DNA of 64,000 nt, taken from contig JAUJPG010000009.1 of assembly GCA_030447245.1 (NCBI GenBank), positions 1-64,000 of the forward strand. The letters run 5' to 3'. Shown here one piece after another: positions 1 through 64,000 of this stretch (the first letter of the stretch is position 1; every line of letters begins with the position of its first letter). Made by a program: the position numbers and the translations under genes. The notes under the pieces are model-generated. The model was not told where the DNA came from, ran no database searches, and worked only from the letters and a program-made list of their open reading frames with translations. Origin of the DNA: Chloroflexota bacterium (GTDB lineage: Bacteria > Chloroflexota > UBA6077 > JACCZL01).

Positions 1-1
1 C

Positions 2-775
2 TACATCTACAGCATCATCAAGAAGCTATCGAGCCGTCCGGAGATGGTCTTGCCGGACCGCGCCCAGGTGACGATGACCGTCCCCTTCATGCGCGCCTAC
101 ACCGAGCTGCTGGTCAAGACCTGTCACCGCCGCGGGGCGTTCGCTATGGGCGGGATGGCCGCGTTCATCCCGAGTCGCCGAGACCCGAAGGTGAACGAAG
201 TCGCCCTGCCCAAGGTGCGGGAGGACAAGCTCCGCGAGTCGTCCGACGGCTTTGACGGGACCTGGGTGGCCCACCCTGACCTCGTGGCGCTTGCGATGGA
301 AGTGTTCCAGGATGCCCTGGGCGACAAGCCGAACCAGCTGGACAAACAGCGTCCAGAGGTCTCCGTGACGGCCGGGGACCTGCTGAACGTGCAGATACCA
401 GGCGCAACGATCACCGAGGCGGGGCTCCGCGCCAACATCAGCGTCGGCATCCAGTACATCGAGTCGTGGTTGCGCGGCATCGGCGCAGCGGCGATCAACA
501 ACCTGATGGAGGACGCGGCGACGGCCGAGATCTCGCGCTCTCAGATCTGGCAGTGGATCAAGCACGGTGCGCGCCTCGAGGAAGGCCCGACCGTGACCGC
601 CGACCTGGTCCGGAAGCTGGAGCAGGAGGAGCTGACCAGCATCCGCGAGGCGCTCGGCCAGCAGACGTACGATCGTGGCAAGTTCCAGGAAGCCTCCCGC
701 ATCTTCGAGCAGGTCTCGCTCGGTAGCTCCTTCGTCGAGTTCCTGACCATCCCGGCCTACGAGTACATCGACTGA
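2..775 (+). CDS. aceB: malate synthase A, C-terminal part
   Basis: This is the 3' end of a gene that begins before the window; 257 residues are visible. Malate synthase condenses glyoxylate with acetyl-CoA to give malate in the glyoxylate shunt. The reading frame is open from base 2. It carries the family block around residues 25-55 ([16 protein letters not shown], then [12 protein letters not shown]) and the C-terminal helical part with a typical IWQWIKHGA segment. It ends in TGA. A perfect 7-bp hairpin lies 40 bases downstream. No isocitrate lyase is seen in the window, so it may lie upstream. The identification is firm from motifs; only the missing N-terminus is unknown. Confidence 0.93.
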
Positions 776-815
776 CCCGGGCCATCGAGCATCGCTGGCG
801 CCCACCAGCAACCGC

Positions 816-831
816 TCACGGATTTCCGTGA
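816..831 (+). terminator. hairpin after malate synthase
   Basis: A perfect inverted repeat with 7-bp arms (TCACGGA and TCCGTGA) and a 2-base TT spacer lies 40 bases past the aceB stop. No U-run follows, so if it terminates transcription it is not a classical intrinsic terminator. It may only protect the 3' end of the transcript. Confidence 0.3.
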
Positions 832-962
832 CCGCCGCGTCCCGTGAATGCGTCGTGCTGGCGCCTCGGCGCAGGCGTATCCTCACCTCAAGAGCCCTCA
901 TCCACGGCATCGTTCCGGGTGAGGGCGGGGGTGACCAAGTGGGAGAGCGTTCCTGGCTTCTC

Positions 963-1154
963 ATGGAGATCGAAGGTCGCGAAGTGATTCGCGAGCGGCT
1001 GGCCGAGGCCGAACACGAGCGGCTGATCCAGCAGGTGGAAGGGCATCCGCGACGTCGGCGGAGCCTGGTCGCGGATGCCCTGCGGGGTGTCGCGCGGTGG
1101 CTCGACGGGGACGTCGGACCGTCCGGCGAGCGACGCCTCGCCCCAGCGAGGTGA
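963..1154 (+). CDS. small hypothetical protein
   Basis: A 63-residue frame starting at ATG 963. The protein is highly charged (Arg/Glu-rich) and predicted helical: an acidic-basic N-terminal helix (EGREVIRERLAEAEHERL) followed by an Arg-rich stretch. No cysteine, signal peptide or membrane segment is seen. It sits seven bases before the next small gene, with which it may be co-transcribed. I recognise no family. It could be an untranslated open frame; support is only its helix pattern and its position. Confidence 0.35.
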   Translation: MEIEGREVIRERLAEAEHERLIQQVEGHPRRRRSLVADALRGVARWLDGDVGPSGERRLAPAR

Positions 1155-1160
1155 GCGGCG

Positions 1161-1499
1161 ATGGACGCGGTTGTGGTCGTTGTCATGCTCGTCGCCCTGG
1201 CCGTCGCCGCACCCCGCTGGGGGCGCGACAGTACTGACGGGGTGTGCAGTGCGGAGTGGGAGCGTCGGGCCGCCTGGCGCTCCCACCGCGCCGGCTCGGC
1301 CGACCGCGGCGCTTCCGGCCGTCGGCCATCCCGTGCGCCCGCGGCGCGGCCAACTCCGTGGCTGCGTCGTCGCCCGGCTCTCCCGCGGTTGGTGAGCCCG
1401 GTGTATAACCTGGCGCTTGGACAGTCGCGAAAGAACCAACCGGGACGAACAACGGGGCGCGGGCCGGCCGAGGATGGCCGGGCCGCCGCCCCCGCCTGA
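1161..1499 (+). CDS. small membrane-anchored protein, unknown function
   Basis: A frame of 112 codons from ATG 1161. The first 18 residues form one hydrophobic segment (VVVVVMLVALAVAA). They are followed by a conserved-looking polar patch with WGRDSTDG and an EWERRAAWR stretch, a pattern I associate with very short membrane proteins of Thermomicrobia. The last 60 residues are low-complexity Arg/Ala/Pro and overlap the next gene, so the functional part is probably the first ~45 residues. Function is unknown. It could anchor a small complex at the membrane, but nothing here shows that. Confidence 0.45.
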   Translation: MDAVVVVVMLVALAVAAPRWGRDSTDGVCSAEWERRAAWRSHRAGSADRGASGRRPSRAPAARPTPWLRRRPALPRLVSPVYNLALGQSRKNQPGRTTGRGPAEDGRAAAPA

Positions 1500-2661
1500 G
1501 CGGCGCGCTACCCAGGGCCGGGCGCGTCGCGAGCGTCGGCCGATCTCGGCGCGATCCTCGCTCTTCGGCCGGCAGCTCTGGCGGATCGGCGATTGGGGCG
1601 GGGCCAGCGAGCAGATCGGTCGCCGTTGGGAGACGCTCGGTGCTCGAGCGCTGGAGCGGATGATTGGCACCCGGCGCTCCGGCCCGAACGGCGAGTCTTT
1701 TGTCGTCCGACGTGCCCTGGTCCTCGGCGCCGAGCCCGAGCTCGCGGCCGCTGTTCACGCCTCGGGTCGCGCTCACGCCGACGCGATCTTGCTTGGCGTC
1801 GCCAACGCACGGACGGTGCTCGAGCCGGTTGACTTCAAGTGGACGCTCGAGACGGCCAATCCCAGGCAGGTCGGCGCCGAAGTGCTCGGGCAGTTGTTGA
1901 CCGACGCGCCCGAGCTCCTAGAGCTGCGCCTGGCCGAGGCTCTGGCCGACCTCCCGGCTGGCGAGGTGCCGATCCTCCTGGACGGCGTCTTCATGGCTCC
2001 GGACCATGCCGAGAATCGCGCCCATCTCGCACCGACCGGACCGCTCGACCCAACCTGGGCCGTGCTTGTGCCGGTCGATCCCGAAGAGTTCTTCTCCCAA
2101 CTCCCCGGTTGGGACGCTGCTCGGGCCCTCGCCTGGGCAGACGGCGAGTCTCTCCGCACACTCGAGACCGCCGATCGCTACTATCGTCTCGGCGCCGGCG
2201 TCCTCGGCGCGTTGCGCCGCCAGCGGACCGGTCTGTTTGATGCCGAGACGGCCGCCCCGAACGGTCCCGCCGAGCTGGCGCAGCTTCGCCGAGAGCGACG
2301 CCTGACCACGACCGGCGAGCTGGTCGCGTACCTGGACCGTGCGCTGATCGCGCGTGCCGAGCTGGTTGAGCGGCTACGCGACGTCGAGCGGACCAGTTAC
2401 CCCTTCGGCCAGTTTCGACAGGACCTCGCCGCGCGCGGGGTGCCGATCGGCGGTCCTGGCGCGGATCGGCGCTGGGGCCGCCTGTACGGCGAGGTGATTC
2501 GGAAGGTTGGCGAGCGCGTCAGCGCCGCCGGCCGCGAGCTGATCGCCAGTGGCAAGACCGAAGCGGAAGCCCTGGCCGCCGTGGCCCTGCGCCAGGCGGA
2601 CTGGGCCGCCGTTGCCCGCCGCGCCGTCGACGATCTGCTGAACGCCCGCGTCGAGCGTTAG
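1417..2661 (+). CDS. hypothetical protein of unknown function
   Basis: A frame of up to 414 residues. The first start is TTG 1417; an ATG at 1474 (395 residues) is equally plausible, because the intervening residues are Arg/Pro-rich and disordered. The core (residues ~80-400) is a soluble alpha/beta-looking protein. Notable stretches are VRRALVLGAEPELAAAVH, VDFKWTLETANPRQVG and DGVFMAPDH. The C-terminal third is strongly helical and Arg/Glu/Ala-rich. No signal peptide or membrane segment is visible. The 3' end overlaps the convergent metallopeptidase gene by 4 bp. I do not recognise the family; codon use matches its neighbours, so it is probably a real lineage-specific gene. Confidence 0.7.
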   Translation: MDSRERTNRDEQRGAGRPRMAGPPPPPERRATQGRARRERRPISARSSLFGRQLWRIGDWGGASEQIGRRWETLGARALERMIGTRRSGPNGESFVVRRALVLGAEPELAAAVHASGRAHADAILLGVANARTVLEPVDFKWTLETANPRQVGAEVLGQLLTDAPELLELRLAEALADLPAGEVPILLDGVFMAPDHAENRAHLAPTGPLDPTWAVLVPVDPEEFFSQLPGWDAARALAWADGESLRTLETADRYYRLGAGVLGALRRQRTGLFDAETAAPNGPAELAQLRRERRLTTTGELVAYLDRALIARAELVERLRDVERTSYPFGQFRQDLAARGVPIGGPGADRRWGRLYGEVIRKVGERVSAAGRELIASGKTEAEALAAVALRQADWAAVARRAVDDLLNARVER

Positions 2662-4286
2662 TCCCCGACGGCAACCCGTCGGCTGCGCTCGAACACTGCA
2701 CCCTGGTGGTCCGTCACGCGAGCCAGCAGGACGTACTCGCCGGGCTCGACGCCGGTTAGGTCGATCGTGACCGCGTTCTCAGGGCCGTCGGCCAGCAGCC
2801 GACCGTCCAACCACAGCTCTAGCCACGCGACCGGGAAGTCAGCGCCGACGAACAGCTGGACAGAGCCTGCCCAGGGTATGGCCGGAATCTCCAGCGTCCA
2901 GGCCTGGGGCGTCGGGTAGCGAAACGCGGCATAGCTGAAGTATTCGGCGAAAAGCGGGTTCAGATTCGCCGTCGTCGCGGACTGGGCAAGGTCCAAAAAG
3001 GCCCGCGGCGTGGCCAGGCGATCGCGGTGGGTGGCGATGTGCTCGTGGAGCAGCGCCAGGAACTGAGCATCGCCGAGACGGCCTCGCAGTGCGTGCAGGA
3101 AGCGCGCGCCGCGTCGATAGACGACGCCAAAATACGGCCCATCGTCCGGAAAATCGTAGACGGTGCTGTCGACAGGTCGGCCGGCTGTGCCCCTGGCGGT
3201 CGACCGGTCGAGCACGCCCTGGTAGAGGTCGGGTCGGACGTCGGCGTAGTACAGCGTCGGCAGGTACTGGGCGAACGCCTCATCCAGCCAGGGGTCGGCG
3301 AGCTGATCGTTGCCGACCCAGCTGTAGAACCATTGATGGGCGATCTCGTGGGCCAGCAGCACGTCTAGCGTGCTGCCGTCGATCGGCACCGGCGCGTTGA
3401 TCTGGGCCGAGATCAGGACCAGGCCGGGGTACTCCATCCCCCCGTAGCTGGCCGGTAGGTCCCCGTCGACGATCGCCAGGTTCGGATAGGGATACGGCCC
3501 GAGGCGCGCGCCAAACCAGCGCACGAATTCAGCCCCGCGCTCGGCGTACAGCCGCGCACGCGAGGGAGAGAAGGCGTACCCCGTGACGCTCGTCCCGTCG
3601 ATCTCCATTGTCTGGGCGGCGTAGGCAGGCGAGGCGGCAAGCGCGAAGTCGCGCACGCCGCTTCCCTCGAATCGCCAGCGCGTTCCATCCTGCTCGACTA
3701 ATCGACCGGTCCCGGCGACAATCGCCGGTCGGTTGGTGGTCAGCGTGACATCGTAGTCGGCCACCTCGCTATAGAAGGCGTCGCCCACGTCGACGTACTG
3801 GCGGCGGTCCCAATCCCCGCGCCAGACGGCCAGCAGGGGGGCCCAGTTGCCGAGCGTGACACCGCGCGAGGTCGCTGTCAGCCGACCCTGCTGGCGGGGC
3901 AGCGCGATCGCGTAGCCTAGCTCGATCGTCGCCGTCGCCTCGGGCGCGAGCGGGCCGGCGAGTGAGAGCTCGAGCACGCTCCCCTCGATCCGCGCCTGCC
4001 GTGGCTGTCCATCCACCAGGCTCGCGTCCAGCGCAAACCTGCCGACCACGTTCGGCACGACCCGGAACACCACGCTCTCCAGCGGCTGACCGGTCCGATT
4101 CGTAAATGCGACGACCTGCCGCGCGGCCAGCCGTCCCGCGTCCAGGTCCAGCGCCGCCTCGATCCGGTACGCCGGCAGCGTCGCCGCGCGTGCGACCGGC
4201 GTGTCGCGGGTCGCGCCCCAAGGCTCGGCCAGCGAGACAAACGCCAGCAGGACCACCAGGAAAACGCGGATGGCGCGGTTCGGCAA
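2658..4286 (-). CDS. secreted M1-family zinc metallopeptidase
   Basis: A gluzincin aminopeptidase-like protein of ~542 residues. Residues 1-35 form a signal sequence (RVFLVVLLAFVSLA). A beta-rich N-terminal domain leads to the substrate loop GGMEYP (282-287, the GxMEN-like motif), the zinc site HEIAHQW (313-319) and the third ligand Glu336 in WLDEAFAQY. A small beta domain closes the C-terminus. The start is TTG 4286, with CCGGAG a few bases upstream. A longer open frame to 4700 exists but would run through the TPP riboswitch on the other strand, so it is rejected. It is likely extracytoplasmic peptide degradation, with substrate unknown. The gene is divergent from the thiamin operon. Confidence 0.88.
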   Translation of the reverse strand: MPNRAIRVFLVVLLAFVSLAEPWGATRDTPVARAATLPAYRIEAALDLDAGRLAARQVVAFTNRTGQPLESVVFRVVPNVVGRFALDASLVDGQPRQARIEGSVLELSLAGPLAPEATATIELGYAIALPRQQGRLTATSRGVTLGNWAPLLAVWRGDWDRRQYVDVGDAFYSEVADYDVTLTTNRPAIVAGTGRLVEQDGTRWRFEGSGVRDFALAASPAYAAQTMEIDGTSVTGYAFSPSRARLYAERGAEFVRWFGARLGPYPYPNLAIVDGDLPASYGGMEYPGLVLISAQINAPVPIDGSTLDVLLAHEIAHQWFYSWVGNDQLADPWLDEAFAQYLPTLYYADVRPDLYQGVLDRSTARGTAGRPVDSTVYDFPDDGPYFGVVYRRGARFLHALRGRLGDAQFLALLHEHIATHRDRLATPRAFLDLAQSATTANLNPLFAEYFSYAAFRYPTPQAWTLEIPAIPWAGSVQLFVGADFPVAWLELWLDGRLLADGPENAVTIDLTGVEPGEYVLLARVTDHQGAVFERSRRVAVGD

Positions 4287-4489
4287 AGGATCAGGCTCCG
4301 GGCGGGGCTGAGGGATTGTCAGGGCCTGGGCATGCAGGATGCCAATGTGGCGCACAAGGCTCGTCCGACCTGCTGAAGGTGCCGCGTCGCTTGACGCCCC
4401 CACACCGATTCCGTACCATCTTCTCCAGGGAGTGTGCAGCGCGCAGCAGGTGCCAGCTTGCACGTGGACAGCGTCGGCTCGGGAAGAGT

Positions 4490-4575
4490 CTGCTAGGGGA
4501 GCCATTGGCTGAGAGCCCGCATCCAGCGGGTAACCCTCTGAACCTGACCAGGTTAGAACCTGCGAAGGGAAGCGG
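4490..4575 (+). ncRNA. TPP (thi-box) riboswitch
   Basis: The sequence carries the conserved TPP riboswitch parts in order: TAGGGGAGCC (4494 on), GGCTGAGAG, ACCCTCTGAACCTGACC, GGTTAGAACCTGCGAAGGGAA ending near 4571. The matched helices P1 to P5 can be drawn from these. It lies 100 bases upstream of thiG on the same strand, as expected for feedback repression of thiamin genes by thiamin pyrophosphate. The 3' strand of the aptamer also contains AGCGGC, which can pair with the first arm of the downstream hairpin at 4602. Confidence 0.95.
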
Positions 4576-4601
4576 CAACCGAGGCACAGGGGTGTGTTTG
4601 G

Positions 4602-4628
4602 GGCCGCTTCGCCATTGGGGAAGCGGCC
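4602..4628 (+). terminator. riboswitch expression-platform hairpin
   Basis: GGCCGCTTC (4602-4610) pairs perfectly with GAAGCGGCC (4620-4628). The aptamer's 3' tail contains AGCGGC (4571-4576), which competes for GCCGCT in the first arm, so anti-terminator and terminator folds exclude each other. Only TT and a GC-rich tract follow, so the U-run is poor. Termination is plausible but might be Rho-assisted. Confidence 0.6.
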
Positions 4629-4671
4629 TTGCGCGTTGTACGAGGCGGCGCGCTTCGCAGGGGAGGACTCC

Positions 4672-5445
4672 ATGGACGATATGTTGGAGATCGCGGGCAA
4701 GCGCTTTCGCTCCCGCCTGATGCTGGGATCCGGAAAGTTCAGGACCGCTGCCGAGATGCGCGAGGCTTACGCCGCGGCTAACGCCGAGATCGTGACCGTC
4801 GCGATCCGCCGCCTGAACCTGGACGACCCGACCGAGAAGACTCTGCTCGACGAGATCGATTGGACCACGTACACGATCCTGCCGAACACGGCCGGCTGTT
4901 ACACGGTTGATGACGCCCTGCGGACGGCTCGCCTGGGTCGCGAGCTGACCGGCTCCAACTGGGTCAAGCTCGAAGTGATCGGAGACCCGAAGTACCTCTG
5001 GCCGGACCCGATCGGCACGCTCGACGCGGCGCGGCGGCTGGTCGACGAGGGGTTCGTCGTCCTGCCGTACACGACCGACGACCCGATCCTCGCCAAGCGA
5101 CTTGAAGAGGCCGGCTGCGCGACAGTCATGCCGATGGGCTCGCCGATCGGCTCCGGTCAGGGCATCCCGTCCTTCGGCCGGATCAAAGTGATTATCGAGC
5201 AGGCCAGCGTTCCGGTCGTCGTCGACGCTGGGCTGGGCGTCCCCTCGGACGCGGCGATCGCAATGGAGCTGGGCGCTGATGCCTGCCTGGTCAACACGGC
5301 GATCGCCGAGGCTGGCAATCCAGCCCTGATGTCCGAGGCATTCGCCGACGGCGTCCGAGCCGGGCGTAGGGGCTTCTTGGCCGGGCGGATCGTCCAGCGG
5401 GCGTACGCTAGCGCATCCAGCCCTCTGGAAGGGGTGGTCCGCTGA
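4672..5445 (+). CDS. thiG: thiazole synthase ThiG
   Basis: A 257-residue protein, the usual family length. ThiG builds the thiazole phosphate of thiamin from deoxyxylulose phosphate, dehydroglycine and the ThiS thiocarboxylate. The TIM-barrel signature is intact: the N-terminal SRLMLGSGK, the Schiff-base Lys99 in NWVKLEVIGD, and the phosphate-binding MGSPIGSGQGI and VVVDAGLGVPSDA loops. The ATG at 4672 is preceded by GGGAGG at 8 bases, whereas the longer frame from 4594 would start inside the terminator hairpin. It is the first gene of the riboswitch-controlled operon, 13 bases before thiE. Confidence 0.95.
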   Translation: MDDMLEIAGKRFRSRLMLGSGKFRTAAEMREAYAAANAEIVTVAIRRLNLDDPTEKTLLDEIDWTTYTILPNTAGCYTVDDALRTARLGRELTGSNWVKLEVIGDPKYLWPDPIGTLDAARRLVDEGFVVLPYTTDDPILAKRLEEAGCATVMPMGSPIGSGQGIPSFGRIKVIIEQASVPVVVDAGLGVPSDAAIAMELGADACLVNTAIAEAGNPALMSEAFADGVRAGRRGFLAGRIVQRAYASASSPLEGVVR

Positions 5446-5458
5446 GGGACGGCGTGCG

Positions 5459-6175
5459 GTGACCTCGGGTCGGCCACGCCTGCCGATTCCCTGCGTCATG
5501 CTGGTCACTGATCGGAGCGCGGCGGCGGAGCGGTCGGCCGCCGGCCCGTACCCGCGGCTCGAAGACGTGGTCGACGCGGCCGTCGATGGCGGCGTGAACG
5601 TCGTCCAGGTCCGCGGGCCGGACCTCCCGAGCGGCGAGCTGTACGAGTTGACCACGCGGTTGATCGGCGTCGTCGGCAGCCGTGCGCTGGTGCTGGTCAA
5701 CGACCGCCTGGACGTCGCCCTGGCGACCGGCGCCGATGGCGTCCAGCTTGGCCAGACCGCGCTACCCACCGAGGCGGCGCGACCGCTTGTCCCGACGCTG
5801 CTGCTCGGCCGCTCGGTCCATGACGTCGCCTGCGCTGCCGAAGCGGCGGTGCGCGGGGCGGACCTGCTCGTCGTCGGGACGATGTTCGCGACTGACTCGC
5901 ACCCGGGCCAGGTGCCGGCCGGACCGAACCTGCTTCGCAAGATCGCCGCGACGCTCCAACCGCGAGGGAGGCTGGGCTTGCCGCTGGTCGGCATCGGAGG
6001 CATCGCGGCGACGAATGCCGCACAGGTAATCGCCGCCGGCGCCAGCGGCGTGGCGGTCATCTCGGAGATTTTGCGCGCGCCTGACCCGCGCGAGGCGGCC
6101 GAGCGCCTGGTCGCCGCCGTCGACGAGGCCTGGCCAACGGCGCCGCTACACAAGCGACTCGAGCGATCTCGTTGA
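5459..6175 (+). CDS. thiE: thiamin-phosphate synthase ThiE
   Basis: A 238-residue TIM-barrel protein starting with GTG. It joins the thiazole and pyrimidine moieties to give thiamin monophosphate. Typical signatures are visible: VMLVTDRS at the N-terminus, VNVVQVRGPD (first phosphate region), LVNDRLDVALATGADGVQLGQ, SVHDVACAAEA and the C-terminal VGIGGIAATNAAQVIAAGASGVAVIS phosphate loop. It lies 13 bases downstream of thiG and should share the TPP riboswitch. The length is a little above the ~210 of minimal ThiE proteins because of a short N-terminal extension. Confidence 0.93.
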   Translation: MTSGRPRLPIPCVMLVTDRSAAAERSAAGPYPRLEDVVDAAVDGGVNVVQVRGPDLPSGELYELTTRLIGVVGSRALVLVNDRLDVALATGADGVQLGQTALPTEAARPLVPTLLLGRSVHDVACAAEAAVRGADLLVVGTMFATDSHPGQVPAGPNLLRKIAATLQPRGRLGLPLVGIGGIAATNAAQVIAAGASGVAVISEILRAPDPREAAERLVAAVDEAWPTAPLHKRLERSR

Positions 6176-6272
6176 ACGTCCCGATACTCCACATCAGATA
6201 CCACCGGGAGCACAGCGACACCTGGTTGGGCGCGGAGCGTGTCCGGGCCCTTCCAGTCGGTGGGGGTGCACC

Positions 6273-6479
6273 ATGATCCAGCTCACGGTCAACGGCAAAG
6301 CGCGCACGATCGACGCACCGCTGAGCCTACTCCAATTCCTCGAAAACTCCGGCATCAACCCGGAGATCGTCGCCGTCGAGCACAATGGCGAGATCGTCAA
6401 GCGGGCCCGCTACGCCGAGACGCCGCTGGCCGATGCCGACCGACTCGAGATCGTCCGGATGGTCGGTGGCGGCGCCTGA
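6273..6479 (+). CDS. thiS: sulfur carrier protein ThiS
   Basis: A 68-residue ubiquitin-fold protein (beta-grasp) that carries sulfur as a C-terminal thiocarboxylate to ThiG. The family pattern is clear: MIQLTVNGKARTIDAP, then LLQFLENSGINPEIVAVEHNGEIV, then DRLEIVRMVGGG. The C-terminus reads GGGA rather than ending in GG. One extra Ala follows the diglycine and would have to be trimmed or tolerated. GGGGG lies 7 bases before the ATG. It closes the thi operon. No adenylyltransferase ThiF is seen nearby. Confidence 0.9.
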   Translation: MIQLTVNGKARTIDAPLSLLQFLENSGINPEIVAVEHNGEIVKRARYAETPLADADRLEIVRMVGGGA

Positions 6480-6491
6480 GCCCGCCCGCCA

Positions 6492-7271
6492 CTACGCGCG
6501 GCGGAGAAGCCAGATGGCACTGGCGACCGCCGTCTCGAGGACGTAGCTCTCCCGTTGCTGCCTCTCGACGAACTCGAACAACAGCTCCGCATGTTGCGGC
6601 TGCTGCCTGGCCAGGGCGACGGCTCGATCGCGGATCAGTGCGGTGTTCCGCTCGTTCTCTGCCTCCGTCTCCGGCATTGTCGAGATCACCTCCTGCACCA
6701 GCGTGTCGCCGTGGGCAGTCAGGTGGCGGATCGTCTCGTCATGACCGGTGTAGCCCTCGTATCCGGGCGGTGGCGCCGACGTTGGGTCCACCAGGAACAC
6801 GTCGTCGATCAGGATGTAGCCGCCAGGGCGGACAACACGCCGAAGCTGTTCGACCGTCCGCTCTTGATCTCCGAGGATCGGCCCCACCGCCGCGTAGATG
6901 GCCACGTCGACCTGCTCCGATCGGTCGAGTGCGTCCCGCAAGTCCCCCTGCTGGAACTCGCAGAGGGCAGCGACACCGGCGTCGGCAGCGCGCCGCCGGG
7001 CCTCCTCAACGAAGCCGGGTAGGGCGTCGATGCCAGTAACTCGGAAGCCGAGCTCGCGAGCCAGGGTGATCGCCACCGCGCCCTTGCCGCACCCGAGGTC
7101 GAGCACGCGCGTCGTCTGGGGCTGGAGGTCGAGCGGACGGAGCAGGTCGACAGCGGTGTCGGGACTGCTCCCTAGCGCCCAGATGTCGGCCAGCAGCGCA
7201 GGCAGCAAGGGCAAGACCGACGGCGTGGCTTCCAGCGCGGTCGCCGCGTCGCGGTCGAGGCTGTCGCTCAT
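6492..7271 (-). CDS. class I SAM-dependent methyltransferase
   Basis: A 259-residue protein with a Rossmann methyltransferase core. Motif I is VLDLGCGKGAVAITLA (residues ~57-72), followed by an acidic residue in RVTGIDALP, then LCEFQQGDLRD, and the post-core VVRPGGYILIDDVFLVDP. It has 12 bases between its end and the end of thiS and is convergent with it, so it is not part of the thi operon. The substrate cannot be told from the sequence; the LIDDVF segment is common in small-molecule methyltransferases. There is no signal peptide. Confidence 0.82.
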   Translation of the reverse strand: MSDSLDRDAATALEATPSVLPLLPALLADIWALGSSPDTAVDLLRPLDLQPQTTRVLDLGCGKGAVAITLARELGFRVTGIDALPGFVEEARRRAADAGVAALCEFQQGDLRDALDRSEQVDVAIYAAVGPILGDQERTVEQLRRVVRPGGYILIDDVFLVDPTSAPPPGYEGYTGHDETIRHLTAHGDTLVQEVISTMPETEAENERNTALIRDRAVALARQQPQHAELLFEFVERQQRESYVLETAVASAIWLLRRA

Positions 7272-7387
7272 GTCAACGTTCGCGTGAGTCTATCACGCGG
7301 GACGGCGTGCCAGAGCCTGCGCATCCGGTGGTCCAGAGCCACGTCATCGCGAGGCTATACTGGCGACACGGCTGCTGGGGGAGCAAG

Positions 7388-8506
7388 GTGGACGAGTACC
7401 GCGAGCTGTTCCCGATCACGCGCGAGCGGATCTATCTGAACCACGCGGCGCTCGGCCCGTTGTCCAGCCGCTCGGTTGCGGCGCTCGAGGCGTGCGCCCG
7501 CGAGCAGGCCCTGCTGGCCGACCACGCGACCGAAGCGCGGCGCGTTCGCCACGATGCCGTCCGCCGCAAGCTGGCAGCGCTGATCGGGGCCGAGCCTGGC
7601 GAGGTCGCGACGGTCAAGAACACGCCGGAGGCGCTCAGCCTGGTCGCCGCTGGGCTGCGGTGGCGGCCTGGCGACCGCGTCGTCACGTCCGACCAGGAGT
7701 TTCCCGCCAACATCTATCCCTGGCGGAATCTTGCCGAGCGCGGGGTCGAGCTGCACCTGGTGCCGAGCCACGAAGGGCGCGTGCCGCTCGAGGCGGTCGT
7801 CGACGCGATCGACGACCGGACCCGGCTGGTCGCCCTGTCCTGGATCGAGTTCAGCACCGGTTATCGCAACGACCTCCAGGCGATCGCGGCGGCGTGCCGC
7901 CAGCGCGGCACGCTGCTGGCCGTCGACGCCATCCAGGGTATCGGGGCGATCCGGATGGACGTGCGCGAACTCGGGATCGACTTCCTCGGCTTCTCCTCGC
8001 ATAAGTGGCTGCTAGGACCGCTCGGAGTCGGGTGGTTCTACTGTCGACGCGAGCTTCTGGACCGCCTGGACCTTGTCATGGTTGGCCAGGGCAGCGTAGA
8101 TCAGGGATCGTCGTGGCTGGACTACGATCGTGAGCTGTGGCCCGACGCGCGCCGCTTCGAAACCGGCGCGCCGAACGCGCTCGGGCTGGCTGGCCTCGAG
8201 GCGTCGCTCGACCTGTTCGACGAGATCGGCACGGTCGGGGTCGAAGATCGCATCAAGCGTCTCTCCGACAGACTGGCTGCCGGCCTGGAGGAGCGAGGCT
8301 ACCGCCTCGGCGTCCGCCGTGGCCCGTCCGACTGGTCCGGCGTCGTCACGTTCACGAGCGAGCGTCACACCCCTGCCGAGATCCACGCCCGCCTGGATGA
8401 CGGCGGCGTGTCCACCGCCGTGCGCGAAGGTCGCGTCCGCGTGTCCCCGCACTTCTACAACACGCCCGAAGAGATCGACACGCTGCTTGCCACGCTACCG
8501 ACCTAG
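7388..8506 (+). CDS. class V aminotransferase (cysteine desulfurase-like fold)
   Basis: A PLP-dependent fold-type I enzyme of 372 residues from GTG 7388, which has GGGGGAGCAAG just upstream. The longer frame from 7307 adds 27 unrelated residues. Conserved parts are IYLNHAALGPLS at the N-terminus, the PLP-phosphate and stacking regions, DAIQGIGAIRMDV, and the Schiff-base Lys in FSSHKWLLGPLG. Isopenicillin-N-epimerase-like and kynureninase-like members share this layout. The reaction is not deducible. There is no cysteine-containing active-site loop typical of IscS, so it is probably not a desulfurase for the neighbouring thiamin genes. Confidence 0.85.
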   Translation: MDEYRELFPITRERIYLNHAALGPLSSRSVAALEACAREQALLADHATEARRVRHDAVRRKLAALIGAEPGEVATVKNTPEALSLVAAGLRWRPGDRVVTSDQEFPANIYPWRNLAERGVELHLVPSHEGRVPLEAVVDAIDDRTRLVALSWIEFSTGYRNDLQAIAAACRQRGTLLAVDAIQGIGAIRMDVRELGIDFLGFSSHKWLLGPLGVGWFYCRRELLDRLDLVMVGQGSVDQGSSWLDYDRELWPDARRFETGAPNALGLAGLEASLDLFDEIGTVGVEDRIKRLSDRLAAGLEERGYRLGVRRGPSDWSGVVTFTSERHTPAEIHARLDDGGVSTAVREGRVRVSPHFYNTPEEIDTLLATLPT

Positions 8507-8618
8507 CCGAACTTCCAGGCCGGTGACTGCTCGTTCGGGCGATGTGGCGGTGGCGGCGGCGGGCCTACAGTCTTCTCAACGGCGTGGCCAGATGGCCGCC
8601 ACCTGAGGAGGAGACGCC

Positions 8619-9542
8619 ATGAGCGTGCAAGAAGAGAGCGGGGCGGACGTGCTGGGCGTCTTCTCCGACAACCTGGCCGCGGCCGTCGAGCGGGCCGGCC
8701 AGGCGATCGTACGGGTTGACGCCCGGCGCCGGCAGTCGGCCAGCGGCGTGGTGTGGTCGGCAGACGGACTGGTGCTGACCGCCGATCACGTCCTGGAGCG
8801 CGACGAGGATCTCTCGGTCAGCCTACCGGACGGGCGAAATGCAACTGCCAGCATCGTCGGTCGCGATCCCGGGACTGACCTGGCCTTGCTCAAGGCTGAC
8901 ACCGATGGCGCGACCCCGATCGAGCCGGGTGGGGCGCCCAGGGTCGGCGCGCTGGCGCTGCTTGTCGCGCGGCCGGACGGTCAGCTTGCGACGAGCATTG
9001 GCGTGGTCAGCGCGATCATTGGCCCGGTAAGGACGATGCGCGGCGGGCGCCTCGAAGGCTTCATCCGCACCGATGCGACGTTTTATCCGGGCTTCTCGGG
9101 CGGACCGCTCGTCGACACGAGCGGTCGAATGATCGGCCTGGCAACCTCGCAGTTCAGCCGGGGCCGGGGCAACGGTGTGGTGATCCCGCTCGAAACGATC
9201 CAGCGGGTGGCGGGCGTGCTTCAGAGCCACGGGCGTGTCCGCCGCGGATTCCTGGGACTGAGCAGCCAGGCGGTGCCGCTGCCCGAGGCGCTCCGCGGTA
9301 CGCTCGGCCTGCAGCAGGAGAGCGGACTGCTGGTCATGGGCGTCGAACCCGGCGGGCCAGCCGAGCAGGCCGGGCTCATCATCGGCGACGTGCTGGTCGC
9401 GCTCGGCGGCCAGCCGGTCCGCAACACCGAAGAGCTGCGCGACTTGCTGGGCCCGGAGCGGGTCGGCCAGGCGACGCCTGTGCGGGTGGCCCGCGGCGGC
9501 GAATCGCGCGACCTGATGGTCACCGTCGGGGAACGAGCGTAA
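8619..9542 (+). CDS. trypsin-like serine protease with PDZ domain (HtrA-like)
   Basis: A 307-residue protein. The N-terminal two thirds are a chymotrypsin-fold protease with catalytic His57 (TADHVL), Asp87 (GTDLALL) and Ser160 (GFSGGPLVD). The C-terminal ~95 residues form a PDZ domain with GLLVMGVEPGGPAEQAGL and IGDVLVALGG. Unlike DegP it has no signal peptide or membrane anchor, so it is probably cytoplasmic or exported by another route. AGGAGGAGACGCC precedes the ATG. A similar protease follows at 9623, suggesting a tandem duplication. Confidence 0.9.
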   Translation: MSVQEESGADVLGVFSDNLAAAVERAGQAIVRVDARRRQSASGVVWSADGLVLTADHVLERDEDLSVSLPDGRNATASIVGRDPGTDLALLKADTDGATPIEPGGAPRVGALALLVARPDGQLATSIGVVSAIIGPVRTMRGGRLEGFIRTDATFYPGFSGGPLVDTSGRMIGLATSQFSRGRGNGVVIPLETIQRVAGVLQSHGRVRRGFLGLSSQAVPLPEALRGTLGLQQESGLLVMGVEPGGPAEQAGLIIGDVLVALGGQPVRNTEELRDLLGPERVGQATPVRVARGGESRDLMVTVGERA

Positions 9543-9579
9543 GCGACCTACCCTCAAGCTCGTCCCCGAAGCGAAGGGG

Positions 9580-9598
9580 CTGGGAGTAAGTCTCCCGG
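9580..9598 (+). promoter_or_regulatory. hairpin between the two protease genes
   Basis: CTGGGAG and CTCCCGG pair over 7 bp with one G-T, around a TAAGT loop, 25 bases before the second protease start and just downstream of the first stop. It may slow readthrough or stabilise mRNA. There is no U-run, so an efficient terminator is unlikely. Confidence 0.3.
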
Positions 9599-9622
9599 CC
9601 TGGGTGTGCAAGGAGAACTACG

Positions 9623-10501
9623 GTGCGTGGAGAACAGCCGCCGACCGGCGGCATCGAAGCGGCGGTGGCTCACGTCGCCGACCGAGTCTGCTCGGTGGTT
9701 GCCGAGGTGAGGTCGCGCGGCGGGGCCGGTGCCGGCACGGTCTGGCGATCTGACGGGGCGATCGTGACCAACCACCACGTCGTCCCACACGACGAGGCTC
9801 ACGTGGTCTTGCCGGACGGTCGAGAGCTGCCGTCGCGGGTCGTCGCGCGTGACCCGCGCAACGACGTCGCGGTCCTCGAAGTCGCGGCAATTGGGCTGTC
9901 CGCCGCCCAGGTTGGGGATGCCCGCGCCCTGCGAGTCGGCGAGCTGGTCCTGGCGGTTGGCCACCCGTTCGGACTGCGGTGTGCCGTCACGGTCGGCGTC
10001 GTCAGCGTCCCCCTTGGCGACCCTGGTCGGGACGGCGATCGCGAGCTCGTCCGCGCTGACGTGCTGCTCGGTCCAGGCAGCTCCGGCGGCCCGCTTGTAG
10101 ATGCGCGCGGGCGGGTGGTCGGGATCAACGCAATGGTCGCCGGCGGGATGGCCCTGGCCGTCCCGAGCCACGTCGTCGAGCGGCTGCTGCTCCGTCGACC
10201 CTCACTCGGGATTGGCGTCCAGGACGTCGAGCTGCCGCCGGCGCTGTCGCCGGCCGCGAACGGTCGCGCGGCGGTCGTCGTGAACGTCGTCGAGGGTGGC
10301 GCCGCCGAAGCGGCGGGGCTCCTGCTCGGCGACGTCCTGGTGACGGCCGATGGCCGCCGAATCGGCGGTGCCGAGGGTCTGCGGGCCGTGCTGGACCGGC
10401 ACGACGGCCGCCCGCTTCGGCCCGGCCTGCTCCGCGGCGGTGTCTCGCGGGAGATCGTCGTCGCGCCGACCGTGTGCGAGCCGGTCCGGCGCGCGGCGTA
10501 G
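9623..10501 (+). CDS. second trypsin-like serine protease with PDZ domain
   Basis: A 292-residue protein starting at GTG 9623, with AAGGAG upstream. The triad is visible as His52 (TNHHVV), Asp81 (RNDVAVLEV) and Ser154 (GPGSSGGPLVD). A degenerate C-terminal PDZ region follows (VVVNVVEGGAAEAAGLLLGDVLVTADG). No signal peptide is seen. It is 80 bases from the first protease and clearly paralogous, though diverged. It ends 13 bases before a LuxR-type regulator that could belong to the same transcript. The substrate is unknown. Confidence 0.88.
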   Translation: MRGEQPPTGGIEAAVAHVADRVCSVVAEVRSRGGAGAGTVWRSDGAIVTNHHVVPHDEAHVVLPDGRELPSRVVARDPRNDVAVLEVAAIGLSAAQVGDARALRVGELVLAVGHPFGLRCAVTVGVVSVPLGDPGRDGDRELVRADVLLGPGSSGGPLVDARGRVVGINAMVAGGMALAVPSHVVERLLLRRPSLGIGVQDVELPPALSPAANGRAAVVVNVVEGGAAEAAGLLLGDVLVTADGRRIGGAEGLRAVLDRHDGRPLRPGLLRGGVSREIVVAPTVCEPVRRAA

Positions 10502-10514
10502 CGCGCAGCTCTCG

Positions 10515-11156
10515 ATGCCGCGCGTCTTCGTCGTGTCCGCGCTACCGGCCGTGCGGGCCGGGCTGCGGGCGCTGCTCGGCCTCGCCGGCGACCTGACCGT
10601 CGTTGGCGAGGCCGACCGGCTTGACGGCTCCGATGGCATAGTTGTCGCCCCGATGCCGGAGGTCGTCGTGCTGGACCCACCCGAGCGGGACCTGACTGAG
10701 CTGGTTGGGATCGATCGCTTCGCAGGGAGAGCGGGGCTGGTGGTACTCGGCCCGGTGATCGGGGACGAAAGGCTCCCGATGATGCTGGCGGGTCGCGCCT
10801 GGGGCTACGTCCCGCGGGTTGCCGAGGCCGACCAGCTCGTCGCGGCAGTCCGAGCGGTTGCCGCTGGCTTGCTAGCGGTCGACCCGATCCTCGGTGAGCA
10901 CCTGCTCGCCGTTGGCGAGGCCGCCGTGCCCGAGGCGCCGCCGGACCGCGCCAACGGGGAGGAGCTTACCGCTCGCGAGCGCGAGGTGCTCCAGCTCGTC
11001 GCCGAGGGCCTTGCCAACAAGACCATCGCCGGCCGGCTGGGGATCAGCGAACATACGGTCAAGTTCCACGTCGCCGGGCTGCTGGCCAAGCTCGGCGCTG
11101 GAAGCCGGACCGAAGCCGTCCACCTCGGCGCCCGCCGCGGCCTCGTCGCCCTTTAG
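10515..11156 (+). CDS. LuxR-family regulator with degenerate receiver domain
   Basis: A 213-residue protein from ATG 10515. The N-terminal half has receiver-like topology (RVFVVSALPAVRAGLRALL, then EVVVLDPP). The acidic pair normally found in the first loop (VDDH) is replaced by SALP; the phosphoacceptor-like Asp in VVVLD remains. The C-terminal 65 residues are a canonical LuxR/GerE HTH (LTAREREVLQLVAEGLANKTIAGRL, SEHTVKFHV). It probably binds DNA without ordinary phosphorylation control. No partner kinase is adjacent. It is likely co-transcribed with the two proteases, which it may regulate. Confidence 0.85.
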   Translation: MPRVFVVSALPAVRAGLRALLGLAGDLTVVGEADRLDGSDGIVVAPMPEVVVLDPPERDLTELVGIDRFAGRAGLVVLGPVIGDERLPMMLAGRAWGYVPRVAEADQLVAAVRAVAAGLLAVDPILGEHLLAVGEAAVPEAPPDRANGEELTAREREVLQLVAEGLANKTIAGRLGISEHTVKFHVAGLLAKLGAGSRTEAVHLGARRGLVAL

Positions 11157-11234
11157 ACGCCGATGCGGTCTGGCGTCAGTCGCTACACGACGGCGCTCCG
11201 ATGTGGGATGCTTCACCGGACCTGGAGGCCAATC

Positions 11235-11294
11235 ATGGCCACTACAATCGCGCGGGATGAGCTGGTGGCCAGGATCGAGGGAGGCCGAAGGTAG
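11235..11294 (+). pseudogene. possible remnant of a rhodanese-like gene start
   Basis: A 19-codon frame beginning ATG after GGAGG reads MATTIARDELVARIEGGRR and stops at TAG. It resembles the first strand and helix of stand-alone rhodanese proteins, but nothing rhodanese-like follows in any frame. It may be a decayed gene start or chance. Confidence 0.25.
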
Positions 11295-11396
11295 GGCAAT
11301 GGCCCTCGACCAGGACGCACACGTCGGACCGGACCGCCTGAGATTGGGCGAGGGCGCCGGCGATGCCAGCAAGCTGCACCCGGATCGTTGCGTCTG

Positions 11397-12911
11397 ATGA
11401 GCTTGCCGCGAGACGGCCGGGTGGACGCTCCGTCGAGCGGGCGACCCGTGGTGATCGTCGTGGCCGCGTCGGTGTTCGTCAGCGTGCTCAACGCCTCGAT
11501 CGTCAACGTCACACTGCCGACGATCGGCTGGGATCTTGGCGTCGACCCCGGCCACCTCGGCTGGGTGATCACGTCATACCTGCTGGTCTACGCGGTCGCG
11601 ATTCCGTTCTACGGGCGGCTGGCTGACCTGTACGGCGCCCGCCGTTTCTTCCTGGGCGGACAGTGCGTGTTTGCGCTCGGCTCGCTTCTCTGCGCGGTCG
11701 CGCCCGGTTACGGCTGGCTCGTCGCGGCGCGGGTGGTCCAGGCAGGGGGTGGGGCAGCGATCCCCGGTCTCGGCATCACCCTGGCCAGCCGTGCATACCC
11801 GCCCCAGGAACGCGGGACCGTGCTCGGCGTCATCAGCACGACCCTCGGTGTCGCCGCGGCAATTGGCCCGACGCTCGGCGGCTTCGTCTCGGATGCGCTT
11901 GGATGGCATGCCGTCTTCGCGATCGGCGCCCTCGCCGGCGTGCTGGTGCCGTTCGGCTGGCGAGTTCTTCCGCGCGACCTACCGCGCCGCGGCGAGCGGC
12001 TGGACGTCTGGGGCGGGCTGTTCTTCGGCGTGACGATCAGCGGCGCGCTCTTCGCCGCCGGCGAAGGAGCGCGCGGCGACTGGGGCGCTCCACGCGTCTT
12101 CATGGCTGCTGCCGCGTCCGTCGTTGGGCTGGCTGCCCTTGTCGTTCGGCAGCGGGCCGCCGCGGCGCCGTTTATCCCGCGTGAGCTGCTGGCCAATCGT
12201 CGCTTCCTGGCGCTCATCGCGACCAGCTTTGCAGCAATGGCCGCGATCTTCGGCCCGCTCGTCGGGCTGCCGCTGCTGCTGACCTCGATCAACGGACTGC
12301 CGCCTTCGCAAGTCGGGCTGGCCCTGCTGCCGAACGCTGTCCTGACCGCGGTACTCGGCATCGTCGCCGGACGGGTGGTCGATCGCGTCGGGGCGCGGAC
12401 GCCGGTGCGCGCTGGTCTGACCCTGGTGCTAGTGGCGGTTGTCGGCCTGTCGACCGCCGTCGGCTCCCCCGCCTGGGTTATGAGCGGGCTGTTGGCGCTG
12501 CTCGGGCTGGGGTCAGCGTTCGTCAACACGCCGCTGTCAACCGCGGTGTCGCTGCTGATCCGCCCCGAGCGGCTGGCCTCCGCGCAGAGCATCAACACGA
12601 TGATCATCTTTCTCGGTGGGAGCTTTGGGACGACGCTTCTGACCGCCACCGTGGCGGCTCGCGGAATGGGCGAGGGCGGGCTCAATCCCTTCCACGCCGG
12701 ACCCGGCGTCGGCTTCAGCGATGGCTTCTTGATCCTGATAGTGCCGCTGCTCGTCGGCCTGGCGCTCTCGGCGGCCATCCCTGGAGCCGTGCGGGACCAC
12801 GGCTCGCGAGCCGGCACGCCGAGCCACGCCGAGCGCGATGAGTCCAGGACGAGCGGCTCGGAGCTGCCTCGCGCCGGCGGCGCGCGCGCGGGAGCGGCCA
12901 AGCCGCGTTAG
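11397..12911 (+). CDS. MFS multidrug-type exporter (DHA2-like, 14 TM)
   Basis: About 504 residues from ATG 11397 (TTG 11388 also possible). The hydrophobic profile suggests about 14 membrane segments. The MFS motif between the second and third segments is present (GRLADLYGARR), and the DHA2-type motif LNASIVNVTLPTI lies in the first segment. The antiporter motif region shows GAAIPGLGITLASRAYPPQERG. The family exports drugs or metabolites with proton exchange; the substrate is unknown. The C-terminal 45 residues are polar. No linked regulator other than the LuxR protein upstream is seen. Confidence 0.9.
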   Translation: MSLPRDGRVDAPSSGRPVVIVVAASVFVSVLNASIVNVTLPTIGWDLGVDPGHLGWVITSYLLVYAVAIPFYGRLADLYGARRFFLGGQCVFALGSLLCAVAPGYGWLVAARVVQAGGGAAIPGLGITLASRAYPPQERGTVLGVISTTLGVAAAIGPTLGGFVSDALGWHAVFAIGALAGVLVPFGWRVLPRDLPRRGERLDVWGGLFFGVTISGALFAAGEGARGDWGAPRVFMAAAASVVGLAALVVRQRAAAAPFIPRELLANRRFLALIATSFAAMAAIFGPLVGLPLLLTSINGLPPSQVGLALLPNAVLTAVLGIVAGRVVDRVGARTPVRAGLTLVLVAVVGLSTAVGSPAWVMSGLLALLGLGSAFVNTPLSTAVSLLIRPERLASAQSINTMIIFLGGSFGTTLLTATVAARGMGEGGLNPFHAGPGVGFSDGFLILIVPLLVGLALSAAIPGAVRDHGSRAGTPSHAERDESRTSGSELPRAGGARAGAAKPR

Positions 12912-13119
12912 GGTGATGAAGGACCTGGGATGTGCTCCCACTCCCGAAGGAGAGGAGACCGGCCGTCAAGACGAACAAACACGCTGTCGTGGCGACATCC
13001 CAGGTCGCTGTCCCGGAGGCGCTGCGCCCGGCCGAGCAGGGGCGGGCAGCCACGGGTTGCGCCCACGACGAGGCGTGCTCGCCGTTGGTCAGGTCTGGTC
13101 GACCGTTCGAAGACGCGCT

Positions 13120-15702
13120 CTAGCGCCCCAGGGCGGCGCGGGCGCGCTCGGCGCCTTCGCGCGGGCGCGGGTCGCGCGGGGCTGCCCGAGACGCCTCCTC
13201 AAAGGTCCTCAAGGCTTCCGCCGGGCGGTCGAGGCCGAGCAGGCTTTCCGCGATCTGGAGCAGGAAAGGCGCGCGCTCGCTCCCTCTCTGCGGGTCAGCC
13301 AGGGCCAGCCCGGTCCGCGCGGCTGCGAGCGCGCCAGTGTTATCGCCGAGCTCTAATCGGCAACGCGCTAGCGCGGAGAACAGCTCAACCTCCTCCCAGA
13401 ATATGGGTGAAAGGTCGCGCAGCAGCGGCTCGGCCTTCGCACAACGGCCGAGCTCGGAGAGGGCCAGCGCCCATTGGAGCGTGTACTCCTCGCGGCCGAC
13501 CGGGTGCTGCTCGATCAACGCCAGCGCGCGCTCCGGCTGTCCCTCCTCGCGATAGCTCCTGGCCATCTGGACCCGGGCGAAGTAGGCGTACTCGCCGCCT
13601 CGTGGGATAAGCGCCTGGAGCTCGGCGATGCCCGCGTCGACGCTGCCGCCGCGCTGCTGGCCGACGCGTGCGATCCCCTGGTAGGCGCCGGGACTATTCG
13701 GCTGGACGGCGATGACCGCGTTGTACGCCGCCAGAGCCTGGTCCCAATTGCGCGCTCGGACCAGGCGATTGCCGAGCTGGAGGAGCTGGGGTGTTGCGCC
13801 GGCCGCCTGCCAGGCGCGGATTGCCTCGCCCCAGGCGCTCGTGGCCGCGTAGACGCGCCCAACTTGCAGGAGGCCCCGCCGATCGTCAGACGGCGTCAGC
13901 GCCCGCGCGCGGTCGGCGGCGGCGCGCGCGCGGCGGTCCTCCTGGGCGGCCAGTGCCAGGGCCAGGTTGCGCTGGATGGTCGGATCCGCGTCGTCCAGCG
14001 TTGCCGCGGTACGGAGCAGAGCAACCGCCCGCTCGAGCCCGCGGCTCCGGTCAGCCCGATCGGCGTCCTCGGACAACGTGGCCCGGTTCAGCTCGACCGT
14101 GCCGGCGTTGAGCAGGACCAATGCCCCCAGGTTTCGGCCCAGGCCGGTCGCCAGTAGCAAGGCAGCGGCCACGACGGTGGTCACGACGAGCGCGCTGCTC
14201 CGGGGGTGGGTCCGAAGCACGTCCCACCCGTGCCGTGGCCGCACCGACGCTGCCTGCCCAGCAAGAGCGACATCCTCAGCGGCGGGCCCCGTTTCTACCC
14301 TGGCAGGCACACGCTTCCGAGCCGCCGACCCATGGCGCGCGCGAGCGTCGGCGGCGACCAGCACGCCGAGCGCCGCGAGGAGCAGCGCGCTGGCGACCGT
14401 TGACAGCGCCACGATCTCGCTCAGGCCGCTCGAGAACAGCGCGAGCGCCACGCCGATGCCGGCTAATGCCGCGGTCCGATCCCAGCGCGCTGTCGTGGCG
14501 CTGGAGCGGAGCCTTACGGCCGGCGAGCGCCAGCCGGCCCACAGCGTCACCAGGACCAGCCCGAGCAGGCCGGCCAGCCCGGCGAGCCCCGTCTCGAGCA
14601 GCCCCTGGAGGCAGATGTTGTGGGCGTGGCTGAACGACGGACTGGCTGGGAGAAAGTACGCCTGGTAGGTCGCCTGGACGGATTGGGTGCCCAGCCCAGC
14701 GCCGGTCAGCGGCAGCTCGCGCGCCAGGTAGAGGCTGTTCTCCCAGAACCAGAGCCGCTGGCCGATGGTCCGGAAGTTCAGGCCACGCTCAACCAGCCCG
14801 GCCGCGATCGCGCCGAGCGCCAGTAGCCCGGCAAGCGGGAACAGCGGCAGCAAACGCGGACGCCAGAACGCCGCGAGCGCCCCGAGTGTCAGCGCCGCTG
14901 CCAGCATCGCCCCACGGTTGTCCGAGACCACGAGCACGGCGCCGAACGTCACGCCGAGCGTGGCAAGCCCAAGTCGCTCGGGCCGACCTCGGGTCGCCGT
15001 GGCCACGGCGAACGTGAGCGCCAGGCCAATCGCGGCCAGTGCGCCGGCGCCCGATGGGCGTAGCCGATAGCGCTGGAGGAGGGCGTCGTCCGCGCTGATC
15101 CGCCCGAGCGTGCCGAACGGGTCGATGGTGGCCACGACGGTGGCCAGGGGCGGCACGCGGTCCAAGTGGAGCAGCGGCGCGACGACGAACACCATGGCGA
15201 CCGACCCGAAGGTCGCGAGCGCAAGCAGCACCCAGACCACGCCGCGCAGCCGGTCCGGAGTCCTGGCGTGCTCGACGATCGCCGCGTAGAGCACCAGGCC
15301 GGCGAGCAGGCCAGTCAGCCGGAGCTCGGTCCCCTCCCGACTCAGCCCCGCCCAGGCCCCCAGCAGGGCGCCGCCGACCAGGAGTCCGAGCGGCAGGTCG
15401 AACCCGCTCCGTCGCCACGGTCGGCCCAGGATCAGCCAACGAGCGGCAGACGGCAGCGCCCCGAGCGCCGCCGCGGGCAGGACGAGCGGATGCGGGGAGA
15501 GCAGCAGCGCCAGCGCACACGGCACCGCAAGCCATGGCTCCAGACCGGTGATCCTTTCGGCAAACGGCCGGCCGCGAGCCCGCGCGTGCCGCATCCGACC
15601 GGCCAACGTGGTGACTCGCGGTTGCCCGCCCGGACGACCGGACGTGCCTGCGCCGCTCGCCCCCGCCACCCCGCCCCGTGGCGGCGAGTCGACGATCGTC
15701 AC
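13120..15702 (-). CDS. O-antigen ligase/polymerase-like membrane protein with TPR tail
   Basis: About 860 residues. The first ~430 contain about 11 membrane segments and a Wzy/WaaL-type periplasmic loop (TGAGLGTQSV then SHAHNICLQGLLETG). A further membrane segment lies near residue 520. The last ~300 residues are tetratricopeptide-like helical repeats. GTG 15702 overlaps the stop of the sugar transferase gene in a GTGA, indicating translational coupling; the longer frame from 15756 is less likely. The role is probably assembly or ligation of an exopolysaccharide or surface glycan. The fusion of ligase and TPR is seen in Gram-positive-like and Chloroflexota systems. Confidence 0.85.
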   Translation of the reverse strand: MTIVDSPPRGGVAGASGAGTSGRPGGQPRVTTLAGRMRHARARGRPFAERITGLEPWLAVPCALALLLSPHPLVLPAAALGALPSAARWLILGRPWRRSGFDLPLGLLVGGALLGAWAGLSREGTELRLTGLLAGLVLYAAIVEHARTPDRLRGVVWVLLALATFGSVAMVFVVAPLLHLDRVPPLATVVATIDPFGTLGRISADDALLQRYRLRPSGAGALAAIGLALTFAVATATRGRPERLGLATLGVTFGAVLVVSDNRGAMLAAALTLGALAAFWRPRLLPLFPLAGLLALGAIAAGLVERGLNFRTIGQRLWFWENSLYLARELPLTGAGLGTQSVQATYQAYFLPASPSFSHAHNICLQGLLETGLAGLAGLLGLVLVTLWAGWRSPAVRLRSSATTARWDRTAALAGIGVALALFSSGLSEIVALSTVASALLLAALGVLVAADARARHGSAARKRVPARVETGPAAEDVALAGQAASVRPRHGWDVLRTHPRSSALVVTTVVAAALLLATGLGRNLGALVLLNAGTVELNRATLSEDADRADRSRGLERAVALLRTAATLDDADPTIQRNLALALAAQEDRRARAAADRARALTPSDDRRGLLQVGRVYAATSAWGEAIRAWQAAGATPQLLQLGNRLVRARNWDQALAAYNAVIAVQPNSPGAYQGIARVGQQRGGSVDAGIAELQALIPRGGEYAYFARVQMARSYREEGQPERALALIEQHPVGREEYTLQWALALSELGRCAKAEPLLRDLSPIFWEEVELFSALARCRLELGDNTGALAAARTGLALADPQRGSERAPFLLQIAESLLGLDRPAEALRTFEEASRAAPRDPRPREGAERARAALGR

Positions 15703-16298
15703 CGCGCCGGCACCAGCGAGCGCACCGTCGCCCAGACGACGCGCAAGTCCAGCCATGGCGACTGACGCTCGACGTACTCCAGGTCGATCCGCAGCTTCGC
15801 GGGCATCACAACGTTCAGGTACGTCTGTTCCCAGTCAGAGGCTTGCAGCAGCCGATCCTCGTCTCGGTAACGGACCGACGCCAGCGAAGTGACGCCCGGC
15901 CGAACGTCCAGGACTCGGCGTTGCTCGGGTGTGTACAGCGCGACGTAGTGGGGGTCTTCGGGGCGAGGGCCGACCAGGCTCATGTCGCCCCGTACGACGT
16001 TCCAGAGCTGCGGTAGCTCGTCCAGCTTGGTGCGACGGAGGAGCCGACCAACCCGGGTGACGCGGCGATCGCCGCCGTGAGTGATCCGCGGGCCGTGCTC
16101 CGCGCGGCGATCGTGCATGGTCCGAAATTTATACATCGAGAACTCGACCCCGCCTCGTCCAACCCGCCGCGCTTGGTACAGGATCGGTCCCGGCGAGTCA
16201 AGCCGCACAGCCACCCCGATCAGGGCCAACAGCGGCGACAATCCGAGCAGCGCCAGTCCAGCAACCGCCGCGTCGATCAGGCGCTTACTCACCGCCAT
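15699..16298 (-). CDS. undecaprenyl-phosphate sugar phosphotransferase
   Basis: A 199-residue monotopic initiating transferase. One N-terminal hydrophobic segment ([22 protein letters not shown]) is followed by conserved blocks [48 protein letters not shown] and [13 protein letters not shown]. It moves a sugar-1-phosphate onto undecaprenyl phosphate to start glycan repeat synthesis. It lies 14 bases after the DegT aminotransferase, which probably makes the amino sugar it uses, and is coupled to the ligase gene. Confidence 0.93.
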
Positions 16299-16312
16299 AC
16301 TCCGGCCGGCGG

Positions 16313-17524
16313 TCAGGCCCGGTAGTGGGCGACCACCTTGGCGACCGCGGCGATCACGTCTTCGACGTCGCGATCAGTCATCCCCGGAAAAATCGGTAGG
16401 GAGACGGCGCGCTCATACTGGGCCAGGGCGTTCGGGAACGCCGCCGGTTGGTAGCCGTAGCGCTCGCGGTACCAGGGGTGGAGGTGGAGCGGGATGAAGT
16501 GGACGCTCGTCCCGACGTTCTCGGCCGCCAGCGCCTTGATGACCCGGGCCCGGTCCGCGGACAGGCGGCCGAGGTTCAGTCGCGGGATGTACAGGTGCCA
16601 GGAGGTTTCGACATCGTCCGGAACCGACGGCACCTGGATCTCCGGCCAGGAGGCGAACGCGGCGTCGTAGCGGGCCGCGATCGCCGCGCGCTCGGCACGG
16701 AAGCGCTCCTGCTTGGTGAGCTGGCGCAGCCCGAGGGCGGCCGCGACGTCGGTCATGTTGTACTTGAAGCCAGGAGCCACGATCTCGTAGTACCAGCTCC
16801 CCTCAGAGGTGTACCGTTTCCAGGCGTCCTTGCTGATCCCGTGCAGGCTCATGACCTGGGCCCGCTCGTCGTAGCGGTCGTCGTTGGTCAGCAGCATGCC
16901 GCCCTCGCCGGTCGTCAGCGTCTTGGTGGCGTAGAAGCTGAACGCGGTCAGGTCGGCGACTGACCCGAGCAGTCGCCCACGGTAGCGCGACGGAAGCGCG
17001 TGGGCGGCATCGTCAATCAGCACCAGTCCGCGACCGTGAGCAAGTTCGAGCAATCGATCGTAGTCGCACGGCACCCCGCCGATGTCGACCGAGATGATCG
17101 CGCGGGTCCGCTCGGTGATCGCCGCCTCGACGGCCGTCGGATCCACGTTCAGGGTCCGGGGGTCGACGTCTACCAGCACCGGCCGCGCGCCGAAGTACAG
17201 GACCACCTCGCCGGTCGCGGCGAACGTGTAGGTCGGGACGATCACCTCGTCGCCGGCCTGAAGGCCGATCACCTCCAGTGCCAGGTGCATCGCGGCCGTC
17301 GCCGAGTTCAGCGCGAGGGCGTGCTTCGCACCGGTGTACGCGGCAACCTCGCGCTCAAACCGCTTGCAGCGCGGGCCGGTCGTCAACCAGCCGCCGCGCA
17401 GCGTGTCGACGACCTCGGCGATCTCGTCGTCCTCGATCCGCGGGCGGTGGAACGGCAGCCACTCCTCACGGACCGGCGTCCCCCCATCCAGCGCCAGCCG
17501 TTCGGCAAGCATGTCAGTCTCCAA
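16313..17524 (-). CDS. DegT/DnrJ/EryC1 sugar aminotransferase
   Basis: A 403-residue PLP enzyme. It converts a nucleotide keto-sugar to an amino sugar. Signatures: WLPFHRPRIEDDEIAEV, the GWLTTGP loop, LNSATAAMHLALEV, DEVIVPTYTFAATGE, the IDDAAHAL acidic motif, and the Schiff-base Lys in SFYATKTLTTGEGGML. Its end is near the sugar transferase start, and its N-terminus overlaps the preceding methyltransferase by 11 bp. All four genes therefore form one minus-strand operon for surface glycan synthesis. Confidence 0.93.
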   Translation of the reverse strand: METDMLAERLALDGGTPVREEWLPFHRPRIEDDEIAEVVDTLRGGWLTTGPRCKRFEREVAAYTGAKHALALNSATAAMHLALEVIGLQAGDEVIVPTYTFAATGEVVLYFGARPVLVDVDPRTLNVDPTAVEAAITERTRAIISVDIGGVPCDYDRLLELAHGRGLVLIDDAAHALPSRYRGRLLGSVADLTAFSFYATKTLTTGEGGMLLTNDDRYDERAQVMSLHGISKDAWKRYTSEGSWYYEIVAPGFKYNMTDVAAALGLRQLTKQERFRAERAAIAARYDAAFASWPEIQVPSVPDDVETSWHLYIPRLNLGRLSADRARVIKALAAENVGTSVHFIPLHLHPWYRERYGYQPAAFPNALAQYERAVSLPIFPGMTDRDVEDVIAAVAKVVAHYRA

Positions 17525-18353
17525 GCGACCGGGTCATGATACCCCCGCCTGCAGGGGCACTGCTCGCCTGCCCGGACCCAGGCCGGCGCAGCACGACCAG
17601 CTCATGCGTCCGCAGGATCGGCAGCGCCTCGAGCAGCGCGCAGGCGAGCCAGCTTCGCTTGCCCAGCGCGCGCGCCAGCGGCGGGAGCAGCGTGATCCGC
17701 CGAACGTCCAGGCGGAAGCCTGGGAACAGCCGCGCCAGGTCGCGGGCGCGGACGGCCCGGGTGTTGCGGCGGTCGCGTGCCACCCGGAAGTCGTAGGAGA
17801 CGACCGCCCCATTCGGCTCGAGCACCCGCGCCATCTCGGCCGCAACCGCCCGCCGCATCCGCTCGTCCAGGATCGACGACAGCACCGTCATCTGGAACAC
17901 CAGGTCAAACGACCGATCCGGATACGGCAGCGCGCTCGCATCGGCGTGGCGCAGGTCCAGCCCGGGCTCGAGGCGGCGGGCAGCCTCGACGCGCTCCGGC
18001 AGCAGGTCGACACCGGCCAGGCGGGCGCGATCGGCGCCGTAGGTCACCAGGCGGCGGAGCAGCGCGCCGTCGCCGCAGCCGACGTCCAGGATCGAGCGGT
18101 GCGCCAGGTCGGCAAAGCCGTGGCGCGCCAGCGCTCCCAGCAGCTCGCGCTCGAGCCCCTGGACCAGGAACAGATGCCCGCGATTGAACAGGCTGTAGCG
18201 CCGCTCGAGGTGGGCCGCGGCCCGACGCCCATAGTAGGCCGTGATTCGCGCCCGCTCGTCGGGCAGCGCCGAGTCCGCCACCTCAGTGTGGTCTGCGTCG
18301 CTCGGCACCTGGCGCTCGCGCGGTCGATGCGCCGGCTCATGCATTGGCCTCAC
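17514..18353 (-). CDS. SAM-dependent methyltransferase of glycan operon
   Basis: A 279-residue protein with class I methyltransferase motifs: SILDVGCGDGALLRRLV (motif I), LAGVDLLPERVEAARRL, DLRHADASALPYPDRSFDLVFQM and MARVLEPNGAVVSYDF. The C-terminal part carries a hydrophobic helix (ARALGKRSWLACALLEALPIL). It is the first gene of the polysaccharide operon and probably methylates a sugar or lipid-linked intermediate, though the substrate cannot be read from the sequence. GTG and ATG starts near 18340 are also possible. Confidence 0.82.
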   Translation of the reverse strand: MRPMHEPAHRPRERQVPSDADHTEVADSALPDERARITAYYGRRAAAHLERRYSLFNRGHLFLVQGLERELLGALARHGFADLAHRSILDVGCGDGALLRRLVTYGADRARLAGVDLLPERVEAARRLEPGLDLRHADASALPYPDRSFDLVFQMTVLSSILDERMRRAVAAEMARVLEPNGAVVSYDFRVARDRRNTRAVRARDLARLFPGFRLDVRRITLLPPLARALGKRSWLACALLEALPILRTHELVVLRRPGSGQASSAPAGGGIMTRSLGD

Positions 18354-18575
18354 CTCCGAATCCGTAGGACTCGTGGCCGGCGACCGTCTGCCCTAACGGA
18401 CGGGGGAATGCCACGGCCGATCCCAGATAGGCCAGACACCCCGTCCCGGTGCTCCTCTTTCTGCCGAAACCTCGACGCATGTGCACCTTCCGGACGACAG
18501 GGTAAACCCTGGAGCCAGCTCCAGGGTCGAGGATGCTGGCGGGGCTAGGCTGTAAGATCCGGGATCCGGGGGCGT

Positions 18576-19856
18576 ATGGGCGTGGTAGCGCGACGGCTCG
18601 GTCGGGTGGTGGGTGCGTACGGCCGTGTGGCTCGCAGCCGTCCGTACTTCCCGCTCTGGCTGGGCCAGTTGTTGTCGAGCTTCGGCGACACGCTGCACTA
18701 CATCACGCTGGTGGTGCTCGTGTTCGAGCTCACTGGGCAGGGCGTCGCCGTAGCCGGACTGGTCGCTGCTGAGATCGTGCCCGTGCTGCTGCTCGGTCCG
18801 ATCGCCGGTGTCGTGATCGACCGCTACAGCCGAAAGGTGGTGCTGATCTGGGCGGACCTGGCCCGGGCGCTGCTGGTGCTCTCGCTGCTCTGGACACAAG
18901 GTCTCTGGCACGTCTACCTGGTTGCGGCCGGACTCGCCGCGGGGAACACGTTCTTCACCCCGACGGTGCAGGCGATCATCCCCGCTCTCACGACGGAGGA
19001 GCAGCGGCTGGCCGCCAACTCGGTCGCCTGGTCGACCGGACGGCTGGTCCAGATCATCGCGTCGGCGGTGGCCGGGGGATTGATCGCGCTCATCGGCACC
19101 GGACCGGCGTTCGCAGTCAACGCCGCCACGTTCGTCGCCTCGGCGCTCCTGATCGCGAGCCTGCGCATCCCGGCCCGCGCCGGCCAGGTCGACGCCGGTG
19201 CGACCCGGGGATTGGGCGCCTACCTTGCGGACGCGCGGGCAGGACTCGCCTTCGCCCTGCGGGACCCATTCGTGTCTCGCCTGCTCTTGGTCCAGGCGAT
19301 GGCCTCGCTCGCGACCGGCGCCACCGGGGCGCTGCTGGTGGTGTTGTCCGAGCGCCATCTCGGTCTCGCGCCGGCCGGGTTTGCCTGGCTGATCGGGGCG
19401 ATCGGAGCGGGGGCACTGCTCGGTCCGCTGATTCCGAACGCCCTGGCGCGAGACTACCGCGACCCGCGCTGGCTCTGCGTGCCGTACGTGCTGCGCGGTG
19501 TCGGAGACGTCCTGCTGGCGGTGTTCACCCCACTGCCGATCGCCGTGCTGCTGCTGTTCAGCTACGGGCTGAACACGTCGACCGGCGTGGTGGTGTTCAA
19601 CTCGACGGTACAGGGGGCAGTGCCCGACGCGGTGCGCGGGCGAGTGTTCACGCTCCTCGACGTGACCTGGCAGGCGATGCGGCTGCTGTCGCTGGCCCTG
19701 GGTGGCCTGCTGGTAGACGAGGTCGGCGTCCGGCCGGTGTTCTGGGTGGGCGGCGCGCTGCTCGTCTTCGCGGGCTCGCTCGGGCTCGTCCTGCTGAATC
19801 ACCGCGACGTTCTGGCCGGCGAAGATCCGCTACGAGGGTGCGGACGCGCGGGCTAG
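18576..19856 (+). CDS. MFS transporter (12 TM)
   Basis: A 426-residue membrane protein with about 12 hydrophobic segments. The N-terminal FPLWLGQLLSSFGDTLHYITLVVLVF block and the loop VIDRYSRKVVLIWADL (MFS motif A variant) place it with the enterobactin-exporter-like/macrolide-efflux MFS group. The substrate is unknown. The gene is convergent with the LysR gene, and the two coding ends overlap by 27 bp. The upstream 220 bases show no clear promoter I can name. Confidence 0.88.
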   Translation: MGVVARRLGRVVGAYGRVARSRPYFPLWLGQLLSSFGDTLHYITLVVLVFELTGQGVAVAGLVAAEIVPVLLLGPIAGVVIDRYSRKVVLIWADLARALLVLSLLWTQGLWHVYLVAAGLAAGNTFFTPTVQAIIPALTTEEQRLAANSVAWSTGRLVQIIASAVAGGLIALIGTGPAFAVNAATFVASALLIASLRIPARAGQVDAGATRGLGAYLADARAGLAFALRDPFVSRLLLVQAMASLATGATGALLVVLSERHLGLAPAGFAWLIGAIGAGALLGPLIPNALARDYRDPRWLCVPYVLRGVGDVLLAVFTPLPIAVLLLFSYGLNTSTGVVVFNSTVQGAVPDAVRGRVFTLLDVTWQAMRLLSLALGGLLVDEVGVRPVFWVGGALLVFAGSLGLVLLNHRDVLAGEDPLRGCGRAG

Positions 19857-20726
19857 TTCGAGGAGGCGGCGCTCCGCGGCCGACAGGCGCTTGTCGCGGC
19901 GGTACGTCGTGTACAGCGCGCGTCGGCACGACCAGGCCCACACGTCCAGCACGACGAGGTAGCCGGCGGCGAGCTCGGCGTCGGCCGCGCGCCGCGACAG
20001 AAGACCGATGCCCAACCCCGCGCGGACAGCCCGCTTGACCGCCTCGTTGCTGCCTAGCTCCATGGTGACTCGAGGCTCGAAGCCAGCGGCCTTCAGGGTC
20101 GCCTCGGCGGTCGCTCGCGTGGCCGAGCCGACCTCCCGCGCCACCAGTCCCGCGGCGACTAGCTCCGCCAGCGGGACGCCGCTTCTGCCTGCCAGCGCGT
20201 GATCGGGCGCCGCTAGCGGGACGATCTCGTCCTCGTCGAAGGCCTCGGCGACCAGGTCGGACGCTGCGGGGCGACCTCCGACGAAGCCGAGGTCGAGCTG
20301 GTGACTCCGAATCTCGGACACGATCGTTTCGGTGTTCGCGACGCGCACCGCCACCGACACACCGGGATGGAGGGTGCGAAAGCGGCCGATCAGCATCGGC
20401 AGCAGGTACTCGCCGATCGTCGAGCTGGCGCCAGCGGTCAAGTGGCCGCGCCTGACGTCGCGCAGATCGTCGAGGACGACCTCCATTTCCCGAGTCAGGC
20501 CAAAGATGCGCTCGGCGTAGTCGACCGCAAGCTGTCCGGCTTCGGTCAGTCGGATCCCTCGCGCTCGGCGCTCGATCAGGCCCTGCCCGTAGCGCCTCTC
20601 GAGCAGGGCCACCTGCGCCGAGATGGCGGGCTGGCTGATCGCCAGGGCATTGGCCGCGCGGGTGAAGCTGCCGTGTCGGGCAACCTCGAGGAAGAGCCGC
20701 AGTTGATGGAAGTTCGGCTCGTCCAT
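19830..20726 (-). CDS. LysR-family transcriptional regulator
   Basis: A 298-residue protein from ATG 20726. The winged HTH occupies residues ~5-64 (FHQLRLFLEVARHGSFTRAA, SQPAISAQV). A periplasmic-binding-like effector domain follows (GASSTIGEYLLPMLI, LDLGFVGG). It is divergent from the UGA-containing methyltransferase/DsrE cluster with only 108 bases between starts, the standard layout for a LysR regulator controlling its neighbour. The effector is unknown. CbbR/YwfM-like members have a similar effector entry. Its end overlaps the MFS gene. Confidence 0.9.
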   Translation of the reverse strand: MDEPNFHQLRLFLEVARHGSFTRAANALAISQPAISAQVALLERRYGQGLIERRARGIRLTEAGQLAVDYAERIFGLTREMEVVLDDLRDVRRGHLTAGASSTIGEYLLPMLIGRFRTLHPGVSVAVRVANTETIVSEIRSHQLDLGFVGGRPAASDLVAEAFDEDEIVPLAAPDHALAGRSGVPLAELVAAGLVAREVGSATRATAEATLKAAGFEPRVTMELGSNEAVKRAVRAGLGIGLLSRRAADAELAAGYLVVLDVWAWSCRRALYTTYRRDKRLSAAERRLLELARASAPS

Positions 20727-20744
20727 AACCTCTAGTGTATCGCT

Positions 20745-20789
20745 GCTAGCGGGAACCTGTCTTGGACAGGAGAGTCGAGTGACGCTAGC
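20745..20789. promoter_or_regulatory. nested inverted repeats in the lysR/methyltransferase gap
   Basis: Two nested inverted repeats occupy the divergent promoter gap. The outer is GCTAGCG (20745-20751) with CGCTAGC (20783-20789). The inner is CCTGTC (20756-20761) with GACAGG (20765-20770) around TTG. Such dyads are what LysR-type regulators bind. No promoter hexamers are obvious. Confidence 0.5.
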
Positions 20790-20834
20790 CTGATAGCGGT
20801 GGATGGTGTTCACGCGGCTGGATTGGGGGAAGAG

Positions 20835-21614
20835 ATGGGCACGACGCTAGGGCTCGACGTCGGCGTGCTGCGACGAGCCATCCAGCAAGAGTACGAGGAC
20901 GTCGCCGTCTGCCCCGCCAAGGGGTTCCACTTCCACACCGGCCGTCTGCTAGCCGAGCGGCTCGGGTATCCCGCCGAGGAGATCGACGCCGTGCCCGCGG
21001 GCTCGCTCGAGTCGTTCGCCGGCGTCGGCAACCCGTTCATCTTCGGCCACCTTCGGCCCGGTGAGACCGTCCTGGACGTCGGCTCGGGCGCCGGTTTCGA
21101 CAGCCTGATCGCGGCACGCCAGGTCGGCCCGGCCGGTCGGGTGATCGGCGTCGATATGACCGATGCGATGCTCGAGAAGGCGAGGGACGGGGCGCGGGCC
21201 ACCGGCCTGGACAACGTCGAGTTCCGCAAGGGATTGGTCGAGGAGCTGCCGCTCGATGACGCCAGCGTCGACGTGGTGATCTCCAACGGCGTGATCAACC
21301 TCTGCCCCGACAAGGAGGCGGTCCTTCGGGAGATCGCCCGCGTCCTGCGTCCGGGTGGGCGGCTCCAGATCGCGGACATCGTCGTCCAGAAGGCGGTGCC
21401 CCAGGCGGCGAAAGAGCAGATCGACCTCTGGACCGGTTGAATTGCCGGCGCTCTGCTGGAAGCAGAGTACGCGGCGCTCATGCAGGCGGCTGGCCTGGCG
21501 GAGATCGAGTTCTCGCGCGAGCGCTGGGACACCTTCGCCGACGCGCCGAGCGCCTCGAGCGCGGCAGCGTTCGGTACTCAAGGAGTGGCCCTCCGCGCGG
21601 TCAGACCAACATAG
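20835..21614 (+). CDS. ArsM-like methyltransferase with in-frame UGA (selenocysteine candidate)
   Basis: Read through UGA at 21438-21440 the protein is 259 residues, with Sec at 202. The core is a class I SAM methyltransferase: motif I TVLDVGSGAGFD (79-89), GVDMTDAMLEKA, LPLDDASVDVVISNGVINLCPDKEAV. These blocks are typical of arsenite-methyltransferase-like proteins. Relatives have a conserved Cys in the next segment, WTxCIAGAL; here the codon is UGA, then IAGALLEAEY and a normal family ending up to TAG 21612. ATG 20835 follows GGGGGAAG. A 6-7-bp hairpin with loop UGGAA lies 10 bases after UGA. A conventional call would stop at 21440 and lose about 57 residues. Whether the substrate is arsenic, selenium or something else is unknown. 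Confidence 0.85.
21451..21467 (+). promoter_or_regulatory. bacterial SECIS candidate 1
   Basis: CTCTGC (21451-21456) and GCAGAG (21462-21467) form a perfect stem, with a further G-U closing pair, around the loop UGGAA. The loop begins 16 bases after the UGA at 21438. That spacing and a loop with G residues fit the bacterial SECIS that binds SelB. Confidence 0.75.
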
Positions 21615-21670
21615 AGCGGGCCGAGCGCAGCCAGACGCGGGACTTCGGCAATTTGGATGAGGGAGGACGC

Positions 21671-22063
21671 ATGGCGAAGCTGTTGTACATCGGGACCTCC
21701 GGGACGGACGACCCGACCCGGGCCACGTTTCCGTTCTTGATGGCGATGAAGGAGCTGCAAAGGCTCATTCCTTGATGGCGTGAGGCCGCGATCGAGGCGA
21801 TCCCGGGGCTCATCCTCCAGGGTGAGGCCGCGCCACTGATCAAGGACAGCATCGCGGCACAGGTGCAGGGCATCGGCGTGCCGCCGCTGAAGGAGCTGCT
21901 GGAGTTCCTAGTTCAGCGGAACATCAGGATCTCGGTTTGAGGGCTCTGCGGACGGGCCCGTGGGGTCACAGAAGCAGACTTCGAGGGTAAGAACAGCGGC
22001 TTTGGGACGCCGGTCGACTCGGCCAATGCCCACGTCGAGTACGACCGCGTCATCTCCTACTGA
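21671..22063 (+). CDS. DsrE-family protein with two in-frame UGA codons (selenoprotein candidate)
   Basis: GGATGAGGGAGGACGC precedes ATG 21671. The full frame to the UGA stop at 22061 gives 130 residues, interrupted by UGA at codon 35 (21773) and codon 90 (21938). It is clearly DsrE-family: LLYIGTSGTDDPTRATFPFLMA, then QGEAAPLIKDSIAAQVQGIGVPPLKELL, RNIRISV-U-GLCGRARGVTEADFEGKN and a terminal DRVISY. In relatives codon 90 is the conserved Cys of a CGxC-type motif, so the product would have UxxC. The first UGA lies in an ~11-codon stretch (ELQRLIP-U-WRE) that family members seem to lack, so its status is less certain. It likely acts in sulfur or selenium relay or thiol redox. Confidence 0.82.
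21790..21802 (+). promoter_or_regulatory. SECIS candidate for the first DsrE UGA
   Basis: GATCG and CGATC pair perfectly around loop AGG, with the loop 20 bases after the UGA at 21773. The stem is short (5 bp). After the second UGA (21938) GGGCUC can pair with GGGCCC at 21941-21959, but that loop is closer to the codon than usual, so it is not listed as a separate element. Confidence 0.4.
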
Positions 22064-22145
22064 GATCGAGTACACGGTCGAACGTGGGACGTTACGGGGG
22101 TCGTTCCTCTGGCTGTGGCGATGTGGTGTGTAGCTGCTGACGCGG

Positions 22146-22931
22146 ATGCCGAGTGATCGGAGTGTGTTGGGTGTGAGGGCGGTCGCCGAGCTGACCGGGG
22201 ATGAGCTGCGGGCGGCCGTGCGCGACCGCTACGCGGCTGTCTCCCGGCAGCCCACGGCCGGCTACTCGTTCCGGGTTGGGCGGGAGTTCGCCGAGGCGCT
22301 CGGCTACCCACCCGAGCTACTCGAGGCTGTCCCGCCGTCGGCGACCATGGCGTTTACCGGCGTCGCCGCGCCGATTCTTCGGGCCGAGCTCTGCCCCGGC
22401 GAGTCCGTCCTGGACCTGGGCTGCGGCGGCGGCCTCGACCTGATCCTGGCGGCCCGTGCAGTCGGGTCAACGGGCAGGGCGGTTGGTGTGGACATGGTCG
22501 AGCCGATGGTCGCGCGAGCCAACGACAACCTCCGCACGCTGGGGCTCGGCTGGGCATTGGCGTGTGTCTCCTTCGCCGAGGCTTTGCCGCTTGCCGACCG
22601 GAGCGTCGACTGCGTGATCGCCAACGGCATCCTGAACCTGGCACCCGACAAGTCGGCCGTGCTGGCTGAGGTGGCGCGGGTCCTCCGTCCCGGTGGCCGC
22701 TTCGTCGTCGCCGAAACGACCCTGCGCCACGAGCTGCCGCCGGGCAGCATCCAGTGCCTCGAGGATTGGTTCCGCTGAATAGGCGGGGCCCTACCGGAAG
22801 CGTTGCTTCTGGAAGTGATCCAGGACTCCGGACTGGAGCCCATCGTCCTCGACCGTGGCCGCAACGCCCGCACCGGCTCCGAGGCGTCTCAGGTCTCGGT
22901 CATCCGCGCGCACCGTCGCCAGTCCCGATGA
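22146..22931 (+). CDS. second ArsM-like methyltransferase with in-frame UGA (selenocysteine candidate)
   Basis: Read through UGA at 22776-22778 the product is 261 residues, with Sec at 211. It is a paralogue of the methyltransferase at 20835: YSFRVGREFAEALGYPPELLEAVPPSATMAF, motif I SVLDLGCGGGLDLI, LPLADRSVDCVIANGILNLAPDKSAV. The UGA is at the same alignment position: EDWFR-U-IGGALPEALLLEVIQDSGL, against DLWTG-U-IAGALLEAEY in the first copy. About 50 more residues follow to UGA 22929. An 8-bp hairpin starts 15 bases after the UGA. The start may be ATG 22146 or a GTG at 22170. It is the last gene of the LysR-linked cluster. Confidence 0.83.
22794..22812 (+). promoter_or_regulatory. bacterial SECIS candidate 2
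   Basis: CCGGAAGC (22794-22801) and GCUUCUGG (22805-22812) form an uninterrupted 8-bp stem with one G-U pair and the apical loop GUU. The loop begins 23 bases after the UGA at 22776, inside the range known for bacterial SECIS elements. Confidence 0.72.
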
Positions 22932-23138
22932 ATCATCCAGCCTCGAGCGAGCAGGCGACTATAGCGAACACGTGCATGCAGATCGCGGGCAAGACCCGGG
23001 CGGCAGTACCGGCTGTGAATCCTCAGGAGACGCAGCGGCGGGCGCGGGAGCAGACCCGAACACGCTCGTCGTCGGCAGACGCGGCCCCGAGCGACTCCAG
23101 GCCAGCGGGATCATCCCCGCCGCCGCTCTTCCCGGCCG

Positions 23139-23750
23139 CTACTGCCCATGCCCCCCATGTCCGCCCGGCATGTGTGGGGGCGTCGGCTCCGCGTCCTCGG
23201 TGTATCCCCGCAGACGGGCGTAGGTGGTCACCTGCTCGTCGCTGAGCAATGGCTTGGTCAGCAAGTGGTACTTCAGGTGCGTAGCGCGGAGCTGGCCCTC
23301 GATCCGCCCGATTGCGGCGGTCTGCTGCTCCAACAGCTCGGCCGACATGCTGCCGTCCCGAAACGCCTCTTCCAGGGAGGCGTAGCGGTTCAGGAATTGC
23401 TCCCCGAGCGGGACTGCCTCGCCCTTCATCTGGTCAAACAGGGCCTGGACGGCGACGCGCTGCTCGTCGCTCAGGCCGAGCTCGACGGCAAGCTGGAGGA
23501 CGTGCATCGGGCCGGGATAGCCGTTGATCTCAGCGGGCCGGGCGAGCCCCATCCCCTGGCCGCCGCGGAAGGCGGCGATCTCCGCCTCGGTCAGCCCGCG
23601 CACTGACGTGGATTGCTGCCCGACGTACGGCGATGGGGTCAGGGTGGCGTGCATCTGGGCCTGGAGCGTCACCCGCGGCGGTCCGACCTGCACAATCAAC
23701 AGCACGGCGGCCAGCAGCGCCGCCGCGCTCAGCGCGATCCGTCGTCCCAT
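23139..23750 (-). CDS. Spy/CpxP-like periplasmic protein (heavy-metal sensor type)
   Basis: A 203-residue protein from ATG 23750 with AAGGAGG upstream. It has an N-terminal signal/anchor helix (IALSAAALLAAVLLIVQVG). A helical LTxxQ-like core follows, with LGLSDEQRVAVQALFDQMKGEAVPLGEQF and LLSDEQVTTYARLRGY. The tail ends PPHMPGGHGGHGQ, a likely metal-binding His/Met cluster. Such proteins are periplasmic chaperones or metal-binding accessory factors. It follows a MarR gene whose frame runs far into this one. Its position at the edge of the metal island fits a role in metal stress. Confidence 0.82.
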   Translation of the reverse strand: MGRRIALSAAALLAAVLLIVQVGPPRVTLQAQMHATLTPSPYVGQQSTSVRGLTEAEIAAFRGGQGMGLARPAEINGYPGPMHVLQLAVELGLSDEQRVAVQALFDQMKGEAVPLGEQFLNRYASLEEAFRDGSMSAELLEQQTAAIGRIEGQLRATHLKYHLLTKPLLSDEQVTTYARLRGYTEDAEPTPPHMPGGHGGHGQ

Positions 23751-24192
23751 CGTGATCGTCCTCCTTACTCTCGTCGATCGCACGCACCAGGATGTCCAGG
23801 GCGCGCTCGACCTTGTCACGATCGTCGGGCGAGATCTGGGCGGTGACCCGGGCGAAGTGCGCCGCTCGGGCATCCGCCACCTGCTCCGACACGCCCCGTC
23901 CCGCCTCGGTCAACCGAAGGTGGAGGATCCGTGCGTCCACGGGGTCGCGCTCGCGCAGGATCCATCCTCGCCCGTCCAGGTCGCCCACCAGACGGCTCAC
24001 GGTGCTCTTCTCGAGTCGAAGCCGGGCGCCAAGCTCGGACTGGGAGAGCGGCTCATCGTCCGCGAGCTCGGTCAGGGCGTGGGCCGCGGAGACGCTCATC
24101 GGTTGCCCGCACGGGGTGCGATCGGCCTGGAGCAGCCCGAATGCCCGGATCAGCCTGACCATCCGTTGCTGCAGTCCACCCGGGTCCGTCAT
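23530..24192 (-). CDS. MarR-family regulator with frame running into the next gene
   Basis: From ATG 24192 the first ~145 residues are a normal MarR winged HTH: LSQSELGARLRLEKSTVSRLVGDLDGRGWILRERDPVDARIL and a helical C-terminus to AIDESKEDD. The frame has no stop there and continues 74 more codons, out of frame, through the start of the Spy-like gene to 23530. That tail is Arg/Gly/Ala-rich and looks like antiframe reading, not domain. Either the stop has been lost by an indel near 23760 or a long overlap exists. It probably autoregulates and controls the Spy-like gene; GTTG-N-CAAC repeats lie upstream. Confidence 0.8.
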   Translation of the reverse strand: MTDPGGLQQRMVRLIRAFGLLQADRTPCGQPMSVSAAHALTELADDEPLSQSELGARLRLEKSTVSRLVGDLDGRGWILRERDPVDARILHLRLTEAGRGVSEQVADARAAHFARVTAQISPDDRDKVERALDILVRAIDESKEDDHDGTTDRAERGGAAGRRAVDCAGRTAAGDAPGPDARHPDPIAVRRAAIHVSARADRGGDRRLPRRPGDGARPAR

Positions 24193-24211
24193 GACCACCT
24201 CCGCGGAGATA

Positions 24212-24242
24212 GTTGTACGCGGCAACGGATTATGGTTGCAAC
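24212..24242. promoter_or_regulatory. inverted repeats upstream of marR
   Basis: Two dyads precede the MarR start: GTTG-7 bases-CAAC (24212-24226) and the perfect palindrome GTTGCAAC (24235-24242). On the minus strand a CATAAT, close to a -10 hexamer, lies between them. This would be a natural place for MarR autoregulation. Confidence 0.45.
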
Positions 24243-24375
24243 AAACAACGATCACCGCGGCGGTGGGCACCACTGGCTCGAGGCGCGGTGGGCGCGGTCA
24301 ATGCCAGCCTGACCGTCGGCACAACGCCCACGGGAGCGGGACCGGTCACTCCCGGCCGCCCCGCCCCCGCACAGA

Positions 24376-25104
24376 TCAGGCGGCCCGCATACCCGCGCCG
24401 CCGAGGAGCTTGCCGAAGAGCAGGCCGAGCACCGCCCAGAACAGGGTCAGCCCGGCCAGCGACAGCGCTCGGAACGTCGTCACGATCTCGAGCGGCATCC
24501 GCACGACGTCCGGGTTGCCGGGCATGCCCGCGTAGAGGAGCGCGCTCGACGCCAGCAGGATGGCGAGCATCGGCAGCCACGCACGGTAGTCGCCGCTAGG
24601 CAAACCCGTCCGCCGACCGAGCCCGCGGCCGGCCACCACCGCGACGGCCGCGGCGGCCACCGACAGCGCGAGGAACCCCAGGTACAGACCCTGCCGATAG
24701 GCAATCGTCTCCGGATCGCCCACGCCCGGCGGGCTCGCGGGGTACTTCAAGAAGGGCAGCAGTCCGATGGCCCAGTACCCGAGCAGGGCCATCACAAACC
24801 CCCGCCCGGAGGTGCTCGACGCCGGCAGCCAGGGATGGGCGACCTGGAACACCACCGCCAACAGCAGGGCCCAGGTCAGCCCGTACAGCAGCATACCGAC
24901 GACCAGGCCAACCTTCTGACCCGCGCGGCTCACGACGGGCTCGTCGTGGTCCGTCCCCGCCTCTGCTGCCTGCTCCTCGATCGCGATGGCGCGGTCGATC
25001 ACCGGCTCGGTGACCAGCAGGTGGAAGACTGCCGCCGTCAGGCCGGCGACCAGGCCCGCCACGAGCGCGGCCTTGAGGACGGTGCCGGGCGCCGGCGCGC
25101 GCAT
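24376..25104 (-). CDS. cbtA: CbtA-family membrane protein (putative cobalt transporter subunit)
   Basis: A 242-residue protein with about six membrane segments from ATG 25104. CbtA-type features: the first helix VLKAALVAGLVAGLTAAVFHLLVTEPVI with the EPVIDRAIAIEE turn, then GLVVGMLLYGLTWALLLAVVF and GLLPFLKYPASPPGVGDPETI. CbtA and CbtB are usually found together, downstream of a cobalamin riboswitch in many bacteria, and were proposed as a cobalt uptake system. CbtB lies 8 bases upstream here. I find no cobalamin riboswitch, so cobalt specificity is uncertain in this setting of copper genes. Confidence 0.85.
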   Translation of the reverse strand: MRAPAPGTVLKAALVAGLVAGLTAAVFHLLVTEPVIDRAIAIEEQAAEAGTDHDEPVVSRAGQKVGLVVGMLLYGLTWALLLAVVFQVAHPWLPASSTSGRGFVMALLGYWAIGLLPFLKYPASPPGVGDPETIAYRQGLYLGFLALSVAAAAVAVVAGRGLGRRTGLPSGDYRAWLPMLAILLASSALLYAGMPGNPDVVRMPLEIVTTFRALSLAGLTLFWAVLGLLFGKLLGGAGMRAA

Positions 25105-25112
25105 GCTCGGGC

Positions 25113-25316
25113 TCAGTGGCAGGGGAAGGCCGCGGCGTGGCGGGCGTCGTGGAGCGCCTCGTGGATCAGGTTCTGAGCGTAGGCGACGTCGCCCTGGGCC
25201 AGGCTGAGCAGCAGCCCCTGGTCCATCCCGACGACGTACAGCCCAACGAGGCCGAGCAAGGCAAGCAGCAGGCTCGGCTGCGTCCAACGGAGCGCCGGTG
25301 TTCGGACGTGTGGCAT
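25113..25316 (-). CDS. cbtB: CbtB-family small membrane protein
   Basis: A 67-residue protein with one membrane helix (PSLLLALLGLVGLYVVGMDQGLLLSL) and the family C-terminus ALHDARHAAAFPCH, where His residues and a terminal Cys-His pair can bind metal. It is immediately upstream of cbtA and certainly co-transcribed. The start is ATG 25316 with CAGGAG a few bases upstream. The family usually ends in a CH-rich tail of this kind; the role is presumed metal capture for CbtA. Confidence 0.85.
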   Translation of the reverse strand: MPHVRTPALRWTQPSLLLALLGLVGLYVVGMDQGLLLSLAQGDVAYAQNLIHEALHDARHAAAFPCH

Positions 25317-25334
25317 GGCTCCTGTTTCCCTCCA

Positions 25335-25354
25335 ACGGACGTCCCACGGACGTC
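25335..25354. repeat. direct repeat ahead of cbtB
   Basis: ACGGACGTC occurs twice, at 25335-25343 and 25346-25354, two bases apart, just upstream of the cbtB start. Because GGACGTCC is itself palindromic, the unit also forms a dyad. It could be an operator for cbtBA; no regulator is identified. Confidence 0.35.
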
Positions 25355-25500
25355 GAAGATCAGCACGATCTGGTCGGCATGATAGCGCAGCCGCGCCATC
25401 CGAGTCCCGCGCCGCCGCGGCTGCTGCTGGCGGTCGCGGCCGCCGCCGACACCGCTGGCCGGGCCGAGCACGGTGGGGTTACGCTTAGGAGGTGGCTGAC

Positions 25501-25890
25501 GTGCATCACACGGTCCGACCGGCAGCGCTCGCCCGCTGGGCCGGCCTGATGCTGGTCGCACTCCTGAGCCATCTGGCGTTGATGGCCTCGCCGCTGCATG
25601 TCGCGGCCATGGACGCTGACCAGGGCGCAATGGCCGAGATGGCGACGAGTATGGACGGCGATCTGTCGAGCATGCCGTCGGGGCTCTGCCTTGCCGGCTC
25701 GAGCAACTGCATGATCGAGTGGGCATCGCCGGCGTCAAAGCTGTCGATCCACGCGCTCCTCGGTCCAGCGCTGCCCGATCGGCCGCTGTCGCTGGTTGGG
25801 GACGCCCTTGTGCCCGCTCCGTCGCCATATGCTCTGGGGCCGCCCGCGTTGGTCGACGTGCAGGTGGTTCTGCAGGTGTTCCGAATCTAG
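25501..25890 (+). CDS. small secreted or membrane protein, DUF2946-like
   Basis: 129 residues from GTG 25501, set by AGGAGG nine bases upstream. There is an N-terminal hydrophobic helix (WAGLMLVALLSHLALMASPLHVAAM) followed by a Met-rich stretch (MDADQGAMAEMATSMDGDLSSMPSG) and a Cys pair (LCLAGSSNC). Such proteins often sit next to copper genes and are called heavy-metal-associated, without known activity. It is divergent from cbtBA and the first gene before the cupredoxin selenoprotein candidate. Confidence 0.6.
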   Translation: MHHTVRPAALARWAGLMLVALLSHLALMASPLHVAAMDADQGAMAEMATSMDGDLSSMPSGLCLAGSSNCMIEWASPASKLSIHALLGPALPDRPLSLVGDALVPAPSPYALGPPALVDVQVVLQVFRI

Positions 25891-25959
25891 ACGTGGTCGC
25901 CGGCAGGTAACCGCCTGCCCGACCCCGCGTTCGGTCGACACCTGAAAGGACACCGCCAC

Positions 25960-27081
25960 ATGCTTAGACGCTGCTTGACGCTGGGCGTGCTGCTAACGCT
26001 GGCCGCCTTCCTATTCACCGCCGTTCAGATGCAATCGGAAACCCGGACTGTCGTTTTCGCCGTGGTGGCGATCGGCATCTCGATCGTGGTGGCCACAACC
26101 ACCACCCGGTCGGCAGCCCGCTACGGCGCGAGCGGCATGGTAGCCGGGATGGCGACCATGATGGCCGCGATGGGCACGGGCCTATCGACTGGCTACGCGA
26201 CCGGCATGATCTGGGATCTCGGCTGGGCCAACCTCGTTGGGGTGCTCGCGGGCGGCACCCACGGGCTGGTGATGGGACGACGATACGGCCCGATGGCCGC
26301 TCTCGACGGCGCCGGCGGTGGCGTCATGGGAGGCTTGATGGGGCCGATGCTGGGAGTGATGCTCCTCTACCTGCCCACCAGCCTGATCCTGACGGCCATC
26401 CTGATGCTGGGCCTGCAGGCGGCGTTCAGCGTGGGCGGGGTCTACCTGGTTGTCGCCGCGGCAGGAGCCGTGGCGCCCTCAGGAATGCTCCACCGGGTCG
26501 GCCACGCCCTGGGTTCGCAGAACCAGGAGGTATCCTGCTGCCAGCCGGGGCCTGCCTTCCACCAGACGGCGGCAGGTGACCGCGCGGCATCCAGTCCTTC
26601 TCGCCGAGATGCCGCAGTGAGCGGTCCTCAACCGCGACAACGGCTGGCCGTGGCAGTCGCGGCCCTGGCGGGAGCGCTGGTGGCCCTCTTCTTCATAAGA
26701 GGCCCGGGCTCCGACCTGGTTGGAGCACGCGGCGCCTCGTCGTCGTCGCGCTCTGCCGAAGCGCCCGCGGCTCTCGCGGTCCAGCCCGTGGTGGCGACAG
26801 TCGGCGAGGATGGAGTGCAGCAACTCACGATGAGCCTGCGCTATCCGCGCTACGAGCCAAGGCTGTTGGAGGCCAAGGCCGGAGTACCGCTGCGTCTGAC
26901 GTTGGAAGCGATTGGTGACCCTGGTTGAGGACAGGTCACGCTGGTCCGAGGTCTCGGACAACGGTTGGTCGTGCGGGCAAACGGCAGTAGCACGGCCGAG
27001 TTCACCCCCCCGAAGCCTGGCGACTACACGATCAACTGCTCGATGAACATGCTCGTTGCGGCCACCCTGCGGGTCAGCTAG
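25960..27081 (+). CDS. membrane-anchored cupredoxin with in-frame UGA (selenocysteine candidate)
   Basis: Read through UGA 26926-26928 the product is 373 residues, with Sec at 323. Residues 1-175 hold about five membrane helices rich in Gly and Met (MVAGMATMMAAMG, GGVMGGLMGPMLGVM). A CC pair follows at 193-194, then another helix (229-247) and a cupredoxin domain (~275-373). In related domains the segment after GxPG begins with Cys and later has C-S-M-x-M. Here the first is UGA (GDPG-U-GQVTLVRGLG) and the second is NCSMNML, Cys360. The frame ends at TAG 27079. A 6-bp hairpin with loop GGUC stands 15 bases past UGA. Stopping at UGA would remove the metal site. It is probably a copper-handling redox protein. 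Confidence 0.85.
26944..26959 (+). promoter_or_regulatory. bacterial SECIS candidate 3
   Basis: GUCCGA (26944-26949) and UCGGAC (26954-26959) form a perfect 6-bp stem capped by GGUC. The loop starts 21 bases after the UGA at 26926. The GGUC apex closely resembles the GGUC loop of known formate-dehydrogenase SECIS elements. This is the cleanest SECIS-like hairpin in the window. Confidence 0.8.
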
Positions 27082-27087
27082 ACGCCC

Positions 27088-27807
27088 ATGCTGCCCCACG
27101 AGATCGAAATGGCAATCGGGCTGGGCGGTCCGGCCGTCGTGCTGGCCATGCTCCTGGCCGGCCTGTTCATCGGCCTGACGCCCGGCGCCTACCTGGCGGG
27201 GCCGGCCGTGCTGGGTTACATCAGCGTGGGTGCTCAGGGGCGCCGAGGTGCGTTGCTGTGGCGGGCCGTCGCCTACGTGCTTGGCGCCGCGGTCCCGTTG
27301 GCCACGCTCGGCCTGCTGCTGGGCCTGCTCGGCGATGTCGTGGTGGCGGTCTTCGCTGAGCAGGCCGTGGCCTGGTACCTGCTGGTGGCGCTGGTCTCGG
27401 GCGTGACAGGTCTGCTTCTGGCGGGACTCGTCGTGGTGCCCTTGCCGTCCTACCTGCCAATGCCGCGCCCCGCTGCCTCGTCCCGCGACGCATTCCTGTT
27501 GGGTCTACCCCTGGGATTAGCTGCCTGCCCGGCCTGCACGCCGATGCTCTTGCCAATCGCAACCGCGGCCATCATCTCCGGTGGCCCGCTCTACGGCGCA
27601 AGCCTGCTGTTCCTATTCGGACTGGGGCGCGGGATTCCAATCCTGGTCGCGGCAGCCTCGATCGAGGGACTCCGGAGGCTCCGGCGACTGATCCCTGCTG
27701 GCCTGGTCGGCCAACGCCTCGCCGGCTGGCTCCTGCTGAGCCTGAGCGTGCTGTATGTGCTCCAGGCGTTGCTGGTCTTCTTCGATCAGCCGCCGCTCTT
27801 CGTGTGA
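27088..27807 (+). CDS. CcdA/DsbD-like membrane thiol transporter
   Basis: 239 residues with about six membrane helices, seven bases after the selenium cupredoxin. CcdA-type proteins pass electrons from cytoplasmic thioredoxin across the membrane through two Cys. The second motif is present (GLAACPACTPMLLP). The first, usually SPCVLP-like, is here LTPGAYLAGPAVLGYIS without Cys. The reducing path may therefore use a different pair, perhaps the CPAC motif alone. It is likely co-transcribed with the cupredoxin, whose Sec and Cys it could keep reduced. Thioredoxin reductase lies 1.4 kb away. Confidence 0.8.
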   Translation: MLPHEIEMAIGLGGPAVVLAMLLAGLFIGLTPGAYLAGPAVLGYISVGAQGRRGALLWRAVAYVLGAAVPLATLGLLLGLLGDVVVAVFAEQAVAWYLLVALVSGVTGLLLAGLVVVPLPSYLPMPRPAASSRDAFLLGLPLGLAACPACTPMLLPIATAAIISGGPLYGASLLFLFGLGRGIPILVAAASIEGLRRLRRLIPAGLVGQRLAGWLLLSLSVLYVLQALLVFFDQPPLFV

Positions 27808-27824
27808 ATCTTAGGAGGCTGACG

Positions 27825-28022
27825 ATGAGTAACACGGCGCGAATCGCCTTGGTCGTACTCGGAGTGTCCGTGTTAACGTTAGTCTTCTTCCCGCTCCTGT
27901 TCATGGGTGGCATGATGGGCGCGATGATGGGCGGGGGCGGGATGACCTGGGGCATGGCCGGGCTGGCGCTGCTGGTGCTGATGGCCGGTGCCGCGTTGCT
28001 GGCTATCGGCCTGCGAAGGTAG
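27825..28022 (+). CDS. Met/Gly-rich one- or two-helix membrane protein
   Basis: 65 residues from ATG 27825, eight bases after AGGAGG. Two hydrophobic stretches flank FMGGMMGAMMGGGGMTWGM, a methionine-dense loop of a kind that can bind Cu(I). It lies 17 bases after the CcdA-like gene and 4 bases before the hydrolase. The family is not recognised. It is probably an accessory part of the same copper/redox operon. Confidence 0.6.
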   Translation: MSNTARIALVVLGVSVLTLVFFPLLFMGGMMGAMMGGGGMTWGMAGLALLVLMAGAALLAIGLRR

Positions 28023-28026
28023 CGAG

Positions 28027-28896
28027 ATGACCTACCGATTGCACGTCGACCGCCGGGGACACGGCAGTCCCGCGCTGCTGTTGATCCACGGCCTTGGCGC
28101 GTCGGGACGCTACTGGGGCCGCGTGGCCAAGACTGTGCAGGCCGAGTTTCAAATCCTCTCACCCGACCTGATCGGCTTCGGCCGTTCCCCGTGGCCCAGG
28201 ATTGGCTACACGATCGACGACCACCTGGATGCCCTGGACGCAACTCTCCAGGCTGAGGGGCTAGAGCACGAGTCCCTCCTTCTAGCGGGTCACTCGCTCG
28301 GGACGATCCTGTCCCTGGCCTGGGCGGCGCGCCACCCAAGGCGGTTCCGCGGCCTCGCCCTGTTTGGACTGCCGTGCTACCGGTCGTCCGAAGAGGCCCG
28401 GCGTCATGTCGCCGGCCTCGGCCCGCTCGCCTACGCGACCGTAGCCCGACCCAAGCTGGGCGCGAGGATCTGCGCCCTGATGTGCTTCGGACGTCCATTC
28501 TGGCGCCTGGTTGCCCCTGCCCTCATGCCGCATATTCCGGCCGACGTTGCCAGAGATGGGGTCCTGCACACCTGGGAGTCGTACAACGGGACGCTGCGCC
28601 ATGGCATCCTGGACCTGGACGTCCCAGCCCTAGCCGCTCGGGTTGCTGCCACCGGGCTTGCCACCCGCTTGCTCCACGGGGATCTGGATCGGGAAGCGCC
28701 ACTGCACGGAGTCGCCGAGCTAGCCGGGTCGACCAGCTGGCCGCTCGACGTCGTGCGAGGCGCAAGCCACGGCCTCCCGATCGAACGGCCCCACGCCTGC
28801 GCCAAGGCGATCCGCGAACTGAAGGCCGCGGCGTTTGGTGGCAGCCAATACGACGCTAGAGCCAGAATTGGCCACCAGCCAAGTGGGAGGATCTGA
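28027..28896 (+). CDS. alpha/beta-hydrolase
   Basis: 289 residues. The oxyanion region LLLIHGLGASGRYWGR and nucleophile elbow LLAGHSLGTILSLAWA are standard, with Ser as nucleophile. Asp is probable in LLHGDLDREAPL, and His in VRGASHGLPIERP. It has no signal peptide. The substrate is unknown; esterases, lactonases and haloperoxidase-like proteins share this sequence pattern. It sits within the metal/redox cluster, so it might be recruited by operon position only. The reading frame begins at ATG 28027. Confidence 0.83.
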   Translation: MTYRLHVDRRGHGSPALLLIHGLGASGRYWGRVAKTVQAEFQILSPDLIGFGRSPWPRIGYTIDDHLDALDATLQAEGLEHESLLLAGHSLGTILSLAWAARHPRRFRGLALFGLPCYRSSEEARRHVAGLGPLAYATVARPKLGARICALMCFGRPFWRLVAPALMPHIPADVARDGVLHTWESYNGTLRHGILDLDVPALAARVAATGLATRLLHGDLDREAPLHGVAELAGSTSWPLDVVRGASHGLPIERPHACAKAIRELKAAAFGGSQYDARARIGHQPSGRI

Positions 28897-28900
28897 CGTG

Positions 28901-29125
28901 ATGCATGCTCCGACAGGCGTTTCCGTGCGCCACGTCGCGTTCGGGTTTGGCGCGGGCGCCCTGTTCATGGGGCTAGTGACCGTGGTGGGGACAGTGCTGG
29001 CGCAGGCGCCGTTCTTCCTGGCGGCCGACATGCAGCTGATGCTCGAGTGGTGCCGCCAGATGATGGGTCAGGCCGGCTCGGCCGCGCAGGGCATGATCAG
29101 CGGCATGTGCATGCTGGGCCGCTAG
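28901..29125 (+). CDS. small membrane protein with Met/Cys-rich tail
   Basis: 74 residues from ATG 28901 (GTG 28898 also possible), with GGAGG upstream. There is one membrane helix (FGFGAGALFMGLVTVVGTVLAQ) and a C-terminal MLEWCRQMMGQ...GMISGMCMLGR rich in Met and Cys, again suggesting copper binding. It is close behind the hydrolase gene and the last plus-strand gene of the island. I recognise no family. Confidence 0.5.
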   Translation: MHAPTGVSVRHVAFGFGAGALFMGLVTVVGTVLAQAPFFLAADMQLMLEWCRQMMGQAGSAAQGMISGMCMLGR

Positions 29126-29194
29126 CCTTGCGCCTCGACACCATCCCCGTGAATCCGTGCCTGCCCACTCCGCGACGAAGCCAGGCGAATCCGG

Positions 29195-30214
29195 TCAGGC
29201 GGTGGTGCCGACCGGGTGCTCGACGGCCGGGCTCTGTTCGCCGATCGCCCAGTCGGTCCAGATCTCGCCGGTGATGTACTCCTGGGCGTCGAGCGCCGCC
29301 ATGCAGCCCTCGCCGGCGGCGGTGATCGCCTGGCGATAGCGGTGGTCGCGCACGTCGCCGGCCACGAAGACGCCGGGGACGTTCGAGGCAGTGTGCTCGG
29401 TGGTGATCAGGTAGCCTTGGTCGTCCATCTCGACCTGACCCTTGAACAGCTCGGTGTTCGGCTTGTGGCCGATGGCGATGAACAGGCCCTGGATCGGCAG
29501 CGTCGACTCTTCCCCGGTGATCGTATTGCGCAAGCGCACCCCAGCCACGCCCTCGACGCCGTGCTCGTTCGTCTGGCCAAGCACCTCGAGCACCTGATTG
29601 TTCAAGGCCCACTCGATCTTCGAGTTGTTGCGCGCGCGGTCCTGCATGATCTTGGAGGCGCGCAGCCCGTCGCGGCGATGGATGATCGTCACCTTGTCCG
29701 CGTACGTCGTCAGGAACGTCGCCTCCTCCATCGCGGTGTCGCCACCGCCGACGACGGCGATCTCCTTCCCGCGGAAGAAAAAGCCATCGCAGGTGGCGCA
29801 GGACGAGACGCCTCGTCCGCGCATCCGCTCCTCGGACGGGAGCCCGAGCCACAGGGCTGAGGCGCCAGTTGCCAGGATGACGGCCTTGCCGTGGTAGGCC
29901 TCGTCCCCGACCCACGCGGTGAGCGGGCGCCTGGCGAAATCGACGCGGGTCACGTCGTCCTCGACCAGCTCGGTCCCGAACCGAACCGCCTGCTCGCGCA
30001 TCTCGTTCATCAGCTCGGGACCCATGATCCCGTCCTTGAAGCCCGGATAGTTCTCGACCTCGGTTGTCAACATGAGCTGGCCGCCGCTCTGCGCGCCGGT
30101 GAACACCAGCGTCTTCAGATTCGCACGCGACGCGTACAACGCCGCCGTCCAGCCGGCTGGTCCAGAACCGATGATCATCACGTCGTAGAACTTGCTCGGG
30201 GTACCGTTCTGCAT
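29195..30214 (-). CDS. trxB: thioredoxin reductase
   Basis: 339 residues from ATG 30214. This is a low-molecular-weight thioredoxin reductase with the FAD motif IIGSGPAGWTAALYA, the redox pair Cys139-Ala-Thr-Cys142 (SSCATCDGFFFRGK), the NADPH motif VGGGDTAMEEA and HRRDGLRASK, and the C-terminal FVAGDVRDHRYRQAITAAGEGCMAA. It transfers NADPH electrons to thioredoxin. The position next to copZ/copA and near the selenium cupredoxin and CcdA-like protein makes it a likely electron source for that pathway, though it can also be general. Confidence 0.95.
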   Translation of the reverse strand: MQNGTPSKFYDVMIIGSGPAGWTAALYASRANLKTLVFTGAQSGGQLMLTTEVENYPGFKDGIMGPELMNEMREQAVRFGTELVEDDVTRVDFARRPLTAWVGDEAYHGKAVILATGASALWLGLPSEERMRGRGVSSCATCDGFFFRGKEIAVVGGGDTAMEEATFLTTYADKVTIIHRRDGLRASKIMQDRARNNSKIEWALNNQVLEVLGQTNEHGVEGVAGVRLRNTITGEESTLPIQGLFIAIGHKPNTELFKGQVEMDDQGYLITTEHTASNVPGVFVAGDVRDHRYRQAITAAGEGCMAALDAQEYITGEIWTDWAIGEQSPAVEHPVGTTA

Positions 30215-30224
30215 GGAAGCCTCC

Positions 30225-30443
30225 TCAACCGGCGACCGACTCGACCGGATACTCCTCCTCGCGGAGGATCTCCTGGATGCGGTCGAGGCCGACGGACGAC
30301 GCATCGTAATCGACGCGGACTTGTTTGGCGGGGATGTCGACGTCCACGGCGCGGACGCCGGGAACGGGGGTCAGCGCGTTCGTGATGGTCTTCTGGCAAT
30401 GCTCGCAGGAGATGTCGGGAACGTTCAAGATCGTCTGTGCCAT
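30225..30443 (-). CDS. copZ: heavy-metal-associated (CopZ-like) copper chaperone
   Basis: 72 residues from ATG 30443 with GAGAGG upstream. It is a single ferredoxin-like HMA domain with the metal motif CEHC (residues ~13-16) in VPDISCEHCQKTI. It follows copA, 80 bases on, and lies 10 bases before trxB on the same strand, so they probably form one operon: csoR, copA, copZ, trxB. It most likely carries Cu(I) to the ATPase. Confidence 0.88.
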   Translation of the reverse strand: MAQTILNVPDISCEHCQKTITNALTPVPGVRAVDVDIPAKQVRVDYDASSVGLDRIQEILREEEYPVESVAG

Positions 30444-30523
30444 GGTACTGCCTCTCTCACTTGTGCGTGGAAGCGGTCGCGGTCTGCTCATGGTCGACCT
30501 GGGACCCGCCCCGTCGGGGTGTA

Positions 30524-32899
30524 TCACCCAGACCACGAGTGCGTATGGTGGAACGCCGTCAGCGGTCGGAATGATTCCGGCAAGATGTCGCCGAAAGTTG
30601 GGCTCGGGCCGGACGTGGGATGCGTTGGGCTCGAGTGCGTGGTGTCGTGATGGGGGGCGTCGATCCCGGTGCCGGTCGCGTGCTCCGGCCTGGCCAGCGC
30701 CAGGGCGGCGAATCCGACCCCGAGCGCCAGGAGCGCGATCGTAGCCAGGTACGCGTACTCGCCCACCCGCGAGCGCAGCGACGGGTGCAGAATCTCCCGG
30801 GCATCCCGCGGGGGACGGAAGCCGCGCAGCCGCAATGCGTTGGTGACCACGCTCACGCTGCTCATCGCCATCGCGGCCGCCGCGAGCACCGGGTTCAGCA
30901 GCACGCCGAACACGGGGTACAGCGCGCCCATCGCGACCGGAAGCAGCAAGACGTTATAGGCGAATGCCCAGAAGAGACCCTGCTTGATCACCCCGACCGT
31001 CTTGCGCGACAGCGCGATCGCCGTCACAACGCCCCGCAGTGAGCTGCCGATCAGCGTGATGTCTGAGGCCGCGATTGCGACGTCGGTGCCGGTCCCAATC
31101 GCAATGCCCAGGTTGGCGCGGGCCAACGCCGGTGCGTCGTTGATCCCGTCGCCGACCATCGCGACCGTCCTGCCCTCCTCCTGGAGCTCCCGGACCTTGT
31201 CAGCCTTCTGCTCCGGCAGGACCTCGGCCATGATGTGCTCGATGCCGACGTCGTCGGCGATCGTCTGCGCCGTGGCGCGGTTGTCGCCCGTGAGCATCCA
31301 GACGTCGAGCCCGAGTGCCCGCAGCTGCTCGACCGTCAGGCGAGATTCGGGCTTCAGCGTGTCCGCGACGGCGATGACGCCGGCCTCGCGTCCGTCGATT
31401 GCCACGTACATCGGCGTCGCGCCACCGCGCGCCAGCCCCTCGGCCTGCTCGCTTAGCCCATCCAACCCAACGCCGGCGTGCTCCATCAACGCACGGTTGC
31501 CTAGGGCCAGCTCGCGGCCATCCACCCGCGCCCGGACGCCCTGGCCGCCGACTGACGCAAAGTTTTCGGCTTTCGGGAGGTGGAGCCCTAGCTCGTGGGC
31601 ACGGGCGACGATCGCCTCGCCGAGCGGGTGCTCGGAGCCGACTTCCACGGCGGCCGCCAGCCGCAGCAGATCCAGATCCGAGAGTCCGCCCTTCGGAATC
31701 ACGTCAGTGACCGTCGGCGTGCCACGGGTCAACGTGCCGGTCTTGTCCAGGATGATCGTGTCGATGCGGCGCGCCTGCTCCAGCGCCTCGCCGCCCCGGA
31801 TCAGGATGCCGTGGTCGGCGCCCTTGCCAGTCCCGACCATGATCGCGGTCGGCGTCGCCAGCCCGAGGGCGCAGGGGCAGGCAATGATCAGCACGGCAAT
31901 CGCCGCTTGCAGCGCGAGGGTCAGCCGAGGCTCCGGTCCGAGCAGCAGCCAACCCAGGAAGGTTAGCGCCGCCAGCGCCAGCACGGCCGGCACGAAGTAG
32001 CCGGAGATCGTGTCGGCCAGGCGCTGCATCGGCGCCTTGGAGCCCTGAGCCTCCTCCACCAGGCGGACGATCTGGGCCAACGCTGTGTCTGCCCCAACCC
32101 TGGTCGCCTCGAAGACGACACTGCCGCTGGTGTTCAGCGTGGCGCCGATCACCTCGTCGCCCGGTCCCTTGTCGACCGGCAGGCTCTCGCCGGTCAGCAT
32201 GCTCTCGTCCAGGCTCGAGCGGCCCTCGCGAATCACACCGTCCGTCGGGACTTTCTCGCCCGGCCGAACGCGGATCAGGTCGCCGACACGCAGCGTCTCG
32301 ACCGGCACATCCTGCTCGAGACCGTCGCGAATGACCCTGGCCGTCCTGACTTGCAGCCCCATCAGCGCGCTGATCGCCGCGCCCGTCTGCTTCTTGGCGC
32401 GGGCCTCGAGCCAGCGGCCAAGCAGGATCAGCGCGATGATGATCACCGCCGTTTCGTAGTACAGGTGGTACTGGAAGCCCCAACGCGCGGCCAGCGTTGG
32501 CCAGAGCGTGACAAACGCGCTGTAGCCGTATGCCACGCTCGTCCCGACTGCCACAAGCGTGTTCATGTTGGTGCTACCGTGCCGGGCGGCCGCCCAGGCG
32601 GCGCGGTAGAAGACACGTCCCGCCCACACCTGCACGACCGTCGCGGCGATCAGCAGCGCCGGCGCTACCAGCGTCATATCCAGATCGAGCGGCAGGTACA
32701 TCAGCGCCATCATCACCAGGCCAACCGCCAGGCTGACCAGCGACGTGCGGCGAAGGTCGTCGACCTCGCGCTGGCCCTCCTCGCTCTCGGAAGCGGAGGC
32801 CGCTTGGCCGTTGGCGCGGGCCTCCGCGCTCGCCTCGTCGAGATCGGTCGGCGCCGCGGCCCGCCGCCGCCGGTCCGAGGGCGGGCATCTCGCCCACAC
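30524..32899 (-). CDS. copA: copper-translocating P-type ATPase, main part (CopA)
   Basis: P1B-type ATPase of at least 740 residues. It has eight membrane helices, the transport site CPC in [15 protein letters not shown], phosphorylation site DKTGT, the HP loop SEHPLG, ATP hinge MLTGDN and [11 protein letters not shown]. The C-terminal 60 residues are His-rich and polar ([13 protein letters not shown]), a likely metal-binding tail. Its N-terminal HMA domain is encoded upstream in a different frame (33155 to ~32880), so the gene is frameshifted. Because both parts keep good codon pattern and csoR is next to it, I read it as one copA with a base indel, perhaps an assembly error. Confidence 0.9.
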
Positions 32900-33155
32900 C
32901 GTAGCCTGCGCCTTCGACCGCGGCCTTCAATCGCTCGGGCGCGGCGGTCGCCGGATCGTACGCCACCGTGGCCCGCTCGGTCGCGAGGTTGACCGTCGCT
33001 TCTTGCACGCCGTCCAGCCTACCGAGGGCCTTCTCGATGCGACGTACGCAGCTTGCACAGGTCATCCCCGTGACCGGGAACGTGACCCGTTTCAGCTCGC
33101 CGTCCTCGGCCTGCCCTTCGCCCGCTGCTCGCTGTTCGACTGCCATCATCGTCAC
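32870..33155 (-). CDS. copA: N-terminal HMA domain of CopA in another frame
   Basis: From GTG 33155 the frame gives an HMA metal-binding domain ([27 protein letters not shown]) to [14 protein letters not shown] and then loses homology. The main ATPase frame is displaced by +1 and open from 32899. The exact shift lies between about 32890 and 32860, near a GGCGGCGGCGGG run. The GTG overlaps the csoR stop (GTGA), as in coupled translation. The relation is a +1 shift, not the -1 known for E. coli copA programmed frameshifting, so I take it as an indel. Confidence 0.8.
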
Positions 33156-33415
33156 CGTCTGGCGAGCTGGAACAGCTCGTTCAGCTCGCCAATAACCGTC
33201 TCGTCGCGCCCCGCGCGGAAGCCATCGCGCACGCAGCCGTCGAGATGGCCGTTGAGCAGCACGCCTTCAAGCTTGTCGATGGCCCGCCTGACGGCGTACG
33301 TCTGCTTCAGGACGTCGACGCAATACTGGTCGTCCTCGACCATCTTGCGGATGCCCTTGAGATGGCCCTCGATGTACGCGAGGCGCTTCAGCACGTCCTT
33401 CTTGTGCGCCTGCAT
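33152..33415 (-). CDS. csoR: copper-sensing repressor CsoR
   Basis: 87 residues from ATG 33415. The copper triad is complete: Cys32 (QYCVDV), His57 and Cys61 (LNGHLDGCV), with the canonical CsoR spacing. It opens the minus-strand cop operon and overlaps the copA start by 4 bp. Cu(I) binding should release it from the operator and induce export. GGAGGCGG is just upstream, and a long inverted repeat (33424-33457) lies ahead of the start. Confidence 0.92.
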   Translation of the reverse strand: MQAHKKDVLKRLAYIEGHLKGIRKMVEDDQYCVDVLKQTYAVRRAIDKLEGVLLNGHLDGCVRDGFRAGRDETVIGELNELFQLARR

Positions 33416-33423
33416 CTCCGCCT

Positions 33424-33457
33424 CCCCAGACCCTACCCACTGGGAGGGGGTCTGGGG
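33424..33457. promoter_or_regulatory. CsoR operator or hairpin upstream of csoR
   Basis: CCCCAGACCC (33424-33433) and GGGTCTGGGG (33448-33457) are perfect 10-bp inverted arms 14 bases apart, immediately upstream of csoR. The G/C-tract architecture resembles known CsoR operators. A transcript hairpin is the alternative. The element ends about 9 bases before the csoR start. Confidence 0.55.
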
Positions 33458-33535
33458 GAAGTATGCCACGCCCCGCCACCTTGTGCAACCGTCCCGTGCC
33501 CCGGCCCCGCGGGGCCGGGGCAGAATCCTACGATC

Positions 33536-34375
33536 CTAGTAGTGGATCGTCAGCGGCGTCCCGATGTTCGCCCAGTCCCACATGAACTTGGAGCCGTTCA
33601 GGCGCATCCCGAGGCAGCCCTGCGAGCCCGGCTGACCCCAGGTCGTGGCCCACCAGTTGTAGTGAATCGCCGAGCCGTCGCCGGCGAAGTACTGGGTGTG
33701 GAGCACGTTCTTGAGCAGGTAGGTGCGCGTCGCGTCCGGCACCGTCCGGCTGTCCATTGTCTCGTTGTAGACGCGCCTCATGATCCGGTAAAAGCCAGGG
33801 CGGGTCTTCTGCTGGACGCCGGCGGTGATCAAGTCGCGGAACACTTCCTGGTCGCCTTGCATCGCCTTGACGTGCTGAGACGGCGTCAGCGTAACGTCGA
33901 TCCAGCGCCCATCGTCGGAGAAGTCCGCCCAGAACGGCGACTCGACCGGCCCCACCGCCTCGGCGCCGACGAAGTGATGCTCGTTGCGGCGCGGATTCCA
34001 GACCAGCAGTCGATGGCCGCGCTGAGGTGCATCGACCCGGAACAGCCGACCTTCCGAGATCTCGCCGAGCGGGGTTTCGACGTCGTCCGCCGTCGCCCAG
34101 CTCTTGGTCGGTAGGTGGGTCTTGACCCATGCAGGCTGGAACGACGGGTCGCCTGACGGACGCTCCAGCAGGTCCGCGGTTCCGCACAGCTCGGACGGGC
34201 CGGCCCCGTCGTCCGTCGCGCACGCCATGGCGCCGGCCGGACCTGAGTGCAGCGGCAGCGCCAGCAGCGCCGCGCCGGCCCCGATGCTCGTCCGCAGGAA
34301 CCTGCGCCGTGTGACCTCCATCCGTCCCCCGGTAGCTCTGTCCCGCCCGATATCGCCTGCTGGCATCACCTTCAT
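33536..34375 (-). CDS. L,D-transpeptidase (YkuD domain), Tat-exported
   Basis: Up to 279 residues; the start is GTG/ATG near 34375 or ATG 34321, the latter giving a twin-arginine signal (TRRRFLRTSIGAGAALLALPL). The C-terminal YkuD site is SQGCLGM with catalytic Cys, and the final GTPLTIHY. It cross-links peptidoglycan by L,D bonds or attaches proteins. It overlaps mltG by 4 bp. Together they form a cell-wall pair after yqgF. Confidence 0.86.
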   Translation of the reverse strand: MKVMPAGDIGRDRATGGRMEVTRRRFLRTSIGAGAALLALPLHSGPAGAMACATDDGAGPSELCGTADLLERPSGDPSFQPAWVKTHLPTKSWATADDVETPLGEISEGRLFRVDAPQRGHRLLVWNPRRNEHHFVGAEAVGPVESPFWADFSDDGRWIDVTLTPSQHVKAMQGDQEVFRDLITAGVQQKTRPGFYRIMRRVYNETMDSRTVPDATRTYLLKNVLHTQYFAGDGSAIHYNWWATTWGQPGSQGCLGMRLNGSKFMWDWANIGTPLTIHY

Positions 34376-35403
34376 TGGCTCCCCTGGTGGCGCTCGACGT
34401 TCGCCCGGTGCTCGGTCTCGGTCCGAGCGAAGGCATGGCTGCCGTCGCCGCGGGCCACAAAGTAGTAGTAGTCTGTCTCGGCTGGCTGGATGACCGCCTC
34501 GACCGCGTCCGCGCCTGGGCTACAGATTGGCCCCGGCGGCAGTCCGCGGCGGATGTATGTATTGTACGGCGAATCCACCTGCAAGTCAGTAGCCGTCAGC
34601 TCCGATTTCCAGAACCCGAAGCCAACCGCCGCGCCCGGATTCGCTTGCGCAACCGCGAACTGGACCGTCGGGTCGGCCTGAAGCGGCATGTCGATCTTCA
34701 GGCGGTTCAGGTACACGCTGGCGATCGTCGGCTGCTCGACCGGCCGAGCAGCCTCCCGCTCGACGATCGACGCCAGCGTCACCACCTCGTGGATGGACAG
34801 GCCGCGATTGGCAGCCCGTTCTCGGAGCTGAGGCGTGAACCTACGCTCGAACTGGCGCGCCATCGTGTCCACGATGGTTCGCACGTTCGCTTGCTTGTCG
34901 ATCTCGTACGTGTCCGGAAACAAGTACCCTTCCAGCGACTGACCCGCCGGGATGACCGTTGCCAGCGGCGGGCCAGCAGTCGGCGCCGGCCCGCTGCCTG
35001 TCGCAGGTGTGGCCAGGGCGGCCGGTCCGGCGCGCACGAGAGCCATGAACTCTGTGGCCGTTCCGAGCCCGAGCGCCTCGACCTTCTGCGCTGCCTGCTC
35101 GGCGCGCCACCCCTCGGGGATGGTCAGCGTCAGTCCGCGGTGGACGGCCCCGCGCGACAGCACCGTCACGACCTCGTTGGTGGTCATCGCCGGGCTGAGC
35201 TGATACTCACCTGACTCGATCTGCGCCCCAAGGCCCCGGCTCTCGACCAGCATCCGAAAGACGAGCGGCGACCGGATCATTCCGCGGCCGGCGAGTTCCT
35301 CGCCGATCTCGGTGGCCGACTGGCCAGGGCGGACCACGAACGTCTGGCGAGTGTCATCCGCGCCAACCGGCGCGTCCCAATGCTCGGCGATCCCGCGGGC
35401 CAC
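34372..35403 (-). CDS. mltG: endolytic transglycosylase MltG
   Basis: 343 residues in this frame. YceG/MltG domain: FVVRPGQSATEIGEELAGRGMI, LTLTIPEGWRAEQAAQKV, YLFPDTYEI, then the catalytic Glu in LASIVEREA, and PYNTYIRRGLPPGPICSPG. It terminates nascent glycan strands. The membrane helix expected at the N-terminus (GLAAILAIGLVLGVGIGVYGVL) is encoded just upstream, 35410-35490, in a different frame, so a frameshift probably separates it. The GTG at 35403 would give a protein without anchor. Confidence 0.87.
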   Translation of the reverse strand: MARGIAEHWDAPVGADDTRQTFVVRPGQSATEIGEELAGRGMIRSPLVFRMLVESRGLGAQIESGEYQLSPAMTTNEVVTVLSRGAVHRGLTLTIPEGWRAEQAAQKVEALGLGTATEFMALVRAGPAALATPATGSGPAPTAGPPLATVIPAGQSLEGYLFPDTYEIDKQANVRTIVDTMARQFERRFTPQLRERAANRGLSIHEVVTLASIVEREAARPVEQPTIASVYLNRLKIDMPLQADPTVQFAVAQANPGAAVGFGFWKSELTATDLQVDSPYNTYIRRGLPPGPICSPGADAVEAVIQPAETDYYYFVARGDGSHAFARTETEHRANVERHQGSQ

Positions 35404-35490
35404 TGCCGGGCAGGTCCCCGAGCACGCCGTAGACGCCGATGCCGACGCCGAGTACGAGGCCGATCGCGAGGATCGCCGCCAGGCCGCGAG

Positions 35491-35906
35491 CTAGCGCGGC
35501 GAGTCCAGATAGCCCTGCAGAATCACGGCCGCCGCCGCCGCGTCCGGGGTGGCGTGGCGCGGACCGGCTGCTGGTCCCACGAGACCGCTTGTTGGCGGCG
35601 ATGCGCTCTTCCGCCTCTACCGTTGAGTACCGTTCGTCCCATAGCCTCACCGGCACGCCGACCGCTCCAGCGATCTCGCGTGCGAACCGTTCAGCGCGGC
35701 GCGCCTGCGGCCCGATCTCTCCCCGCAACGTCTTCGGATGCCCGACGATCACCTCGCCCACGTCGTGCGCCCGAACCAGCTTAGCGACTCGGACCACGTC
35801 GTCAACCCACGAGCGCCGCTCCAGGACCACGAGCGGCGTTGCCACCAGCCCCAGCTCATCGCTCAGCGCCACCCCCGACGCGCCGCTCTCCAGGGTCCAG
35901 CGCCAT
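35491..35906 (-). CDS. yqgF: Holliday-junction resolvase-like RuvX/YqgF, frameshifted
   Basis: Best reading is ATG 35906 (GGAG upstream) giving MALDPGERRVG, then VALSDELGLVATPL, EVIVGHPKTLRGEIGPQARRAE, VRLWDERYSTVEAE and AAAAAVILQGYLDSPR to TAG. This needs two shifts: a run of five G (reverse of CCCCC at ~35868-35872) should be four, and one base is extra near CACCCCGG (~35548). The catalytic Asp of LDPG is intact. A longer frame from 35992 without these corrections misreads it as LESG. The product length, ~137, is normal. It processes 16S rRNA or Holliday junctions. Confidence 0.8.
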
Positions 35907-36014
35907 GATTCTCCTGCCCAGCGCACCTGACGATCGACGAAAAGGACTGACGACGACCCAGGTCCGTCGTCCTTCTTTGATCCTTCGTCCACGGTCCTTC
36001 GCCCTTCGTCCCCG

Positions 36015-37514
36015 CTAGCGCGGCGCCGACACCGCTACCTCGATCCGATACGCCCGCGGCGCCCAGTTCGGCGACAGGTCGATGCGCGGATTGGCGGCCA
36101 GCTCTTCGTGTCGCCCCAGTAACGAGCGTGCCTCGGAGACGCTCGCGCCACGGAGCTGCTCGGCCAGGACGTCCGGATCAACCTGCCGAACCAGCGTCGC
36201 CTCGGAAGCCGTCTTGAGCCGTATCTGTTGATTGTTGGCGGCCACGAATTGAGGCGTGCCCACGCCGAGCAGGCTCATCGGCAGGTCGAAGCCCGGGCCA
36301 GCCTCGCTCAGGAACGTCTTCTGCACCATCCCATTGAACTCGGCATTTGCGAACACCGTCGCGGTCGCGACGACGGTCAAGCGCCCGTTGATTTGCTGGG
36401 CCTCGGCGTCGACGCCGGGTTCGAATGATTCCCCGTCGGGCCGCAGACGGACGCTTTGTTGGACCAGCGAGCGCTCGGCTCCGGCCCGCGCGTACAGCTC
36501 GGCCAACGCCTGCTCGCGTGCGCGGACCTCGAGCTGCTCGCGCAGCTTGGCCACGTCGTCAGCCGTCACCGCCTGCACCTCGCGGTCGGTCCCGCCAGTT
36601 GTGGGACGGTCGTTGCGCGCCGTCAGGTTCTGGATCGGCGGCGCGCCGGGCGGCTGGGCCGGCAGCTCGACCCGGGTGATCTGGCGGGCGTCCACATTGC
36701 CGGGTGTGCCGGGATCGGCGGCTGTGACGCCGACTCGTGCCAGACCAACGCTGAACGCCGGCACCTGGACGTCCAGGTCGGTCTTGAAGCGAACGCCGTT
36801 GTTGGCGACGACAATGGTTTCGCGCGGCAGGGACACCGGTTGGGGGTGCTGGCTCACAAAGACGACCTCGCCGCGAGCGCGGTCTCGCCCGACCAACCGA
36901 TTTCCGCTCGGCGGTCGTGAGGCGACCACCTCTACGCGTTGCTGAAGCACCTCGCCCGGGATGATCCGGCGGCCCACGTCGGCCTCCTTGACCGTTGGGT
37001 CGACCGTGATCTCGACCTCGCGTTGACGTGGCACAGTCTGCGCGGCGACGTTCACCCGCATGACCGGCAGCACCCCGAACAAGAGCACCGCCGCCACGCC
37101 GGCCAGAAACGTCGTCAGCAGAATCCCGGTGAACGACGGCACGGGGATCCAATCGGGGAACGATGGGAGGCCCCACGAACGGGTGCCCGGAGGTTTGGAC
37201 AGGTGCCGCAGCGAGCGGATCGAGCGCTTCGTCCGCAGACCCTCCTGACGGGCCAGCGCGCGGCGTCCGCCATCGCCAGTGACGATGATCGTCTCGGACG
37301 ACAGGTCGTGGGCCAGGCGGGCAAGGATTCGATACTCGAGCGGCGTCCGGAGGATCGCGGCTCGCTTAGGGATGACCAGGTAAACCTCGTCGGCGCCGGT
37401 CGACTCCAGCTTGGCGCGGACAGTTCCCAGGTCGTCATCCGGATCGAGGTAGATGACTTCCTGAGCAACAGCCGGGATCGAAGCGGAGCTTGGCGTCACG
37501 TCCAAGGACCTCAC
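36015..37514 (-). CDS. baseplate J/gp47-like membrane protein
   Basis: 499 residues from GTG 37514, which overlaps the alaS stop (GTGA). The N-terminal ~110 residues resemble a small sensor/ligand domain (VIYLDPDDDLGTVRAKLESTGADEVYLVIPKRAA). One membrane helix follows (FTGILLTTFLAGVAAVLLFGVLPVM), then a beta-rich extracytoplasmic region with IIPGEVLQQRVEVVASRPPSG and PGTPGNVDA. Proteins of this design follow alaS in many Chloroflexota. They have baseplate-J-like domains of unknown role, possibly envelope-related. Longer open frames to 38156 are antisense reading of alaS. Confidence 0.75.
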   Translation of the reverse strand: MRSLDVTPSSASIPAVAQEVIYLDPDDDLGTVRAKLESTGADEVYLVIPKRAAILRTPLEYRILARLAHDLSSETIIVTGDGGRRALARQEGLRTKRSIRSLRHLSKPPGTRSWGLPSFPDWIPVPSFTGILLTTFLAGVAAVLLFGVLPVMRVNVAAQTVPRQREVEITVDPTVKEADVGRRIIPGEVLQQRVEVVASRPPSGNRLVGRDRARGEVVFVSQHPQPVSLPRETIVVANNGVRFKTDLDVQVPAFSVGLARVGVTAADPGTPGNVDARQITRVELPAQPPGAPPIQNLTARNDRPTTGGTDREVQAVTADDVAKLREQLEVRAREQALAELYARAGAERSLVQQSVRLRPDGESFEPGVDAEAQQINGRLTVVATATVFANAEFNGMVQKTFLSEAGPGFDLPMSLLGVGTPQFVAANNQQIRLKTASEATLVRQVDPDVLAEQLRGASVSEARSLLGRHEELAANPRIDLSPNWAPRAYRIEVAVSAPR

Positions 37515-40165
37515 GCGCGTTCCAGCGCTCGGCGGACCAGAGGCACGACCTGGGCCACGGCTGTGCCAAGCTGGGCCGGGTTCTTGACCCCGCCCTGGGC
37601 GAAGTCCGGCCGGCCGCCGCCCTTGCCGCCGGCCGCGGCGAGCGCCTCGCGCAGCAGGTCGCCAGCGTTCAAGCCGCGCGCACTCGCGTCGCGGCTCGCG
37701 CCGACCACGAACGCGCTCTGGCCGTCCAGCTCGGCCCCCAGCGCCACGACGGACGTCCCCAGCTTGGCGCGCAACTGATCGGCCATGTCGCGCAGCGCGT
37801 CGCGATTCGGCGCCTCGACCTGAGCTGAGAGCACCCGCACGCCGTCCACGTCGACCGCCGCGTCGACGAGCTGCTCGGCGCGCCGACCGGCCAGTTGCTG
37901 GGCCAGCCGCGCGTGCTCGCGACGGGCCTGGTCCAGCTCCTCCACGAGTTGGGTCAGCTTTCCTTCCAATTGGTCCACCGGCGCGCCGATGGTTCGGGCC
38001 AGGTGGAGCAGCCGCTCCTGCTGTTCCCAGGCGTGGGCGAACGCCGCCTCGCCAGCCAGGACCTCGACCCGGCGGATACCGCTGGCCAGGCCGGACTCGC
38101 GGACCAGGATCGCCGTCCCGACCTCGCTCGACCGATGGACGTGGGTCCCGCCGCACAGCTCTTTGCTCCAGCCGCCGATGTCGACGACCCGCACCTGGCT
38201 GCCGTACTTCTCGCCGAAGATGGCCGTCGCTCCCGTCTTCCGCGCCTCGGCCAGATCCATGACCTGCCAGGCAACCGGCAGGTGCTCCAGGATGTGGCGG
38301 TTGACGCGGGCGTTGATCTGCTCCAGTTGGTCACGGTCTAGCGCGCGCGGGTAGTTGAAGTCGAACCGCGCGACGTGCGGCGCGACCAGCGACCCCCGCT
38401 GTTCGGTGTTCTCTCCGAGCACGTCCTTGAGGGTTCGGTGCAGGATGTGCGTCAACGTATGGTGGCGCGTCGTCACCCCACGGTGCTCGGCATTGACGAC
38501 TGGATTGGCGTCAACCCCGCGACGAAGCTGCCCGTCCTCGACAACGCCGACATGGGCGATGTGGTGCTCGTCGAGCCGCCTGGTGTCGGTCACCTGAAAA
38601 CGGCCGTTCGGCGTCTCGATGACGCCGCGGTCGCCAACCTGGCCGCCTCCCTCCGGATAGAACGTGGTCACGTCGAGCACAAGGGCCCCCGGCGAACCCG
38701 CCCCGAGCTCTTCGACAGCCCAGTCACCGTCCTCCCCCCGAAGGGCGACTATCGTGGCGGTATCGTCCAGCTCCAGGCGGTCCCAGCCCACGAACTCGCT
38801 GCGCGGCGCCCCGCCGATCCCGTCGGCCAGCACCTCGGCTGCCGTGGTAAAGCGCGCGCCGGCCCGGCTGCGGGCCTGCTGCTGAACCATCGCCCGATCG
38901 AATCCTTCGCGATCCGCCGCGAGCCCGGCCTCGGCCAGGATCTCCTCACTTAACTCGAGCGGGAAGCCGAACGTGTCATGGAGCTGGAACAGCAGGTCGC
39001 CGGCAACGCGGTCTGCGCCGGCCGCTCTGGCGTGCTCGATCCACGCGGCCAGTCGCTCTGTGCCGGTGGCCAGCGTTTCGGCGAAGCGCGCCTCCTCGAG
39101 CCGAATGGCCTCGAGAATCCCCCCGCGCCGCTCGAGCAGCTCGGGGTGGCTCGGCCCCATCCGTTCGACGACCCGTTCGGCGATGCTTCCGAGGAACGGC
39201 CGCTCGATTCCCAACAGGCGGCCGTAGCGGACCGCTCGGCGGATGATCCGACGCATGACGTACCCGCGGCCCTCGTTGCTTGGCAGGACGCCGTCGCCGG
39301 CCAGGAACGTCATCCCTCGGCCGTGGTCGGCAACCACTCGGAGCGCGTAGTCGGTCCGCGCGTCGCGCCCGAACCCGGTTTCGGCGATCTCCGCGACTCG
39401 GTCGATGATCGGTTGGAACAGATCGGTCTGATAGACCGTCGGCACCTCCTGGATGAGCGCTGTGATCCGCTCGAGGCCGGCCCCGGTGTCGATATGCTTC
39501 TGCGCCAACGGCGTCCGATCCCCTTGCCGGTCCTGGTAGTACTGCATGAACACCAGGTTCCAGAACTCGAGGTACCGATCGCAGTCGCAGCCAGGCGCGC
39601 AGTCGTCATGTCCGCAACCGAGCTCCGGCCCGCGGTCGTAGTACAGTTCGGAGTCGGGCCCGCAGGGACCTTCAGCCCCGGGCGGTCCCCACCAGTTGTC
39701 CTCAAGATAGCTGATCCGATCGCGTGGAACGCCAGTCTTGAGCCAGATCTGAAGCGCCTCGTCGTCGGTCGGGTGGATCGTGATCCTCACCTTGTCAGGC
39801 GGGAAGCGCAGCCACTCGGTGACCCACTCCCAGGCCCACGGGATCGCCTCGGCCTTGAAATAGTCGCCGATCGAGAAGTTGCCTAACATCTCGAAGAAGG
39901 TCAGATTCCGCGGGTTGCCGACCTCGTCGATGTCGCCGGTCCGGAAGCACCGCTGGACTGAGGTCATCCGCCGCGCTGGCGGCTGGGCTCGCCCCAGCAT
40001 GTACGGGATCATCTGCTGCATGCCAGCCGTCGTCAGCAACACACTGGGGTCGTTGTGCGGCACCAGGCTGGAACTGGGCTGCTCGACGTGGCCGCGGTCG
40101 GCGAAGAAGTCGAGGAAAGCGCGGCGGATCTCGTCGCTCGTGCGGACCTGGCCAGGTGGGCGCAT
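37511..40165 (-). CDS. alaS: alanyl-tRNA synthetase
   Basis: 884 residues from ATG 40165. Class II catalytic core: HNDPSVLLTTAGMQQMIPY, TFFEMLGNFSIGDYFK, FWNLVFMQYYQ, HIDTGAGLERI. Editing domain with TTRHHTLTHILHRTL and CGGTHV (Zn site). A C-terminal DHHA1 domain with GGGRPDFAQGG follows. Length and motifs are normal. It sits between the MBL hydrolase and the baseplate-J-like gene, coupled to the latter by a 4-base overlap. The 210-base gap upstream shows no T-box I can recognise. Confidence 0.96.
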   Translation of the reverse strand: MRPPGQVRTSDEIRRAFLDFFADRGHVEQPSSSLVPHNDPSVLLTTAGMQQMIPYMLGRAQPPARRMTSVQRCFRTGDIDEVGNPRNLTFFEMLGNFSIGDYFKAEAIPWAWEWVTEWLRFPPDKVRITIHPTDDEALQIWLKTGVPRDRISYLEDNWWGPPGAEGPCGPDSELYYDRGPELGCGHDDCAPGCDCDRYLEFWNLVFMQYYQDRQGDRTPLAQKHIDTGAGLERITALIQEVPTVYQTDLFQPIIDRVAEIAETGFGRDARTDYALRVVADHGRGMTFLAGDGVLPSNEGRGYVMRRIIRRAVRYGRLLGIERPFLGSIAERVVERMGPSHPELLERRGGILEAIRLEEARFAETLATGTERLAAWIEHARAAGADRVAGDLLFQLHDTFGFPLELSEEILAEAGLAADREGFDRAMVQQQARSRAGARFTTAAEVLADGIGGAPRSEFVGWDRLELDDTATIVALRGEDGDWAVEELGAGSPGALVLDVTTFYPEGGGQVGDRGVIETPNGRFQVTDTRRLDEHHIAHVGVVEDGQLRRGVDANPVVNAEHRGVTTRHHTLTHILHRTLKDVLGENTEQRGSLVAPHVARFDFNYPRALDRDQLEQINARVNRHILEHLPVAWQVMDLAEARKTGATAIFGEKYGSQVRVVDIGGWSKELCGGTHVHRSSEVGTAILVRESGLASGIRRVEVLAGEAAFAHAWEQQERLLHLARTIGAPVDQLEGKLTQLVEELDQARREHARLAQQLAGRRAEQLVDAAVDVDGVRVLSAQVEAPNRDALRDMADQLRAKLGTSVVALGAELDGQSAFVVGASRDASARGLNAGDLLREALAAAGGKGGGRPDFAQGGVKNPAQLGTAVAQVVPLVRRALERA

Positions 40166-40375
40166 GCTGCTGTGTACGGCCTTGATGGACGGGGCGCGGG
40201 TGCCGCGAAGGCCCAAACCACCCCCAACGATGTTCTCTTGTCGGGTCGGTCGCCAACGGGTTGTCCGCGCGGGGGCCGACCTCGAGCCGATTGTAGCAAA
40301 CCGCACCCAGCGCGCCCGCGCCGCACGGCTCATCTGGGGCGAGCCTGTGACGCCCGCTCGTTCGGTGTACGTTGC

Positions 40376-41176
40376 CTAGAGCAGACGCGCCTGGACCATC
40401 CGCGGCCCCGACGACCAGTGCAGACTCGGCCCGTGCCGCTTCGCCACGTCGACGACGACGTGCCCCAGGCCAATCGCGGCGAGCCGCTCGGCGACGTGCG
40501 TCTGGGCGCGGCCGGGCGTGTTGTTGACCAGGCTCAAGTGGGCCAGCCAGACTTCGGGCGGCACCCGGTCACCGCATGCCGACAGCGCCTCGGCCGTCGC
40601 GTCGTTCGAAAGATGCCCGTGCTGACCCAGGACCCGTTGTTTGAGGAAGCGCGGGTAGGGACCGGCGTGGAGCATCTCCTCGTCGTGGTTGGCTTCAAGC
40701 ACCAGCAGGTCGCTGTCACGGAAGCGTGGGATCACCGTCTCCGGCACGAAGCCAAGATCAGTCGTGATGCAGACGGTGCCGTCGTCCGCTGCCAGCCGAA
40801 ATCCGACCGGCTCGGCGGCGTCATGCGGGACGCGGAACGGAAGCACCTCGATGTCGCCGATCCTGAGCCGCTTGCCAGGCCTGACCGCCCGCGCGTGCGG
40901 CGAGTCGCGTAGCGTCCGATGGCCGAGCGTTCCCTCAGTCGCGAACATGGGGATGCCGTAGCGATCCGACAGCTGGCGGGCCGAGCGGATGTGGTCGCTG
41001 TGTTCGTGGGTCAGCAGCACCCCATCCAGCGTCTCCGGCGCGACCCCGCGCTGGCCCAGATAGCCGACCGCCCGGGCGAGCGTCGTCCCGCACTCGACCA
41101 GCAACGTCGTGCCACCCGCGCGCACCAGGTACGCGTTTCCGGAGCTCCCGCTTGCCAGCGCCCAAACGTCTATCAC
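40376..41176 (-). CDS. metallo-beta-lactamase-fold hydrolase (WalJ/YycJ-like)
   Basis: 266 residues with SGSSGNAYLVRAGGTTLLVECG at the N-terminus, the metal motif THEHSDHI, and further ligands in HGHLSNDA and HLSLVNNTP. This is the pattern of the YycJ/WalJ subgroup, an exonuclease-like MBL in DNA-damage response or cell-wall control. It is upstream of alaS on the same strand, separated by 210 bases. Other MBL hydrolases cannot be excluded. Confidence 0.86.
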   Translation of the reverse strand: MIDVWALASGSSGNAYLVRAGGTTLLVECGTTLARAVGYLGQRGVAPETLDGVLLTHEHSDHIRSARQLSDRYGIPMFATEGTLGHRTLRDSPHARAVRPGKRLRIGDIEVLPFRVPHDAAEPVGFRLAADDGTVCITTDLGFVPETVIPRFRDSDLLVLEANHDEEMLHAGPYPRFLKQRVLGQHGHLSNDATAEALSACGDRVPPEVWLAHLSLVNNTPGRAQTHVAERLAAIGLGHVVVDVAKRHGPSLHWSSGPRMVQARLL

Positions 41177-41292
41177 GACGCGGTCATTGGACCGGTGCGA
41201 CGAGCCGCCGCCTGGTGAGCGAGCATGGTCACCCTCGAGCGTGGACGTGCGGGAAGGATCCCACGTTCGACGTTGCCCCTGCTATCTACAGG

Positions 41293-43035
41293 CTACTCAA
41301 GGTAGTCCCGCAGCTTCTTGGAGCGGCTGGGGTGGCGGAGCTTGCGGAGCGCCTTGGCCTCAATTTGACGGATCCGCTCGCGGGTCACGCCGAACTCGCG
41401 ACCGACCTCTTCGAGCGTCCGCTGGCGTCCATCGTCCAGGCCGAAGCGCAGCTGGAGGACTCGTCGTTCGCGTCCGGTCAGGGAGTCCAGGACGTCTTCG
41501 ACCTGCTCCTTCAGGAGCTGGTGTGACGCCGCGTCCGCCGGAGCCAGCGCACCGTGGTCCTCGATGAAATCGCCGAGATGACTGTCCTCCTCCTCGCCGA
41601 TCGGCATCTCGAGCGAGACTGGCTCCTGCGCCACCTTCAGGATGTCACGCACTCTGTCCGGTGGCAGCTCCATCGCCAGCCCGATCTCCTCGGAGGTCGG
41701 CTCACGCCCGAGCTCCTGGACCAGTTCGCGGGTCAGCCGGCTTAGCCGATTGATCGTCTCGACCATGTGCACCGGCACTCGGATCGTGCGGGCCTGGTCG
41801 GCGACCGCGCGGGTAATCGCCTGGCGGATCCACCAGGTTGCGTACGTACTGAACTTGAAGCCTTTGCGGTACTCGAATTTCTCAACCGCCCGAATGAGGC
41901 CAATGTTGCCCTCTTGGACCAGGTCGAGCAATGACATCCCGCGGCCGATGTACTTCTTGGCGACGCTGACGACCAGCCGGAGATTCGCCTCGGTCAAGCT
42001 AGCCCGCGCCCGCTCCGCTTCGATCCGCGTCCACCGAATATGGTCTTCCAGGACGTCGGTCGCAACTGCCGATCCGTTGTGGGTCACGCTCGGCGGCGGC
42101 CAGGCGCCCTGTCCAGCCCGACCGGCCGCGACCCGCCGGCGGAGCTCGTCCGGTACCAGCCGACAGAGCACCGACAGCTCCACGATCGCCGCGCGAACCT
42201 GCTCCACAGGCTGGCCGGTCCTGGCGGCGAGCGGCTCACAACGCTCGAGGGAGATCTCGGCCGTCTCACCCAGCGAACTCATCCGTGCCAGGAACGCCGC
42301 CATGGAGTGCTCGGTGGGAGGCGACCAGAGGTCGAGATAGTCGATCCGCGCTTCGAGCCGCCGCTCCAACTCAACCACCAGCTCAACCCCCGTCGGGTCG
42401 CGGCCGAGCTGTTGACCCATCTCGCAAGCCAGCCGGTCGAGATAGGTGCCCTCTTCCATCCGGCGCGCCAGGCGCTTCTCACCATGCGAGCTCAGCAGTG
42501 GGACCACGCCGATCTCGCGCAGGTACAACCGGACGTGGTCTTCGAGCGCGTCCTGATCCTCGGGCCGGGCCAGCGGCTCGACCTCGGCGGCCACGAGCGC
42601 TGCCGTCGGGACCAGGGCCGCTGCCAGATCAACGGCGTTGAGCTCGGTCTCGATCAATCCGGGCACGGCCAACTCGCCAGCGACCAGTTCCGGTCCGACG
42701 AGCGCCGCCCCCACCAGCTCGGGCGCCGCGAGCTCCGGCTCGCCCAGCTCCGGGCCCTCGATCAGGGCCGGCCCTTCGAGCAGCTCCGGTGCTTGCAAGA
42801 GCAGCTCGGGCTCCGTCCAGCCGAGGCCGTGGCCATTCACCCCGTCAGTGGTGTCAGCCGGCTCGGAGAGCGCGCCTTCGCCGAAGGTGTGTTCGCCGCC
42901 GACGAGCAGCTCCAGCGGCTCCACACCCGAGCCAACAAGCTGCCCCAGCGGAAGGAGGCTCTCGCGCTTGAGCAGCGCCCAACCCTCCGGCCCGGGCGAG
43001 GCTGGGCTGGCCTCTCCGCGCGGCTCGCTAGCCAC
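41293..43035 (-). CDS. sigA: primary sigma-70 factor with long Pro/Glu/Leu N-terminus
   Basis: 580 residues. Regions 2-4 are those of a group 1 sigma factor: [84 protein letters not shown]. Region 1.2 starts about residue 173 ([18 protein letters not shown]). The first ~170 residues are Ala/Pro/Glu/Leu repeats of the type PELx(4-5) ([25 protein letters not shown]...) and replace the acidic region 1.1. Its start overlaps dnaG by 8 bp, so the two are translated together in the macromolecular-synthesis arrangement. Confidence 0.93.
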
Positions 43036-44932
43036 CGAGGACCTCCTGCCCGCGTCGGATGCTCCAGGACGCCGTCCCGACGACGCCCAGCTCTCGTTGC
43101 TCCTCCATTACTCGCATGAGGCCATCGGCGAGGTCGACCAACCGCTGCACGTACTCCCGCTGCTCGGGTGGGCTCAAGGGGTCCGCCTCGTCTCTGAGGA
43201 CCGAATCGAGTGCCTGATATTGCCCGAAGAGGCGCAGCTTGCGCAACTCCAGTGTGCGCACCCGCAGCTCCTTGACGAGCGCCTCCGGCCCGAGCCGCTC
43301 ATTCTCGGCATCGGCAGCCCGGAGGCGCTGGATCGTCTCCTCGAACGCCGGCCCGAGCCCCTGGCTGAGCCACTCGATCGCCGCGGTTGGATCTGGCCAG
43401 ACGCCGACCTCGGCCAGCCGGCCCAGAATCGCCCGGTGCGGGGCGCTGGCAAAGTCGCTTGGGTCAGGCCGCGGCGCGTCCGCCGGCGCCCGCAGAACCA
43501 GCGCCAGAACGTAGTCTTGCAGCTGCTCCTCGGGCCGCGCCGGCGGCTCGACCGGGGCCGCCGCGGGTGTCGCGGGCGCGTGTCGGCGCGGCCGCGTCTC
43601 GGCGGCTTGCAGAAGAAACTCCTCGCGCGTGTTCAGCAGCCGCGCCAGCCGCTGGATGTAGTGCGCGCGTTCGACCGGATCCGGCAGATCCTGGATCATC
43701 GTCATCGCTTCGCGCGCCGCGGCGCGCTGGCCGACGCTCGCCCCGAGGTCGTAGCGGTCCTTCAGTCGCTGAAGCACAAAATCGACAACCGGCAACGCCT
43801 CGGCAGCCAGCCTTTCCCAGTGGGCAGGATCGGCACGGATCACGTCATCCGGATCGCGGCCGGCTGGCAGGAGCATCGCCTTTATCTGGGTGCGCCGGTC
43901 GCCGAAGAATCTGCCGAGCCCCCGCACTCGGAGAATGGTCGGACTTTCGTCCGCCAGGCTCTCGCCAGCGACCTCGAACCCGCGAATCGCCGCTTTCACC
44001 CCGGCTGCGTCGGCGTCCAGCGCCAGCACGACTTCGCTGGCCAGCCGTCGCAGGATCTGGATGTGCCGTTCGCCGATCGCCGTCCCGAGCGTCGCAACGA
44101 CGTTCCGAAAGCCGTGCTGGTGGGCGATCAGCGCATCCATGTAGCCTTCGACGACGATCGCCCGCCGGGTCTCGCGGATCGCGGTTGCCGCGCGGTCGAG
44201 CGCATACAGGTTCGCTCCCTTGTCGAACAGCTCACTCTCCGGCGAGTTGAGGTACTTCGGCTGCTGGTCGGCCTGCAGCGCCCGCCCACCAAAGGCGATC
44301 GTCCGCCCCTCCGCGTCGCGGATCGCGAACATCAGCCGGTCGCGGAAGCGGTCGTAGGTCCGCCCGTCGTCAGCCCGGCCGAGCGCGCCGGCCTTGACCG
44401 CCTCGTCACGGCTGTAGCCGAGCCCGACGAGGTGCCGTTCCAGCGCCCGGCCGCTCGGCTCGGCGTAGCCTAACCCGAACTCGTCGATCGTGCCGGCCGA
44501 GACCCCGCGAGCCTCGAAGGAGGCCCGCGCCCGCGCCCCCCGCGGGCCAGCCAGCTCGGCTCGGTAGAAATCGGCGGCCGCCGCCACTAGCTGAAGGAGA
44601 CGTTCCCGATGCGCCCGCGCGGCTGAATCCGGCCGCGGTGTGGAGCCGCGCTCCACCTCGACACCGGCCCTGCGGCCCAGCTCCTCGAGCGCCTCGCGAA
44701 AGTCGAGGTTCTCACGTCGCTGAAGGAACGAGAAGACGTCGCCGCCCTCACCACACCCGAAACAGTGGTAGGTCCCGCGTTCTGGCGAGACCGTGAACGA
44801 CGGCGTCTTCTCCGAGTGGAACGGACACAGTCCCTTGAACGACTTGCCCGTCCGCTTCAAGTCGACCGTCTGCCCGACCACGTCGACGATGTCGAGCCGC
44901 CGCTTGATCTCCTCGATCACCGAATCGGCCAC
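43028..44932 (-). CDS. dnaG: DNA primase DnaG
   Basis: 634 residues from GTG 44932. The CHC2 zinc ribbon is Cys36-His39-Cys57-Cys60 ([24 protein letters not shown]). The catalytic TOPRIM domain has the acidic motifs [15 protein letters not shown] and [14 protein letters not shown] helicase-binding C-terminal domain follows. It makes RNA primers for replication. It is upstream of and overlapping the sigma factor gene, a common bacterial order. Confidence 0.95.
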
Positions 44933-45246
44933 CAGCGTCCCCGCCCGCGCGCTCGCCGCACGTAGGCGAATGATGGCCCCGACCGATCGTTCCGGGCCAG
45001 CCGCTTGGCGGACGCGTGGGATACGCGCGCGTCACAAACCGCGTTGATAACGCCCGATTCGACTGCTGCGAGCGGCGGAGCTGGAGCATCGAGCACCGCC
45101 TGACTCCGCCCCTGAGCGCCGACGGGTCAGTCGTCCTCCCGCTCTACAGCCTCGGCGGACCAGGCCTTCTCTCGCGCCGCCTGGCGCGCGGGTACACCGT
45201 GGCCGTACGACGAGAAACCACAAGGCACGGGTCGGCCCACTGGACG
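44933..45246. other. intergenic stretch between tenA and dnaG
   Basis: About 310 bases without a convincing gene. Short open frames exist on both strands but have no family features or ribosome-binding site. I see no tRNA, riboswitch or repeat. It should contain the dnaG-sigA promoter on the minus strand; no hexamers stand out. Confidence 0.5.
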
Positions 45247-45942
45247 CTACCGGACCGGCCAGTCCTCCTGCCGCCACGCGGCATCCCAGAACATCCACTC
45301 GTATCGGCTGGTGGTTAAGAAATGCTGTCGGATGGCGTCCTTCCGCCTCTCCGGAAGGTCCGCCACGGCCTCCTCCAGCATGTTCAGCACCTGACGTACC
45401 GCGCTCCCGAACTCTTCCGATGCATACGTGTCGAGCCAGCGCTGGTACAGCGGATTCGGGCTTCCCTTGGCCTCCAGCGCCTTGCCTACCTCCCAGTAGA
45501 TCCAGTAACAGGGCAGCAGCGCGCCAACCAGCTCCTCAAAGGGGCTGGCGAACGCCACGCGCAACAGGTAGGAGGTGTAGGCAAGGCTCGTCGGGGCGGC
45601 TGGAACGGCTTCCACGTCCCGTTCGCTCAGGCCCCAGCCCTCGAAGAAGCTGTCGTGGAGCTCACGTTCCACCACCAGGGCCACCCTGGCGTGCTCGGCG
45701 AACATCTCGCACCAGGCGTCCCGCGGCGACTTGGCCGATGCCACTGCCAGGCTACGGGCAAAATCGCGCAGGTACAGGCTGTCCTGGACAACGTAGTAGC
45801 GGAACGCGGGCTCCGGCAGTGTGCCGTCTGTGAGACCCCGCACGAAGGGGTGCTCGAGGATGGCCGCGTAGATGCCAGTGATGCAGTCCCACAGCTGAGC
45901 GGTGAAGGGTCCGGTCGTGGCCGGCCCATTCGTTGTCGTCAT
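45247..45942 (-). CDS. tenA: TenA/thiaminase II-family protein
   Basis: 231 residues from ATG 45942. Four-helix-type TenA fold with FTAQLWDCITGIYAAILEHPFVRGLTDGTLP, RYYVVQDSLYLRDFARSLA, the active-site Cys in LLPCYWIYWEVGKAL and a C-terminal EWMFWDAAWRQEDWP. TenA hydrolyses aminopyrimidine intermediates (thiamin salvage). It is 40 kb from the thi operon and has no recognisable TPP riboswitch. Confidence 0.92.
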   Translation of the reverse strand: MTTTNGPATTGPFTAQLWDCITGIYAAILEHPFVRGLTDGTLPEPAFRYYVVQDSLYLRDFARSLAVASAKSPRDAWCEMFAEHARVALVVERELHDSFFEGWGLSERDVEAVPAAPTSLAYTSYLLRVAFASPFEELVGALLPCYWIYWEVGKALEAKGSPNPLYQRWLDTYASEEFGSAVRQVLNMLEEAVADLPERRKDAIRQHFLTTSRYEWMFWDAAWRQEDWPVR

Positions 45943-46171
45943 CTCGTGTACTCCCCTGGCAGGCGGTGTCTTGCTCCGATGGTAATCGTAAGGGGCCTGG
46001 ACAAAGTGTCTGAGTGGATCAGCTCGTACGCCTGCATCAGTCGGGCCGCGCGGCGGACCTGGACCGGCTCCGCGCCGCGTCGAGCCAGGTGGAGCTGGGA
46101 CGCTGTCCCGGCGAGAGCGCGAAGCTGATTGGCATGGCTCCTGCGGGCCGCCGTGGGTGAGGAGGCATGTC

Positions 46172-46420
46172 ATGGCCGAATTGACCAGCAAGCAGCGGGA
46201 GAAGCTGAAGAAGGGCGACTTCGCCTACGTGGATCAGGAGGGCGAAGGACACCTCCCGATCCACGACGAAGAGCACGTTCGCAACGCCATTGCCCGTTGG
46301 AATCAGACTCGCTTCCAGAGCGCTGCCGACAAGGAGCAAGCGCGCAAGAAGATTCTGCGCGCGGCGAAGAAGTTGGGGATCGAGGTTTCAGAGGACGACA
46401 AGGTCGTGAAAGGAAGGTAA
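46172..46420 (+). CDS. small conserved protein (DUF6582-like)
   Basis: 82 residues from ATG 46172, with GAGGAGG upstream. It is a soluble, charged protein with KQREKLKKGDFAYVDQEGEGHLPIHDEEHVRNAIARWNQT and KEQARKKILRAAKKLGIEV. This pattern is widespread in bacteria and phages as a short protein, often called DUF6582; the function is unknown. The previous 229 bases hold no other gene. Support comes from the strong ribosome site and typical sequence. Confidence 0.85.
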   Translation: MAELTSKQREKLKKGDFAYVDQEGEGHLPIHDEEHVRNAIARWNQTRFQSAADKEQARKKILRAAKKLGIEVSEDDKVVKGR

Positions 46421-46480
46421 CGGCGTTGCGATCTTTAGGAGCTCGAGGCATGACTCGTCGAAGTGATGCCTACCTGCGTG

Positions 46481-47737
46481 CTAGCTCAGGACAGACCAGG
46501 ACTGCGGGATGTAGACCTCGTTGAAGACCTTGATCGCGTAGCGGTCGGTCATGCCCGCGATGTAGTCAGCCACCCGGCGCTGGAGCGGCTCGTCGCGCTC
46601 GTTCTCACCAAACTCGGCGGGGAGCTGCTCGGCGTGCTTGCAGAAGTGCTCGAACAGCGCGTGGATCACGAACTCCGTCTTCGGGACGTCCGCCTTGGCC
46701 GCCGACTCGGTGTAGACGTTGCGGAACATGAACTCGCGGAGGCCGTTCAGCAGCTCCAGCGTCGCCGGGCTCAGGCCAAGCGCCTCCCCGTTGCCCACCG
46801 CGTCCCGCCAGCTCTCGCCCTGATCGGCCGCGACTCGCCAGTTGTGATCGACAATGTCACTGACCAGTGCCTCGATGCGGTCGCCAGTCGTCGTCCCAAA
46901 TGCCTCGGTGTACTCGGCCGGGATCTGGGCACGGGTGATGACCCCGGCGCGCACGGCATCGTCGATGTCATGCGCCAGGTAGGCGATCGAATCTGCCAGC
47001 TTGACGACCTGGCCCTCGAGCGTGTTGGCCACCCCCCAGCCTTCGGCGGCGACGCTCTCGCGCAGCTTCGAATGCTTCAAGATGCCGTCACGAACCTGCT
47101 CGGCCAGGTTCAGCCCACGGCCCTCCCGCTCCAGGTACTCCACCACCCGCACGCTCTGCTCGTTGTGGCGGAAGTGGCCCAGCAAGTCGGCCATGGCGTC
47201 CTCGCCGGCGTGGCCGAACGGCGTGTGGCCGAGGTCGTGCGCCAGCCCGGTCGCCTCGGTCAGGTCCTCGTTCAACCGCAAGGCGCGGGCAATCGTCCGC
47301 GCCACCTGGGTCACCTCCATCGTGTGGGTCAGCCGCGTCCGGTAATGGTCGCCAAGCGGGGCGATGAACACCTGGGTCTTGTGCTTGAGTCGGCGGAATG
47401 CCTTCGAATGAATGACCCGATCGCGGTCGCGCTGGTAGGCGGTCCGCAGCGGGTCCTCCACCTGCGGCCAGCGCCTGCCGCTCGCGTCGCGGGCGCGGGC
47501 GGCGAACTTCGAGAGCGTCCGTTCTTCAACCTCTTCCAGCCGCGCCCGGACTTCCGGGTGCAGCGCGTACCGGGCAGGGTACGGCGAGCCATCCTTGCGC
47601 GTGGCTGGCCGATCTTCAAGCTTCAGCTTGCCGCCAATCCGATCGTTGCCCACCGTCCACCCCCTCGGCGTGCTCCCTCGCTTCAAGGAGTCTGCGTCAT
47701 CGCGAGCAATTCCAGTAGGTTGTCCCGAGCGCAACAC
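46481..47737 (-). CDS. dgt: deoxyguanosinetriphosphate triphosphohydrolase-like protein
   Basis: About 418 residues (GTG 47737), or 391 from GTG 47656; the N-terminal 50 residues are atypical. HD domain: RLTHTMEVTQVARTIARALRLN, LAHDLGHTPFGHAGE, HNEQSVRVVEYLE, KLADSIAYLAHDIDDAV. It hydrolyses dGTP to deoxyguanosine and triphosphate, controlling dNTP pools. It lies 46 bases from the end of ppdK on the same strand. Confidence 0.9.
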   Translation of the reverse strand: MLRSGQPTGIARDDADSLKRGSTPRGWTVGNDRIGGKLKLEDRPATRKDGSPYPARYALHPEVRARLEEVEERTLSKFAARARDASGRRWPQVEDPLRTAYQRDRDRVIHSKAFRRLKHKTQVFIAPLGDHYRTRLTHTMEVTQVARTIARALRLNEDLTEATGLAHDLGHTPFGHAGEDAMADLLGHFRHNEQSVRVVEYLEREGRGLNLAEQVRDGILKHSKLRESVAAEGWGVANTLEGQVVKLADSIAYLAHDIDDAVRAGVITRAQIPAEYTEAFGTTTGDRIEALVSDIVDHNWRVAADQGESWRDAVGNGEALGLSPATLELLNGLREFMFRNVYTESAAKADVPKTEFVIHALFEHFCKHAEQLPAEFGENERDEPLQRRVADYIAGMTDRYAIKVFNEVYIPQSWSVLS

Positions 47738-47783
47738 TGATATTCTCGGGGTGACAGCAGGCTACGAGGTTCAGCCCCGCGAC

Positions 47784-50516
47784 TTAGGACTTGTCGCTCC
47801 GGATCGCCGCCTGGGCCGCCGCCAAGCGGGCGACCGGCACCCGGAATGGCGACGCGCTGACGTAGTTCAGCCCGGCCGAGTGGCAGAACGCGACAGACTC
47901 CGGGTCGCCGCCGTGCTCGCCGCAGATCCCCACCTCCAGGTCGGGCCGGGTCGCCCGTCCCTTCTGGACTCCCATCTCGATCATCGCCCCGACACCCTCG
48001 GCGTCGAGCACCTGGAACGGATTGTTCGCCAGCAGCTTCTCGTCCTGGTAGAAGCCGAGGAACTTGCCCTCCGCGTCGTCGCGCGAGAAGCCGTAGACCG
48101 TCTGAGTCAGGTCGTTGGTCCCGAACGAGAAGAACTCGGCCTCCTCGGCGATCTGGTCGGCGGTGATCGCCGCGCGCGGGATTTCGATCATCGTCCCGAA
48201 CTTGTAGTCGACGTCGGCGCCGGCCTCTCGCGTGACAGCCTCGGCCACGACGAGCAGCTGCTCCTTGACTCGCCGCAGCTCGCGGATGTCGCCGACCAGC
48301 GGAATCATGATCTCCGGGTGCGGGTGCTTGCCGTCCCTGGTCAGCTCCACGGCCGCTTCAAGGATCGCGCGTACCTGCATCTCGTTGATCTCGGGGTAGA
48401 GCAGCCCCAGCCGGCAGCCGCGCAGCCCCAGCATCGGGTTGGCCTCGCGCATGACGGCCACGGCCTTGAGCAGTCCCTCGCGCTCCTCGAGCTCGGGACC
48501 GTCCTGGCCGCGCACCCGCATCTCGGTCACTTGCACGAGCAGGTCCTCGTACTTGGGCAAGAACTCGTGGAGTGGTGGATCCAACAGGCGAATGATGACC
48601 GGCTTGCCGTCCATCGCCGCCAACAGCCCCTTGAAGTCCTCGCGCTGATAGCCGAGCAGCTTGTCCAGCGCCTCGAGATACAGCCGTTTGGCGTCGGGAT
48701 TGCGCCTGGACTCGGCGGCGTTGAGGATCATCTGGCGGACGAACGGCAGCCGCTCCGGCTCCTCGAACATGTGCTCGGTCCGACATAGGCCGATGCCCTC
48801 GGCGCCCAGCTCCAGCGCCCGCTCGGCGTCGCGCGCGCGGTCGGCGTTCGCCCAGGTCCCGAGCCGGCGACGCTCGTCGGCCCAGCTCAGGATCTGCTGC
48901 AGCTCCCGGTCCGCGGCGAAGTTCGGCTCGACCGTTGTGACCTCGCCCATCAGGACCTCGCCGGTTCCGCCGTCGATCGAGATCAGCTCGCCCTCGGTTA
49001 CGACGCGCTCGCCGACGGTGAGCACCTGTCGGGCCAGGTCTACCTGGACGCTCTCGGCGCCGACGATGCACGGCTTGCCCAGCCCGCGCGCAACAACCGC
49101 GGCGTGGCTCGACGTGCCGCCCCGACTGGTCAGGATGCCCTCGGAGACGATCATCCCGTGAAAGTCGTCCGGGGAGGTCTCTGGCCGGACCAGGATGACC
49201 CGCGCGCCGGTCCTGGCTCGCTCCTCCGCCCGCCCCGGGTCGAACACGGCCTCGCCGACGGCTGCGCCAGGCGAGGCCGGCACACCCTTAGCGACCAGGC
49301 GTCCCTCGCTTTCGGCCGCCGCCTTGGCCTGCTCGTCGAAGCGTGGCAGCAGCAGCTGCTCGACGTGGCGTGGCTCCACCTTTAGTAGGGCCTCGTCCTT
49401 GCTCAGCACGCCTTCTTCGACCAGGTCGGCCGCGATTTTGACGGCAGCTCGACCGGTCCGCTTGCCGTTGCGGGTCTGGAGCATGTAGAGCTTGCCGCGT
49501 TCCACGGTGAACTCGAGATCCTGCATGTCGCGGTAGGTCCGCTCGAGCTGCGCGGCGTACCGCTCAAACTCGGCGAAGACCTCTGGGTTGTGCTCGCGCA
49601 TCGCCGAGATCGGCTGGGCGTTGCGGATGCCGGCGACGACGTCCTCACCCTGGGCGTTCGCCAAGAAGTTGCCGTACAGTGCCTTCTCGCCGGTATTCGG
49701 GTCGCGGGTGAAGGCCACGCCGGTCCCGGAGTCCGCGCCCATGTTCCCGAAGACCATCGCCTGGACATTGACCGCCGTGCCCCACTCGTCGGGGAATTTC
49801 TCGGCGCGCCGATAATCGACCGCCCGCTTGCCCATCCAGGACGCGAACACCGCTCGGATTGCGTGGCGGAGCTGCTCCAGCGGGTCAGCCGGGAAGTCCG
49901 CCCCGGTCTCGCGCCGGACCACGGTCTTGAACTCCTCGACGACTTCCCGCAACTGCTGAGCTGAAAGGTCCGGGTCCTCGGTGACGCCGGCCCGCTTCTT
50001 GGCTTGATCGAAGACGTGATCGAATTGCTCGGCCGAGATACCCTGGACGATTCGTCCGAACATCTGGATGAAGCGCCGATAGGCGTCGAGGGCGAACCGC
50101 GGGTTGTCGGTCAGCTTGGCCAGGCCCTCGACGCTCTGGTCATTCAGCCCGAGGTTGAGGACCGTGTCCATCATGCCCGGCATCGACACCCGCGCGCCGG
50201 AGCGGACCGAGACGAGCAGCGGGTCGTTCGCGTCGCCGAGCCGCTTGCCGACCTTCTCCTCGATCGTGGCCAGCGCCTCCAGCGTCTGCTCCCACAGACC
50301 GGCCGGAAACTCGTTGTTCGCCGCGTAGTACGCGACACACGCCTCGGTGGTGATGGTGAAGCCGGGCGGTACCGGCAGCCCCGCGCGGGTCATCCCGGCG
50401 ACGCCCGCCCCCTTGCCGCCGAGAAGGTCGCGCAGCTCGCCGCTGCCTTCCTCGAACAGGTACACCCACTTGGTCGACGTGCCGGCCCGCGGCTCGATGG
50501 TGCTCGTCTGAGCCAT
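47784..50516 (-). CDS. ppdK: pyruvate, phosphate dikinase
   Basis: 910 residues from ATG 50516. The N-terminal nucleotide-binding domain begins VYLFEEGSGELRDLLGGKGAGVAGMTRAGLPVPPGFTITTEAC. The phosphohistidine domain is GGTSSHAAVVARGLGKPCIVG. The C-terminal barrel has GIGLCRTEHMF and ICGEHGGDPESVAFC. It interconverts pyruvate + ATP + Pi and PEP + AMP + PPi. An IS lies ~180 bases upstream, but the region before the start looks intact. Confidence 0.95.
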   Translation of the reverse strand: MAQTSTIEPRAGTSTKWVYLFEEGSGELRDLLGGKGAGVAGMTRAGLPVPPGFTITTEACVAYYAANNEFPAGLWEQTLEALATIEEKVGKRLGDANDPLLVSVRSGARVSMPGMMDTVLNLGLNDQSVEGLAKLTDNPRFALDAYRRFIQMFGRIVQGISAEQFDHVFDQAKKRAGVTEDPDLSAQQLREVVEEFKTVVRRETGADFPADPLEQLRHAIRAVFASWMGKRAVDYRRAEKFPDEWGTAVNVQAMVFGNMGADSGTGVAFTRDPNTGEKALYGNFLANAQGEDVVAGIRNAQPISAMREHNPEVFAEFERYAAQLERTYRDMQDLEFTVERGKLYMLQTRNGKRTGRAAVKIAADLVEEGVLSKDEALLKVEPRHVEQLLLPRFDEQAKAAAESEGRLVAKGVPASPGAAVGEAVFDPGRAEERARTGARVILVRPETSPDDFHGMIVSEGILTSRGGTSSHAAVVARGLGKPCIVGAESVQVDLARQVLTVGERVVTEGELISIDGGTGEVLMGEVTTVEPNFAADRELQQILSWADERRRLGTWANADRARDAERALELGAEGIGLCRTEHMFEEPERLPFVRQMILNAAESRRNPDAKRLYLEALDKLLGYQREDFKGLLAAMDGKPVIIRLLDPPLHEFLPKYEDLLVQVTEMRVRGQDGPELEEREGLLKAVAVMREANPMLGLRGCRLGLLYPEINEMQVRAILEAAVELTRDGKHPHPEIMIPLVGDIRELRRVKEQLLVVAEAVTREAGADVDYKFGTMIEIPRAAITADQIAEEAEFFSFGTNDLTQTVYGFSRDDAEGKFLGFYQDEKLLANNPFQVLDAEGVGAMIEMGVQKGRATRPDLEVGICGEHGGDPESVAFCHSAGLNYVSASPFRVPVARLAAAQAAIRSDKS

Positions 50517-50693
50517 GGCGAACGACCCCCTCCTGCAGCCGTGGCGCGCGCGCTGTCGCGGCGCCCAGTGCGATCCGTTGCGCGACTCGCCGCACCGCGG
50601 GTCGCTGGTGTCTTCCAGAGCGTGGCCGCCCCGCGACATCACGGCAGGGACGATTCAGGAATGGTAGGCAGGCCGGTCGGAGGGCGTCAACCG

Positions 50694-52178
50694 GAGCAGC
50701 TCCAGTTCCCGGAGAACTGGGCGGGGGTGAGGGGGAATCGGAGAGAGCCACAGAACTTGCAGTCGGGGTGTTGGGAGGTACGCCGACAGGCAAGGGACCG
50801 TGGCTCTGCGCGAGCGCGGGCGGCTGGCCGCGCTCCTGACCAGGATACTCGACGGAGCTCGGAGCCAGCGGGGCTGGCGGGAGCCGGACGCGCGCAACGG
50901 GCGGACCTGGCGGCAGTTGGTGTTGGGGGTGCTGGTCCGGCGCTCGACCCGGCTGTTGACGCTGGGGCAGGCCGTGCGCGGCCAGCGGCGGGCCGGTCGC
51001 GCCAAGGCCAGCGCCCAAGGCCTGGGCTACTTCCTGGCGGTGGCGCGGATCCCGCTGCGCCCGCTCAGTGCCCGCGTGCTCGCGGCCGCCGTGGGGGAGC
51101 TGTCGGCCGCGCGGCTGGCGAGCTATCGCGGCACGGCGCTGGTGGTGATCGACCCGACGGACTACGCCAAGCGGAGTCGTGGTCGGGGCCGACGGGGGCG
51201 ACAGATGCAGTACGTCGGGCGGGTCCGGGCGCCTCGCCCCAAGGCTGGACGGCGGGTGCCGCCCCGGCGGGCGGACGTGGCGACGAGCTTCGGCTAGGTC
51301 GACGTGTGGGCCGGCCTGGTCCTGCGGCGGCAGCAGTGCCTGCCGCTGGCGCGGCAGCTGTGCTCGCGCGCCCACCCGCAGCTGCCCAGTCAGAATCGGG
51401 TCGACGAGGCCGTGCTGGCCGAGGCGCTCGGCCTGCTGCGGCGGGCCGGGCTCGAGGCGATCGCGATCGGCGACCGCGGCCTCGGGCGCAAGGAGCGGCT
51501 GGTCCGGCTGGCCGGCCGCCGCCAGGCGTTCGTCTTCCGGATCGATGCCGCTGTGAGCGTGCGCCACCCCGGCACCGCGCGGGAGCTCGGGCTGGCCGCC
51601 CTGCTGGCCGCGCAGCGACCCTTGGGCGCGGTCATCTGGAACCGCGGCGAGCGTGGCGCCGTGCGCTGCGCCGTCCGCTCGCTGCGGCCGACCTTCTGCT
51701 TCAGCCGGACCGGCCGCCAGGCCGACGTGCAGACGGCCACGCTCAGCGTCGTCGCGCTGCGCCCGCTCGACGACGCGGCCGAACCGCTGGTGCTGGCCAC
51801 CACCCTGCCGACCCGCACGCTGGCCCAAGCCAAGGGCGTCGCCTGGGTCGACGGCCAGCGCTGGGCGGTCGAAACCGCGTTGGAGACGCTCAAGGCCTGG
51901 GGCCTGGGCGCCTTCATGGTCCGCTCCTGGCAGGCGATCGACCGGCTGCTCTGGGTCGTGGCCCTGGCCTACGCCTTGGCCGTGTTGGCCCTGCGCGACC
52001 CGCGCTTAGACCGCCTCCGCGACCGCGCCGTCGCCCTGCTCCGCCAGCAGGCCACCGTCGGCCGACGCCTGACCCCCGGCAAGCTCGCCGAGGCCCTCGG
52101 CCTCGACTTCGTCACCCACCAACGCGCCTGGGCCTCCTGCTGGCTCACCTGATTACTGGGAACTGGTGGAGCAGCGCG
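50694..52178 (+). mobile_element. insertion sequence with IS4-like transposase (inactive)
   Basis: The element spans a transposase frame broken by TAG and imperfect ends. GAGCAGCTCCAGTTCCC at 50694-50710 is partly matched, inverted, by GGGAACTGGTGGAGCAGC near 52158-52175, with a 3-base difference in length. It is inserted between ppdK and the vapBC pair. No clear target duplication was found. Confidence 0.65.
50800..52152 (+). pseudogene. IS4-like DDE transposase with internal TAG
   Basis: One frame from GTG 50800 to TGA 52152 (450 codons) is interrupted by TAG at 51295-51297. The DDE residues are present: Asp in LVVIDPTDYAKRS, Asp in AIAIGDRGLGRKE, Glu in WAVETALETLKAWG. The second half is entire. 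The TAG, close to the middle, would inactivate it. It is a point stop and not an indel, and the copy is probably recent. No amber-suppression signal is seen. Confidence 0.75.
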
Positions 52179-52266
52179 TCCGCGGCTGACTCCACAGGCC
52201 CCCGCGGCACGATGGCAAGCCAGCCTCAGCATCCGCCGACGATCAGGGCAGCGAGCGGTGGTCGCC

Positions 52267-52689
52267 CTACAAGGCCGTGATGCGCCGAGCGAGCGGGGTG
52301 CCGCGCAGGGCATTGACCAGCCGCTGGTCGGCAGTGACCACCTGGCAATCCTCCGACTCCGCCAATGCCAGGTACAGCGCATCGTACACCGTCCGTTGGA
52401 AGCCGATCGCGATGGTCAACGCGGTCCCGATCAGCAGACTCGCCGAATGGAGCGTCAGGGGCAACCCGGACACGAACAGATGCAGCATGGACTCCGCATC
52501 CGCGATTGGCAAGGCCCCACGGCGAACCTTCTTCCACAGGATGTTGCCGACCTCGGGCACCAGGAGATCCGGTGCCAGCAGCGGACGGCGGCCGGTCAGG
52601 AGTTCCGCTGCCTCACGGCTGCCATCCTCCGGCACGTACCACTTGACGGCGACGCTAGCGTCGACCACCAACCCGGCCGACGAGATCAC
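52267..52689 (-). CDS. PIN-domain toxin (VapC-type)
   Basis: About 140 residues starting with GTG 52689, which overlaps the antitoxin stop (GTGA). PIN acidic site: Asp in VVDASVAVKWYVPE, Glu in LVPEVGNILW, Asp in TVYDALYLALAE and Asp in VVTADQRL. It is a ribonuclease toxin of the VapBC type. It directly follows an Arc-type antitoxin gene and lies next to an IS, in a small accessory patch of a housekeeping region. Confidence 0.9.
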   Translation of the reverse strand: MISSAGLVVDASVAVKWYVPEDGSREAAELLTGRRPLLAPDLLVPEVGNILWKKVRRGALPIADAESMLHLFVSGLPLTLHSASLLIGTALTIAIGFQRTVYDALYLALAESEDCQVVTADQRLVNALRGTPLARRITAL

Positions 52690-52928
52690 CGCTCGCGGTC
52701 CTCCCGCACCTCAGCTGCGCTATCGCCGAACGTGCGCCCGCTCCGCGCGAGCCGCTCCCGGATCTCCGCCGCCAGCCGTGCATGATCCTCTCTTGTTGCG
52801 CGCTCGCGGGCGGCGGCTTCGATGATGCTCAGCAGCTCCTGTTGCAGCGACCGTCGATTCTGAGCGGCGCGCTCCTTGAGCGACTCGAGCACTTCCTGCG
52901 ACACGTCGCGCACGAGGACATCAGTCAT
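52686..52928 (-). CDS. ribbon-helix-helix antitoxin (VapB/FitA-type)
   Basis: 80 residues from ATG 52928 with GGAGGGTAATC upstream. The N-terminal RHH segment TDVLVRDVSQEVLESLKERAAQNRRSLQQELLSIIEAA is the DNA-binding part of FitA/VapB-type antitoxins; the C-terminal region neutralises the toxin. A TATGATAG...TATCATAATG-like dyad near 52945-52960 ahead of the gene may be its own operator. Confidence 0.87.
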   Translation of the reverse strand: MTDVLVRDVSQEVLESLKERAAQNRRSLQQELLSIIEAAARERATREDHARLAAEIRERLARSGRTFGDSAAEVREDRER

Positions 52929-53004
52929 GATTACCCTCCAGATGATAGCATTATGATAGCATGCGAAACGTGCGGTGTTCGACGGGTGTCGGTGAGGGAA
53001 CCCG

Positions 53005-53280
53005 TCATGCGTGGCACTGGATCTGCCGCCAATGACGCTGTGCGGATCTTGCAACCCGTGCGATGAGCGCCTGGTCAGCGCCGTCCGCGGCCCTCACGTT
53101 CGCCCAGTTCTCCCGGGTTTCGGGGATGGTGCAGAAGATGCCAGCAGGCACCTCGATGATCACGTTGGGATTCGGAGAAGAATCACCTCCGAAGAGCTTG
53201 ATCGACTCTTTCGGTTCACATTCATCGCCGACCTTCGAAGGGCCAACCCCTGCGGCAGCAGACCCATTCGAGTCAGGCCT
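53005..53280 (-). other. open frame of unknown status downstream of serS
   Basis: In the 344-base gap 52929-53272 the minus strand holds an open frame ending at TGA 53005-53007. It reads protein-like sequence (IKLFGGDSSPNPNVIIEVPAGIFCTIPETRENWANVR). It has no good start; the first GTG gives 53 residues. It may be a decayed gene or a small unannotated protein. Nothing else is seen in the gap. Confidence 0.25.
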
Positions 53281-54547
53281 GAGTGCTGATGATCTCGATC
53301 CCTCCCATGTATGGCAGCAACACGTCCGGGACGCGGACCGAGCCGTCCGGCTGCTGGTACGTTTCCAGGATGGCGATCAGCACGCGCGGCAGGGCCAGCC
53401 CAGAGCCGTTCAGCGTGTGCGGGTACTCGGGGCGGGCGCCGGGCTCCGGACGGTAGCGGATATTGGCGCGGCGGGCCTGGTAGTCGCCGGCATTGCTGCA
53501 CGAAGAGACCTCGAGCCACTCCTGCTGGCCCGGCGCCCATGCCTCCAGGTCAAACGTCTTGGTCATCGCAAAGCCAAGGTCGCCGCTGCAGAGCTGGACG
53601 ACGCGGTAGGTGAGGCCGAGTCGTTCGAGCAGCGTCGACGCGTGACCGAGCAGCCGGTCCAGCTCAGCATCCGAGCTGCCTGGCTCGACCAGCTTCACCA
53701 TCTCGACCTTGTCGAACTGGTGGCCGCGCTTGATCCCGCGCACGTCGCGGCCGGCCGAGAACTTCTCACGTCGGAAGCAGGCGGTGTAGGCGCAATAGTC
53801 GATCGGCAGGGCGTCGGCCGAAAGGATCTCACCAGCATGGATGTTGACCAGCACCACCTCGGCCGTTGGGATCAGCCACAGGTCTTCTTCGGCGTCGTGG
53901 TACAGGTTGTCCCGAAACTTTGGGAGCTGGCCGCTGGCGACCATCACCTCTTCCTTGACCAGGTACGGCGGGTAGACCTCCGTGTAGCCGTGCTCGCGGG
54001 TGTGGACGTCCAGGAACCAGGCGATGAGCGCCCGCTGAAGCCGCGCGGCGGCCCCGCGCAGGTGGTAAAAGCGTGTCCCGCTCAACTTGACCCCGCGCTC
54101 GAAGTCGATGATCCGCAGCCGCTCGCCCAGCTCCCAGTGCGGCCGTGGCGCGAAGTCGAGGCGCTTCGGTTCGCCGACCACGCGCACCACGACGTTGCCC
54201 GATTCGTCGTCGCCCTCCGGCACAGAGGGATCAACCAGGTTCGGCACCCGCAGCACCAGCGCGTCCAGGCGTCGCTCGATGTCGGTCGCCTCGTCGTCCA
54301 GAACCTTGATTCGCTCGCGCAGCTCGCGCAGCGCCGCCAGCGCTTCCTCGGACGGCTTGCCGGCCCGCCCGATCTCCTTGCTCGCCTTGTTCTGCTCGGC
54401 GCGCAGGGTGTCCCGTTGGTCCACCAGCGCCCGTCGCCGCGCGTCCGTCTCGAGGATCGCGTCGACCAGCGTTGGGTCCTCGCGCCGAGACGCCATCGCG
54501 CGGCGCACGGCGTCGGGTTGGGAGCGGATGTACGTCAGCGCAAGCAC
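53273..54547 (-). CDS. serS: seryl-tRNA synthetase
   Basis: 424 residues. The N-terminal coiled-coil arm (RREDPTLVDAILETDARRRALVDQRDTLRAEQNK) precedes the class II core: GTRFYHLRGAAARLQRAL, EVYPPYLVKEEVMVASGQLPKF, LIPTAEVVLVNIHAGEIL, CFRREKFSAGRDVRGIKRGHQFDKVEMV and the final GLALPRVLIAILETYQQPDGSVRVPDVL. It should charge both tRNA-Ser and, if the selenoprotein reading is right, tRNA-Sec. It lies 48 bases downstream of lysS on the same strand. Confidence 0.96.
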   Translation of the reverse strand: MLALTYIRSQPDAVRRAMASRREDPTLVDAILETDARRRALVDQRDTLRAEQNKASKEIGRAGKPSEEALAALRELRERIKVLDDEATDIERRLDALVLRVPNLVDPSVPEGDDESGNVVVRVVGEPKRLDFAPRPHWELGERLRIIDFERGVKLSGTRFYHLRGAAARLQRALIAWFLDVHTREHGYTEVYPPYLVKEEVMVASGQLPKFRDNLYHDAEEDLWLIPTAEVVLVNIHAGEILSADALPIDYCAYTACFRREKFSAGRDVRGIKRGHQFDKVEMVKLVEPGSSDAELDRLLGHASTLLERLGLTYRVVQLCSGDLGFAMTKTFDLEAWAPGQQEWLEVSSCSNAGDYQARRANIRYRPEPGARPEYPHTLNGSGLALPRVLIAILETYQQPDGSVRVPDVLLPYMGGIEIISTQA

Positions 54548-54595
54548 GACCCTTACTCCACAGCCTGATCGGATTGTAGCGCGGGAACGAGTGCG

Positions 54596-56071
54596 CTACT
54601 CGATGCTTCGGAGTTGCGGAAACAGGATCACGTCGCGGATCCTGCGTTGGCCAGTCAGCAGCATCGCGAGGCGGTCGATGCCCATCCCCATCCCGCCGGT
54701 CGGGGGCATCCCGTGCTCGAGCGCTTCGAGGAACTCGGCGTCGAACGGCTGGGCCTCTTCGTCGCCGGCGCCCTTCAGCCGAACCTGCTCCAGGAACCGC
54801 GCGCGCTGCTCCAGCGGATCATTCAGCTCTGAAAAGGCGTTGGCGATCTCCATACCGCCGCAGAACGCCTCGAACCGTTCGACCACGTCTGGCCGGTCTG
54901 GCCGCCTCTTCGCCAGCGGCGAGAGCTCGACCGGGTAGTCGACGAAGAAGACCGGCTCCCTGATCTTTGGCTCCACAAAGGTGCTCAGTAGCTCGTCGAT
55001 CAGCTTACCGCGGCTCCAGCCAGGCTGGGTCCGTAGGCCGGCCTCGGCGGCCGCGCGCGCGAGCGACTCCGCGTCCGGACACGCCTCGTAATCGACGCTG
55101 GAGCCTTGGAGAATCGCGTCGCGCAGGGGGACGCGTGGCCAGGGCGGCGACAGGTCCACCTCCTCCTCGCCGAGCGTGATCCGCGGGCTCCCCAGCGCCC
55201 GCTCGGCAACCGTCGCCACCAGCTCCTCGGTCAGCGCCATGATGTCCCGATAGTCTGCGTAGGCCTGGTACGCCTCGAGCATCGTGAACTCTGGGTTGTG
55301 CTTCAGTGACAGCCCCTCGTTACGGAAATTGCGCCCCAACTCGAACACCCGCTCGATGCCCCCGATGATGCACCGCTTGAGGTAGAGCTCCAGGGCGATT
55401 CTCAGGTAGAGGGTGCGATCGAGGGCGTTGTAGTACGTCTCGAACGGTCGCGCCGCGCCGCCGCCGGGTACCGCCTGGAGGACCGGTGTTTCCACCTCCA
55501 GGAAGCCCCGCTCGACCAGGAAGGTACGGACCTCGTGGATGATCCGACTGCGCAGCCGGAACACGTCGGCCACCTCGGGATTGGCGATCAGGTCGAGGTA
55601 GCGCCGACGCAAGCGTGTTTCGACGTCCTGCAGTCCGTGCCACTTTTCCGGCAGGGGCCGCAGGGACTTGGCGAGCACGGCGTATTCGACCGCCTGGACC
55701 GTGACCTCACCGGTCCGCGTGCGGATCGTGTTGCCGACGACTCCCAGGAAGTCGCCGGCCTCGATCGCGTCCAGCAATCCATACGCCTGCTCGCCAAGGA
55801 CGTCCTGCTTGAAGTAGGCTTGGATCTGGCCGCTGCCATCCAGCAGGTGGAGGAACGTCGCCCGGCCCATCCGCCGAATGCCGCCGACGACGCGGCCCGC
55901 GACGCGGACCGGCCGCCCCGGCGCCGTGTCGAACGTGGGGGTCACCTCGGCGGCCAGGTCGGTCCGCGCGAACCGCGCTGGGTACGGGTCAACGCCCGCG
56001 GCGCGAAGTTGCTCGAGCTTGGCGAGGCGCTCCTCGGGGAGCCGGGCATGCTCGGCGTTGTCGGTCATCAA
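54596..56071 (-). CDS. lysS: lysyl-tRNA synthetase (class II)
   Basis: 491 residues from ATG/GTG 56071. The OB-fold anticodon domain leads to class II motifs: GFLEVETPVLQAVPGGGAARPFETYYN, YLRIALELYLKRCIIGGIERVFELGRNFRNEG, HNPEFTMLEAYQAYADY and GGMGMGIDRLAMLLTGQRRIRDVILFPQLR. Length is normal. It is in tandem with greA, 112 bases upstream, and serS. Confidence 0.96.
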   Translation of the reverse strand: MMTDNAEHARLPEERLAKLEQLRAAGVDPYPARFARTDLAAEVTPTFDTAPGRPVRVAGRVVGGIRRMGRATFLHLLDGSGQIQAYFKQDVLGEQAYGLLDAIEAGDFLGVVGNTIRTRTGEVTVQAVEYAVLAKSLRPLPEKWHGLQDVETRLRRRYLDLIANPEVADVFRLRSRIIHEVRTFLVERGFLEVETPVLQAVPGGGAARPFETYYNALDRTLYLRIALELYLKRCIIGGIERVFELGRNFRNEGLSLKHNPEFTMLEAYQAYADYRDIMALTEELVATVAERALGSPRITLGEEEVDLSPPWPRVPLRDAILQGSSVDYEACPDAESLARAAAEAGLRTQPGWSRGKLIDELLSTFVEPKIREPVFFVDYPVELSPLAKRRPDRPDVVERFEAFCGGMEIANAFSELNDPLEQRARFLEQVRLKGAGDEEAQPFDAEFLEALEHGMPPTGGMGMGIDRLAMLLTGQRRIRDVILFPQLRSIE

Positions 56072-56183
56072 GTGTCGGTGATCAACTCTCAGCCAGCGGT
56101 GTTCGGAGAAAGGTCTACCCCGTCGCCCGACCTGAGGCCGGCTCCCGTCCGTCGCGCGAGGAGACCTGGGCCTGAAAACCGAC

Positions 56184-56651
56184 CTAGTCGACCGAGACGA
56201 CGGTCAGCTGGAAGCTGCCGGCGGGCGCGGCCACCGCGGCCTCATCGCCGGCCCGCTTGCCGAGAAGCGCGCGGCCGACTGGCGATTCGTTCGAGATCAG
56301 CCCATGTCGCGGGTCCGCCTCGACCGAGCCCACGATCGTGTACTGCTCGACGACCCCGTCGCTGTCCTTGACCGTGACGTGCGAGCCCAGGCCGATCACA
56401 TCAGAGTGCGGGCCTTCGCCGATCAGTTGGGCGTTCGCCAGGGCTGCTTCTAGCTCCTGGATCCTGCCCTCGATGAACGCTTGCTCGCTCTTCGCCTCGT
56501 CGTACTCGGCGTTGTCGAGCGCGTCGGTGAACTCCTTGGACTGGCGGATGCGCTCGGCGACGCGGGGACGCCTGACAGTGCGGAGCTGTTCCAGCTCGTC
56601 CTCGAACTTCTTGAACCCAGCCCGCGTCAGGTACACCACACGTGGCGCCAT
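56184..56651 (-). CDS. greA: transcription elongation factor GreA
   Basis: 155 residues from ATG 56651 (RBS-like AGGACAGGATCC upstream). The N-terminal coiled coil has YLTRAGFKKFEDELEQL, TDALDNAEYDEAKSEQAFIEGRIQELEAAL with the acidic tip DNAEYDEAK. The C-terminal FKBP-like domain contains ISNESPVGRALLGKRAGDEA. It rescues backtracked RNA polymerase. It is the first of the greA-lysS-serS run and is followed upstream by an IS. Confidence 0.94.
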   Translation of the reverse strand: MAPRVVYLTRAGFKKFEDELEQLRTVRRPRVAERIRQSKEFTDALDNAEYDEAKSEQAFIEGRIQELEAALANAQLIGEGPHSDVIGLGSHVTVKDSDGVVEQYTIVGSVEADPRHGLISNESPVGRALLGKRAGDEAAVAAPAGSFQLTVVSVD

Positions 56652-56825
56652 GGTGGATCCTGTCCTTCGAGGCGGGAGCTCTCCGCCCGTCATGCGCCAA
56701 GTGCCAGCCCGGCCTCAGCACACCGAACGGCGACCCCACACCCACACTTCCGAGTGGCTGCTCGTCAAGCGTCCAATGCGGCGTGGATTATCGTCAGCCC
56801 TCCGAGCGCGTGTCAAGCGTGCGTA

Positions 56826-58124
56826 TTGCCTCATAAGTCCGGACACGGGACGGGATACGTTGCCTCGCAACCCACGACACTGAGGGGGAGTGAGGGCATG
56901 AGCGTGAGGCAGCAGAGCAAGCACGAGTTGGCGGCGGCGATCAGTGGGCGGTATCGTCGGGCCGGGCGGGCGGACAAGGGACGGATCTTGGACGAGTTCG
57001 TCGCGGCGACCCCGGGTACGAGCGGACGTGGGCCATCCCGGCTGCTGCGGGGCGGTCCGCCGCGGCCGCGCGTCGGCCACGGCGGGCGGCCACGGACGTA
57101 CTCGTCGGTGGTGGTCGGGGCGCTGCGGGCGGCGGCCGAGGCCAGCGGCTGGCGTGCGGCAAGCGGCTGGCACCGTTTCTGGGAGCTGGTGCCCGGCCCT
57201 GGAGGCCGAGGGCGGCCTGGCCGGCCTCGGTCGTGCGCGCGCAGCTGGTGCGGATGAGCGCGGCGACGATCGATCGTCGGCTGCGGCCCTTCCGCCTGCA
57301 GGCGCGTCCGCACGGGCTGGGAACGACCAAGCGGGGCACGCTGCTCAAGCAGCAGGTCGCGGTGCGGACGTGCACCCCCTGGGACGAGGGCGGGTCGGGT
57401 TCGTCGAGATCGACCTGGTGGCGCATTGCGGACTCAGCACGGCGGCCATTCCCTGAACACCCTGACGGTCACCGACGTGGCCAGCGGCTGGACCGAGTGC
57501 ATCGGGGTCTGGGGCAAGGGCCAGGCGGCGGTCTTCGCCGCCCTGCAGGCGGTGCGCGCGCGCCTGCCCTTCCCGCTGCTGGGGATCGACTCGGACAACG
57601 GCGCGGAGTTCCTCAACGCCCACCTGGTCCGCTACTGCGAGCAGGCGGGCCTGACCTTCACCCGCAGCCGGCCGTACTGGAAGAATGACCAGGCCCATGT
57701 CGAGCAGAAGAACTGGTCGGTCGTGCGCAAGCTGATCGGCTACGATCGCTACGAGAGCGAGGCGGCCCTGGCCCACCTGAACGCAGTCTACGAGCGGCTG
57801 CGGGTCTGGACCAACCACCGGCAGCCGGTGCTCAAGCTGATCGGCAAGGAGCGGCGCGGCGCCAGGGTGACCAAGCGGTACGACACCGCGCAGACGCCGT
57901 ACCGACGGGTGCTGGACGTCGGCGTGCTCGACGGAGCCACCCGCCAGAGCCTGGCGGCCGAGCACGCCGTCCACGGGCCGGGTCGCCCTGCAGCGTGCGC
58001 TCGACGCCGCGGTCGGGGCTTGATCGCCTGCGCGAGCCGCCGCGCAGTGGCAGACGACGGTCGCCCGGGTGATCCAGTGAATTGAGGCAACGATCCGCTT
58101 CCGGTGTCGGGAAGTATTGAGGCA
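56826..58124 (+). mobile_element. insertion sequence with TTGCCTC-type inverted ends (degenerate)
   Basis: Both ends share a ~40-base imperfect inverted repeat that carries TTGCCTC twice. The left end reads TTGCCTCA...CCGGACACGGGACGGGATACGTTGCCTC from 56826. The right end is its complement, GAGGCAACGATCCGC...GTGTCGGGAAGTATTGAGGCAA, to ~58124. It contains a broken transposase of the DDE/integrase type, inserted upstream of greA. No target duplication is evident. Confidence 0.7.
56899..58085 (+). pseudogene. integrase-type (rve) transposase, frameshifted
   Basis: The coding sequence begins ATG 56899 (SVRQQSKHELAAAISGRYRRAG) and changes frame at least twice, near 57200-57240 and 57430-57450. 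The rve core is visible in pieces: Asp in FVEIDLVAHCG, then NTLTVTDVASGWTECIGVWGKG, Asp in GIDSDNGAEFLNAHL, Glu in QAHVEQKNWSVVRKLIGY. The product would be inactive as read. Some indels may be assembly error. Function is inferred from these motifs only. Confidence 0.75.
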
Positions 58125-58334
58125 ACACGGCGTGCGCCTGCCGGTCCGTGCCCGGCACCCACTGGAGCGACGCATGCGCGACCGCGGGCGACACTCGCGC
58201 GTTGTACCGCTGGTCGGCAGTAGGGCCGTCTCGCGGGCCGGCCATTCCCTTGTGGCCCTCAGCACGATTCCGGAATAATGGCCCGGCCCTGGGCACTGTC
58301 TGTGCCCGCGCCCTCGCCACTCGGAGGATTCCGT

Positions 58335-60329
58335 ATGCACCGTGGCTCGATCCGCGCGATCGCTGCCGTCACGCTTCTGCTCATCAGCTCGTTCCTGCCG
58401 CCGTCACTCGGAGTCGGGCGGGCGCAGCAGGGCGATCCGCGATTGTTCGCGGAGACCGGCTACCGCGTCTCACAGGACGAGTTCTGGGACTTCTTCCAGC
58501 GCCGTGGGGGGCTCAAGACCTTCGGCTACCCCGTCTCGCGCGAGTTCACGCTGCAGGGGTTTACCGTCCAGTTCTTCCAGCGGACCATCATGCAGCTCGG
58601 CCCGAGCGGGGTCCGCACGCTCAACCTGCTCGACCAGGGCCTCCTGCCGTACACCACGATCAACGGTTCGACCTTCCCCCCCGCGGATCCCGCCGTGATC
58701 GCCGCGACGCCCACGCCGACCGGCGCGGACTACGCCTCCAGGGTGGTGGAGTTCACCCGGCAGACCGCCCCGGACAGCTGGGAAGGGCTGCCGGTGAACT
58801 TCTTCAAGACCTTTTCTGAGACGGTCAGCTACGAGCAGGCTTTCCCGGCGGCTGAGGGTCCGCGGAGCTTGCTGCCGTTGATCAACCTGGAAATCTGGGG
58901 CGCGCCGACCTCGCAGCCGACCCGCGATCCGAACAACAGAAATTTTGTGTACCAGCGCTTCCAGCGTGGAGTCATGCACTACGACGACGCCTGCAAGTGC
59001 ACCCAGGGGCTCCTGCTGGCGGACTACCTCAAGGCGGTCATGACTGGCGAGAACCTGCCGTCAGATTTGGAAGCGCAGGCTGCAGATAGCCCCTTTTACA
59101 AGCAGTACAAGCCGGATGCCGCGAACGGTCTGGCACGCCCGGCGCTGCTTGCCGACAGCAACCTCAAGGACGGCTTCGCTAAGGGCGCGACGAGCCAGGC
59201 GAGTGCCGCCGCGCCGCCGGCGACCCGCGCCGAGCCGAAGCCCGACTCGAGCGCGCGAGCGCAGCGGAGCAATCAGCCGTACCGCGCGGCCAGCCCGGAG
59301 TACGGCATGAACGTGTTTCTCTGGGGCAACCAGGGTACCACCGATCGCGATCTGAAACGGGTGGGCGAAGCCGGCTTCGGCTGGCAGAAGACGCTGTTCC
59401 AGTGGCGGCTGATCGAGCCCGCGAAGGGCGTGTTCGATTGGTCTGAGGCCGACCGCATCGTCGCCGCGTCAAAGCAAGCGAACGTCAAGATCATCGCCCG
59501 ACTGGACTTCCAGCCGGATTGGGCGCGCGGCGGCGCGGCGGTCCACAACGGCCCGCCCGACAACTACCAGGACTTCTCGGACTTCGTCTACGCGTTCGTC
59601 GCCCGTTACTCTGCGGATTCGCAGATTGGCCGGGTTCACGCGGTCCAGATCTGGAACGAGCAGAATCTGGATCGCGAGTGGGGCATGGGCGTTATCAGCA
59701 AGCAGAGCGCGGCCGACTACGTCCGGCTGCTCAAGGGCGCCTACGAGGCCGCCAAGGGGGCCGACCCGAGCATCGTGGTGATCAGCGGCGGGCTGTCGCC
59801 GACGGCTACCACCAATGGCCAGGCCCAGCCCGACGATACTTATCTGCGCTGGATGTACGAAGCCGGCGCCAAGGCGTACTTCGACGTCCTCGGCGCGCAC
59901 GGACCCGGCTTCAAGGCGCCGCCGACGGCCAGCCCGGAAGAGGTTGCCGCGAACAAGCTCTATGGCGGCTACCGCGTCTTCGCCTTCCGCCGCGTTGAGG
60001 ACCTCCGCAAGGTCATGGTCGACAACGGAGATAGCGACAAGCAAGTCTGGCTACTCGAATTCGGGTGGACCAGCGACAGCGTCCACCCGGACTACGCCTG
60101 GCATAGCGTGTCCGAGGAGGAGAAGGCCGACTACCTGGTTGGGGCGTACCAGTGGGCGCACAAGAACTGGAGCCCCTGGATCGGCGTCATGACTCTCTGG
60201 ACCATGCCCGATCCGAATTGGAGCCAGGACCGAGAGGAATATTGGTGGGCGATCGTCAATCCCGACGGGAGCAGCCGACCGGCCTACGACCGGCTGCTGC
60301 GGGCCCGTCGCGAGGGCTCGCTGCCGTAG
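58335..60329 (+). CDS. secreted glycoside-hydrolase-like protein (clan A type)
   Basis: 664 residues from ATG 58335 with CGGAGG upstream. There is a signal peptide (AVTLLLISSFLPPSLGVGRAQ). The N-terminal ~250 residues are a lineage-specific module with FGYPVSREFTLQGFTVQFFQRTI and DPNNRNFVYQRFQRGVMHYD. A linker leads to a TIM-barrel-like domain from ~340 with NVFLWGNQGTTDRDLKRV, the acid/base-type motif IWNEQNLDREW and nucleophile-type LLEFGWTS. The NEQ in place of NEP is unusual. The substrate is unknown. The following gene is a paralogue of the C-terminal domain. Confidence 0.85.
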   Translation: MHRGSIRAIAAVTLLLISSFLPPSLGVGRAQQGDPRLFAETGYRVSQDEFWDFFQRRGGLKTFGYPVSREFTLQGFTVQFFQRTIMQLGPSGVRTLNLLDQGLLPYTTINGSTFPPADPAVIAATPTPTGADYASRVVEFTRQTAPDSWEGLPVNFFKTFSETVSYEQAFPAAEGPRSLLPLINLEIWGAPTSQPTRDPNNRNFVYQRFQRGVMHYDDACKCTQGLLLADYLKAVMTGENLPSDLEAQAADSPFYKQYKPDAANGLARPALLADSNLKDGFAKGATSQASAAAPPATRAEPKPDSSARAQRSNQPYRAASPEYGMNVFLWGNQGTTDRDLKRVGEAGFGWQKTLFQWRLIEPAKGVFDWSEADRIVAASKQANVKIIARLDFQPDWARGGAAVHNGPPDNYQDFSDFVYAFVARYSADSQIGRVHAVQIWNEQNLDREWGMGVISKQSAADYVRLLKGAYEAAKGADPSIVVISGGLSPTATTNGQAQPDDTYLRWMYEAGAKAYFDVLGAHGPGFKAPPTASPEEVAANKLYGGYRVFAFRRVEDLRKVMVDNGDSDKQVWLLEFGWTSDSVHPDYAWHSVSEEEKADYLVGAYQWAHKNWSPWIGVMTLWTMPDPNWSQDREEYWWAIVNPDGSSRPAYDRLLRARREGSLP

Positions 60330-60389
60330 ACGAACGACGAGCGGCGGGATCGGCGTTCGCCTGTCGCTCGATGACCTGGGAGGATCCTG

Positions 60390-61667
60390 TTGCACAAGCT
60401 GCTCTCTGCGCTCGCGCTCGCTACGATGGTAGGTATGACCGGCTGCCAGTCGGCACCGCCAGCTCAGCCGAAGCCCACGGCACCCGCGAAGGCCAAGGCC
60501 GAGCCCACGCCGGACGCTGGCAGAGTCGCCGCGCCGACCGTCCAGCTCGTCCAAGACGGTCGCGTCGGCAGCCCCTCGTCGGCCGTGCACGTCTTCCTGT
60601 GGGGCAATCCCGACACCACCGACCGCGACCTCAAGCTTGCCAAGGAAGCCGGCTTCACCTGGGTCAAGCAGCGTTTCGAGTGGCGCAACATCGAGAAGAC
60701 CCGCAAGAACGCCTTCGAGTGGAACGAGCCAGATCGGATTGTCGACGGCATCAACCGGGCCGGGCTCGGCATCATCGCCCGCGTCGACAATCAGCCCGAC
60801 TGGGCCCGCCGCGACAGAATTTTCCCGGCCTCCGGCCCCGCGGACAACATGGAGGATTGGAAGGACTACGTCCAGCAGCTCGCCGAGCGCTACAAGGGCA
60901 AGATCCAAGCGTACGAGATTTGGAACGAGCCGAATCTCTCGCGCGAGTGGGGCAACGCCCGCCCCGATCCCAGAGCCTACGTCGAGCTGCTCACCGTCGC
61001 CCACCGCGAGATCAAGCGGGTCGATCCGAACGCCATCGTGATCACCGCCGGTCTCTCGCCGACCAGCGAGCAGACCGACCGCGCGATAGCGGACCGCGTC
61101 TTCCTCCAGGAGATGTACGCCGCCGGCGCCAAGCCCGCCTTCGACATGCTGGGCGTCCACGCGCCCGGCTTCAAGGCCGCGCCGGAGACCGATCCGGCCG
61201 AGATCGCCCGCAACCCGGAGCTGAACAACAACGACCCGAGCCCCGAGGAGCTCCGCCGCGTCTACGGCGTTCGGCACGTCGAGGACATGCGGCAGGTGAT
61301 GGTCCAGAACGGCGACGACGCGAAGCAGATCGCGTTGATGGAGCTTGGCTGGACGTCCGACCCGCGCCCCAACTCGCCGTACAATTGGCACGCCGTCTCC
61401 GAAGAGTTGAAGGCTGACTACCTGGTGCGAGCCTTCCGCTACGCCGAGCAGAACTGGACGCCGTGGATCGGCCTCATGTCGGTGATCTACATCCCAGACC
61501 CCGCCTGGACCCCCAGCGACGAGCAGTACTATTGGTCGATCACCAACCCGGACGGCACTGCCCGCCCTGCCTTTAATGCGCTGAAGTCGCTGCCGCGCCG
61601 GCCGGTCGTGCCGATCGCCTCGCCCTCGCCCTCGCCCTCGCCGTCCCCGAGCCCGGCCTCCCGATAG
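60390..61667 (+). CDS. glycoside-hydrolase-like lipoprotein (clan A type)
   Basis: 425 residues from TTG 60390 with GGAGG upstream. It is a lipoprotein: lipobox MTGC near residue 17. The barrel parallels the preceding gene: HVFLWGNPDTTDRDLKLAKEAGFTW, EIWNEPNLSREWGN (acid/base Glu), HAPGFKA, LMELGWTSDP (nucleophile Glu). The tail ends in an SPSPSPSPSPSP repeat. It is likely an endo- or exo-acting polysaccharide hydrolase at the cell surface. The gene pair is a tandem duplication with loss of the N-terminal module in this copy. Confidence 0.86.
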   Translation: MHKLLSALALATMVGMTGCQSAPPAQPKPTAPAKAKAEPTPDAGRVAAPTVQLVQDGRVGSPSSAVHVFLWGNPDTTDRDLKLAKEAGFTWVKQRFEWRNIEKTRKNAFEWNEPDRIVDGINRAGLGIIARVDNQPDWARRDRIFPASGPADNMEDWKDYVQQLAERYKGKIQAYEIWNEPNLSREWGNARPDPRAYVELLTVAHREIKRVDPNAIVITAGLSPTSEQTDRAIADRVFLQEMYAAGAKPAFDMLGVHAPGFKAAPETDPAEIARNPELNNNDPSPEELRRVYGVRHVEDMRQVMVQNGDDAKQIALMELGWTSDPRPNSPYNWHAVSEELKADYLVRAFRYAEQNWTPWIGLMSVIYIPDPAWTPSDEQYYWSITNPDGTARPAFNALKSLPRRPVVPIASPSPSPSPSPSPASR

Positions 61668-61738
61668 CCGCGGACCGCGAGGCGTTCCGCGGCCGCTGAG
61701 CCGCACGGTCTGGCATCATCAGCGCCGGAGGCCGGGTC

Positions 61739-63422
61739 GTGATCAAGCACGGGCTGAAGGGGCTGATCCAGCAAGCCGTCGCGCGGGCGTCCGCGTCCGG
61801 CGACCTGCCGCCGCTGCCTCAACCGGAGGTGACGCTCAAGCGGGCGGCCAAGCCTGAGCTCGGCGACTACGCGACCAACGTCGCGCTACGCCTCCAGCGC
61901 GCCGCGGGCATGCCGCCGCTTGACGTCGCGGGGGCGATCGCCCGGCACCTGGAGCAGCCGCCGTCGGTCGCCCGGATCGAGGTTGCCCGTCCGGGCTTCA
62001 TCAACTTCTTCCTCGCCGACCAGTGGCTCCAGCAGCAGGTCGACACGATCCTCCAGGGCGGGCCGCGCTTCGGGGCGGTCCCGCTCGGCGGCGGGCGCCG
62101 TGTCCAGGTCGAGTTCGTCAGCGGTAACCCGACCGGTCCGCTGCACGTCGGCGCCGCGCGCAACGCTGCCCTCGGCGACACCCTATGCAACCTGCTCGCC
62201 TTGACCGACCACCAGGTCGAGCGCGAGTACTACGTCAACGACGCCGGCGCGCGAATCGCCGCGCTCGGCGCGAGCGTCTGGGTCCGCTACCGCCAGCTCC
62301 ACGGCGTCGAGGCCGAGCTGCCGGCCGAGGGTTACGAAGGTGACTACGTCCTGGAGGTGGCCCGTAGCGTGGCCGACGAGCACGGGCGGGCGCTGCTCGA
62401 GCTGTCCGACGACGACGCGGCCGAGCGGATCGGGCAGTTGGCCAAGCCCGTCGCTGATGGCCTGGATCGAGCGCGACCTGGCCGACCTGGGCGTCCGCTT
62501 CGACAGCTGGTTCTCCGAGCAGTCGCTCTTCGACAAGGGCCAAGTGGATGAGGTCCTCCAGTTGCTCGGGAGCGCGGCCACGTCACCGAGCGCGACGGCG
62601 CGGTCTGGTTCGCCTCGTCCGAGCTTGGCGAGGAGCGCGACAACGTCCTGATCCGCTCGAACGGCCAGGCGACCTACTTCGCCTCGGACGTTGCCTACCA
62701 CTACGACAAGCTCGTTCGCCGCGGCTTCGATCGTGCCATCGACGTCTGGGCCGCCGACCACCACGGCCACGTCGCGCGTATGAAGGCGGTCGTCCAGGCG
62801 CTCGGGATCGAGCCGGAGCGGCTGGTGGTGCTGCTGTACCAGCTGGTCAAGCTGTTCGAGCAGGGCCAGGAGCTCAAGATGTCGAAGCGGGCCGGCACCT
62901 ATGTGACCGTCCGCGAGCTGATCGACAAGGTCGGCCCGGATGCCGCCCGTTTCTGGCTGCTCAGCCGCTCGGCCGACGTCCAGATGAACTTCGACCTCGA
63001 CCTGGCCCGCGAAACCTCCAAGGAGAACCCGGTCTACTACGTCCAGTACGCGCATGCGCGGACGGCCGGCATCCTCCGCAACGCCCGGCGACGTCGACTA
63101 CCTGGGGGGCGACGTGGGCCGGCTCCCGGGCCCAGCCCGAGCTGACCCTGGTCCGCAAGCTGCTCCAGCTCCCGGAGATCGTCGAGCGCGACCATCGGCC
63201 TGGCCCCGCACGAGCTGACCTTCTACGTCCGCGACCTCGCCGACGTCTTCACCGCCTTCTACGAGGCCTGCCGGGTGCTCCCCGGCGGACCATCCGCTCG
63301 ACCCGGAGCTGACCAGAGCCCGCCTCAAGCTCGTCGCCGCCACCCAGACCGTCCTGGCCAACGCCCTGCGCCTGCTCGGCGTCTCGGCCCCTGACCGCAT
63401 CGAGCCCGGCGCCCAACCGTGA
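61739..63422 (+). pseudogene. argS: arginyl-tRNA synthetase with multiple frameshifts
   Basis: From GTG 61739 to TGA 63420-63422 the order of ArgRS parts is complete: LGDYATNVALRLQRAAG, the HIGH region FVSGNPTGPLHVGAARNAALGD, REYYVNDAGARI, then in another frame IERDLADLGVRFDSWFSEQSLF, then TYFASDVAYHYDKLVRRGFDRAIDVWAADHHGHV, ELKMSKRAGTYVTVREL (KMSKR), and a C-terminal anticodon domain in three more frames. At least six single- or two-base shifts lie between ~62450 and 63300, with little residue loss. It may be decay, but an essential gene in this state suggests sequence errors. Confidence 0.8.
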
Positions 63423-63539
63423 TCGCCTCGGCCCACCAAGCCCGCGGCGGGTCACGTCGCATGCCCCCTGGGGAGCACGCGCCACCGCCGAACGGCCACG
63501 TTCGTGCCAGCTGACCCACGCGCGACCAAGCGTCCACCC

Positions 63540-63700
63540 GTGCCCACGCGGCGATCAGCCAGTCGCTGCTCGACCGCGCGACCGAGCACCTGGATGCCCG
63601 CTTCGGGCTCGACGCGCTCTGGGTCTTCGGCTCGGTCGCCAACGCGACGGCGACGGCCGCCTCTGACCTCGACCTCGCTGCCCTCTTTGACCCAGGGCCC
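63540..63700 (+). pseudogene. nucleotidyltransferase (MNT) fragment
   Basis: An open frame reads AISQSLLDRATEHLDARFGLDALWVFGSVANATATAASDLDLAALFD. The motif GSxAxxxAxxxSDLDL is that of minimal nucleotidyltransferases of MNT/HEPN antitoxin type. It ends where transposase sequence on the other strand begins, near 63700. A TGA lies just upstream and no start is seen, so it is truncated at both ends, probably by IS insertion. Confidence 0.55.
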
Positions 63701-64000
63701 GCGTCGGTCGGTCGGCGAGCGGGCGCACAGGGCGAACAGGCGCAGCCGCTCATCCCAGGGGCAGGCGCCCAGCCGGACCGACCCGCCGCCCCGCACCCAG
63801 CGCCGCTGCTGCGGGGTCAGGGCGGCCAGGCGGGCGCGGATCGGGGCCGAGCAGGCGAAGCCGAGGATGAAGAGGACGTCGGCCTCGAGCAGCGCCGCGA
63901 CCGAGGCCCGGCTGGTGAAGCCGCGGTCGGCCACCAGCCCGGCCAGCCGCCGCGCGAGCAGCCGCCGCAGCCGTCGGGCGAACAGCGCGATCAGGCGGGC
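63700..64000 (-). mobile_element. transposase fragment at the window end
   Basis: On the minus strand from 64000 a frame reads LIALFARRLRRLLARRLAGLVADRGFTSRASVAALLEADVLFILGF, with an ADRGF motif, typical of a DDE-transposase second Asp, and a C-terminus SAPIRARLAALTPQQRRW. The 5' part lies beyond the window. Its 3' end abuts the nucleotidyltransferase fragment. It is likely an IS that split that gene. Confidence 0.6.

Follow-up and report, generated by a model that had tools for sequence, protein, structure and literature searches.

CupA of Streptococcus pneumoniae (PDB 4f2e, 2mry) is a membrane-anchored Cu(I) chaperone with a Cupredoxin_1 fold. One Cu(I) ion is held by C74 and C111 and the other by C74, M113, and M115 (PMC5646241); one cysteine bridges both Cu(I) ions (PMC7558416). 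In vitro, CupA also reduces Cu(II) through C74 and C111, and the source of the electrons for the resetting step was left open (PMC5646241). The same domain, with the same Cys position, forms the metal-binding domain at the N terminus of pneumococcal CopA. Chemists have placed selenium in cupredoxin sites.

Selenocysteine (Sec) is found naturally in metal handling. The metal-linked selenoproteins described to date include CopZ-family 2Fe-2S proteins, the SO_0444 Cu/Zn efflux transporter, MerT, a cation ATPase, and TsoB, none of which is listed as a cupredoxin (PMC13188914). A 2026 census covering 119 families of prokaryotic selenoproteins lists no cupredoxin, and our full-text searches of papers available without a subscription returned no natural selenoprotein of the cupredoxin fold. 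The gene analyzed here resembles the proteins listed above in its predicted use of Sec in metal handling. Selenoproteins and the CupA-type domain are both already known; what is new is a predicted seleno form of this domain in a new architecture.

A UGA codon lies at the conserved cysteine of a CupA-type domain

The gene runs from an ATG start to a TAG stop at positions 25960 to 27081 on the plus strand of the window, our term for the whole 64,000-nucleotide stretch of DNA that was analyzed. Its frame has a single interruption, a TGA at 26926 to 26928 (plus strand; residue 323), and with this UGA read as Sec it encodes a CupA-like protein of 373 residues. Around codon 323 the sequence is GDPG-U-GQVTLVRG...NCSMNMLVAATLRVS, followed by the TAG. 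The UGA falls inside a Cupredoxin_1 domain of the CupA type (PF13473; 26815 to 27060, plus strand; Pfam E value, 8.6e-7, above the gathering score). The best sequence match among solved structures was CupA (2mry/4f2e; E value, 0.0024), and the pneumococcal CopA metal-binding domain (4f2f) came next. No NCBIfam model matched the protein even at an E value of ≤1.

The UGA codon aligns with C74 of CupA. A sequence-only reading of this DNA had proposed that it replaces the first Cys of related cupredoxin domains and had named homologs without Cys at this place as one possible refutation. We sampled about 300 genomes of the phylum for CupA-type relatives, and all 24 of the 24 alignable sequences have Cys at the UGA column, with no gaps around it. 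One plastocyanin-like outlier had Val there. The C-terminal end of the domain was also read correctly as NCSMNML. It contains C360-S-M362-N-M364 (27037 to 27051, plus strand), the remaining predicted Cu(I) ligands, which align with C111, M113, and M115 of CupA. The spacing of U323, C360, M362, and M364 (37, +2, and +4) is identical to that of CupA C74, C111, M113, and M115. By this match, Sec323 stands at the position of the bridging ligand, and the predicted Sec takes the place of the cysteine shared by both Cu(I) ions of a CupA-type site.

Structure modeling of the domain, a check suggested together with that reading, led to the same protein. A template-free, single-sequence AlphaFold2 model (pLDDT, 71.8; pTM, 0.63) had CupA (4f2e) as its top Foldseek match in the PDB (E value, 4.1e-6; TM scores, 0.68/0.71) and the metal-binding domain of CopA (4f2f) as its second (E value, 5.5e-6). 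A blue (type 1) copper site of the His-Cys-His-Met kind was considered and rejected, as the ligand positions hold no His and have U, C, M, and M instead. The predicted site is of the soft Cu(I) Cys/Cys/Met/Met type found in CupA and in the pneumococcal CopA metal-binding domain. The earlier suggestion of a copper or redox center that uses Sec is thus upheld and can be refined to a CupA-type Cu(I) site rather than blue copper. Copper binding by the protein is likely.

The domain is joined to a Met-rich membrane module

The original description, in which a multihelix, Met-rich membrane part is combined with a cupredoxin domain that has Sec in place of its first Cys, is supported by the analysis, and the homologs did not refute it. 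By hydropathy, the membrane part is a Met/Gly-rich module spanning about residues 30 to 172 (26047 to 26475, plus strand), and it contains the segment GMVAGMATMMAAM as well as GGVMGGLMGPMLGVM. No Pfam family covers it. Relatives of the module in other genomes (L014 and L015), which share 39 to 42% identity with it, have a C-terminal YHS metal-binding domain instead of a cupredoxin and are without Sec. As the homologous module carries YHS in these proteins and a cupredoxin in the window protein, it recombines with different metal-binding domains; the L014/L015 type is a metal-handling module family without Pfam coverage. Both of these standalone Met-rich membrane proteins are encoded beside efflux adaptor-like genes. 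The module was absent from a plasmid search.

The protein is like CupA in being membrane anchored and in being encoded near a copper ATPase gene. It differs from CupA in having Sec for C74, a multihelix Met-rich module in place of the single N-terminal helix, and a CcdA-like partner gene. The positive-inside rule, applied to the charged loops, would place its cupredoxin domain outside the cell membrane, in contrast to the cytoplasmic domain of CupA; this predicted topology is uncertain, as is the number of helices given by hydropathy. The pneumococcal CopA metal-binding domain and the Cys relatives that are part of P-type ATPases (L024, L030, L035, and L039) share the domain and the Cys position with the window protein; they are of the Cys form, with the domain at the ATPase N terminus.

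The gene is located in a copper efflux locus

Seven nucleotides past the TAG of the CupA-like gene begins a gene for a CcdA/DsbD-like membrane electron transfer protein with a CPAC motif (27088 to 27807, plus strand; PF13386, E value of 3.5e-8; PF02683, E value of 4.5e-7), and the two genes are probably cotranscribed. The sole NCBIfam match of this neighbor, far below the cutoff, was to the DsbD-like portion of TsoB, a selenoprotein (E value, 3.2e-12); this portion is related to the neighbor. Farther on, the minus strand carries genes for a thioredoxin reductase of the Cys form (CATC; 29195 to 30304; TIGR01292, 406.7 bits), a CopZ-like HMA copper chaperone (30225 to 30536; PF00403, E value of 2.5e-15), a CopA-type Cu(I) P-type ATPase (30524 to 33155; TIGR01511, 639.7 bits), and a CsoR/RicR-type metal-sensing repressor (33152 to 33469; PF02583, E value of 1.8e-24; best NCBIfam match RicR, below the cutoff). 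The local CopA differs from the pneumococcal system in that its N-terminal segment is HMA-like (GMTCASC).

The copA reading frame is broken into two overlapping parts, suggesting either a recent frameshift or an indel introduced in the draft assembly. Two short Met-containing frames without Pfam matches flank the locus (25492 to 25890 and 28835 to 29125, plus strand) and possibly encode small metal-binding or membrane proteins.

A link to copper genes is also seen in other genomes. Cys relatives are fused to, or lie beside, heavy-metal ATPase and copper chaperone genes. In a genome from another class of the phylum, the homolog with a UGA codon (L013, described below) is beside a heavy-metal P-type ATPase gene and a multicopper oxidase-like gene, as read from translations rather than from profile searches. 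The plasmid search yielded one Cys relative, from Deinococcus peraridilitoris, which is located directly 3′ of a heavy-metal ATPase gene. Scans of viral contigs with the cupredoxin domain returned no relatives.

These surroundings bear on what the site would do if Sec is inserted. The protein might bind no copper in the cell and act chiefly in thiol/selenol redox chemistry, forming a Sec-Cys relay together with the CcdA-like protein. The CcdA/DsbD-like gene directly 3′ and the thioredoxin reductase gene nearby would fit such a relay, and a redox function is assumed for the majority of selenoproteins (PMC13188914). We nevertheless consider this unlikely, since U323, C360, M362, and M364 match the four Cu(I) ligands of CupA in their spacing, the Met ligands would serve no purpose in a disulfide relay, the top match by fold is CupA with Cu(I) bound, and the neighborhood is a copper efflux locus. 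Alternatively, the Se-S site could serve a different soft metal or a metalloid (Hg, Ag, or As) within a metal(loid) resistance island. Two Sec-type arsenite methyltransferase-like genes lie about 3 to 5 kb upstream, and a link to Hg or As is known for several metal resistance selenoproteins (PMC13188914). This seems quite unlikely given the CupA-type ligand set, the copper-type neighbors (CopA, CopZ-like, and CsoR/RicR-like), and the heavy-metal ATPase and copper chaperone genes to which the Cys relatives are fused or adjacent.

The UGA codon recurs and the sequence past it appears to be coding

Two other genes have a UGA at the equivalent place. One is L013, whose product is 50% identical over residues 33 to 372. 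The other is a damaged paralog elsewhere in the window's own genome, on contig C91. Among the genomes sampled in the phylum, the gene was found in only two. The paralog (L042; 1191 to 2467, minus strand) has both the UGA and a hairpin identical to that of the window gene, is frameshifted in several places, and has a linker that resembles a DnaJ domain (HYGLLGVPLDATTSEIAEAF). Like the window gene, it is followed by a CcdA-like frame.

Past the UGA, the window gene and the C91 paralog differ by 38 nucleotide changes, distributed 13/5/20 over the three codon positions; of the changed codons, 16 are synonymous and 13 are not. Judged by this pattern, the changes look coding. The window gene and L013 have 63% nucleotide identity past the UGA (54 of 147 positions differ), and both retain the frame and all of the Cu ligands.

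The hairpin with a GGUC loop that had been noted 15 bases past the UGA is confirmed. This bacterial SECIS (bSECIS)-like element, GUCCGA-GGUC-UCGGAC (26944 to 26959, plus strand), starts exactly 15 nt past the UGA, has a perfect stem of 6 bp, reaches its loop at 21 nt, and is within the limits of the published bSECIS model. Its 16 nucleotides are identical in the window gene, L013, and the C91 paralog; in the class-distant L013, this identity of 16/16 compares with 63% overall past the UGA. The segment encodes VRGLG in the Sec genes, whereas the Cys relatives mostly have something resembling FPDFG or LADFG there. The two strands of the window contain 1,288 TGA triplets. Just 4 of them have, 8 to 25 nt farther on, a GGTN tetraloop on a perfect 6-bp stem, and 2 of these 4 share the hairpin at 26944 to 26959. 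The other two, with GGTC hairpins (36335, plus strand, and 9672, minus strand), were dropped; each terminates a short frame (39 and 42 codons). The folding energy of the hairpin was not unusual for the local composition (z score, −0.44). We therefore based the weight of the hairpin evidence on loop sequence, position, and conservation and left folding energy out.

The source genome encodes the machinery for Sec insertion: tRNA-Sec (69.6 bits, with an additional ARAGORN call), selB (331.8 bits), an adjoining selA (547.1 bits), and selD (393.9 bits), which carries an in-frame TGA of its own. In the genome of L013, selA and selB were present, and a search of this 89% complete draft did not find tRNA-Sec. 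Together, the Cys column in the relatives, the recurrence of the UGA, the conservation of the hairpin, the Sec machinery, and the coding signal past the UGA argue that 25960 to 27081 is almost certainly a selenoprotein gene whose UGA would be read as Sec in vivo. In a rival reading, the UGA is either a genuine stop codon or, in a damaged gene, an artifact of sequencing or assembly, with a protein ending in mid-domain and the rest a relic. This would fit the draft indels nearby (the split copA and the frameshifted C91 paralog) and the ordinary hairpin energy, but it is highly improbable. The UGA is at the equivalent codon in two other genes, one of them in an independently assembled genome of another class; L013 and the window gene preserve the frame and every Cu ligand past it; the changes look coding; the hairpin is identical across genes; and a stop there would remove C360, M362, and M364.

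Two other genes in the window have in-frame UGA codons. These arsenite methyltransferase-like genes (20799 to 21611 and 22146 to 22928, plus strand) have UGA at 21438 and 22776, each preceding an IAGAL/IGGAL sequence and a hairpin, and they fit the known family of Sec-containing ArsM proteins (UxxG). The window therefore probably holds at least three selenoprotein genes.

A proposed role in copper handling

Taken as a whole, the most plausible explanation, and a fairly probable one, is that the gene encodes a Sec-containing CupA-type Cu(I) chaperone that is attached to a Met-rich membrane module and perhaps also reduces Cu(II). The GGUC hairpin, together with the SelA, SelB, SelD, and tRNA-Sec encoded by the source genome, would direct the ribosome to read the UGA at 26926 as Sec. 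The resulting protein, with its CupA-type cupredoxin domain attached to the Met-rich membrane module, would act as a membrane copper chaperone. Its Se/S pair may donate electrons to Cu(II) and become a selenenyl-sulfide; the CcdA-like protein could then reset the pair with electrons supplied by thioredoxin reductase and thioredoxin. Cu(I) would then move on to the Met-rich membrane part or to efflux machinery. The hand-off from CupA to CopA known from pneumococcus cannot be assumed, because the local CopA has an HMA-like N terminus without a cupredoxin N domain.

The Cu(II) reductase cycle is a guess and should be regarded as tentative. A fuller scheme, in which the selenolate bridges two Cu(I) ions, the protein is both a membrane cupric reductase and a Cu(I) chaperone, a dedicated CcdA-like protein rereduces it across the membrane, and a Met-rich Cu(I) conduit is fed, is doubtful as a complete account.

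If the gene is translated as proposed, it would provide a natural selenolate-copper(I) site and would add a fold to the known selenoproteome. It would also make it possible to test directly what advantage Sec has over Cys when copper is bound and reduced. Further, the CcdA-like neighbor hints at where the electrons that reset CupA might come from, which was left open previously (PMC5646241).
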